This document shows, in pieces, positions 1-32,237 of a stretch of DNA of 32,237 bases. The first letter of the stretch is position 1. The number at the start of each line of letters is the position of its first letter. The translations under genes were made by a program, and so were the position numbers. The notes under the pieces are model-generated. The model saw only the letters and a list, made by a program, of their open reading frames with translations, made no database searches and was not told the origin of the DNA. Origin of the DNA: a virus; IMG/VR virus record IMGVR_UViG_3300044636_000228, positions 1 through 32,237 of that record. The stretch is one strand, 5' to 3'.

Positions 1-275
1 TCGTCAATGTGGCCTCCGTTGTCGAACTTGATTGAGGTCAGTTGGTCCTGATAGGTGGCCACCGTGTTTGAGGTTTGGAGCGGCACCGTTGATGCAAAAC
101 GAGACCCTTGTTGATCTTTGAATATGTCATCAATCCCTGCCTGAAACAGGCCAGTCGGACCTTCCACGAACTTCGGTGTGTTGTTTGGGCTCCCTGGGAT
201 CCGCACCGAGGCATCAACGCCATTGGGGCCACCCCATTTGTTGACCCAAAAGTCAGCCTCGAATCCAGAGTCAGA
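1..275. repeat. Left copy of the 275-bp terminal redundancy
   Basis: Bases 1-275 align without gaps to 31963-32237. I count four substitutions, at positions 100 (C/A), 107 (C/G), 135 (C/T) and 195 (T/C). The repeat lies wholly inside one open reading frame that runs off this end and resumes in frame at the other. It is best read as the overlap of a circular assembly giving a 31,962-bp unit, not as a functional terminal repeat. Two of the four differences change amino acids (GSR here, RSL in the other copy) and two are silent. Confidence 0.93.
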
Positions 276-2150
276 AGCTTGGTCAGGATCCCCAAACCTA
301 GCCCGCATTAGCTCGTTGTCGTAGTTGCTTGAGCTAAAGCCCCAAGGCCCTCCTGGCGGAATGAAGGCGGCGTTGATTGATCCTTGGTAGAGAAGCGTCG
401 ATGTTGCAATGTTGCTGCCGATCTTAGTCGGGAACAGATTGAACCATTGACCGGTGACATTGTTGACCTTTGAAGGCCCGATCAGAACCGTTTCGTCACT
501 TGATGAAAACGAGAAGTTTTGCCAAGCGCCCACACCAAACCCGGGATTGTGGCTTTTGATGTAAAGCTGACCCGAAGTAGCGTAAGCCTCAAAGTCGATA
601 AGCAGGTTGCCGTCGATGCCGACAGGGTTTCCAGTGCTGCAAACAAGGCCCTGAGGAGTCAGTCTAAGGAGTCCAATGCGATCTTCAGTGATGTCGTGGA
701 CGTCGTTGTAATTGTTCAGGAAACCCTGCTCAACAGCCAGTCGTCGACGCACGTCGATGGCCTTGTCAAATATTGTGGCCTCGTTACCTGCGGTCCAGAA
801 TGACGACTGGGGGTAAATTGTTGAGATAGTGACAGGAGATGAACCGATTTCCCATTTTGGAGCGGTCTGATCGCTAAAAATGTTGCAGTCGACCGGGCTG
901 ATCTCAATGAGGCCGCGGTCACTGGTTAGCTCAATGCTTGTGGCATTCTGCACCACGGTAATCCCAAGGCCCTCAAGGCGCTGCACTAGGCTTCCAACAC
1001 CCGGAAAGTTCACCAACCTTTCTTCCGATACCTCACCGCTGGATCCGAAATAATACCGCACCCGAGCACGTCCCCAAGTGAAAACCAGATCGCCAAGTTG
1101 CTGCCGGAAGTCGCCGGGGTCGGCGTAGGCTCCGGGATAAACCTGCCGGATGTCGTGTTCCACATCTGGGTCGATCTGGGCGTCCATGGTGTGCATCCAG
1201 TCGAACATGATGAACGGGTTAGCCACGTTGTTGGCTTGGGCTGACCGTTCCAAGGCCAGGAAGTCCGATGTGTTGGCGCCCTGCCAGCTTGGTGGTCCCT
1301 CGGCAAAGTAGGGCACGTCACCCGGGAAGTAGGGAAAGAAATGGTAGCAGAAGCCACCGTTAGGCCAGCGTGTAGCCCATGTGCCATCCTGGCGGCGTCG
1401 AAAGGCTCTGACGGCTCCTGGACCAACGAATTGCCTGTCGGCACTACCGTCGGGCAACTGAAGCAGCACCTGCACGGTAGAGGTCCCGCAGTTGTGGACC
1501 CGCCAGCAGTCGTAACGCTGGTATGTGTTCAGGATCCGGAAGTCGGTTAGGCCCTCAATGGCAATTTCAGCCACGGCCAGCTTGTGTTTGTGGATCCGGC
1601 CAGGAGGCAGTGTAGGGTCGGAAGGACCGAGGCTGCCGCGCACATAGGATGTCAGGCCGGATCCTACCTGTGGATCCCAGCCCAGGTGCACGTCGTACTC
1701 AATGCCAGCCACTTCACGACGCAACAGCTCAAAGCTGTAATGGATTCGGCCAACGTCACAGGTAAACGGATCCCCTATGGTGCTGTGGTGGTCGACGTAG
1801 ACCTGGCCGCCGGCCACATCGAGGTGCTTGTTTTCTAGCTTCGACAGCTCAATGCGAGCAGCCACTTGATTGTGCTCGTCCCGGTAGTAGCCAATGCCAG
1901 GGATGGACGGGCTGGGAACACCTCCGTCATCTTTCAACCTTAAGGCGGTGTCTGGGTCGTTCCGGTAGACATACCAGACTCCATACGGAAATGGCGCCGA
2001 CCATTGGGCAAAGGGTGAGAACCGAGAACTCGCCCACAGAGGCCCCATGCCGTTCAGCGCTGCCTGGCACTTCTTGTCAAAACGACTGTAAAGGATGTTC
2101 AGGTTTGCGGCCGTGAACATCTTGTCGAGCCTGCCGAGGGCGTATGGCAT
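1..2150 (-). CDS. Large phage structural protein, N-terminal 716 residues (continues at 31962)
   Basis: An open frame starts at ATG 2150 (MPYALGRLDKMF) and runs to the left edge without a stop. Joined across the circular junction to 31962-31419 it gives 897 residues. I recognise no family. It is rich in aromatic residues and beta-type segments, with no transmembrane stretch or signal peptide. It is the last gene of the tail block, downstream of a tandem pair of small paralogues, so a virion protein of the tail tip or fibre apparatus is the natural guess. The start sits in TGACCCATG: the upstream stop TGA, then CCC, then ATG. Function is inferred from position only. Confidence 0.85.
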   Translation of the reverse strand, partial: MPYALGRLDKMFTAANLNILYSRFDKKCQAALNGMGPLWASSRFSPFAQWSAPFPYGVWYVYRNDPDTALRLKDDGGVPSPSIPGIGYYRDEHNQVAARIELSKLENKHLDVAGGQVYVDHHSTIGDPFTCDVGRIHYSFELLRREVAGIEYDVHLGWDPQVGSGLTSYVRGSLGPSDPTLPPGRIHKHKLAVAEIAIEGLTDFRILNTYQRYDCWRVHNCGTSTVQVLLQLPDGSADRQFVGPGAVRAFRRRQDGTWATRWPNGGFCYHFFPYFPGDVPYFAEGPPSWQGANTSDFLALERSAQANNVANPFIMFDWMHTMDAQIDPDVEHDIRQVYPGAYADPGDFRQQLGDLVFTWGRARVRYYFGSSGEVSEERLVNFPGVGSLVQRLEGLGITVVQNATSIELTSDRGLIEISPVDCNIFSDQTAPKWEIGSSPVTISTIYPQSSFWTAGNEATIFDKAIDVRRRLAVEQGFLNNYNDVHDITEDRIGLLRLTPQGLVCSTGNPVGIDGNLLIDFEAYATSGQLYIKSHNPGFGVGAWQNFSFSSSDETVLIGPSKVNNVTGQWFNLFPTKIGSNIATSTLLYQGSINAAFIPPGGPWGFSSSNYDNELMRARFGDPDQASDSGFEADFWVNKWGGPNGVDASVRIPGSPNNTPKFVEGPTGLFQAGIDDIFKDQQGSRFASTVPLQTSNTVATYQDQLTSIKFDNGGHID

Positions 2151-2153
2151 GGG

Positions 2154-2363
2154 TCAGTAAAACCAAGATTCCTCGGCGGTCTGCACCGTAGTCGAGCCTA
2201 CCGCTGTCTTAAGCGTCGTGCCATTGGCATTCTGCTCGACACGCTGGCCGGGCCCGGCAACAAGCTGGACCCGGCGCACGGCCTCAATCAATTGGTTGAT
2301 GGCCCGGGCATGGTCTGCCTTCAGGCCGCGCTCGGAGAGCTTGGATGGCAGTTGTAAAGGCAT
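2154..2363 (-). CDS. Small hypothetical protein in the tail block (69 aa)
   Basis: The gene starts at ATG 2363, three bases after the TAA of the upstream paralogue gene (TAAACCATG), and stops with the TGA that lies three bases before the start of the large structural gene. The product begins with a probable helix (KLSERGLKADHARAINQLIE) and ends in a Thr/Val-rich beta-like stretch and ESWFY. A helical N-terminus followed by a short beta tail resembles small phage virion linkers, but no family is recognised. Tight spacing on both sides supports a real gene. Confidence 0.7.
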   Translation of the reverse strand: MPLQLPSKLSERGLKADHARAINQLIEAVRRVQLVAGPGQRVEQNANGTTLKTAVGSTTVQTAEESWFY

Positions 2364-2366
2364 GGT

Positions 2367-2723
2367 TTACAGCTCGCAGAACTGGGCGAAGATCTTGACG
2401 GGGCTGTTGGAGGCTTTGACGTACATTGTCGCATCCACCCAAGGGATCAGGATGAACTGACCGGCCGGGATCTGGAACGAGTAGGGCGAGGAAGGTCCGA
2501 TGGAGACCGGGTTGACTAGGTCCAAGTTGACTACCAAGAGCCGGTAGGGTGTCGACAGATCGGCGGTGAGGTCCAGAGCCTCGTCGGTGGTGCCAACCAC
2601 CTGAGTCTGTTGACCCATGTCGGTGCCGGTCATGTTGGCCACCGCGCTGTAGGACAGCGAATTGATCACGGCGCCGCCCTTGCTGGCGTACAGCCGGGCG
2701 CTCATCTCGACTTCGTTTGCCAT
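2367..2723 (-). CDS. Tail-region structural protein, downstream paralogue of a tandem pair (118 aa)
   Basis: The product is clearly homologous to the next gene upstream (2736-3095). Both start MA(N/D)E(V/I)(E/Q)M(S/T)ARLYASK, share GTDMG(Q/S)QTQV and IPAG in the middle, and end FCE(L/I). By eye about 45% of positions match without large gaps. The sequence is mostly beta-type with no membrane segment. Position between the distal tail candidate and the 897-aa structural protein suggests a virion component, perhaps a small beta-sandwich adaptor or decoration protein. The start is ATG 2723 with no SD; the leader reads TCGACCAACCCT. Confidence 0.8.
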   Translation of the reverse strand: MANEVEMSARLYASKGGAVINSLSYSAVANMTGTDMGQQTQVVGTTDEALDLTADLSTPYRLLVVNLDLVNPVSIGPSSPYSFQIPAGQFILIPWVDATMYVKASNSPVKIFAQFCEL

Positions 2724-2735
2724 AGGGTTGGTCGA

Positions 2736-3095
2736 TTAGATCTCGCAAAAAGTGGCCTGCACAGTCACCGCAGAGGTGTTGGCCAGCAGGTAGAGGGTGG
2801 CGCTGACGTAGGGGATTAGCATGGTCTCGCCGGCCGGGATGCGCATGGTGTAGGTGCCGGACACAAAACCCATTTCGACGTAGTTGGTGCTGTCGAGGTT
2901 GCTGATCAGTAGCTTGTACGGGCTGGTGACATCGACCGGCACGTCAAGAGCCTCGACAGTCAAGCCGATCACTTGGGTTTGAGAGCCCATGTCGGTGCCG
3001 ACCATGGTGGCGCTCTTGGTGTAGGTTACTGAAGGCAGGTAGGCTCCGTTTTTGGAAGCGTACAGCCGGGCGGTCATTTGAATTTCGTCTGCCAT
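2736..3095 (-). CDS. Tail-region structural protein, upstream paralogue of a tandem pair (119 aa)
   Basis: This is the sister of 2367-2723, with the same conserved blocks (ARLYASK, GTDMGSQTQV, RIPAGETMLIPY, ATFCEI). The two genes are adjacent and separated by only 12 bases, so a gene duplication is the simplest explanation. The product is a predicted all-beta protein without cysteine clusters or membrane segments. The leader before ATG 3095 is A/C-rich (ACTAACCCACCTCT) and lacks an SD. Function is unknown; a repeated virion subunit is inferred. Confidence 0.8.
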   Translation of the reverse strand: MADEIQMTARLYASKNGAYLPSVTYTKSATMVGTDMGSQTQVIGLTVEALDVPVDVTSPYKLLISNLDSTNYVEMGFVSGTYTMRIPAGETMLIPYVSATLYLLANTSAVTVQATFCEI

Positions 3096-3114
3096 AGAGG
3101 TGGGTTAGTTGAGG

Positions 3115-3939
3115 TTAAAAGAAGGGGTAAATGTCGAGATCGTATGGGGCAAATGTCCATGAGACAACCTGCTCAACTTGGTTTGTCTTTGTGACAAGGC
3201 TCGTTGAATAGTTTGTCTGCTTCCAGCCCCAAGCGGTGCCAGATGGTGCTTGGATTTGTCCGGTGTTTGGGTCGACCGGAACAGGGGGAAGCATATTTCG
3301 CACAGAGAATGGCAGGTTCCAAGAAATGCCAAAAGATATTGGCGTGTAAACAGGGGGAATGCCTTGAGGAACTTGTGGTAAACCAAGGTTTCCTGAAAAG
3401 GTAGCAATACGCGTCAAGCTTACTCGAGCCACTGGAAAGGATTCCTCGCCTCGGGCCAGCTTTGCCCAAATGCGGCGAGCAATTGGCAGGTTTCCCAGAG
3501 GCGAAACATCTACAAGCTTTTGACCATTCCTGACCACATCTTCAATTGTTTTCTTGTAAAAGGCTGGGTCTCCAGTGGCTTCAGCCTCCTTTGCTACGGC
3601 AGGCAGCGCAAACACACTAATGTCGACATAATCAGTGCGGAACTCATAGCGAATATCAGCCAACTCACCCACCTGCGGCGCTGTCTGGCCCTCAATGGGT
3701 CGGTCCGGGTTAAATGAATTGCCGCCGATTGTGACCGTAGCCTCGGAATACGGACCATCTTCTCGAATGTTGTATTTAGCGCCCAGTGCCACCCATTGGG
3801 CCGAGGCGATCCGGAGGGTATTCTTGTCACCTCGAAAAACCAGTTGGACCACCCGCCCATTGCCGCTGTTGTCGTAAGCACGGCTGACTTCGATGTATTC
3901 GCCGTCCGCTGGGTTTGGTGTGCCTTGAATCGTTGCCAT
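3115..3939 (-). CDS. Putative distal tail protein (274 aa)
   Basis: The gene begins one base after the tape-measure stop (TAACATG), with GAGG a few bases upstream as an SD. Position directly after the tape measure is where distal tail proteins (lambda gpM/gpL, Dit class) are encoded. The product starts MATIQGTPNPADG and ends DLDIYPFF, with no signal or membrane segment. Its middle (residues about 95-190) is more helical and its ends look beta-rich. I recognise no motif that fixes the family, so the name rests on gene order. Confidence 0.6.
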   Translation of the reverse strand: MATIQGTPNPADGEYIEVSRAYDNSGNGRVVQLVFRGDKNTLRIASAQWVALGAKYNIREDGPYSEATVTIGGNSFNPDRPIEGQTAPQVGELADIRYEFRTDYVDISVFALPAVAKEAEATGDPAFYKKTIEDVVRNGQKLVDVSPLGNLPIARRIWAKLARGEESFPVARVSLTRIATFSGNLGLPQVPQGIPPVYTPISFGISWNLPFSVRNMLPPVPVDPNTGQIQAPSGTAWGWKQTNYSTSLVTKTNQVEQVVSWTFAPYDLDIYPFF

Positions 3940-3940
3940 G

Positions 3941-5035
3941 TTATTCCTCGACGGCTTTAGCGGTGCGATCCGTGTTTCTTGCGATGTCCCGTATGTCTTG
4001 GGCTTGAGTCCTTACAGAACCAAAGTAGCGGTCCATGTTAGTCTGAAAAGCAGTAAATCCCCCAGTGCGCGCAAGCTGGTCGCCGGTGGCTGCGGAAACG
4101 GCTACGGTCTTCAGTTTTTCACCTTCGGGGGTCATTTCAATTTTTCGTCTTGTTTCAGCTCGTTTTTCTCGAGCTTCACGACGTATCTGCACCTCCTGAT
4201 CTTGTTCATCTAAAGAAGCGGTGTACGCTTGAGCTGATTGACTGAAGAGGAACTTTAGGTTGTCAGTAATGGATTTTCCGGAAATCTGCTTACCGCTAAA
4301 AACCATAGTTCCGAAAGTTTGAATTGAAGACCCAATAGCCTCAAGCTGTCGAAACAATGGAGTAATCACATTGGCCATAACGCTTCCAATACCTGCGGCC
4401 ATTGTTTTGTTCATGATCTCAACCCTGTCGTTGGCTTCGTCCAGGGTTTGAATCACTTGGTCAGACATAATAAGGCCTAGGCGCTGGGCTTGATCTGCTG
4501 CCTCTGAAAGGCCATCTGCCATTGCTGGTATTAATGCGCCGGCGCCTTTTCCTGCCAGTTCACGGAAAGGTGTCAGAAGGTTTTGAGGATTCACGTCACC
4601 TTCAAAAGCTGCTCCAATCTTAAGGAAAATATCTTCAATCTTTGCTGATTTCAACTCTTGAGCTGTGACGCCAAATCGGGAAAAAGCGTTGAGAAGCCCC
4701 TGGTCTCCTCCCAAGGCCTTGCCTCGAGCAATCGTTATTTTCTCAAGTGCGCCAGAGAATTCTTCAAGGCTTGATCCGCCCATCTCTGCGGCAAACTTGA
4801 TTTCCTGCAGGAACTTAGCGGAAACACCTAGTTGCGTTGAAAGGTCTTGAAGTTTTCCAGCAGTGTTGACCGCCTCCATGCCGTACTGGGCCAGCTTATC
4901 GACCGCAAAAATGCCAGCCAGTGTGCCCGATATTTCACGTCCAACACTCTTGGCCAGCGATTGAGACTTCTTTAGATTGGTCTCAAAGTTTGTACCGTCC
5001 AAACCAAGTTTTGCCAGTAGTGAAAAGATAGCCAT
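3941..5035 (-). CDS. Tape measure protein, short (364 aa)
   Basis: A helix-rich protein starting MAIFSLLAKLGLDGTNFETN, the usual opening of tape-measure proteins ('G.d...f...l.ka'), followed by Ala/Gly-rich helices (residues about 30-260) and a charged coiled-coil-like segment (REAREKRAETRRKIEM). It follows the tail tube and the chaperone-position gene, as expected. At 364 residues it is short; by the usual rule of about 0.15 nm per residue the tail would be near 55 nm. The frame is open upstream to 5119, but the ATG at 5035 lies just after the upstream stop and fits the conserved N-terminus. There is no clear SD (TGAAACCATG). Confidence 0.82.
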   Translation of the reverse strand: MAIFSLLAKLGLDGTNFETNLKKSQSLAKSVGREISGTLAGIFAVDKLAQYGMEAVNTAGKLQDLSTQLGVSAKFLQEIKFAAEMGGSSLEEFSGALEKITIARGKALGGDQGLLNAFSRFGVTAQELKSAKIEDIFLKIGAAFEGDVNPQNLLTPFRELAGKGAGALIPAMADGLSEAADQAQRLGLIMSDQVIQTLDEANDRVEIMNKTMAAGIGSVMANVITPLFRQLEAIGSSIQTFGTMVFSGKQISGKSITDNLKFLFSQSAQAYTASLDEQDQEVQIRREAREKRAETRRKIEMTPEGEKLKTVAVSAATGDQLARTGGFTAFQTNMDRYFGSVRTQAQDIRDIARNTDRTAKAVEE

Positions 5036-5039
5036 GGTT

Positions 5040-5603
5040 TCAGTTGTTGGTTGCTTCCTGTTGTTTGATCCAGCGCCAAAGCTCTTCGTCCTTTGGGCTC
5101 CACAGCTCAACGTCGCCATGGGTCTCGGCTCTTGCTAAAACAAGCCTCTCAGCGTCACCAATTGGCATGGCCAAGACGGTATCCTCTCGCAGACCGATGT
5201 CCATGCAGCAGGCTAGCATTCTTTCAGGCCACGGCATAGCCAGCGGGCGCCCTTTCCCTGGCTTGCTCAGGATCTCCGGCGCCGTCGATTGGCTGGCCAT
5301 CCAATCATTCCATTTCTCAAATTCTGCATCGAATGAAAGGCGCTTGATTCTTTTTGCCCACAGCCAAATGACCAAACCTCGAATTGGAGACCGCATGGCC
5401 TTGAGTGATTCCTGAATAGGCTGAGAGCATACTAGGACAGCCTCCATCAGGTTTGCCCGGTCCACATGGCCTCCAATGACCAACGGCGACCCAATCCGAT
5501 GCAGCACCAAAGAATGGCCGACAGAATACGGCACCAGCCGCAGCCCCATCACAACGGGACAAGGCTCGGCTGTAGCGTTTAGGATGTCGGCCAATTGGGT
5601 CAT
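5040..5603 (-). CDS. Putative tail assembly chaperone (187 aa)
   Basis: The gene lies between the tail tube and tape-measure genes, the standard place for tail assembly chaperones (lambda gpG/gpGT). The product is soluble and largely helical, with Trp-rich C-terminal helices (ELWSPKDEELWRWIKQQEA). Its ATG overlaps the tail-tube stop (TGATG). I see no separate second frame that would give the classical -1 frameshift extension, so a single product is likely. Assignment is by position and general composition, not by a motif. Confidence 0.62.
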   Translation of the reverse strand: MTQLADILNATAEPCPVVMGLRLVPYSVGHSLVLHRIGSPLVIGGHVDRANLMEAVLVCSQPIQESLKAMRSPIRGLVIWLWAKRIKRLSFDAEFEKWNDWMASQSTAPEILSKPGKGRPLAMPWPERMLACCMDIGLREDTVLAMPIGDAERLVLARAETHGDVELWSPKDEELWRWIKQQEATNN

Positions 5604-6082
5604 CAGCTCAATGTGAGGGCGGCGCCGGTGACCGTAAGGCCAGAATACCGTTTAAGGGTAACGGTTCCGGTCACCTTGCCGCTCTGAGTGAATTTCAACG
5701 AGGCTCCACCAGAATAGATCCAGCGGTTGCCGGTCGGCGCATTGATTGCATCGGCATATCCGCCAAACTGGACAACAGTGGCGCCTGAGAGAATGCAGGT
5801 TCCGTTTGCGTCTGGGGCAGACATTGCCTTCAATGCATCAGAAGAATTGGCGCCTGCCGGGATAAAGTTGACGGTCAATGTGATCCGGTTGTTGTAGGCA
5901 ATGTGACCGACAACTTCGCCCGAACTGTTCCGGACCTCATCGGTATCGGATTCATGCTGGAGATCGTAGGACTCCATGTCCGGCGACGTGTAAGCAGTGA
6001 CAACGAGAGTGCCGGCGCTGTTGTAAAACTCGAGCGTTGCCGGCGACCCAAAACGATAAACCCGTCCTAGTGAATTAGCCAT
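5603..6082 (-). CDS. Major tail (tube) protein (159 aa)
   Basis: A compact beta-rich protein of typical tube-protein size, beginning MANSLGRVYRFGSPATLEFY. It contains a KFTQSGKVTGTVTLKRYSG stretch near the C-terminus, like the final strands of tube proteins. It sits between the tail-terminator candidate and the chaperone/tape-measure pair, the conserved order in long-tailed phages. The leader before ATG 6082 is A/C-rich (CTAACACCAAACACAC) with no SD. That leader closely resembles the one in front of the internal capsid start at 15363. Confidence 0.75.
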   Translation of the reverse strand: MANSLGRVYRFGSPATLEFYNSAGTLVVTAYTSPDMESYDLQHESDTDEVRNSSGEVVGHIAYNNRITLTVNFIPAGANSSDALKAMSAPDANGTCILSGATVVQFGGYADAINAPTGNRWIYSGGASLKFTQSGKVTGTVTLKRYSGLTVTGAALTLS

Positions 6083-6094
6083 GTGTGTTTGGTG

Positions 6095-6646
6095 TTAGAT
6101 GGTTGCGGAACAGTAAATTGAAAAGGTGCGTTGATAGGTCCTTGAACGGTTTGCGATAGAGGATCCGCCAAAGTCTCCGGGTACCGCAAACTGACAATTG
6201 AAAGGCCCCCATTCGGATTCCACACCCGCATTCAAGATTGCCGACCCATTGTCGTCAAACAAGGGCAGGATCAAGCCGTCAAGGCGTCCTACAGTCTCTC
6301 GGATCTGGACCCGGGTGGAATCATCGGCTGAAACCTGAAGCTCGACTTGCAACTGCACCTCGCAAGTGAGGTCGGTCGTCTGAACCGGCGCCGCGGACTG
6401 AGCCGACACAATGATTCGCGGGAATGCTGGCATCGTGTCTTGAATGTCCTCGTCCTCGTATTCGCCTCGGGAGAACGAAGGCAGCGCATCTGGGGCGCCA
6501 AGTCCTTGGGAATAGATGATTGAAAAGCCGTCTTGAAGTAATAGTTGGCTGCCGGATTCAAGCAACAGCACGGAGTCGTCAGGCCACGAGGCTGCTGCGA
6601 AATAATCCGCAAGCGCCTGTTCAGCTCTGAGGGCAACGCCGTTCAT
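6095..6646 (-). CDS. Putative tail terminator / tail completion protein (183 aa)
   Basis: The gene begins by ATGA overlap with the gp10-like gene and precedes the tail-tube gene. The layout fits minor tail protein U-type terminators: an N-terminal helix (VALRAEQALADYF), then a beta domain (CEVQLQVELQVSADD) followed by a helix (TRVQIRETVGRLDGLI) and C-terminal strands (RTYQRTFSIYCSATI). The final segment resembles the 'r.f.i...a' end of terminator proteins. No catalytic residues are expected. The call rests on gene order and fold-type features. Confidence 0.62.
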   Translation of the reverse strand: MNGVALRAEQALADYFAAASWPDDSVLLLESGSQLLLQDGFSIIYSQGLGAPDALPSFSRGEYEDEDIQDTMPAFPRIIVSAQSAAPVQTTDLTCEVQLQVELQVSADDSTRVQIRETVGRLDGLILPLFDDNGSAILNAGVESEWGPFNCQFAVPGDFGGSSIANRSRTYQRTFSIYCSATI

Positions 6647-7440
6647 TTGATGTCGATGCCGTTATCCACCAAAACCTTGCCGTTTGCAAGCATGGCCTCG
6701 GTCATGTGGTTGACCATTTCCGTTGTTTCGTCGTCGAAGGCTTTTTGCATTGCTTGGTTGTAGATTTGCGCCACCCGGTTGTATTGGCTGTCAGCAACAC
6801 CGGCAGTCATTACCACTGAGGCTGTCGGGTTGAATCCCGGCACAGCCTGAATGCCTCTGGCCTTGGTGCCTTTATGCACGGCCACATTCTCCTCAGGCAG
6901 GCCGTACTGGTTAGCCAATGCGACAAGGGCCGCGTTGGTCTTCTTGGGCGCCTTGTAACCTGCGGGCTTTGACAGGGGTTTCCACTTTGGGCTTTGGAAC
7001 TGGGTAAAACCTCGGTTGTAGATCCGGATGATCTTCACCACACCGGAGCGCAGGTATCCGACGGATCCGATAGCTTTTCGCATCAGGGCCGAGGCTGCTG
7101 CCTTCATCTCTTGGCCGTAGAGGCCGCGGCGACCACCTTTAGCTTCTCGGGATTGAGCGATCAGATGCACGCGGCGAAGCAGTCGGGACTTGCCAATGCG
7201 TTTGCCGGTCTTTTTGCTTTGCCGGTTAATGTCCCCCAGCGGCGCCCCAAGATAGTCGGCAATCCGTCGCCGCTCTTGGCCCGGGCTCTTGGGTGGCACC
7301 AAAACGAACAGCCTTACCATCAGGTAGAAAAACCGGCTATTGATCGCCTTGTGCAAGTCTCGGGACGTGCTCAATAGATACTGCTTCATGGCAGCATCAA
7401 AGCGGCTGGAGTCGACCGTCATGTTGACGACTGGCCTCAT
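6643..7440 (-). CDS. HK97-gp10/lambda gpZ-like neck protein (265 aa)
   Basis: A basic protein with an N-terminal helix (SRFDAAMKQYLLSTSRDLHKA) and a long Lys/Arg-rich middle, as in head-tail connector/tail completion proteins of the gp10 or gpZ type. It overlaps its upstream neighbour by ATGA (7440) and the downstream terminator gene by ATGA (6646), so the three are translationally coupled. An AAGGAA element lies unusually close to the start. The order connector, gp10-like, terminator, tube is the classic neck-to-tail sequence. Confidence 0.6.
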   Translation of the reverse strand: MRPVVNMTVDSSRFDAAMKQYLLSTSRDLHKAINSRFFYLMVRLFVLVPPKSPGQERRRIADYLGAPLGDINRQSKKTGKRIGKSRLLRRVHLIAQSREAKGGRRGLYGQEMKAAASALMRKAIGSVGYLRSGVVKIIRIYNRGFTQFQSPKWKPLSKPAGYKAPKKTNAALVALANQYGLPEENVAVHKGTKARGIQAVPGFNPTASVVMTAGVADSQYNRVAQIYNQAMQKAFDDETTEMVNHMTEAMLANGKVLVDNGIDIK

Positions 7441-7814
7441 TTCCTTGGGCTGGCTAGATCGACACGATAGAACGCCCCGGTGGGGTCGACCTTGATCGAC
7501 ACGATGCGGTACAACTTGCCCTGATAGGTCAGCGTGCGGCCGATGATGGGTCTGGGGGTCTCCGAAGCATCGACGGCGAAAGCCGTGTCCTCAACCAAGA
7601 CGATTGATGAATCGGCGGCCGTCCAGTCTTGGACCTTGACCAGAATGCGTGCAGTAACGTCAGGAGAAAACCCGCCAGGCATCACCGAGTTGGCGTCGGA
7701 GATCGTGGCAGGAATGCAGGAAACCGTCGTGCCCCGCCAGATGAATGTGGGGCCGCCCATCATGTGGGACAGGGCATCCATTCCTTGCTGCAAGCTGGTT
7801 CCGATGATGGTCAT
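7437..7814 (-). CDS. Putative head-tail joining (neck) protein (125 aa)
   Basis: A beta-rich small protein containing RTLTYQGKLYRIVSIKVDPTGAFYRVDLASP, here quoted only in part: GKLYRIVSIKVDP around residue 100. 'Y.i..i..d..g..y.v.l' is a common ending of head-completion proteins of the lambda gpFII class. It overlaps both neighbours by ATGA (7814 and 7440). Position just before the gp10-like gene supports a neck role. No enzymatic motif is seen. Confidence 0.58.
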   Translation of the reverse strand: MTIIGTSLQQGMDALSHMMGGPTFIWRGTTVSCIPATISDANSVMPGGFSPDVTARILVKVQDWTAADSSIVLVEDTAFAVDASETPRPIIGRTLTYQGKLYRIVSIKVDPTGAFYRVDLASPRK

Positions 7815-7987
7815 TCTGGGTCGGTCTCCATTGGGACAGCGAATCCGCCTCGTTCGTCCTCCGAAAGCAAGACGGCTAAGCCCTCGGCAATCAGGTTGTT
7901 TCCGGTCACGTCATTAACGATGGCTGATTGCCCGGCCAGCACCATTTTGTTGTCAATGTAGATGGTGAACAGGGCCTTGATTTTCAT
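7811..7987 (-). CDS. Small hypothetical protein between fibre and neck genes (58 aa)
   Basis: ATG 7987 overlaps the stop of the large fibre-like gene (GCATGA), and its TGA overlaps ATG 7814 of the neck gene. The product begins MKIKALFTIYIDNKMVLAG and ends FAVPMETDPE. It is acidic and contains no membrane segment. The four-base overlaps on both sides and lack of any gap argue that it is translated. No family recognised; probably a small virion or assembly protein. Confidence 0.72.
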   Translation of the reverse strand: MKIKALFTIYIDNKMVLAGQSAIVNDVTGNNLIAEGLAVLLSEDERGGFAVPMETDPE

Positions 7988-9954
7988 GCGAAGAAAATGT
8001 CTCCGATGATGTCGTTAACACCGACAGCGGTGTTGTCCGCGTCTGCGGCTCCAGTGACGGTCGTAAGGCCGATGCCCGTGGAAAATGCAATGCCGCCTTC
8101 AAGGCTGAATCTGGCCACGCCGTTGGCGGGAACACCGATAGTGCGGACAACTCCAGTTCCAGCCGTCGGCGTCGTGGTCTGGTTGTGCAACTTAACATAC
8201 CGGATGGCGGCATTGGTGTTGATAAAGAACCAGCCAAGGACGCGGCCGGCACTGTTTTTAACGATGGTCGCGTTGGTTGTATTGGCAGCAACTAGGTGAG
8301 TTCCAGACGCCGCGCCAGTAGCGCTGCCTCGGTATTGCTGGCCCACGTCGCCGATTAGAGCACTACCAGCCACAAGCGCGGGCTGCGAGGTCGGAAGGAC
8401 AGCAATAGCGGCCTGTGCTCCATTTGGACGAACACCAGCAATGTATGTGGGGACGTTGGCGTTGTCTTCGACACTTAGAAATCCGAGAGTCCAAGTGGTC
8501 GTGCTTGCCGGGGCTGTTGATCCGTTCCAAAGCCAGAGATAGACGTAAAGTTCGGTGTCGTCATCTGGGATGTTTTCAATTCGGCTTCCGCGTGCGGTTA
8601 CCGTTGAAACGGTTGAACTAGCAACCACAGTGTCAGACCAGTTGACGTTGCGACCGTCTGCATAGGTCTGCACGACGTGACCGGGAGACGCCGTTGTATT
8701 GATCGTTATTGCGGTAACACCGCTATTCCAGCCCTTGCGCTGCGAATCCACGTTTGCAGCCGTCGCGGTCGTTCCGGTGTACTGAGTCCAAAAATAGTTG
8801 TAACCAAAAAGATCGACCGTGCATGAACCGGAAGCTGGCCAACTGGCAACCGTGAAGTTGATTGTGTCAACGCTGGGAATCGAAGCGATGGCATAGCGTC
8901 CAGGCACGCCATTGGCACCGTTGATCGCGCCCACCATCATGGACTGGCCAACGTTCTGAGCCGTAAATCCGTGAGCGGTCAGTGTGACGGTGATGCTCGT
9001 TGCGCTGTTGATCGTGCATGACAACCCTTCGCCAACCTTGTCGGCCAGTAAGACCGCAAAGTTTTGGTTTGCGATGCGCTGAGAAAGGATCGTTTTTTGG
9101 CGAGCGGTCAGCGCACCCCGAAACGATTGAACGCTGCGGGCAAGAAACTCTGAGTTGGCAGTCGTGCCACTAGTCAGGACAAGATTGGACGAACTCTGGG
9201 AAACACCGACGCCAGTGCCAAGGCGGCGTTGGGTCATTTCAGTAGCCATTAACGAAGAGCCGACATCAGCAAATCCCACCGACCAGATTTCAGATGGGAC
9301 TTGGCGAACCACAGCACCACTTGCATTTGGAGACGGGTGGCTTGTTGTCAGCGGAGCTTGATTGGCAGACGTAGCAGCGCCGGAAGGCAGCGGTAGAGCG
9401 GCGGCAGAAACGGGTTGGGTGGCCTGCCAAAATGTTCCACTGACCGGCTGAGTAACGCCCGATCCGTCTACCGGAACTCGACCGGAAACAAGAGCGGGTG
9501 TTTTGGAGTCAATGGAAAAGGTAGATGACCCAATGCCCGACGTATTTACCTCGACTGCTGCCAGAGTGGTTTCTGTTGATGCGCCGGAAGGCAGCGGCAA
9601 CGATGCTGCGGAAACTGGCTGTGTTGCCTGAAAGAACGTGCCGCTCACCGGGACCGCCGTGGCCCTCAGTTGCGTGTCAGTCAGAGGATCGGCTGACGTG
9701 ACCTCGTAAATGACCTGCAGCACGTCGCCGCTGTTGTGGGTCGAGGTGTCGACGTTCAGCGTCAACGTGGTTCCGGCCAGATTTGTGTATCGGGTAGCGG
9801 TGTCTCCGGTGCTGTAGATCACCACGCCGCGGGTCTGGTTGATAACGGCAACCAGATATTTGACGTTGAAGCCTGAAATGCCGGACAGGTTGACGGTGCC
9901 GACGCCCGAGGCCCCCGGCGTGAACGTGTAGGATGGAATGGTAAATTGCTTCAT
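7984..9954 (-). CDS. Large fibre/adhesin-like structural protein with QPVSGTF repeats (656 aa)
   Basis: A long Thr/Ser/Gly/Val-rich beta protein. Residues about 103-126 and 171-194 are near-identical repeats (VSGTFFQATQPVSAA and VSGTFWQATQPVSAA, each followed by LPLPSGA), a repeat type common in phage surface proteins. Around residues 330-380 is a beta module with TLTAHGFTAQNVGQ. The C-terminus is small-residue rich. There is no signal peptide or membrane helix. A receptor-binding or capsid/tail surface protein is likely. It lies upstream of the neck genes, an unusual place for a tail fibre in lambda-like order. The start at 9954 is in CTGACCCATG. Confidence 0.75.
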   Translation of the reverse strand: MKQFTIPSYTFTPGASGVGTVNLSGISGFNVKYLVAVINQTRGVVIYSTGDTATRYTNLAGTTLTLNVDTSTHNSGDVLQVIYEVTSADPLTDTQLRATAVPVSGTFFQATQPVSAASLPLPSGASTETTLAAVEVNTSGIGSSTFSIDSKTPALVSGRVPVDGSGVTQPVSGTFWQATQPVSAAALPLPSGAATSANQAPLTTSHPSPNASGAVVRQVPSEIWSVGFADVGSSLMATEMTQRRLGTGVGVSQSSSNLVLTSGTTANSEFLARSVQSFRGALTARQKTILSQRIANQNFAVLLADKVGEGLSCTINSATSITVTLTAHGFTAQNVGQSMMVGAINGANGVPGRYAIASIPSVDTINFTVASWPASGSCTVDLFGYNYFWTQYTGTTATAANVDSQRKGWNSGVTAITINTTASPGHVVQTYADGRNVNWSDTVVASSTVSTVTARGSRIENIPDDDTELYVYLWLWNGSTAPASTTTWTLGFLSVEDNANVPTYIAGVRPNGAQAAIAVLPTSQPALVAGSALIGDVGQQYRGSATGAASGTHLVAANTTNATIVKNSAGRVLGWFFINTNAAIRYVKLHNQTTTPTAGTGVVRTIGVPANGVARFSLEGGIAFSTGIGLTTVTGAADADNTAVGVNDIIGDIFFA

Positions 9955-9957
9955 GGG

Positions 9958-10716
9958 TCAGCCGAAAATGAGAGCGTTGACGATGGATTGGCCGTTGGTG
10001 ATTCCGCCAGATGATGCCGTCTTGTTCTTCCAGAGCCCGCTGGATGTCTCGTAAGTCAAAACCTGATCGTTGGTCGGGCTGGTGATGAGCACGTCGTGCA
10101 GTTCGTTTAACTCCTGACCGTTGATGACTTTGATGTAGGCCCGGCCGGCGGCCCCATTGCTGGCCGATACCACCCACCCAAGGAAAACGCCATGCGCCGG
10201 CTGAGTCGGGCGGGTAGTGGTCCATCCTCCGGTTGTGGACGACAGCCAGAGCGCCTGACCGTCGGTAAAGGTGGCGGTCGGCAGGTTGCTTAGGCCGTCG
10301 ATGAAGCCCTGGACAATGATGTAACCATCGACCGTGCTTGTGATGTTGCCCATGGCAACGCCAATCGTTGTGGCTGCTGTGGCTTCGGAATCTGCATCGG
10401 CAAGCTCGACAGTGAGATGGGTGCCTTGGGATCCAACGATGTAGACGACCTGCCCCTTGGTGATCGTGCCGGCGCTGGCCTTGCGCACCAGTTTGACAGT
10501 GGCCTGATTGAGCTTGGTGCCGTTGGCGTCGTCCAGGAGCGTCTGGAGGCCGACCACCTCGGAAATCGGATGGGTATGGGCAGAAGGCGGAAAGGTGGCC
10601 GGCTTGCCGGTGACATCGTCCCAGGCAACAGCCCCACCGCCGGTTGTTCCCGCCACAAACCGAGGGAACTGGATCTCGTAGACCTGCTCTTTGATCTCAA
10701 TGGCAATTTCGCTCAT
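9958..10716 (-). CDS. Fibre-like structural protein with HTHPISEV motif (252 aa)
   Basis: The N-terminal part carries WDDVTGKPATFPPSAHTHPI followed by SEVVGLQTLLDD. This 'HTH.I..V.gLq..L' linker is widespread in phage tail-fibre proteins. The rest is beta-rich: 'GQVVYI', 'GVAMGNITSTVDGYIIVQGF' and 'GQALWLSSTTGGW', a pattern seen in phage beta-propeller-like or capsid-decorating fibres. ATG 10716 overlaps the upstream stop (ACATGA). Three bases separate its stop from the next gene. A virion surface protein is the best call. Confidence 0.75.
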   Translation of the reverse strand: MSEIAIEIKEQVYEIQFPRFVAGTTGGGAVAWDDVTGKPATFPPSAHTHPISEVVGLQTLLDDANGTKLNQATVKLVRKASAGTITKGQVVYIVGSQGTHLTVELADADSEATAATTIGVAMGNITSTVDGYIIVQGFIDGLSNLPTATFTDGQALWLSSTTGGWTTTRPTQPAHGVFLGWVVSASNGAAGRAYIKVINGQELNELHDVLITSPTNDQVLTYETSSGLWKNKTASSGGITNGQSIVNALIFG

Positions 10717-11063
10717 GTCGTCGTGGTGATTCGGCGGACAATGTTGAGCTGAAAAACGACAAGGGTGTGCGGGCCAAACGTCGGGCTTGTCCGGTAGATC
10801 ACTAAGTCCGCAACCAGCTTGTCGCCGATGTCACGGGTAATGGTTTGGGCGCCGGTTAGTTCAAGCGTGAAGATTGCCTTGCCAGCGGTGTCGAGATTGG
10901 CGGTTGGTGTGAGCGTTGCAAAAATCGAGTTATCGACCGCATCCCGCACCTCGCACTTAGCTAAAACGCCGGTCCAGTCGTAAGCGGCATCGTCCGTGAT
11001 GGTGACCGAGACCGGCACAATCCAGCGGTCGCCGCGTGGAATCTCTTGGGTGATGTTGGTCAT
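10713..11063 (-). CDS. Small beta-domain structural protein (116 aa)
   Basis: The product begins MTNITQEIPRGDRWIVPVSV and continues as an immunoglobulin-like series of strands (TLTPTANLDTAGKAIFTLEL, LVADLVIYR) ending in a Thr tail. 'G.....v.v....g..yd.tg....' resembles the N-terminal domain of phage baseplate/fibre upper proteins, but the match is only general. ATG 11063 overlaps the lipoprotein stop (AAATGA), and its own stop overlaps ATG 10716. It probably works with the fibre proteins downstream. Confidence 0.65.
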   Translation of the reverse strand: MTNITQEIPRGDRWIVPVSVTITDDAAYDWTGVLAKCEVRDAVDNSIFATLTPTANLDTAGKAIFTLELTGAQTITRDIGDKLVADLVIYRTSPTFGPHTLVVFQLNIVRRITTTT

Positions 11064-11287
11064 TTGGGTAACGAGTACCAGCCCTCGGGTAGTGTGATTC
11101 GGTTGCTGGAGCGCACAGGAGCCCCGTCCGCACCTTTGACCCAGACTCGAGCTTTGACGCTCTCAGCGAGGCGTACAGGCTCGCCGTGTGGCACATAGAC
11201 CACTCGGGTCTGACAGCCGCAGCTAGACGCCAGACTTATCAATACGATCCAGCAGCTTTTGCTTAAGCTCGGGGTCGGGTTTGGCAT
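11060..11287 (-). CDS. Small phage lipoprotein, candidate outer-membrane spanin (75 aa)
   Basis: The N-terminus has a Lys (residue 10), a hydrophobic run (CWIVLISLASS) and a lipobox-like LASSC. The mature part starts near Cys23 and reads CGCQTRVVYVPHGEPVRLAE, then a conserved-looking VKARVWV and LPEGWY. This type of short lipoprotein (VYVP.GEPVRLAE...GW) is common among phage lysis/accessory genes. It overlaps the 47-aa gene upstream by 65 bases in another frame, which recalls Rz/Rz1 overlaps. The -3 residue of the lipobox is Ala rather than the usual Leu. Spanin function is inferred. Confidence 0.72.
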   Translation of the reverse strand: MPNPTPSLSKSCWIVLISLASSCGCQTRVVYVPHGEPVRLAESVKARVWVKGADGAPVRSSNRITLPEGWYSLPK

Positions 11288-11366
11288 CTTCTGCGGTGGG
11301 TTGAGTGTTAGCCAGGCCGGTCAGCCATTTCAGAATGGCTGTCACGATCTGCTCGATGACGTTCAT
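11223..11366 (-). CDS. Small helical protein overlapping the lipoprotein gene (47 aa)
   Basis: ATG 11366 overlaps the upstream stop (GAATGA). The product is MNVIEQIVTAILKWLTGLAN followed by a charged tail (KPDPELKQKLLDRIDKSGV). An amphipathic N-terminal helix and a C-terminal coiled helix resemble part of an inner-membrane spanin or holin accessory, but the hydrophobic run is too short for a confident membrane span. It shares 65 bases with the lipoprotein gene in a different frame. Confidence 0.6.
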   Translation of the reverse strand: MNVIEQIVTAILKWLTGLANTQPTAEDAKPDPELKQKLLDRIDKSGV

Positions 11367-11539
11367 TCCTTCTTCTCGGCGTCCTTGGCCATGATGAGGC
11401 CGATGCCAGCGGTCACCGCGGCGATGGTGACGGTCAGGTCAACATTGGTGGCTGGGTCGCTGTCGAACAGCGCAGAAAGTGCGCCTCCAATTGCGACGAG
11501 GATGGAGCCAATTCCGGCAAGGGTGGTTTTGAGGTTCAT
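11363..11539 (-). CDS. Small membrane protein, holin candidate (58 aa)
   Basis: The product begins MNLKTTLAGIGSILVAIGGA and has a second hydrophobic stretch (LTVTIAAVTAGIGLIMA) followed by a charged KDAEKKE tail. Two hydrophobic segments separated by a short polar loop (DSDPATNVD) match the size and topology of small class II holins. The start at 11539 is in CTGACCCATG, directly after the stop of the previous small membrane protein. It lies in a cassette with a lipoprotein, which supports a lysis role. No experimentally known family is recognised. Confidence 0.66.
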   Translation of the reverse strand: MNLKTTLAGIGSILVAIGGALSALFDSDPATNVDLTVTIAAVTAGIGLIMAKDAEKKE

Positions 11540-11542
11540 GGG

Positions 11543-11716
11543 TCAGTCTTTCTTTCGCAGCAGTCTGTAGAGCATCACACAAGCGATCACGCAAGTCACA
11601 ATTGAACCGATGGATGACGCCACGTCACCAAGGGGTCTCAAAATGCCCATAATCGCGGAGGTAAGCCCGGATCCGATGCCGATTGATCCGTCCCGGATTT
11701 CGTGGTGGTTTGTCAT
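11543..11716 (-). CDS. Small membrane protein in lysis cassette (57 aa)
   Basis: ATG 11716 opens a 57-codon frame, MTNHHEIRDGSIGIGSGLTS, with a hydrophobic segment at about residues 36-52 (IGSIVTCVIACVMLY) and a basic end (RLLRKKD). Its stop TGA is part of TGACCCATG, the start of the next small membrane protein. One membrane span plus a positive C-terminus fits an antiholin/holin partner or another envelope protein. The function is inferred from neighbours. Confidence 0.65.
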   Translation of the reverse strand: MTNHHEIRDGSIGIGSGLTSAIMGILRPLGDVASSIGSIVTCVIACVMLYRLLRKKD

Positions 11717-11726
11717 GGCGTGACGA

Positions 11727-11957
11727 TCAGCTCAGGGCAACCCTGATGCTGTTTTCGTTGGAGTCAATGAACGGAACGCCGACGACCCGTCCGTCGCCGT
11801 AGATAGAAGCCACCACCTGTGACGGATCATCCTGCGGAATGACCTCGGCGGCGCTGACAACCATGTCACCGACAATGACGTTGGGGTTGACCTTGATCGG
11901 CGGCTTGAAGGTAATGGTTTCGACCGGCGCTGTGATGATTTCGATTTCGGTTTCCAT
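11727..11957 (-). CDS. Small hypothetical protein downstream of LamG fibre (76 aa)
   Basis: The product METEIEIITAPVETITFKPP is acidic and beta-like; it ends NENSIRVALS. It begins three bases after the LamG-fibre stop (TAAATTATG), so it is in the same transcript. It may be a fibre chaperone or small virion protein. No domain is recognised. Confidence 0.65.
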   Translation of the reverse strand: METEIEIITAPVETITFKPPIKVNPNVIVGDMVVSAAEVIPQDDPSQVVASIYGDGRVVGVPFIDSNENSIRVALS

Positions 11958-11960
11958 AAT

Positions 11961-13469
11961 TTAGGAAGCGATGGTGTAGAGGATGGTGAATTGCAGGGTG
12001 GCCGTGCTGGAGCTGTTCACCCACAGATTGCCGGTGGTCGAGAACGGAGTGGCCAGCGTAAGCTTCTGTCGGCCAGAGACAACTGATGCACCGTTCACGA
12101 TCTGGGTGCCAGCGGATGCGTTGCCGACGCTCACCGTGGCCGATCCGGTCGAGTTTACGATAATGTCCTCGATGATGGCGTTGGTCGGGATGGCAAGCGT
12201 TCCGCCCAGCATCTGCTGGTTGCCGTTGGTGTTGGTCGTCGCGTACAGCACCGCCATGCGCCTCGGAACCATGAACTCAACGCCGTTGAAAAGCGTGCCG
12301 TGCAGGTTATTCGTCGAGCGGTCGGTGGCTTGGTAGCCGGTGCCGACGGTGAAGTCCAGATCGACCAAACCACCAATTCGGTTTAACGTAGATGCGTTGG
12401 TCCAAGTCGTTGGAGTGGTTCCGGTTGCAACAAACTCAACACCTGTCGTATTAGACGCAGCGCCAACATTCGTGAATGAATCAGAAGCCACGTAAGTGGC
12501 AATCCGGTAGCGCTTAGATGCAACCAAGGTGCCACTGGTTTGTCCCGTCTGCGTCCCCCACTGATCAGCCGGATTCACGCCGACAGTGATAAGCTCGGTG
12601 ACATCGCCAGCACTCAGTGCGCGGTTGAAGACAACGGAGCGGTAGATGCGGCCGAAGAAAAGATCGCCCGCATCAAAGACTCCGACGTTCAAAAACGTAC
12701 TGGTTACAGTGTCGGACCAAGATCCACTTCCGGTGTCGCTGTAGGCTGTGTCCGTGCCGTTGATGTAGAGTTTAAATGTGGAACCACTGCGGGTGACAAC
12801 CACATCAACCACTTGTCCGGCGAAGTTCGTGTGAAAATTTGACAAACCCGCATTCTTGGCCGTTACCCCAGCTGCATCACGCAACGTGACATTCAGCGTG
12901 CTTAAGGACAAACGAATACCAAAGGCCCTTGAACCCGCGCCGGTAGAACCACCAGACGTGGTGATGACCCCTTGTCCGCCCACCGACGGTTGGGCGACTG
13001 GAACCCGAAACCGGACCCACATAGAGAAATCTCCGGTTCCGATGGCTTGGCACGGGGCTGACACCCGCGTCGCAGCCGTCGCCCCATCGAACGTCACCGC
13101 AGCGTAGTCGCTGGCAGCGGCGCGGACGGCGGCAGGAAACTCGCCTTGCCGAGCGGTAAGCTGGGCGTTGATCGTCGAGGTGTCGGTCTGAGCGTCGCCG
13201 AGGGTGGTGTTGCCGTTGAAGGTAGCGGCTCCGGTAAAGGTGGAAGCCCCGGTGACGCCAAGCGTTGTCCCCACCGTAGCCGCTCCGGTGATGGTGGCGG
13301 CGGCGAGGGTGACGGTGGGAGAACAAGCGAGGATGTTGTTGATTGAGATGCGCTTGGTCGTACCGGATGCTGCCATCGACGTATCAGAAACGTCGACAAT
13401 CGGCAGCATGTCGTTTGCGGGATCGGCCGTCGTAAGGGCCGTAAGGGCTGTGATCTTAGTGTCTGGCAT
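11961..13469 (-). CDS. Tail fibre/surface protein with LamG-like lectin domain (502 aa)
   Basis: The N-terminus (PDTKITALTALTTADPANDM, then LPIVDVSD and TTKRIS.NNIL) is the common anchor motif of phage fibre/tailspike proteins. Residues about 55-100 are repetitive, TGAATVGTTLGVTG-like. Residues about 120-290 form a concanavalin/LamG-like domain: DFSMWVRFRVP, then KLYINGTDTAY, then FFGRIYRSVVFNRALSAGDV, the typical final strand and 'N.aLs..ev' end. The C-terminus is another beta domain. It would bind carbohydrate on the cell surface. Start 13469 is in CTGACCCATG. Confidence 0.84.
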   Translation of the reverse strand: MPDTKITALTALTTADPANDMLPIVDVSDTSMAASGTTKRISINNILACSPTVTLAAATITGAATVGTTLGVTGASTFTGAATFNGNTTLGDAQTDTSTINAQLTARQGEFPAAVRAAASDYAAVTFDGATAATRVSAPCQAIGTGDFSMWVRFRVPVAQPSVGGQGVITTSGGSTGAGSRAFGIRLSLSTLNVTLRDAAGVTAKNAGLSNFHTNFAGQVVDVVVTRSGSTFKLYINGTDTAYSDTGSGSWSDTVTSTFLNVGVFDAGDLFFGRIYRSVVFNRALSAGDVTELITVGVNPADQWGTQTGQTSGTLVASKRYRIATYVASDSFTNVGAASNTTGVEFVATGTTPTTWTNASTLNRIGGLVDLDFTVGTGYQATDRSTNNLHGTLFNGVEFMVPRRMAVLYATTNTNGNQQMLGGTLAIPTNAIIEDIIVNSTGSATVSVGNASAGTQIVNGASVVSGRQKLTLATPFSTTGNLWVNSSSTATLQFTILYTIAS

Positions 13470-13472
13470 GGG

Positions 13473-13703
13473 TCAGTTGGATTGGATTTGAAGTTTGAAG
13501 TTGTCCTCCTGAAGAACAAAATCGTTGTTCTCCAAGTCAAGATGATCGGCAGTTCCGAACGTAATGACGAGTTTTCCGCTGCCGTCTTCTTGCAGCACAA
13601 AGAAATCGTCCTCTTGCAGAACATCACGGCGCAGCACCGGTGCGTCAGTGCCACCGGCTTGGCCGGCAAACAACCGATTGAGTGCTATGCCGAGTGAAAT
13701 CAT
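13473..13703 (-). CDS. Small protein with VLQED repeats (76 aa)
   Basis: The sequence has three copies of a (D/F)VLQED(D/G/N) motif: RRDVLQEDDFFVLQEDGSGK and NDFVLQEDNFKLQ. Its ATG overlaps the upstream stop (TAATG). The short beta-hairpin repeats look like a small structural or fibre-attachment protein. Its stop is three bases before the LamG fibre start. No family is recognised. Confidence 0.68.
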   Translation of the reverse strand: MISLGIALNRLFAGQAGGTDAPVLRRDVLQEDDFFVLQEDGSGKLVITFGTADHLDLENNDFVLQEDNFKLQIQSN

Positions 13704-13963
13704 TAGGCGCGAGCGTTAAACGCCACCACAGAGCCGCTGGAGATCTGGAAGCCGGTAATGTTGCCAACCAGCGGGAAGCCGGCCGGAATCGTCTTGGATG
13801 TCCAAGTGCCGGTGATCTGAAAGCCGGTGATCGACGTAAACACCGTCGGCTCGGTCGGAATCAATGCCGAGTAATTTCCGGTCTGGGCGGCGGTGCTGGT
13901 GACCAGCGTAAAGCCTTCGCGGCCCATGCTGTACTCGGTCGAGATGTCTGCTTGAAAGGCCAT
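13703..13963 (-). CDS. Small beta-rich head-region protein with ITGFQI repeats (86 aa)
   Basis: The product MAFQADISTEYSMGREGFTL contains two ITGFQI(T/S)(G/S) units separated by about 22 residues. It is all polar/beta with no membrane segment. Position just after the capsid gene and a hairpin suggests a head decoration or fibre-base protein. The leader is GATTAAACTCA ATG, without an SD. It overlaps the VLQED gene by one base. Confidence 0.65.
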   Translation of the reverse strand: MAFQADISTEYSMGREGFTLVTSTAAQTGNYSALIPTEPTVFTSITGFQITGTWTSKTIPAGFPLVGNITGFQISSGSVVAFNARA

Positions 13964-13980
13964 TGAGTTTAATCAGTAGA

Positions 13981-14010
13981 GGGGGCCCCGGCCGTATTAC
14001 CGAGGCCCCC
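13981..14010 (-). terminator. GC-rich hairpin after the capsid block
   Basis: Arms 13981-13991 and 14000-14010 (11 bp each, one G-T wobble) enclose an 8-base loop. The hairpin lies in the short gap after the stop of the 58-aa gene (TAA at 14023-14021) and before ATG 13963. On the minus strand it is followed by TCTACTGATT, so there is no U-tract. It may be a pause, an RNA-stabilising stem or a weak terminator rather than a classic intrinsic terminator. Confidence 0.5.
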
Positions 14011-14020
14011 GGGTTGTGTG

Positions 14021-14197
14021 TTATCCTTTGCGAACTTTCGGTGCCAGGGCTCCCTGTATCCACAGGATGAGCTTGCCTCCTTCGGGAACGGTCGCGGTGT
14101 TGAAGCCGTCGCGTTGGAGCGTCGCGTCGACTTCGGGACCAGAAACAAGCTTGGTTTTGCCGTTCTTGTCCACCGAGATGGTAGTTGCGATTCTCAT
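14021..14197 (-). CDS. Small head-region protein (58 aa)
   Basis: ATG 14197 follows the capsid gene by 11 bases; the product is MRIATTISVDKNGKTKLVSG followed by PEVDATLQRDGFN and a beta end (KLILWIQGALAPKVRKG). The start is in CTGACCCATG although here the TGA is not the stop of the upstream gene, which ends at TAA 14211-14209. A small accessory capsid protein is plausible from position. Confidence 0.68.
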   Translation of the reverse strand: MRIATTISVDKNGKTKLVSGPEVDATLQRDGFNTATVPEGGKLILWIQGALAPKVRKG

Positions 14198-14208
14198 GGG
14201 TCAGCCGA

Positions 14209-15363
14209 TTAGGCGGTGATGAGAAGCTCGCCCTGGGTAGCGTCACCCACGCCGGCGCCAAACATGATGTCGTAGGAGGCGAAATGCGAGCGGCTGGAGC
14301 GGCTGTACCACACCGACAGCAAGCAGGAAAGGCCGTTGGCCGTAGTCACCGTGCGCTGCTCGAGGAACTCGCCAGCGATCATGCCAACCGGGAGGCCGGC
14401 GGCGATGGCGATGGCATCCGGGCCGCAAACAAAGCCGGCCAAGTTGGCGATGCCACCGGTCCAACGGTTGTTTTCGGCGATGAGGTCGAATCCGAACCGG
14501 CCGTTGGCCAGAGCGGCAAGGCGTCCGTCGGGGAACGTGTTGGAAGCCGAGGAGAACATCAGCCGGGCAATGTGGCTACCGTCCAGCACGAGGTTCTTGC
14601 TGCGGTAGTTCTTGGCCAAGGCCAAGATCGCAGGCAAGTCCGAGGTGTCGAAGTTGGCAGCGGTGCCGATGGTGGTCGGGCTGTCGTAGTTGGCCGAAAC
14701 CATCAGGCCGGTCACGACATCCGAAATGCCGTAGGCAAACAGGTCTGCAGACCCTTGGGCAAGGTCAGCGAGCTGGAAGCCCTGATTCAACTCAGCGTTC
14801 TGGATGCTGAAGATCTTGGAGATCTGGTTCACCGTCACGTTGGTGGCGACCAGAGTGCTGTCGTCGTTGGTCTCGAAGTTGGTCGCATTGGTCTGCGCAG
14901 CAGATCCAGTGGTGTAACGCTTCACGCGAACCGTGGCGCGGGGGCGCAGGTTGTCCAGGCCGACGTTGCGGGTGAAACCGTCCAACAGCGCCAAACGGGT
15001 GGCGGCGATGGTGATGATGGCGTCGGCCAGATAATCCACCACCAAGGTGCTGGTGAAGGTGTTGGTGTTCTGGGGAGCGTGGATCTGGTTCTGGCGAATC
15101 AACTCGCTGTGGTTCTCGATCAGGAACTTGCGGCGATCAGAACCAGCCTTGAAACCCTTATGCTTCTCAAGCAACGGGTTGCCGAGGTTCTCGATGCGCG
15201 GAGTGATCGGCTCGGGAGCCGGGGCGGCGGTGGGGGCCTTGGCGCTGATAGCAGCGGCGACAGCTTTGGCGACGATGGCCTCAATGTCGATGGCGGTCGG
15301 GGCGGCAGGAGCCGGCGCAGCGGGAGCGGCCGGCACCACGGGATCGGGGGTATTGTTGTCCAT
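14209..15363 (-). CDS. Candidate nested scaffold/capsid product from an internal start (384 aa)
   Basis: In-frame ATG 15363 (MDNNTPDPVVPAAP) falls exactly at the end of the protease and its linker. It is preceded by ACAAACACCACACAAC, an A/C-rich leader of the same kind that precedes real genes here, such as the tail tube (CTAACACCAAACACAC before ATG 6082) and the SSB-like gene. Translation from it would make the scaffold-capsid part without one protease per capsid subunit, much as lambda Nu3 is made within gene C. This is an inference from the leader; the protein has not been shown. Confidence 0.55.
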   Translation of the reverse strand: MDNNTPDPVVPAAPAAPAPAAPTAIDIEAIVAKAVAAAISAKAPTAAPAPEPITPRIENLGNPLLEKHKGFKAGSDRRKFLIENHSELIRQNQIHAPQNTNTFTSTLVVDYLADAIITIAATRLALLDGFTRNVGLDNLRPRATVRVKRYTTGSAAQTNATNFETNDDSTLVATNVTVNQISKIFSIQNAELNQGFQLADLAQGSADLFAYGISDVVTGLMVSANYDSPTTIGTAANFDTSDLPAILALAKNYRSKNLVLDGSHIARLMFSSASNTFPDGRLAALANGRFGFDLIAENNRWTGGIANLAGFVCGPDAIAIAAGLPVGMIAGEFLEQRTVTTANGLSCLLSVWYSRSSRSHFASYDIMFGAGVGDATQGELLITA

Positions 15364-16047
15364 GTTGTGTGGTGTTTGTGATGTCGGCGCGGTGTTCGCG
15401 CCATCGGCGACAGCGGAAATGCTGCCGGTCGAAAGTTTGGGGAGAGACGCACGGAACCAAGCACGGGCGGCGTTGGCTTCCATAGCTGGCTTCTCCTCGG
15501 AAAGTTTGTCGGCTAGGCCGAAGGTGATGGCCTCGGAAGACGTGAACCAAGTCTCGGCCTTCATTGCGGCGCGGATTGCCGATGCAGTTTTGCCGGTTTT
15601 CTTTTCGTAGACGCCGGACAAGATCGCGGCGTGCTGGTCGAGAGCATCGGCCATCTTTCGCATGTCGTCGGACGTGCCAGCGGCAAGGCCGGACGGGTCG
15701 TGAATCATCATCAGGGCCGCGTCCGCGATTTCTACAGTGTCGCCAGCCTGGGCGATGATCGAAGCAATGGATGCAGCCACACCGACCACGCGGGTGGTCA
15801 CGGGCGCCTGCCGGCCTCGCAGCATGTTGTAGATGGCCAGACCGTCCCAGACGTTGCCGCCGGGGCTGTTGATCTCGACATTCAGCGGGCCCGGTCCGAC
15901 GGCCTGCAATGTTTCGGCAAACGACTTGGCCGTGATGCCGGAATTAGAAAACCAGTCCTCGCCAATCTGGTCGAAGATTTGGATGGTCGCAGCCTCGTTG
16001 GCAGCGGCTCGCGGGCTGTATGACAGCCAGTTGTTGACCTTGGTCAT
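14209..16047 (-). CDS. ClpP-type prohead protease fused to scaffold and major capsid protein (612 aa)
   Basis: Residues 1 to about 190 are a ClpP/S14-type protease: NSPGGNVWDGLAIYNML, then GVAASIAS with the nucleophile Ser93, and MMIHDPSG with His116, then ETWFTSSEAITFGLADKL. Residues about 229-290 are Ala/Pro-rich and act as a likely scaffold/delta domain. From about 300 to the end is an HK97-type major capsid protein (VVDYLADAIITIAATRLALL to ELLITA). The protease is expected to process the prohead. Such protease-capsid fusions are known in phages. ATG 16047 overlaps the portal stop (ATGA). A second internal start at 15363 is described separately. Confidence 0.87.
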   Translation of the reverse strand: MTKVNNWLSYSPRAAANEAATIQIFDQIGEDWFSNSGITAKSFAETLQAVGPGPLNVEINSPGGNVWDGLAIYNMLRGRQAPVTTRVVGVAASIASIIAQAGDTVEIADAALMMIHDPSGLAAGTSDDMRKMADALDQHAAILSGVYEKKTGKTASAIRAAMKAETWFTSSEAITFGLADKLSEEKPAMEANAARAWFRASLPKLSTGSISAVADGANTAPTSQTPHNMDNNTPDPVVPAAPAAPAPAAPTAIDIEAIVAKAVAAAISAKAPTAAPAPEPITPRIENLGNPLLEKHKGFKAGSDRRKFLIENHSELIRQNQIHAPQNTNTFTSTLVVDYLADAIITIAATRLALLDGFTRNVGLDNLRPRATVRVKRYTTGSAAQTNATNFETNDDSTLVATNVTVNQISKIFSIQNAELNQGFQLADLAQGSADLFAYGISDVVTGLMVSANYDSPTTIGTAANFDTSDLPAILALAKNYRSKNLVLDGSHIARLMFSSASNTFPDGRLAALANGRFGFDLIAENNRWTGGIANLAGFVCGPDAIAIAAGLPVGMIAGEFLEQRTVTTANGLSCLLSVWYSRSSRSHFASYDIMFGAGVGDATQGELLITA

Positions 16048-17561
16048 TTCGTTTTTCCTTTACGTTTGGCCGATGCGGTTGGGGTCACCGCAGGCGTGGG
16101 GGGAATCACTTCCTCAGGATCCTCAATTTCGAGTTCCTCGATTTCAGCTTGCTCCGGTGCAATTGGGAGCTTTTGCGCTCTGCTGATCTCGGAAACGTCA
16201 ATGTCGTACTTCTCAGCCAACTCGTGGATGAACTTGGCCTGTTGGGCTTTAGCCTCTAGGGCTGAACGCCAGTCGATGCCCCGGGCCCCATAGATCTCGT
16301 CGTATGTCGTGACGCCGGCTTCGAGTTCCGCAAGTTGGGCGGCAGAGTTGCGGCCCACATCGACGTTGGGGGCCCGGGGCGCCTGGATGGCCACCTCGTA
16401 CCAGTCGTCTGGAGAATCACGCAGACTGGGCTCGGTGCGGATGGCGTGTTCCATCACATACTCCCAGATGCGGCGGGCGGCCGAGGCCATGACCATGTGG
16501 CGAGAGCGGAACCACACGGCAGACATGTCCAAGGCGCCGCGGTAGACGGTGCCCTGCATGGACTCCGGGAATACCAGGACGTAAGGGATGCCGACTCCGG
16601 CACACACCTTTTCGGTCAGTTGGCGCCAGTAGTCGCGCATGTTGACTGAAGGGCGGTCGGAAACGAACTGCTCAAACTCGTCCCCGGTCTTCATTACTTT
16701 GACCGAAGCCCCAAACACTGTCTCGTAATAGCTCTGGGCAGTGCCCTGAGTGGCGCCTAGACCAGAGCGTAGGCTGCTGGCTTGGACCTCCCCGGAGCTG
16801 GTCTTGATAACCTGGGCAACGCTGGAAGCCAGCTTGCACGATTCCATCTCCAGCTTTTGGAGGTCGTCCAGGTCGTGCAGGTCATTGATGACGCACGCGA
16901 CAAAAGGCAGTCCGCGGAGTTGGTTTGCCCGTTGGGGCTCGTAGATGTGAACAATGGAATCCGCGGCAATGGGGCGGATGTCGGTCAGCTCGCCTTGCTT
17001 GCGCTCTTGGCCGACGTAGAACGTCAGGGCCCGGCCGGTTTTCGTGTCAAACCGCACACCGTCGAAAATGTCGGGGGTGTTCTCTTGGCCGGTAGGCGTG
17101 GACACCTGCTGCGGCTCAATCAATTGGAGCCTTGGCCGGCCGGAGTCGCCGCGGGTCAGCAACAAAAAGCTCTCACCGTCGTAGAACCATCCACGGGCAG
17201 CTAATCCCATGAGGGTGCCGAAAGATTGTCGGGATCCAATGTCAGGGTATCGGCTCCAAGTGTCCCACCATTTTTTAGCACGCAGATTCCATTCTGGATC
17301 AGAGGAAGCCGGCTGCACCGAGAAGTTGCTGCCGACCGTGTAAGACTCGAACAGGTCACCAAGGCGGTTCATCACCGCGTTGTTCTGCTCAAAATATCGG
17401 CTTTTTCTGACAATAGCCTGCCGGGTCCATGAAGACACGTCGAAGCGAACCGATGTGTAGGACGTGTCTAGGTAGGAACGGCGAAGACTGTTCCCTGCCC
17501 CCTCGTATTTATCAACAGGGGTCGACCGGAACCGAGACAAGATGGAATCAAAGAGTCCCAT
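16044..17561 (-). CDS. Portal protein, lambda gpB-like (505 aa)
   Basis: The start is ATG 17561 (MGLFDSILSRFRSTP), overlapping the previous stop (TAATG); the frame is open further upstream but the extension is not protein-like. The N-terminal half has SSWTRQAIVRKSRYFEQNNA, 'MNRLGDLFESYTVGS' and 'WNLRAKKWWDTWSR', typical of the lambda portal family, then PRLQLIEPQQV. The acidic/proline C-terminal tail is long. The portal forms the dodecameric ring at the packaging vertex. It precedes the protease-capsid gene as in lambda. Confidence 0.87.
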   Translation of the reverse strand: MGLFDSILSRFRSTPVDKYEGAGNSLRRSYLDTSYTSVRFDVSSWTRQAIVRKSRYFEQNNAVMNRLGDLFESYTVGSNFSVQPASSDPEWNLRAKKWWDTWSRYPDIGSRQSFGTLMGLAARGWFYDGESFLLLTRGDSGRPRLQLIEPQQVSTPTGQENTPDIFDGVRFDTKTGRALTFYVGQERKQGELTDIRPIAADSIVHIYEPQRANQLRGLPFVACVINDLHDLDDLQKLEMESCKLASSVAQVIKTSSGEVQASSLRSGLGATQGTAQSYYETVFGASVKVMKTGDEFEQFVSDRPSVNMRDYWRQLTEKVCAGVGIPYVLVFPESMQGTVYRGALDMSAVWFRSRHMVMASAARRIWEYVMEHAIRTEPSLRDSPDDWYEVAIQAPRAPNVDVGRNSAAQLAELEAGVTTYDEIYGARGIDWRSALEAKAQQAKFIHELAEKYDIDVSEISRAQKLPIAPEQAEIEELEIEDPEEVIPPTPAVTPTASAKRKGKTK

Positions 17562-17968
17562 TACGTCATCTGGTTCCCGATGTAGGGCTCTCGGCGCAAT
17601 TGCGAGAAGTCTCCGTTGTAACTGGTCACCGCAACAAGCACCACGCCCATCATCTTGTCGAAAATCTGGGCATCTGTCGGGCTTGCAATGCCGGAAGTGT
17701 TCAACAGTTCGACGGCGAAATCGTAGTCCGAGATCAGCAATTCCCACATTTCCACCATCTCAGACGGTGTGGGAGCGCCCTTTCCGGGCTCGGCAAACTC
17801 AACGGAAACGTCAGAGGATGAGGTCGACCGGACAACTTGACCGGATTCAATGGTGGTAGCCGCGGCAATTACCTTAGCCGTCAAAGCAGCCAAGAGCGTT
17901 GTACCGCCTAGGGTACTGTAAACACTCCGCAAATAGGCTCGCTTGATTGCGACCGTGAAAGTAATCAC
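17561..17968 (-). CDS. Head-tail joining candidate between terminase and portal (135 aa)
   Basis: The gene occupies the place of lambda W between large terminase and portal, but at 135 residues it is longer than gpW. The N-terminus is hydrophobic/alanine-rich (TLLAALTAKVIAAATTIESG) and the middle is acidic. The start is uncertain: GTG 17968 gives MITFTVAIKR, and a second GTG lies at VYSTLGG; no ATG is available in frame. Its stop overlaps the portal ATG. The function is by position only. Confidence 0.55.
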   Translation of the reverse strand: MITFTVAIKRAYLRSVYSTLGGTTLLAALTAKVIAAATTIESGQVVRSTSSSDVSVEFAEPGKGAPTPSEMVEMWELLISDYDFAVELLNTSGIASPTDAQIFDKMMGVVLVAVTSYNGDFSQLRREPYIGNQMT

Positions 17969-18018
17969 TCCGCATTGAGATTCCCATAGTGCTGAATGAT
18001 GTCAATAGGGTCGCAAAA

Positions 18019-19866
18019 CTACTCTGCCGCCGTTGAAACAAGGTCATTCCAGAGCATAACCATGGCAAGTTGCATGATTTCGCAGTCGTGCAAGTGATCC
18101 GGCCATTTCTGGTTGCGCTTCACCCAGACGTGTTTGATCCGGCCGGCACGATTTGCCTGTGGGCGAAGGACGTGTGAATCCAAGTGGCGCCAGTAGAGAT
18201 CCGGATCAGCCACGTAAGCACCTTCGGCCTGGACGTTGGGCGGTTGCTGGTGAACGCCCCATTCCCGATCGATGTCTCCCTTTCTTAGCCTAGAAAGCAT
18301 ATCGCGCAGGTGCTCGGTGTCGAACACTAGGAGGGGTTGCACCACGTCGGTACGCATCGAGGAGGATGTCGACAGGCCGAACGGATGGACGGCGCCGGAG
18401 GCTGTCGTGAACCGGGCCCCGGTCTCCCGTCCTTTAAGCGGCATCCATCCGATCAAGGCAGGCTTTCGGAGTCCGCCTTCGGGCGGGAAACGTAGGCCGC
18501 ACGGGTAGCTGACAGAGTTGGATGTGATCGAGGAATAACTACCGCATGCATCGTACACTGTCTGAGTGTTGAATCCAGAATCAATGCCGACATCCATATC
18601 ATGGACCTCCAGAGCCACCTGCACCCGGCGCAAGGCGGCAAAGTCATCGGCATGTCCGGCAGCCACCAACGTGCTGTTGCCATCCTTCCATTCCCGGCAG
18701 ACCCACCACAGAAACGGTGCCACGGCCTGGACATCGGCGGTCAGATAGCGACGGCCTCCGGTGATAGATACGGCGGCCGATGCCTCGGGGCGCTCCTGTT
18801 GCACGTCTTGCTGCTCCCAAGGCTCAGCCAAGTTGCCGTTGATAAAGCCCTGAAGGCCGGCCATCGAGGATTTGGCTTCAAGGAAGGCCACGGCGAGGTG
18901 TCCCCAGGTGCACTTGCGATCCGGGCTGTAGAGGCTGCTTAGGTGGTAGGACCGCACGCCGGGCATGGCGTTGGGATTTTCTGGGCGCCATTGGCCATGA
19001 CGGAGTGCGGCCACCTTGTGGGCGTCGGTAATCTTACCGAGGCAGAGCTGGCAGACGTAGTGGGCCGAGGCCCGGACTTTGGCGAGGTCGTGCTTTCCGC
19101 CATCGGTTTTGGCGTCGTCCCATGTCACTTGGCGCCATTCCAGTTTGATCAACTCCCGGCAGTGTGGGCAGGGCAGGTAGTAGCGGCGCTGGTCGCCACG
19201 AAGGAACCGTTGCCAGATTCGGCCTTCGACCACGGTGGGCGTCGAGGTCATGAATGCCTTGGAACTGCTGAAGCTCTTGAGGCGCTGCTCGGCTAGGTCG
19301 AGGGCGTCGGCTTCTTTGCTGGTAGCCTCGGCGAACTTGTCTACCTCGTCGGCGATCAACACCCGTACCGGGCGGCTGGCTAGGTTGGCCGGGCTGTTGG
19401 ATCCGACAAACGTCAGTGTCGACCGTGTAAAGTTCTGCTCCAGGTTGGTGATCTTGTCGGCCTCGGCGGGAAAGCATTCCAACATAGTCGGGCTGTCTTC
19501 AAGCATTGGAAGCCAGCGGGATTTGCTGAACGACCGGGCAAGATTCTCGGAAGGCATCAGCCAAAGGGCTGGGCTTGGCTCGTTGGCGATCAGCCAGGCT
19601 AGGCCGGCCATGAGGGTGGTGGTTTTAGATGTCTGAGATCCCCAGCACAGTGTCACCTCGGATACGCTAGGGTTCTTCCAGTCCTCCATGGGCTCCCGGG
19701 TGTATGGTCTGACCGACGTGGAAAACGGCCCCGGGTGCTCGGTCTGCCGTTGTGTAAGCCGGAGGTTGGCCTCGGACCATTCGACCACGGTCTGCTGCGG
19801 GGTCGGTTTGTAGAGGTTGCGGCGATAATCGAGCAGGTTGCGCTGGAGGTCGGTCAGGTTTTCCAT
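18019..19866 (-). CDS. Terminase large subunit, GpA family (615 aa)
   Basis: Residues 76-83 GSQTSKTT form a Walker A-like loop preceded by VTLCW, and VRVLIADEVDKF at about 167-178 is Walker B. A CPHC (233-236) and CQLC (272-275) pair is the zinc-binding insertion of GpA proteins. The C-terminal half has the RNase H-type nuclease region, including HDMDVGIDSGFNTQTVYDAC. It translocates DNA into the prohead and cuts at cos-type sites in the lambda family. ATG 19866 (MENLTDLQRN) is preferred over an upstream frame extension; it overlaps the small-terminase gene by 13 bases and has CGACCCATG. Confidence 0.92.
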   Translation of the reverse strand: MENLTDLQRNLLDYRRNLYKPTPQQTVVEWSEANLRLTQRQTEHPGPFSTSVRPYTREPMEDWKNPSVSEVTLCWGSQTSKTTTLMAGLAWLIANEPSPALWLMPSENLARSFSKSRWLPMLEDSPTMLECFPAEADKITNLEQNFTRSTLTFVGSNSPANLASRPVRVLIADEVDKFAEATSKEADALDLAEQRLKSFSSSKAFMTSTPTVVEGRIWQRFLRGDQRRYYLPCPHCRELIKLEWRQVTWDDAKTDGGKHDLAKVRASAHYVCQLCLGKITDAHKVAALRHGQWRPENPNAMPGVRSYHLSSLYSPDRKCTWGHLAVAFLEAKSSMAGLQGFINGNLAEPWEQQDVQQERPEASAAVSITGGRRYLTADVQAVAPFLWWVCREWKDGNSTLVAAGHADDFAALRRVQVALEVHDMDVGIDSGFNTQTVYDACGSYSSITSNSVSYPCGLRFPPEGGLRKPALIGWMPLKGRETGARFTTASGAVHPFGLSTSSSMRTDVVQPLLVFDTEHLRDMLSRLRKGDIDREWGVHQQPPNVQAEGAYVADPDLYWRHLDSHVLRPQANRAGRIKHVWVKRNQKWPDHLHDCEIMQLAMVMLWNDLVSTAAE

Positions 19867-20486
19867 GGGTCGGTATTGTGTAACGTCTTGAGGCAGACCT
19901 CTTGCACCCACCTGGTCAACTCGCGCTCTGCGTGCTCCGGGTCATGTGGTGCGATACGGCCAGAGAGCTGTTTAGGCATGGCCTTGATCAGCGAGGCCAC
20001 GGCGCCGTCATGTTCCTGCATCACCTTCCGCACCCAGTCTCCGGAAACGAGGCGCCGTTCTTTCTCGGCCTGGGCGATCACCTCGTCCCGGGCGGCTGTG
20101 AGGTTCTTTGCCGCGGCAGCATGGATTGAGACAAGGCGTGCGGTGTCGGCTCGGCCTTCTTTCAGGGCCACGACAACCAGCTTGTAGGCTTCGAGCTCTA
20201 TTTGCCGCTGTCGCTCGTAGGCGCCTTTTGGGGAATCGCAGGAGGCTGTTGCTGTGTTGATATGGTTTGAAGCCTCGGCCGGCCTGTAGGGGCCTTCTTG
20301 TTCGATTGTGGTGGCTTCTGATATTAGTGGTGTTTCTATCTGTTGAGTCGTCGACTTGGCCCGAATGTTTTTCTTGCGCCAGGCATCGGCAGCCTCGGGA
20401 CTATGCATCGGCATCCCCTTCGCAGCCAGTTGTGTGACGTAGCCATGCGAAACACCGGCGTGCTTGGCGTATTCTCGTTGGGTCAT
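19854..20486 (-). CDS. Terminase small subunit-like DNA-binding protein (210 aa)
   Basis: The N-terminus MTQREYAKHAGVSHGYVTQL is a helix-turn-helix of the Nu1/MerR-like type used by small terminases ('Sqrqyak..gvs...v..l...G'). It is followed by a variable linker and a long helical C-terminal half (EVIAQAEKERRLVSGDWVRK). It directly precedes and overlaps the large terminase, as in lambda. It would recognise the packaging site and recruit the motor. ATG 20486 overlaps the upstream stop (CCATGA). Confidence 0.8.
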   Translation of the reverse strand: MTQREYAKHAGVSHGYVTQLAAKGMPMHSPEAADAWRKKNIRAKSTTQQIETPLISEATTIEQEGPYRPAEASNHINTATASCDSPKGAYERQRQIELEAYKLVVVALKEGRADTARLVSIHAAAAKNLTAARDEVIAQAEKERRLVSGDWVRKVMQEHDGAVASLIKAMPKQLSGRIAPHDPEHAERELTRWVQEVCLKTLHNTDPWKT

Positions 20487-20710
20487 GGCTCCAAAGCCTT
20501 TTGGATGTCAGGAGGCAGCATCGAGTCGGGCACTGTGCCGGCGTACTGCAGAGCCCGGAAAACACCGTCGCGCCTGCTGTCTTGTGGGTTGGGCACGCAA
20601 TAGCCGGCCAAGTGCTCGGGCGGAGTTCCGCGTTTCATTAAACGGATAAACCACGCCACGTTTGTCAGACCGTATTGATTTACAAGAAACTGGATGTGAT
20701 TGTTTTGCAT
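20483..20710 (-). CDS. Small hypothetical protein upstream of terminase (75 aa)
   Basis: The product MQNNHIQFLVNQYGLTNVAW has an N-terminal helical segment and RRDGVFRALQYAGTVPDSML in the second half. It overlaps the small-terminase gene by ATGA and has an A/C-rich leader without SD (AAGCACAAAACACAATATCT before ATG 20710). It is probably the first gene of the packaging operon. Family unknown. Confidence 0.66.
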   Translation of the reverse strand: MQNNHIQFLVNQYGLTNVAWFIRLMKRGTPPEHLAGYCVPNPQDSRRDGVFRALQYAGTVPDSMLPPDIQKALEP

Positions 20711-20779
20711 AGATATTGTGTTTTGTGCTTGATCACACAGATTGATAGGGGTCTCGCGTTCACCTGTTCTAGCACTATC
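20711..20779 (-). promoter_or_regulatory. Short intergenic leader before the packaging block
   Basis: This 69-base gap separates the helicase-linked HTH gene from the packaging operon. Its minus-strand 3' part is A/C-rich and unstructured (CACAAAACACAATATCT), a leader type seen before several other genes here. No convincing -35/-10 pair was found by eye. A transcription start or processing site is plausible because the gene functions change here. Confidence 0.3.
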
Positions 20780-21127
20780 TTAAGGAGACTCCTTAGTGCT
20801 ATTGGGATCTATTCTTAGCCTTAATAGGTAAGCCTCATGCCCTTGTGATATGATGTAAGCAATAGAACCACGCGGAACACTACAAGCTAAAGCAATATCG
20901 TCTAGCTTCATCCCTCGTTCACGCAGAACAAATGCTTTATTGCAAAGCTCTGGCGTAATCGGGCTGCTTGTCTTCTCCTCGGTGTCGAGGTTGGGGATAG
21001 GATCGCCTTCGATGTCAATCTGGGTGCCGGGAGGGTAGGACATCCAGCCCCTCTTGATAGCGAATCGCACCAGTTGTTTGGCTTCTTGGAGGACGTAGTT
21101 GTGAATGATGTTGTATTTAGTTGTCAT
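20780..21127 (-). CDS. Putative HTH regulator (115 aa)
   Basis: The C-terminal half reads NKAFVLRERGMKLDDIALAC followed by SVPRGSIAYIISQG, a good fit to a helix-turn-helix of the transposase/sigma region type ('..r.rG.s...iA...gvs..ti..ii..g'). The N-terminal part is helical and contains an acidic linker. It follows the helicase by ten bases. It may control late genes or DNA packaging; this is inference. Its last codons form a short palindrome, TAAGGAGTCTCCTTA on the minus strand. Confidence 0.68.
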   Translation of the reverse strand: MTTKYNIIHNYVLQEAKQLVRFAIKRGWMSYPPGTQIDIEGDPIPNLDTEEKTSSPITPELCNKAFVLRERGMKLDDIALACSVPRGSIAYIISQGHEAYLLRLRIDPNSTKESP

Positions 21128-21136
21128 TGGAAAAAG

Positions 21137-22435
21137 TCAGAAGGTTGGGGATGGATCAGAAAAGCGGCAGTATTGGCCTTCGTAATGTAATTTGACGTGG
21201 CCGCATTCGCCGTCTCTTTGCTTTGCGATGATGATGGCAGCTTCGCCAGATGGCTCGGTCCTGTCACGGCTTAGAAGGGCCACTAGGTCACTGTCGCGCT
21301 CCAGTTGTCCGCTGTCGGCTAGGTCGCTGAGTTTGGGCTGACGCCCCTTTTCTTTCTCAGATTCCCGGTTTAGTTGAGCAAGGGCGAGCATGGCGACATT
21401 TGTCTGGACAGCAATGTCTTTAAGTTTGCCACTAACCTCAGCGACCTCGTAGGTGCGCTTTTCTGATCGGTCGGCTGCTTTGACCTTTTGGATGTAGTCG
21501 ACGATCACTAGGCGCACCTTGTGTTTGCGGACAGCCCGTCGGACGTGGGCGGTAATGCTGGAAATGCTATGACTGCTTGGACCATCAAGAAACCAGAGGG
21601 GGCTGTTTGCAATCTTAGCCGATGCGGTGCTCATGGATCTCATGTCACCATCGGTCAGGTCGCCGCTCTTTAGGTTCTGCATCGGGATGCTCCCAATGGT
21701 GGAAACCATGCGTCGGAAGATGGCCTCTTGGGACATCTCTAGGCTGACAAACAAAGTCGGCACCTTGTCTTGGATGGCTGCTTTGTGAGCAATAGCAATG
21801 GCGATGGCAGTCTTGCCGATGCTCGGCCGTGCTGCGATGAGGGCCATCTCTCGGAGCTGGAGGCCGTCGGTCTTCTGGTCAAACCAATGGAAACCTGTGG
21901 CTATTCCCGAAAGTGTGCCCTTGCGGTTAAACCGTTCCTGCATCTGGTCAATGAAGTTGCCGGCAACCTGTTTGCTGGTTGATAGGCTCTCACGGGAGAC
22001 CTCAATGGTGAGCCCTGCTTCGGCATTAGAGACGATTTGATCTGGTTTAAGGGTCAAGACAGCGGACTCACGGATCAAACGGTCCCCAGCGTCTCTGAGC
22101 TGACGACGATGGGCGGACTCAGTAATGCCTTGAATGTAGTACGGCAGGTTTGCCGGGGATGGGCAGACCTCCATGGATTGGTTCCAGATGTCAAAAGGCA
22201 TTGGCAATTGGCCATAAGCCTTCTTCCATTCTTTACCGAGTTCTCCAAGGGTCGGCTGCCTGTTCTCTTGGATTAAACCACGGAGAAGATCAAAGGTCAG
22301 TCGGAGGCTGTCATTCAGCAGCCAATCGCTTCTTACGTCAGCCAGAGCATCTGCGCAGGTGTCGATGGATCCCGTAAGGCAGGCGCCGATCATTCCCAAT
22401 TCGTCGTCTTCTGGATAAAAAACCTCGTTGCTCAT
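21137..22435 (-). CDS. Replicative DNA helicase, DnaB family (432 aa)
   Basis: Residues 202-209 ARPSIGKT are Walker A, SLEM (231-234) follows, and LVIVDYIQ (309-316) is Walker B. QLNR and QLERDSD downstream are further DnaB motifs. The N-terminal part is helical, as in the DnaB N domain. The gene lies directly after the initiator gene and overlaps it by ATGA; ATG 22435 (MSNEVFYPED) has a strong GGAGG eight bases upstream, so it is preferred to the TTG at 22450. It would unwind the replication fork after loading at the origin, while host polymerase does synthesis because none is encoded here. Confidence 0.93.
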   Translation of the reverse strand: MSNEVFYPEDDELGMIGACLTGSIDTCADALADVRSDWLLNDSLRLTFDLLRGLIQENRQPTLGELGKEWKKAYGQLPMPFDIWNQSMEVCPSPANLPYYIQGITESAHRRQLRDAGDRLIRESAVLTLKPDQIVSNAEAGLTIEVSRESLSTSKQVAGNFIDQMQERFNRKGTLSGIATGFHWFDQKTDGLQLREMALIAARPSIGKTAIAIAIAHKAAIQDKVPTLFVSLEMSQEAIFRRMVSTIGSIPMQNLKSGDLTDGDMRSMSTASAKIANSPLWFLDGPSSHSISSITAHVRRAVRKHKVRLVIVDYIQKVKAADRSEKRTYEVAEVSGKLKDIAVQTNVAMLALAQLNRESEKEKGRQPKLSDLADSGQLERDSDLVALLSRDRTEPSGEAAIIIAKQRDGECGHVKLHYEGQYCRFSDPSPTF

Positions 22436-23160
22436 GCGCTGAGCCTCCAATCAATCTCCTTTTTAACTGCTGGCTGGGTAGATCCGGACTGACTTGATTC
22501 TTCCCTCCTCAATTTCCATCCTGTAAGAGATGATTTCCACGAATGCATTTTGGTTTTACCAACAACCCAGTTTTTTGACTCGTAGTAGTTGATGAACTTT
22601 TGAGCCTCAATCAATGGCAGATCAATTTCTGCGCATCTAGCCTCAACCTCTTGCAAAGTAGGTGGGACAAAACGAACACGGGGCGGCTTGTCCGCCTGTG
22701 TCTTCTCTGTCTTCTCTTCTCTATCTTCTCTATCGGTTACCCCATGGGTTACCTGTGGGTTAACCTGATTCGGTTCTGGGTTAACCTGTGGGTAACCTGT
22801 GGGTAACCCGTGGGTTTTCTGTGGGTTACCTGTGGGTTTTTTAGGGCGTCCTCCTTTGCCTCCGTTTGACCATGAGGCTATCAGGCCGGCATTCACCTCG
22901 TCCCATTGGTGGGCTACCAGGTGGCCGTTTTCTACTCGGCAGAAGGTTTGCAGCATGGCCGACCAAAACAGATCGGCATCACCAGGCCATCGGCAGACTG
23001 ATGAGAGGATGACCGGGCTCCAATCTGGGAAGGTGTTGGTCTTCCTTGTTTGGCAATGTGACCACAGCCGGATGACGTAATTAGGCGCTGACTCGGTTTC
23101 CAAAAGCCTCATCAGTAGACGGGTCTTCCAGTGATCTAGGAAGTCGGGTTCGATTATCAT
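22432..23160 (-). CDS. Replication initiator, phage O/gp18-like (242 aa)
   Basis: The N-terminal 100 residues (IIEPDFLDHWKTRLLMRLLE ... VCRWPGDADLFWSAML) look like the winged-helix domain of phage initiators or loaders ('dpdFl.h.k...l'; 'CrwpGd'). Residues about 103-158 form a low-complexity, Asn/Pro/Gly-rich linker that coincides with DNA iterons. The C-terminal segment (EAQKFINYYESKNWVVGKTK, then WKSSLTGWKL) is the common 'f..hY...gW' end of phage initiator proteins. The helicase gene follows, as with P22 genes 18 and 12. The name is by domain pattern and position. Confidence 0.78.
   Translation of the reverse strand: MIIEPDFLDHWKTRLLMRLLETESAPNYVIRLWSHCQTRKTNTFPDWSPVILSSVCRWPGDADLFWSAMLQTFCRVENGHLVAHQWDEVNAGLIASWSNGGKGGRPKKPTGNPQKTHGLPTGYPQVNPEPNQVNPQVTHGVTDREDREEKTEKTQADKPPRVRFVPPTLQEVEARCAEIDLPLIEAQKFINYYESKNWVVGKTKMHSWKSSLTGWKLRREESSQSGSTQPAVKKEIDWRLSA
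22682..22696. repeat. Small palindrome flanking the putative origin
   Basis: GGCGG (22682-22686) and CCGCC (22692-22696) are 5-bp arms around a 5-base loop. It lies immediately beyond the purine tract on the 3' side of the iterons. The lambda origin also has an inverted repeat in this position. Confidence 0.5.
22701..22734. other. Purine-pyrimidine asymmetric tract in the putative origin
   Basis: The plus strand is almost all pyrimidine (repeated TCTTCTC units), so the coding strand is a GA-rich run of about 34 bases. It encodes an acidic/basic mix (EDREEKTEKTQ) in the initiator. The position between iterons and palindrome matches the strand-asymmetric unwinding region of lambda ori. Confidence 0.6.
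22745..22844. repeat. Iteron array inside the initiator gene, candidate replication origin
   Basis: Eight units of 11-12 bp related to TGGGTTACCTG start at 22745, 22756, 22777, 22789, 22800, 22811, 22822 and 22833, with one 9-base spacer after the second. The first and seventh units are identical (TGGGTTACCTG), and two others read TGGGTTAACCTG. The 11-bp period is not a multiple of three, so successive copies fall in different reading frames while DNA similarity is kept. That points to selection on DNA, as for initiator-binding iterons. Gene O of lambda and gene 18 of P22 carry origins in the same way. Confidence 0.8.
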
Positions 23161-23344
23161 GATTCAAACAGAAAACCCCACCCAGACCGTGGTGAGAACT
23201 CGCGCAGAACCAACGCGACGTAACACGGAAAGGGTGGGGAAAATTGGGTTGAACATGGGTTCTGGTTGTGGTGTCGGCGTTCACTTCTCACGGCTCGCGT
23301 CGACGGGTTGCTCCCTATCTGCTGATCTGGTTGTTGTCCAGACC
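23161..23344 (-). promoter_or_regulatory. Gap before the replication initiator
   Basis: This 184-base region has at most one tiny frame. It contains an 8-bp inverted repeat, CCCCACCC (23176-23183) and GGGTGGGG (23232-23239), separated by 48 bases. That could form a long-range stem in the leader of the initiator mRNA or be a protein-binding dyad. No clear sigma-type promoter boxes were found. It is one of the two longest gaps, so regulation of replication is plausible. Confidence 0.35.
23164..23256 (-). CDS. Possible leader peptide before the initiator (30 aa)
   Basis: ATG 23256 opens a 30-codon frame (MFNPIFPTLSVLRRVGSARV...) ending at TGA 23166-23164, four bases before the initiator ATG at 23160. 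It has an A/C-rich leader (ACACCACAACCAGAACCC) of the type seen at other starts. The sequence is not recognisable and it may be chance, but the position suggests translational coupling. Low confidence. Confidence 0.3.
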   Translation of the reverse strand: MFNPIFPTLSVLRRVGSARVLTTVWVGFSV

Positions 23345-24010
23345 CTAGTACGCCGGAATCAGCACATCGGCCACGCGTTTGGTCAGCTCCACATCCAATA
23401 GGCAGTAGTCGATGGCTGCTTGCCGGTCGGTATTCCACAACAGGCTGAAGTCGGCGCCGCTGCCACCCTTGTCACCTAGGCCCAAGTGCCGACTAATTGC
23501 ACCGAGGCTGCCGTGCGCCCGGCTGTCTCCAAGCTGCCACACCTCGCGCAGGTCGATCACGGTCTCAGCCCAATAACGACCGCTCCGGAGCCAGTAGGGT
23601 ACTTCTACCCGATGCTTCCAAGAGCGTTTGATCAGGAAGGGCAGGTCAAATGCCTTGATGTTGAAGCCGATCAGCATGGGGTTGCGCTCGTGCTGATTCA
23701 GCAGCGCCCACCATTGCCTAAGCATGGCAGCCTCACCATCGGCATCGGCCCACACGATGTTTGAGCCTTTACCTCCGGGCATCCAGTAGCCGATGCAGAG
23801 CACTTGGCCCGATAAGGCGTCTAGAGCGGCATTTCGGATGTAGTCGCATGTGTGGCTCTCCTCGGCCTTCTGGAGCTTCTCGGCGATCAGGTCGGGGTTT
23901 TTGATGTTGCCCATCTTGACCTGCGTTGGGTCGAAGGGCGGGATGTTGAGTTGGTCGACCGGCAGGGGCCCGGTCTCGATGTCGAAGATGATTTTTGAAT
24001 TGGCTGGCAT
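23345..24010 (-). CDS. PolB-type 3'-5' exonuclease (221 aa)
   Basis: The three DEDD-type motifs are visible: ExoI IIFDIETGPL (Asp10, Glu12), ExoII MLIGFNIKAFDLPF (Asp122) and ExoIII DYCLLDVELT (Tyr202 and Asp206, a DEDDy pattern). The protein is a stand-alone exonuclease without a polymerase domain. It would degrade DNA 3' to 5' and may act in phage recombination or proofreading. ATG 24010 (MPANSKIIFD) is chosen over the open upstream extension because its leader (ACTACTAACCCAAAGCAATT) is A/C-rich and the protein begins at the first strand. Confidence 0.88.
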   Translation of the reverse strand: MPANSKIIFDIETGPLPVDQLNIPPFDPTQVKMGNIKNPDLIAEKLQKAEESHTCDYIRNAALDALSGQVLCIGYWMPGGKGSNIVWADADGEAAMLRQWWALLNQHERNPMLIGFNIKAFDLPFLIKRSWKHRVEVPYWLRSGRYWAETVIDLREVWQLGDSRAHGSLGAISRHLGLGDKGGSGADFSLLWNTDRQAAIDYCLLDVELTKRVADVLIPAY

Positions 24011-24095
24011 ATTGCTAAATTGCTTTGGGTTAGTAGTTGATGCGCGTTTGTCGGCCGATGCGCGCCCCCGGCTTCCCACGAGTCAGTAAGATGGA

Positions 24096-24836
24096 TTAGA
24101 AAGGCACGTCGTCGAAGTCGGGCTGCTCAGTCTTCTCGATCTCCTCCATGCGCTGAGTCACAGCACCGATCAGCAGGATGTCCTCAGGGCTCTTGCCTGA
24201 ATTGACCTTGGCCTTAGGCAGCCAATGCTCGGCAAGTCCCCGCACGGCTTCGTTGGTCAGCTCCGACAGGGCAATGCCTCGGAACTTGCCGACATGCACC
24301 TTGGTGTCACCTAGTTTAACCGGGGCCGCAGTTGCCGGCGTCACGGTCTTCACCTTGTCGTCATCCTTCGGCGGCCTGTCTTGCATACGGACCCACAGGC
24401 CCGAGGGTTTGAGGGGCTCACCGCTTTTGTGGGGCATGATGAGCTTGATGTTGCTGTAAGTCTTGGCACCGTCCTGGCTCAACTCGTGGGCAATGACCAA
24501 GGTGGCCGGTCGGCCGATCAATGTATCCAAGTCGAGGCTGACCGTCTCCTCTGCCGTTAGGGCCCGGCCATACCAGTCCTTGAGGAACTTGGTCAGGCTT
24601 CCTTTCTCATGCAGACTGGCCGTCATCGGTGCCGTCATGATCACCCAGGGCTGCACCGGGTTGCGTGATTTGTCCAGAATGTCGATCTCGAAGGCGATCT
24701 TGAATTTTTGCTTGCTGCCATACTCGGTCTCATAGGCTTTCAGCGGAGTGATGTCGATGCAGACCGCTCGGCCTGTGTATTCCGGGCAGGGCGTAAAATT
24801 CCCGCCGCCTTGTTTTGTTGATACTGTGATTCCCAT
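24096..24836 (-). CDS. Single-stranded DNA-binding-like protein (246 aa)
   Basis: The N-terminal half is beta-rich (RAVCIDITPLKAYETEYGSK, then FKIAFEIDILDK), as in phage ssDNA-binding/DUF669-like folds. The C-terminus ends EQPDFDDVPF, which mimics the acidic DDDIPF tip by which bacterial SSB recruits partners. It is encoded next to an exonuclease and ahead of the initiator and helicase. It would coat ssDNA during replication or recombination. The leader before ATG 24836 is AACAACAACACAACAAAGAA, with no SD. Confidence 0.74.
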   Translation of the reverse strand: MGITVSTKQGGGNFTPCPEYTGRAVCIDITPLKAYETEYGSKQKFKIAFEIDILDKSRNPVQPWVIMTAPMTASLHEKGSLTKFLKDWYGRALTAEETVSLDLDTLIGRPATLVIAHELSQDGAKTYSNIKLIMPHKSGEPLKPSGLWVRMQDRPPKDDDKVKTVTPATAAPVKLGDTKVHVGKFRGIALSELTNEAVRGLAEHWLPKAKVNSGKSPEDILLIGAVTQRMEEIEKTEQPDFDDVPF

Positions 24837-24859
24837 GTTTTTCTTTGTTGTGTTGTTGT

Positions 24860-25051
24860 TTACCTAGAGGCTTGTTTTTCAACCTCTGAAAGTTGTTTTG
24901 CCATACGGCTGTATTTCGCCCAGTAGTCGGGCCATGTCGCTTTGATCTTGGCAAGGTTCTCCTCGTCTGCCACATAGGCAGCAGCGCCAAGTTTGCGAAC
25001 AAATGACCCGCCGTATTCCATCATTGTGTTGATTGTCTGCTTGTCGTTCAC
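24860..25051 (-). CDS. Small hypothetical protein (63 aa)
   Basis: GTG 25051 overlaps the upstream stop (AAGTGA). The product MNDKQTINTMMEYGGSFVRK continues as a helical segment (ADEENLAKIKATWPDYWAKY) and ends KQLSEVEKQASR. 'mm.ygGsFv..La.a...AD..N..ki...fp.yw..Y' resembles a small family often found in phage replication regions. It is the last gene before the SSB-like gene. Function unknown. Confidence 0.72.
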   Translation of the reverse strand: MNDKQTINTMMEYGGSFVRKLGAAAYVADEENLAKIKATWPDYWAKYSRMAKQLSEVEKQASR

Positions 25052-25194
25052 TTGGACGCCTTTCGTTTACGAGTAAAGAAGCTGGTGAACTCCACCCTTA
25101 CCTTTTGCACCGCACGATAGGTCTCGCCTGCTTCCTTCTTGGTGATGCAATAGACTCCGGTGCCTTCCTTCTGTATTTGTTGAGCTGATTTCAT
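25048..25194 (-). CDS. Small basic hypothetical protein (48 aa)
   Basis: ATG 25194 overlaps the upstream stop (CAATGA) and the stop overlaps the next GTG. The product MKSAQQIQKEGTGVYCITKK is short and Lys-rich at the end (FFTRKRKASK). No domain is recognised. Only the coupled start and conserved overlap pattern support it. Confidence 0.62.
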   Translation of the reverse strand: MKSAQQIQKEGTGVYCITKKEAGETYRAVQKVRVEFTSFFTRKRKASK

Positions 25195-25382
25195 TGTAGT
25201 ATGAAGTCGAAGTTGATGTGCCAGGTGTCGCACAGCCTGTTGTAGGTGTCGTTCTTGATGCGCCAGGTCCGCGGGTCACGGGTTGTCCCGCTGTGCCTGC
25301 ATTTGATCCGCACGTCGATGTTCTGAATGGCCGTGTTCCGCAGGTGATGGTCAGGCGGCAGTTCGTGCAGTTTGGTGATCAT
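25191..25382 (-). CDS. Small hypothetical protein (63 aa)
   Basis: ATG 25382 overlaps the previous stop (CCATGA). GGAGGGGAG lies about 10-15 bases upstream. The product MITKLHELPPDHHLRNTAIQ contains WRIKNDTYNRLCDTWHINFD and ends FILQ. 'ddHHlr' and 'DTWHI.FD' give it a conserved look, but I recognise no family. It is part of the coupled small-gene chain. Confidence 0.66.
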   Translation of the reverse strand: MITKLHELPPDHHLRNTAIQNIDVRIKCRHSGTTRDPRTWRIKNDTYNRLCDTWHINFDFILQ

Positions 25383-25723
25383 GGTTTGTTTCTCCCCTCC
25401 TCTAATATCGCCAGCATTCCACGAGCAACCATACCGTTTGAACCATTCCGAAAGAACCTTCTGCTTGCTCTACTGATAATGTCCTCCAACCGCTTGATGC
25501 GCTCGCAAGCTTCATCACGCTGCTTTGTCAGGATTTGAACCTGACGCTCACGACACAATTTGCTTTGTCCATATCGTCTCCATTCACCATTGTTCAAATC
25601 GACATCTTGAGCTGTCTTGCACTCGTAAGTGGCAAATCTTCCATCCTTAGATTTGATTGGGTTTCCGCAATGAACGCGGACAGGTAATTCACAGAACGGG
25701 CATTTGTCTGGTACGGTATTCAC
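25379..25723 (-). CDS. Zinc-ribbon plus coiled-coil small protein (114 aa)
   Basis: Cys8, Cys11 (CPFC), Cys19 and Cys35 could bind one zinc. Residues about 65-90 are a helix containing the module CERIKRLEDIISRA, whose DNA (25482-25501) is one of four near-identical 20-mers in this region. The start is GTG 25723 in a GTGA overlap, with AAGGGGG eight bases upstream. It is one of a set of small proteins that share the RIKRLE(E/D) helix. Role unknown; zinc-ribbon plus coil suggests a protein-protein or nucleic-acid adaptor. Confidence 0.76.
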   Translation of the reverse strand: MNTVPDKCPFCELPVRVHCGNPIKSKDGRFATYECKTAQDVDLNNGEWRRYGQSKLCRERQVQILTKQRDEACERIKRLEDIISRASRRFFRNGSNGMVARGMLAILEEGRNKP

Positions 25724-25911
25724 AACTTAACCCCCTTCTCATTCCACAGCAGCAGATCCGCTCGCATGGCGTCGTTCTCCTGCTCCAGTTGTTTCACCCG
25801 ATCCTCCAATTTGCGAGCGTCGATTGCGATGGCGCGGAGTTTTAGTTTGCGTTGCCACCAAATTTGAATTGGTTCTTCGACGATATTGAGAATTCGCTCT
25901 TCAATGCTCAC
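25720..25911 (-). CDS. Small coiled-coil protein (63 aa)
   Basis: Almost the whole chain is helical: MSIEERILNIVEEPIQIWWQ, then KLEDRVKQLEQENDAMRADL with heptad hydrophobics. KLEDRVKQLEQE is a degenerate relative of the RIKRLEE module of its neighbours. The start is GTG 25911 in a GTGA overlap preceded by GGAGG in the shared junction cassette. It may form a dimer or associate with the other coiled-coil proteins. Confidence 0.72.
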   Translation of the reverse strand: MSIEERILNIVEEPIQIWWQRKLKLRAIAIDARKLEDRVKQLEQENDAMRADLLLWNEKGVKL

Positions 25912-26282
25912 GGCTTGGCCTCCGTCAACGCCTCAAAGGCGATCTGGGATTCGGTTGAGCGGTTGCTGCGGTAGTCGGTGTTTGCAATGCGGTGGAGAGC
26001 CTCCTCCAGCCGCTTGATGCGGTCTTGATACTCCCTTACGTCACCGATGCCCACCGGCAGAGCAACGCTCCCACGCAACCAGTTGGCCCAGAGCGCGTGA
26101 GGGTCGTTGACGACTGCCTCAAGCAGTTTGATGCGCTCGGTCGCAGCACGCAGCTTCGTAGCAAGTGGCTCACGATCGAGACATGACATGCTGCGAAAGG
26201 TTTTTGTTGATCCGCAACAGTACCACGGATTCCCGGCAGTATCACTCACAGCAAGCGGTGAGTCGCAATGTGGGCAAGTCAC
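25908..26282 (-). CDS. Zinc-finger coiled-coil protein (124 aa)
   Basis: GTG 26282 is the chosen start because it lies in the same GTGA cassette as its neighbours and opens directly at MTCPHCDSPL. Cys3, Cys6, Cys22 and Cys23 (with Cys34) make a probable zinc ribbon. Two copies of the coiled-coil module follow: ATERIKLLEAV and YQDRIKRLEEALHRI. The stop falls in another copy of the cassette (EAKP, then TGA). Function unknown. Confidence 0.74.
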   Translation of the reverse strand: MTCPHCDSPLAVSDTAGNPWYCCGSTKTFRSMSCLDREPLATKLRAATERIKLLEAVVNDPHALWANWLRGSVALPVGIGDVREYQDRIKRLEEALHRIANTDYRSNRSTESQIAFEALTEAKP

Positions 26283-26476
26283 AGCTTGGCCTCCTTGATG
26301 ATTAGAAGTACACCCATGTAAACCATCCAAACGGCTCCAATAGGTATCAGCCAAAACAGCCGAAAGACCATTCCAAAGTCATACTGCCCACTGGAACGGT
26401 ATGGCCTGAACATGACGCACAGCAGGATTACGGTGATAAGTGCTGGCACGATCCACGATTTGATTGTGATAGTCAC
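26279..26476 (-). CDS. Small two-span membrane protein ending KEAKL (65 aa)
   Basis: Hydrophobic segments at about residues 8-23 (WIVPALITVILLCVMF) and 37-60 (VFRLFWLIPIGAVWMVYMGV) are separated by a polar loop. The C-terminus IIKEAKL is encoded by the shared junction cassette, so these last residues are probably a by-product of that sequence. GTG 26476 starts in the cassette copy at 26473. It is the only clear membrane protein among the coiled-coil set, so it could anchor them; that is inference. Confidence 0.74.
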   Translation of the reverse strand: MTITIKSWIVPALITVILLCVMFRPYRSSGQYDFGMVFRLFWLIPIGAVWMVYMGVLLIIKEAKL

Positions 26477-26772
26477 AGCTTGGCCTCCTTGGCTTCGAGT
26501 ACATCAATGGCTTTTTTCCAATGATCGTACTGCCCCTTGTAAAAGCAGTAATAAGAACGCTCGTGGGTTATGCCGTCATCTTTTCCGATGAAAGACCTGT
26601 GCATTTTGACCAGCGTGTCTAGAGCCTCCTCCAGCCGCTTGATGCGCTCTTGCTGTTCTTCCAGTCGCTGCGCTGCTTCAGCAATCGCTGCGTTTGCCAC
26701 GCCATCGTCGGATTGGATATCGGATGACAATATCCGCATGGCTTTGATCAGTTTTTCGGTTGAACTTCTCAC
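26473..26772 (-). CDS. Coiled-coil small protein ending KEAKL (99 aa)
   Basis: Residues about 28-60 form a helix with heptads, AAQRLEEQQERIKRLEEALD, containing the shared module (DNA copy 26627-26646). The C-terminal part has aromatic residues (ERSYYCFYKGQYDHWKKAID) and ends VLEAKEAKL. The GTG start at 26772 is in a cassette copy with AAGGAGG. It is likely an oligomer. Function is unknown. Confidence 0.74.
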   Translation of the reverse strand: MRSSTEKLIKAMRILSSDIQSDDGVANAAIAEAAQRLEEQQERIKRLEEALDTLVKMHRSFIGKDDGITHERSYYCFYKGQYDHWKKAIDVLEAKEAKL

Positions 26773-27128
26773 AGCTTGGCCTCCTTGGCTTTGAACCAGT
26801 TCTCGGATGCGCTACGGCAAGCCCGACAAGGCCCACCGCATCCACACCCATATCCCACTCGTTCTTCGACTACATCCCCCGCATCCTCCAACCGCTTGAT
26901 GCGGTCTTCTTGTTCCCTAATCTTTTTGGATTGAATGTCGGCCATCCATTGCTCACGCATGATCTGTAGCACCTTAGCTGCTGTCTCTGTAGGTGACAGA
27001 TGCTCGGCTACAGTGATACGTCCATCGGCGTGGATTGTGAGTAACTCTGCGTTGAACTTTTTGCTGTCAAGAATAATTGTGTCTTTGATTGGCATAGTTA
27101 GTTTAGTGTTTGATTGTTGTGTTGTCAT
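26769..27128 (-). CDS. Coiled-coil, Cys-rich small protein ending KEAKL (119 aa)
   Basis: The N-terminal 50 residues are a beta-like domain (DTIILDSKKFNAELLTIHAD), followed by the helix KKIREQEDRIKRLEDAGD and a Cys cluster (Cys95, 97, 101 and 104), likely a zinc site. The start is either ATG 27128 (ATGA overlap, MTTQQSNTKL) or ATG 27095 (MPIKDTIILD) after an A/C-rich leader; both fit local patterns. The C-terminus KAKEAKL comes from the shared cassette. Confidence 0.72.
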   Translation of the reverse strand: MTTQQSNTKLTMPIKDTIILDSKKFNAELLTIHADGRITVAEHLSPTETAAKVLQIMREQWMADIQSKKIREQEDRIKRLEDAGDVVEERVGYGCGCGGPCRACRSASENWFKAKEAKL

Positions 27129-27466
27129 TTGCACTCTTTCCATTTGCCAATCGTGCGGAGGAAAGCCTCTGCGCGTTGGGTTGCGGTGGCGTGCCATCCG
27201 TATTCGAGTGGGCAGCAAACGGCCTCTAGTTGGTAAGCGTATTCTTTTTCTTGCTCACGCGTCAGCACCTTCTCCGCCTCGTGCATGGCGTTGAGGTCGT
27301 TGAGGTAGTCGGGAATGCCAACATTCCAAACACTGCTCATAGAACACCAAAGATCACTGGTCATTGAGCCGTCTGCTCTTGTTGCTCTCCAGAACTGATC
27401 ATCATCAACTGTTGCTGTCCATCCACACGCTTCTGCGATAGCAATCCGTTGTTCTTCTGGTGTCAT
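27125..27466 (-). CDS. Conserved small phage protein (113 aa)
   Basis: The product MTPEEQRIAIAEACGWTATV contains PDYLNDLNAMHEAEKVL and ends FLRTIGKWKECK. 'cGw', 'PdYl.DLnAMheaE' and a final 'R.eA.l.tigkW' make a recognisable but uncharacterised phage protein type. ATG 27466 overlaps the previous stop (AAATGA) with AAGGAGG upstream. It is helical and soluble. Confidence 0.8.
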   Translation of the reverse strand: MTPEEQRIAIAEACGWTATVDDDQFWRATRADGSMTSDLWCSMSSVWNVGIPDYLNDLNAMHEAEKVLTREQEKEYAYQLEAVCCPLEYGWHATATQRAEAFLRTIGKWKECK

Positions 27467-27648
27467 TTCGCCTCCTTCCATTTGAATTGCGGTTTACCGC
27501 TTGTGTCGTTGGTGTAATAGGCGGCTCCTGCGAGGATGGCTTCTTCTCTCAGTGCCGTGTCACCTCTGGTGAATCCTAAGATAATTCCGATGATAAACGC
27601 AGTCACAGCAACTACGCCTATGAGTTTTGCTAAAGTGTCGTCGCTCAT
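27463..27648 (-). CDS. Single-span membrane protein (61 aa)
   Basis: ATG 27648 opens MSDDTLAKLIGVVAVTAFII with a transmembrane helix at about residues 8-26 and a soluble tail containing AILAGAAYYTNDTSGKPQF. It overlaps both neighbours by ATGA, with GGAGG before each start. The family is not recognised. An inner membrane location is predicted. Confidence 0.74.
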   Translation of the reverse strand: MSDDTLAKLIGVVAVTAFIIGIILGFTRGDTALREEAILAGAAYYTNDTSGKPQFKWKEAK

Positions 27649-27995
27649 TTCGCCTCCTCCATCACCCCGCACGGGAGCCATGTAACACCCTTGTCGATGG
27701 AGTGTTCGTTCTTCAAATAGAAATCCATCCTCATATCATCATTTCCCACGTTAAGTATCAACCAGCGGAATTTTGGATCTGTCCCCCTCCTCATCCACGC
27801 ACCCAGCGGCACCTCGTCCGCAGTCCACGGGCGGAATGTTGGGGTGGGTTTGATGTGGTACATTGTTGTGTCGTCACCCCAGTTCCAATACGGATCATCT
27901 GCTGTATCAGCAGGTGCATAGAATGATACCACTTCCTTCCCATCCACAAATGCCTGCATGATGCGGATGGCTTCGATTGTTTGTTCTTTAGTCAT
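27645..27995 (-). CDS. Conserved small phage protein, WTADEVP type (116 aa)
   Basis: The product begins MTKEQTIEAIRIMQAFVDGK and contains TFRPWTADEVPLGAWMRRGT followed by FRWLILNVGND. The 'W..dEvP.G...R....W.i' pattern is widespread in small phage proteins of unknown function. ATG 27995 overlaps the previous stop with a GGAGG upstream. The upstream in-frame extension is rejected because it lies inside the preceding gene. Confidence 0.78.
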   Translation of the reverse strand: MTKEQTIEAIRIMQAFVDGKEVVSFYAPADTADDPYWNWGDDTTMYHIKPTPTFRPWTADEVPLGAWMRRGTDPKFRWLILNVGNDDMRMDFYLKNEHSIDKGVTWLPCGVMEEAK

Positions 27996-28195
27996 TTGGT
28001 TTCCTCCACTCGTTGCATTTCCACAAAGTCCAATGTGTTCTGTTCGTTGATTGCTATTCCCCGGTTGTTGCGACGGCAATACAGCTCGATTGCGTTGTAC
28101 ACCTCACTTAGTTTTTCCTCTTGTAGATAGATAGTCAGAAGACCTTTGAATGTGAGGCGGATTGTTTCTTCGGCTTTAGTTTGTTTTTTGCTCAT
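27992..28195 (-). CDS. Small hypothetical protein (67 aa)
   Basis: ATG 28195 overlaps the resolvase stop (AAATGA), with GGAGG nine bases before it. The product MSKKQTKAEETIRLTFKGLL continues EEKLSEVYNAIELYCRRNNR, mainly helical and basic. It ends VEETK. No family is recognised; part of the coupled chain. Confidence 0.7.
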   Translation of the reverse strand: MSKKQTKAEETIRLTFKGLLTIYLQEEKLSEVYNAIELYCRRNNRGIAINEQNTLDFVEMQRVEETK

Positions 28196-28647
28196 TTGAG
28201 TCCCTCCGCAATCATGGCGTGCTCAAGGATCAGCACGGCGTCCGCGGTCTTCAGTGTGATGTGCAGGTTTGGTTGCCTCTGCTGCGCCAAGCCCTTCAGG
28301 TGGCTCTTCCAGCCCTTCCCGTGGGTCTTGCTTGTGCCAGCCCCAATCGTCTTCTGCCAGCGTTGTGGCGGCACATCGATCACCCGGGTCTTGGTGCTTG
28401 CGATAAGGCCGTGCAGAAAGCCCACGTTGCGCCCGAAATTGAACATGGCAGACCCCGGGGCACCCTTGCCGCCCACATAGCCGCCTACCTTCTCGATGTA
28501 GACAACGTCTGACACACCCAGCCTGTCGAGCACTAGGTCGCGCACATCGGCGTCGGTGACAGGCATGGCGTCCAGCGTCACGCCGCTGCGGCCGTAGAAA
28601 GCCAGGCCGCCGGACAGGCCCGGGTCGATTGCTAGGATGCGCTTCAC
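28192..28647 (-). CDS. RuvC-like resolvase / RNase H-fold nuclease (151 aa)
   Basis: The N-terminus MKRILAIDPGLSGGLAFYG carries the first catalytic Asp of the RuvC fold. DVVYIEKV supplies the Glu, and LKTADAVLILEHAM carries the C-terminal acidic pair region. Length and motifs match phage RuvC-like Holliday-junction resolvases. Two starts are possible: GTG 28647 (GTGA overlap with the upstream gene, AAGGCGG upstream) and ATG 28668 (MAEKGGKVKR). The first fits the local coupling pattern. It may resolve branched replication intermediates before packaging. Confidence 0.86.
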   Translation of the reverse strand: MKRILAIDPGLSGGLAFYGRSGVTLDAMPVTDADVRDLVLDRLGVSDVVYIEKVGGYVGGKGAPGSAMFNFGRNVGFLHGLIASTKTRVIDVPPQRWQKTIGAGTSKTHGKGWKSHLKGLAQQRQPNLHITLKTADAVLILEHAMIAEGLK

Positions 28648-28778
28648 TTTGCCGCCTTTCTCAGCCATGTCATGATGGCCTTGTCGGCTACTGCCTGCAT
28701 TTTTAGGCCGTAAGCGAGGCAGTAGTCGCGCAGGGCCTTATGTGTGGTGGGTGTCACGTTGATGGTTTTGGGTTTCAT
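28644..28778 (-). CDS. Small ribbon-helix-helix protein (44 aa)
   Basis: ATG 28778 opens MKPKTINVTPTTHKALRDYC followed by LAYGLKMQAVADKAIMTWLR. One strand with the 'I.v.p.thkaLr.yc...glk....a..ai..wl' pattern is a CopG/Arc-type RHH. Such proteins bind DNA as dimers and act as regulators. The start overlaps the homing-endonuclease stop by ATGA and its end overlaps the resolvase by GTGA. The size is close to the minimum for the fold. Confidence 0.72.
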   Translation of the reverse strand: MKPKTINVTPTTHKALRDYCLAYGLKMQAVADKAIMTWLRKAAK

Positions 28779-29239
28779 TTAACTGTGTGTGAATAGGATC
28801 CGTGCAATTCTAAAGACGCTTTGTTATATGCATTTGATGCCTCAATCGCTGTTTTAAATTGCCCAAGTGATTTCTTTTTTCCGTTGATTCTAATCCTGCT
28901 TCTGAAACTACCGTTTTCAAATGTAACGCCTTTATGTGGAACTGCACCTCTTATGCGCTTCTGATTCCATTGGTTCTGCCTGTTTGTAGATAACCGTAAA
29001 TTTGACCTTCTGTTATCTAATGGATTTCCATTAATGTGATCAACAAATAAAGACTCATTGCAATTCATAAGAACTCTATGCAGGTATACCATTTTGCGCT
29101 TTTCATTTAACTTCTGAAATGTGTATACATATTTGTAACCCTTTTTCATAATGTGAACATTCCACTTGATACACTTAACCTTTTCCCAATCTTGCTCATC
29201 TATTTGGAACTGCCTTCCGTTTTTCAATGTGATTGTCAT
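28775..29239 (-). CDS. HNH homing endonuclease with AP2 DNA-binding domain (154 aa)
   Basis: Residues about 52-95 contain YLHRVLMNCNESLFVDHING followed by NPLDNRRSNLRLST, the HNH_3-type site (His68 with Asn/Asp of the downstream half). Residues about 100-148 (HKGVTFENGSFRSRIRINGK, then LGQFKTAIEASNAYNKASLE) are an AP2-type DNA-binding domain. The DNA is visibly AT-rich relative to its neighbours, so recent arrival is likely. ATG 29239 lies within the 3' end of the lysozyme-like gene. The stop overlaps the next ATG, so the insertion preserved coupling. Confidence 0.9.
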   Translation of the reverse strand: MTITLKNGRQFQIDEQDWEKVKCIKWNVHIMKKGYKYVYTFQKLNEKRKMVYLHRVLMNCNESLFVDHINGNPLDNRRSNLRLSTNRQNQWNQKRIRGAVPHKGVTFENGSFRSRIRINGKKKSLGQFKTAIEASNAYNKASLELHGSYSHTVK

Positions 29240-29591
29240 TTTGCTTGATGGTTTGAAGTTGAACTTTGGCCGCGTATTTGTCTGAACAGGTTTTCTTAAA
29301 ACCTTCAGGGCCAGAATTCCACACCTTCGCAAAATCTGCAACTGTTGGTTTTCTACCGATTCGTTTTTCGGTCACGTAGTGGGTCAGGTACGCCTCGCAC
29401 ACCGCACGGGCCGCCACCCGGTTGGTCATCTCGGAGTGCCGGTAGTTGCTGCCGGTGATCCGGTTCACATCCTGCACCACCCCGCGGTGGATCTGCAGGG
29501 GGCCTAGGGCGCGTCCGTTGTCGCCGATGGCAAGGTCGTTGCCGGAGCTTTCGACGATGATCAGGGCGGTGATTAGGTTGGAGAGGTTCAT
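29196..29591 (-). CDS. Lysozyme/transglycosylase-like endolysin with altered C-terminus (131 aa)
   Basis: The N-terminus LITALIIVESSGNDLAIGDN, then ALGPLQIHRGVVQDVNRITG is the SLT/lysozyme-like signature, with Glu14 as the probable catalytic residue. 'YRHSEMTNRVAARAVCEAYL' and 'VWNSGPEGFKK' are further family blocks. The fold normally ends soon after the 'SGPEG' segment; here the frame continues QTIKQNDNHIEKRKAVPNR into the homing-endonuclease gene. It would cleave peptidoglycan during lysis. No signal peptide is seen. ATG 29591 overlaps the previous stop. Confidence 0.8.
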   Translation of the reverse strand: MNLSNLITALIIVESSGNDLAIGDNGRALGPLQIHRGVVQDVNRITGSNYRHSEMTNRVAARAVCEAYLTHYVTEKRIGRKPTVADFAKVWNSGPEGFKKTCSDKYAAKVQLQTIKQNDNHIEKRKAVPNR

Positions 29592-29779
29592 GGCTGAACG
29601 TAGCAGATGAGTCCATTGACCAGGATGGCGCCGGTGTCACCTGCCGCCTCACTGGCATCAGCTTCGGCCTCGGTAGCTCGGCGGATGAACTCGCCGGTGG
29701 CTAGGTTGTGGAGGCTTCCGAAATCGTCTCCGGTGGATCCAATAGGGGCTAGAATGTACTTGGTAGGATTTGCGATCAT
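29588..29779 (-). CDS. Small conserved protein upstream of the endolysin (63 aa)
   Basis: ATG 29779 (MIANPTKYILAPIGSTGDDF) is preceded by an A/C-rich leader, CAAAGCAAATCACAGCAAC, with no SD. The upstream extension is inside the gap. The rest is acidic (ATEAEADASEAAGDTGAILV) and ends ICYVQP. The stop overlaps the endolysin ATG. Function unknown; it may be a lysis partner. Confidence 0.68.
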   Translation of the reverse strand: MIANPTKYILAPIGSTGDDFGSLHNLATGEFIRRATEAEADASEAAGDTGAILVNGLICYVQP

Positions 29780-29984
29780 GTTGCTGTGATTTGCTTTGGT
29801 GTTGATTGGTTTGCGCGTTGGCCAGTCGCGCCCCTGGTTGGGTGGTATTGGCCCCACCCGGGCCTAAAGTGTTGCTGCCTTCGACGTGATCAAGATGACC
29901 CAGACCACGCTGACAGTCTACACAAAAAACTGTTTTTCTGTAGATTTGAGAGAAAACCCAATGTTTGCAGGGGTCAAACAGGGG
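29780..29984 (-). promoter_or_regulatory. 205-base gap with two hairpins and a direct repeat
   Basis: A near-perfect inverted repeat, arms 29917-29928 and 29933-29944 (12 bp, one mismatch, 4-base loop), is followed in the minus direction by a GC-rich stem, 29840-29845/29854-29859 (GGGTGG/CCACCC). At 29968-29976 and 29979-29987 is a direct repeat, CAGGGGTCA twice, at an 11-bp period. No coding frame longer than a few codons fits. The region lies between two conserved genes and probably contains regulatory sites, but I cannot point to a definite promoter. Confidence 0.45.
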
Positions 29985-30167
29985 TCACTTCTTTGCGATC
30001 AGCACGAATTTGGCGAAGAACTCAGCCTTGGGGCGGCAATGGATCTGGCCGTCATCGACCCTGCGATAAACCACGGCGTCCCACTTGGTCTCACCGACCC
30101 GCAGTTTGGCATCGAGCGTGACCACCTCGACCTCGATCAATGGCTTGAATTTGTTGGCGAAACGCAT
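29985..30167 (-). CDS. Small conserved protein (60 aa)
   Basis: ATG 30167 (MRFANKFKPLIEVEVVTLDA) overlaps the previous gene by 31 bases in another frame. 'RVGETKWDAVVYRRVDDGQI' and 'RPKAEFFAKF' give it a conserved, beta-type look. The upstream extension of this frame is a shadow of the previous gene and is rejected. Function unknown. Confidence 0.68.
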   Translation of the reverse strand: MRFANKFKPLIEVEVVTLDAKLRVGETKWDAVVYRRVDDGQIHCRPKAEFFAKFVLIAKK

Positions 30168-30394
30168 CGGTAGTGTGGCACTGGGTAAGAAGCGCGGGTC
30201 GGCATCGGTATACGGAATGTCTTGAACTCCATGATGCCGCCCTTGACTGCCGAGGTCAGCATTTGATTGGTCTGAGCCCGTCCGAGGCCCCATTCTTTGC
30301 CCCACTGGAGCGCGGTTTTCCATTCGCTTGTGGGCTGCTGAACCTTGCGCTGGATCTCGTCCCGAATGCGTTTTAGAAGCTCGGCAGATTCCAT
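30137..30394 (-). CDS. Small HTH-like conserved protein (85 aa)
   Basis: ATG 30394 (MESAELLKRIRDEIQRKVQQ) overlaps the phosphoesterase end by 22 bases and has a GGGGGAA SD-like element. The middle EWKTALQWGKEWGLGRAQTN, then MLTSAVKGGIMEFK is a wHTH-like pattern, followed by FRIPMPTRASYPVPHYR. It is probably a small DNA-binding protein. It overlaps the 60-aa gene at its end. Confidence 0.7.
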   Translation of the reverse strand: MESAELLKRIRDEIQRKVQQPTSEWKTALQWGKEWGLGRAQTNQMLTSAVKGGIMEFKTFRIPMPTRASYPVPHYRCVSPTNSSH

Positions 30395-31122
30395 AACTTT
30401 TCCCCCTGAGGCCATTGATGAACGTAGAGCTGGGCGGTGGTGTCGGTGTATTCGCCGAAAACAATGCCATGCGACCACGCAAGCGTAGCCCTCCGCCGAA
30501 GCGCGTAATCCATGCAAGGCGCGTCCGCTAGTGTCCCCGGGGACAAACACACCGGATGGTCGCTCCGGCGTCCCGTAGCCATGCCTGCGCGATGCGCATG
30601 GGCCACCACGGTGTTGCCCCATGTCTCCGCGGTGTCGCGCATGAAGTTCTCGGAGTAGAGGATGCCATGGCCGAACTTGTAGCCGCCGAGCGTGTACCAG
30701 CTCCTGGGCAACACGTCGTGATGTTGGATGAACACTCGGGCGTGCCGTTTGATCGGTTCACACATCTTGTCCCAGATGGCTTCAGCAAAACCACGCACCA
30801 CGGTATTGTGGTGATGCAGGTACTTCAAAGCTCTTTGATCGTGGTTGCCCAGGATGAACACGGTCGGCCTCAAGGCATTTAGAAAGTCTCGACCACGCTC
30901 GATGTCGTCCAGATAGTCGTCCGCATGATCCGAGTCATCAGGGTTGGCCAGAGAGCCTGCGCGGAGGCTGGCAAGGTCGTAAGCGTCCCCCAAGTGGATC
31001 ACCTCATCGGGTCTAAATTGCTCCCGGAAAAGCAGGGCAGCAGCCAATGCATCCTTGTTGGCCCTGTTGCCGTGACTGCACCCGACAGCCATCACACGTT
31101 TTCGGCCTTGGACAATGGTCAC
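30373..31122 (-). CDS. Calcineurin-like metallophosphoesterase (249 aa)
   Basis: Motifs in order are GCSHG (residues 14-18), HLGDAYD (43-49), LGNHD (91-95), FGHG (150-153) and AHAH (174-177), the pattern of two-metal phosphoesterases. The first motif has Cys instead of the usual Asp (D.H), so one metal ligand may be altered. The rest of the sites are intact. GTG 31122 has GAGG seven bases upstream. It may act as a DNA/nucleotide phosphatase or nuclease in the early phase. It is divergent from the plus-strand HExxH gene. Confidence 0.85.
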   Translation of the reverse strand: MTIVQGRKRVMAVGCSHGNRANKDALAAALLFREQFRPDEVIHLGDAYDLASLRAGSLANPDDSDHADDYLDDIERGRDFLNALRPTVFILGNHDQRALKYLHHHNTVVRGFAEAIWDKMCEPIKRHARVFIQHHDVLPRSWYTLGGYKFGHGILYSENFMRDTAETWGNTVVAHAHRAGMATGRRSDHPVCLSPGTLADAPCMDYALRRRATLAWSHGIVFGEYTDTTAQLYVHQWPQGEKLWNLPSF

Positions 31123-31162
31123 ATCTGACCTCGAGCATTATTTCAACTTAAACTCAAGCACT
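31123..31162. promoter_or_regulatory. Divergent intergenic region
   Basis: Only 40 bases separate the start of the leftward phosphoesterase (GTG 31122) and the rightward HExxH gene (ATG 31163). Both must be transcribed from in or around this segment. It is AT-rich (CATTATTTCAACTTAAACTC) and flanked by CTCGAG hexamers at 31132-31137 and 31174-31179 or so. A convincing pair of -35 and -10 boxes was not found for either direction. Confidence 0.35.
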
Positions 31163-31411
31163 ATGGCAACGCCTCGAGTTAAGATCACGGAACGTAAGCT
31201 GCACCGGCACAAGGCAGACGGCCTAGCTTGGGTGGGTGACGGGCTGGTTGAGCTGGACCCGCGAATGACTGAGCGTTACAGGCTCGAGGTGCTAGTGCAT
31301 GAGCTGCTGCACCACATGCATCCGGAGTGGGTCGAGGAGGAGGTAGAGCGTCATGGTGAGTGGCTTGGGAAGATCCTGTGGCGGCAGGGCTATCGGAGGG
31401 TCAAGGGCTAG
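31163..31411 (+). CDS. Small HExxH metalloprotease-like protein (82 aa), only plus-strand gene
   Basis: ATG 31163 gives MATPRVKITERKLHRHKADG, with HELLHH at residues 46-51 (HExxH) and Glu58-60 in 'WVEEEVERHGEWLGK' as possible third ligand. 'veldpr...r..levlvHElLHh..p.w.eeeVe..g..l...Lwr.gyr' is a common, uncharacterised small phage/bacterial protein type, similar to the zincin fold of SprT-like proteins. The upstream in-frame extension is less likely. It is transcribed against every other gene. Its role is unknown. Confidence 0.82.
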   Translation: MATPRVKITERKLHRHKADGLAWVGDGLVELDPRMTERYRLEVLVHELLHHMHPEWVEEEVERHGEWLGKILWRQGYRRVKG

Positions 31412-31414
31412 GTG

Positions 31415-31436
31415 GGTCTCAGATGCCTCTGAGATC
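31415..31436. terminator. Dyad at the convergent gene ends
   Basis: GGTCTCAG (31415-31422) and CTGAGATC (31429-31436) form an 8-bp stem with a G-T pair and a 6-base loop. It sits exactly between the stop of the plus-strand gene (31411) and the stop of the structural gene (31421-31419). Without U-tracts it is at best a weak bidirectional terminator. Confidence 0.4.
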
Positions 31437-32237
31437 AACGAAGCTCAGGGTCATGTATTTTTGCGCGTTGACGGTTGCGTCGAAGTAGCTGATTACCTGT
31501 TGAGTCTCTCGCTCCGAATAAGAGCGGTAATCTTTGACTCGTGTCGATGCCACCACTGGAGACTCGGTGGGTTGGCCGTTCTCGGTTTGCCAGTTGCCCG
31601 AGGTGAAGCCAAAGCGCCGGCACCAAGTCTGAAGGTTTTGCGGTGGGACAAACCAATAGTCGGTTCCGAAACTGTCCTGGCCTTGGAAGCATTGGACTCC
31701 GTAGCCGGTCAGGAGATCGTAGCCGGCTTGGTCAAGATACCAAGCGTCCTCGCCAAAGTCGGGCTCGTAGCCAGTGCCAAAGAACTGAGGCAACTCTGGG
31801 GCCTTGTCCATTGTGCACAGGCAGTTTGATCGAGTCCATGAGTCGAGGCGCCATTGCAGCAGGTTCCACAGCCAGGCCGACTTGGGGATCTTGTGGAAAA
31901 ATGGGCCACAGCCTAGGCCGCCGTTTTGAGTCAGCAGGGGTCGGTAAGGAATATCGAACACGTCGTCAATGTGGCCTCCGTTGTCGAACTTGATTGAGGT
32001 CAGTTGGTCCTGATAGGTGGCCACCGTGTTTGAGGTTTGGAGCGGCACCGTTGATGCAAAAAGAGACCGTTGTTGATCTTTGAATATGTCATCAATTCCT
32101 GCCTGAAACAGGCCAGTCGGACCTTCCACGAACTTCGGTGTGTTGTTTGGGCTCCCCGGGATCCGCACCGAGGCATCAACGCCATTGGGGCCACCCCATT
32201 TGTTGACCCAAAAGTCAGCCTCGAATCCAGAGTCAGA
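31419..32237 (-). CDS. Large phage structural protein, C-terminal part (codons 626-897)
   Basis: This continues the gene at 1-2150 across the circular junction; the frame agrees exactly (2150+544 bases is 898 codons including stop). The last 180 residues are unique to this end and include DKAPELPQFFGTGYEPDFGE and SYSERETQQVISYFDATVNA. The overlap contains two amino-acid differences from the left copy. It is aromatic-rich and soluble. The stop TGA at 31421-31419 faces the plus-strand gene. See the left-end entry for the role. Confidence 0.85.
   Translation of the reverse strand, partial: SDSGFEADFWVNKWGGPNGVDASVRIPGSPNNTPKFVEGPTGLFQAGIDDIFKDQQRSLFASTVPLQTSNTVATYQDQLTSIKFDNGGHIDDVFDIPYRPLLTQNGGLGCGPFFHKIPKSAWLWNLLQWRLDSWTRSNCLCTMDKAPELPQFFGTGYEPDFGEDAWYLDQAGYDLLTGYGVQCFQGQDSFGTDYWFVPPQNLQTWCRRFGFTSGNWQTENGQPTESPVVASTRVKDYRSYSERETQQVISYFDATVNAQKYMTLSFVDLRGI
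31963..32237. repeat. Right copy of the 275-bp terminal redundancy
   Basis: Matches bases 1-275 at 271 of 275 positions. The four differences, all base substitutions, suggest two closely related templates in the sample rather than sequencing indels. The circular unit is bases 1-31962. Confidence 0.93.

Follow-up and report, generated by a model that had tools for sequence, protein, structure and literature searches.

A candidate replication origin, arranged as in lambda and P22, within the linker codons of a non-homologous phage initiator gene

Short repeats run through the middle of the replication initiator gene of an uncultured phage, and they raise the question of whether they serve the encoded protein or are themselves a DNA site, possibly the origin of replication. 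We examined this locus in the virus record IMGVR_UViG_3300044636_000228, whose 32,237 bases constitute the whole stretch of DNA analysed (the window). A sequence-only reading of the same DNA had proposed a lambda-like origin inside the initiator gene of a 31,962-bp circle, and the end repeat behind that circle is there (275 bp, 271 identities). Judging from sequence comparison and from analogy with known systems, we consider it very probable that the linker-codon segment of the initiator gene is the phage's origin of replication. The relevant features of the window are:

22432..23160, minus strand: replication initiator gene, 242 aa, assigned from phrog_9474 and phrog_15768 profile matches and a structure model
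22846..23160, minus strand: codons of the N-terminal winged-helix domain, predicted to bind the iterons
22733..22842, minus strand: linker codons with the array of iterons, nine 11-12 bp units whose core GGTWACC/GGTTAACC is mostly followed by CA on the coding strand
22724..22742, minus strand: junction element GGGTAACCGATAGAGAAGA, consisting of the last iteron and the start of the tract; its codons GTA-ACC-GAT-AGA-GAA are essentially frozen across the family
22699..22734, minus strand: purine-rich tract (32/36 on the coding strand), the proposed unwinding element
22682..22696, strand not applicable: small palindrome GGCGG-N5-CCGCC immediately ahead of the codons for the C-domain, found in part of the clade only
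22507..22677, minus strand: codons of the C-terminal domain, proposed to recruit the helicase and swapped among relatives directly after the tract
21137..22435, minus strand: DnaB-like replicative helicase, whose ATG overlaps the initiator stop (ATGA)

Repeats, tract and palindrome in the linker codons

The repeats are real and number nine units, one more than the eight originally claimed. Their cores start at 22735, 22747, 22758, 22779, 22791, 22802, 22813, 22824 and 22835 (spacings of 12, 11, 21, 12, 11, 11, 11 and 11), and Tandem Repeats Finder reports period 11 with 8.5 copies at 22745-22838. A good GGTWACC or GGTTAACC core is present in 7/9 units; those at 22813 and 22835 are degenerate (GGTTTTC/T), and one turn of the array, around 22766-22778, has drifted. 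Exact GGTWACC occurs six times in all 32 kb, and five of these occurrences lie inside the array. The repeats fall in all three reading frames, as had been pointed out, but such rotation alone is no proof; with in-frame 12-bp units occurring in some relatives (L051), the argument for selection on DNA rests on synonymous tests.

We therefore compared the linker with 20,000 linkers in which the protein was kept and synonymous codons were drawn by the phage's own usage. There were 5 exact GGTWACC cores versus 0.41 expected, and the 11-bp autocorrelation was 0.57 versus 0.39; in both cases 0/20,000 draws reached the observed value. Under a stricter null, in which only the codons already used in the linker were permuted, the 11-bp period had p 0.0002 and exact cores had p 0.037, while allowing cores up to one mismatch gave p 0.17. 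The non-triplet 11-bp repeats are not explained by the protein, and the earlier preference for DNA recognition over protein selection holds up in that synonymous shuffles never reach the core count or the 11-bp periodicity.

Along the coding strand the repeats are followed by the purine tract and then by the palindrome, all within the codons of the linker or at its C-terminal edge; this is the order first described. The supposed 34-base tract exists as a strand-biased segment (on the plus strand, 32/36 are pyrimidines, making it the most strand-biased 36-mer of the window), but it is imperfect, and the longest pure purine run in the initiator gene is 13. Its GC content of 40%, at the 5.7th percentile of the window, makes it only mildly AT-rich. 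The palindrome, with a stem of 5 bp, is likewise present where it had been seen, but it is missing in close relatives (L005-L010) and many others. GC skew of the window peaks at 25,388 in the raw curve and at 22,211 once detrended.

An alternative is selection at the RNA level, on an mRNA structure controlling translation or decay, and the window segment does fold better than shuffles (z -4.3). Measured against synonymous nulls in 23 sequences, however, z lay anywhere between -4.3 and +1.8, folding was not consistently stabilised, and the predicted stems do not include the purine tract. We rejected RNA structure as the selected feature, given its inconsistency across relatives, and give this explanation almost no chance of being correct.

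Conservation among relatives

A protein search yielded 76 relatives of the initiator, and profile searches added others, among them three contigs from Verrucomicrobiota/Pontiella, two metagenome-assembled and one from a named strain. The linkers of these relatives differ in length and sequence; most keep repeats at 11-12 bp intervals that resemble GGTWACC/ATAACCCA, followed by a GATAGAGAAGA-type purine tract, and L076 is without the tract. The comparison of relatives suggested at the outset thus came out in favour of a DNA site, with repeats and tract kept while the protein linkers vary and with codon choice at the junction frozen. Array and tract are kept even in ~55%-identical initiators on Pontiella/Verrucomicrobia contigs, relatives that hint at a Verrucomicrobiota-type host for the phage family. 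The gene following the initiator in most relatives read encodes a DnaB-like helicase, a DnaC-like protein or a primase-helicase-like protein, as judged by motif and sequence start. Three related initiators on Pontiella/Verrucomicrobia contigs (L110, L111 and L112) are probably in prophages, and in L110 and L111 a primase-helicase-like gene comes next in place of DnaB.

Among 20 diverged linkers, mean 11/12-bp periodicity was 0.544, versus a highest shuffled mean of 0.465 in 2,000 synonymous shuffle sets; taken singly, these linkers gave p from 0 to 0.39. Codon choice was compared pairwise among 27 diverged representatives, which are related, so that pairs are not independent, with the N-domain of the same genes as the control. 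Synonymous codon identity was 44% in the N-domain versus 98% at GTA-ACC-GAT-AGA-GAA; within the N-domain, no run of five codons exceeded 67%. All disagreements at the junction codons trace to L070, a misanchored row whose anchor fell on the preceding repeat. Because shuffles miss both the core count and the periodicity, and because the junction codons are frozen while the N-domain drifts synonymously, the pattern is what selection on DNA would look like.

The same data bear on the idea that a low-complexity Pro/Asn/Gly/Thr linker was kept for protein reasons or made by replication slippage. Copy number in the linkers does change by frame-preserving amounts, as in the 33 nt (three 11-bp units) that separate the window from L007, and L051 has its in-frame 12-bp units. 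Against this idea, synonymous shuffles fail to reproduce the repeats, and the junction codons stay frozen beside a protein domain that drifts synonymously; we regard it as very unlikely.

A DNA-level search of cultured phages with the region gave no match. Scanning for the exact junction pattern brought back initiator relatives already known and one extra contig, L098, which is itself a relative, and a three-iteron pattern matched two contigs, L299 (a known relative) and L300.

The C-terminal part of the protein is replaced by at least three unrelated types directly after the tract, in genes with a similar N-domain and linker (L003-L078), and some of the swapped domains match O-like (phrog_678), DnaD-like (phrog_1701) or other initiator families. 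Because at least three unrelated C-terminal domains come after a similar N-domain and linker, the origin appears to mark a module boundary. The simplest reading of these sequences is that the N-domain and its own binding sites form one module, with an exchangeable, helicase-recruiting module behind it. The conserved DNA might instead be a recombination hinge, a crossover point for the exchange of initiator C-domains, as several unrelated C-domains directly after a conserved tract in otherwise similar genes could suggest. A hinge would account for the exchange but not for helical-phase repeats or a sequence-specific core, and it is more likely a consequence of a conserved origin; as the explanation in its own right we think it highly improbable.

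The initiator protein and known origins

The predicted structure has a confident winged-helix-like N-domain (residues ~5-101), a linker predicted to be disordered (residues ~110-160), and a small C-terminal domain predicted to consist of three helices (residues ~169-224). The N-half of the protein matches phrog_9474, a replication initiation protein family (E 2.4e-5), which is also matched by the N-half of relatives (L112, E 2e-32; L068, E 1.4e-30), and the C-half matches phrog_15768 (E 3.4e-19). The adjoining helicase gene is recognised in Pfam as DnaB_C (E 8e-74). Upstream of the initiator, at 23345-24079, lies a 3'-5' exonuclease or DNA polymerase exonuclease-subunit-like gene (phrog_403), a member of the replication block.

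A Pfam search with the window initiator matched no family, including PF04492 (Phage_rep_O) and RepA_N (PF06970), and nine relatives gave no Pfam match except one weak Med4 hit; the Phage_rep_O profile, by contrast, matched lambda O (E 6e-36) and P22 gp18 (E 7e-38). Comparison by hhalign with Phage_rep_O-type initiators found nothing. With no PF04492 match and an empty hhalign result, we rejected the window initiator as a lambda O homologue or Phage_rep_O member at the level of sequence. A PDB sequence search with the N-domain profile gave no match. A fold search with the predicted N-domain returned generic winged helices only, the RepA_N structures 4pql, 5kbj and 4pt7 among them (Z 4.8-5.2); resemblance to known initiator structures at Z ~5 appears too weak to count and is not discriminating, and the absence of lambda O from the matches of that search excludes nothing.

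The layout of the locus nonetheless has parallels in known systems. In lambda, the iterons are bound by O and unwinding takes place in the AT-rich region beside them (PMC7466680; PMC5043065), and as in the window, iterons and an adjoining tract lie in the middle of the initiator gene (PMC7466680; annotated iterons). The lambda iterons are 18-19 bp imperfect inverted repeats placed 20-24 bp apart, whereas those of the window have a GGTWACC core at 11-12 bp spacing. Lambda has an AT-rich region where the window has a purine-biased tract at 40% GC, and it has the P loader gene next to an initiator with PF04492, where the window has a DnaB gene next to an initiator lacking that domain. P22 shares the gene order of the window, with gene 18 followed by an overlapping DnaB gene (gene 12), and its repeats, biased tract, GC hairpin (CCCCC..GGGGG), C-domain and DnaB come in the same succession. 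Unlike the window initiator, P22 gp18 carries Phage_rep_O, its TCGGTAAA-type repeats are ~23 bp apart, and its sequence has no detectable similarity to the window N-domain.

In the RepA_N protein Rep of pSK41, Rep boxes lie centrally in rep and are bound by the winged-helix N-domain, and the origin encodes the linker; the C-domain appears to be host-specific, and in a natural chimera, pPR9, N-domain and origin were exchanged (PMC5703833). Central boxes, a winged-helix N-domain and an origin-encoded linker have probable counterparts in the window, where the predicted N-domain bears a weak fold resemblance to 4pql, 5kbj and 4pt7. The window differs in that it has no Pfam RepA_N match, its repeats have another sequence, and the adjacent gene is a phage DnaB. 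For phrog_9474, matched by the N-half in the window and its relatives but not by the C-half of the window protein (phrog_15768), we found no experimental origin data for the sequence family. As far as sequence can tell, the window system seems to work like those of lambda, P22 and RepA_N plasmids and lies outside their protein families by any test made.

As a control for the synonymous-periodicity scan, lambda O gave a signal at positions covering the annotated iterons, and P22 gene 18 gave one at its annotated origin; the third control, TP901-1 rep (used without a reference origin position), gave no repeat signal. The analogy with lambda O and P22 gene 18 that had been drawn for the window is a good fit: the repeats sit in the linker, iterons precede the tract, the DnaB gene downstream overlaps by ATGA, and the scan picks up the known origins of both phages.

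By analogy with lambda and pSK41 Rep, we infer that the winged-helix N-domain would bind the GGTWACC iterons, which, because they are spaced one helical turn apart, would all face the same side of the double helix. Once assembled, the complex would strain and open the adjoining purine/pyrimidine-biased tract, and the C-domain would pass the phage DnaB helicase, the product of the neighbouring gene, to the opened strand; replication would proceed in the theta mode. Backing this model are the conservation of iterons and junction as DNA, their order, their position in the linker, the helicase neighbour, the predicted winged helix and the swapped C-domains. Against it stand the mild AT-richness of the tract, a palindrome not conserved in close relatives, the weak structural similarity and the silent TP901-1 control. 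On balance, a lambda/P22-style intragenic origin within an unrelated, non-homologous initiator gene is a well supported reading of the sequence and of the analogies.

Iteron arrays in plasmids can act in control as well. The array might accordingly be an initiator binding site for autoregulation or copy control (handcuffing or operator), with the strands opening elsewhere, and here the melting of the tract is our inference. A control site would have to accommodate an array that lies mid-gene and not at a promoter, a conserved strand-biased tract that comes after it at a fixed position, and the same layout in lambda and P22 with a known or annotated origin, and we consider it unlikely. The proposed intragenic origin is a concrete, testable one for an uncultured phage family with relatives on Verrucomicrobiota contigs.

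Linker repeats in other phage initiators

Phage initiators were picked by their C-domain only, and the 150 nt upstream were tested for non-triplet periodicity against synonymous shuffles (p<=0.01); the loci were the best 80 of larger sets (L219-L298; L305-L384), not a random sample. With the YYxSxGW C-domain, the window's own type, 43/69 linkers from the best 80 loci were periodic, versus 6/69 N-domains and 1/69 C-domains; with the FWxxYPRK C-domain, again among the best 80, the counts were 18/53, 1/53 and 0/53. The scan thereby flagged half of 122 phage initiators at p<=0.01, all from the best loci of larger sets, although the nulls may be somewhat generous because linkers have low complexity. 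Periods were 10, 11, 20 or 22 bp in 35/43 of the significant YYxSxGW-set linkers. Palindromes were enriched at the linker/C-domain junction (18/72 and 8/53 at p<=0.05 against synonymous shuffles, versus 0-2 in the N- and C-domain controls), a wider pattern than the patchy palindrome of the window's own clade.

The N-domains looked at differ in kind as judged by eye. We lean, by a small degree, towards the view that phages replicating in the theta mode commonly, and perhaps by default, place the origin in the linker codons of the initiator, even where their N-domains are not homologous. Every such initiator would come with its own iterons in helical phase and a biased tract, in many cases also with a palindrome; the DNA-binding domain and origin would move as one unit, with the helicase-side C-domain exchanged at its edge. 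No survey of phage origins within initiator linkers came up in literature searches of open-licence papers. Comparing non-triplet periodicity with synonymous shuffles is a simple computation that recovers the lambda and P22 origins, and if the plan is indeed common, linker repeats alone would point to origins in uncultured phages. For many phages, origins and initiator specificity could then be deduced from sequence, and those unusual initiator linkers that are charged or Asn/Pro-rich would turn out to be by-products of DNA sites.

Two further observations concern individual loci. In L258 and L271, whose N-domains look different, the AACCCA/GGTAACCCA-like repeats are alike, recur with an 11-bp spacing and lead into a biased tract. 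GC-rich hairpins of the CCCCC..GGGGG type stand directly before the C-domain codons, after the tract, in L068, L069, L077, L112, L213, L264 and L304, as they do in P22 gene 18.
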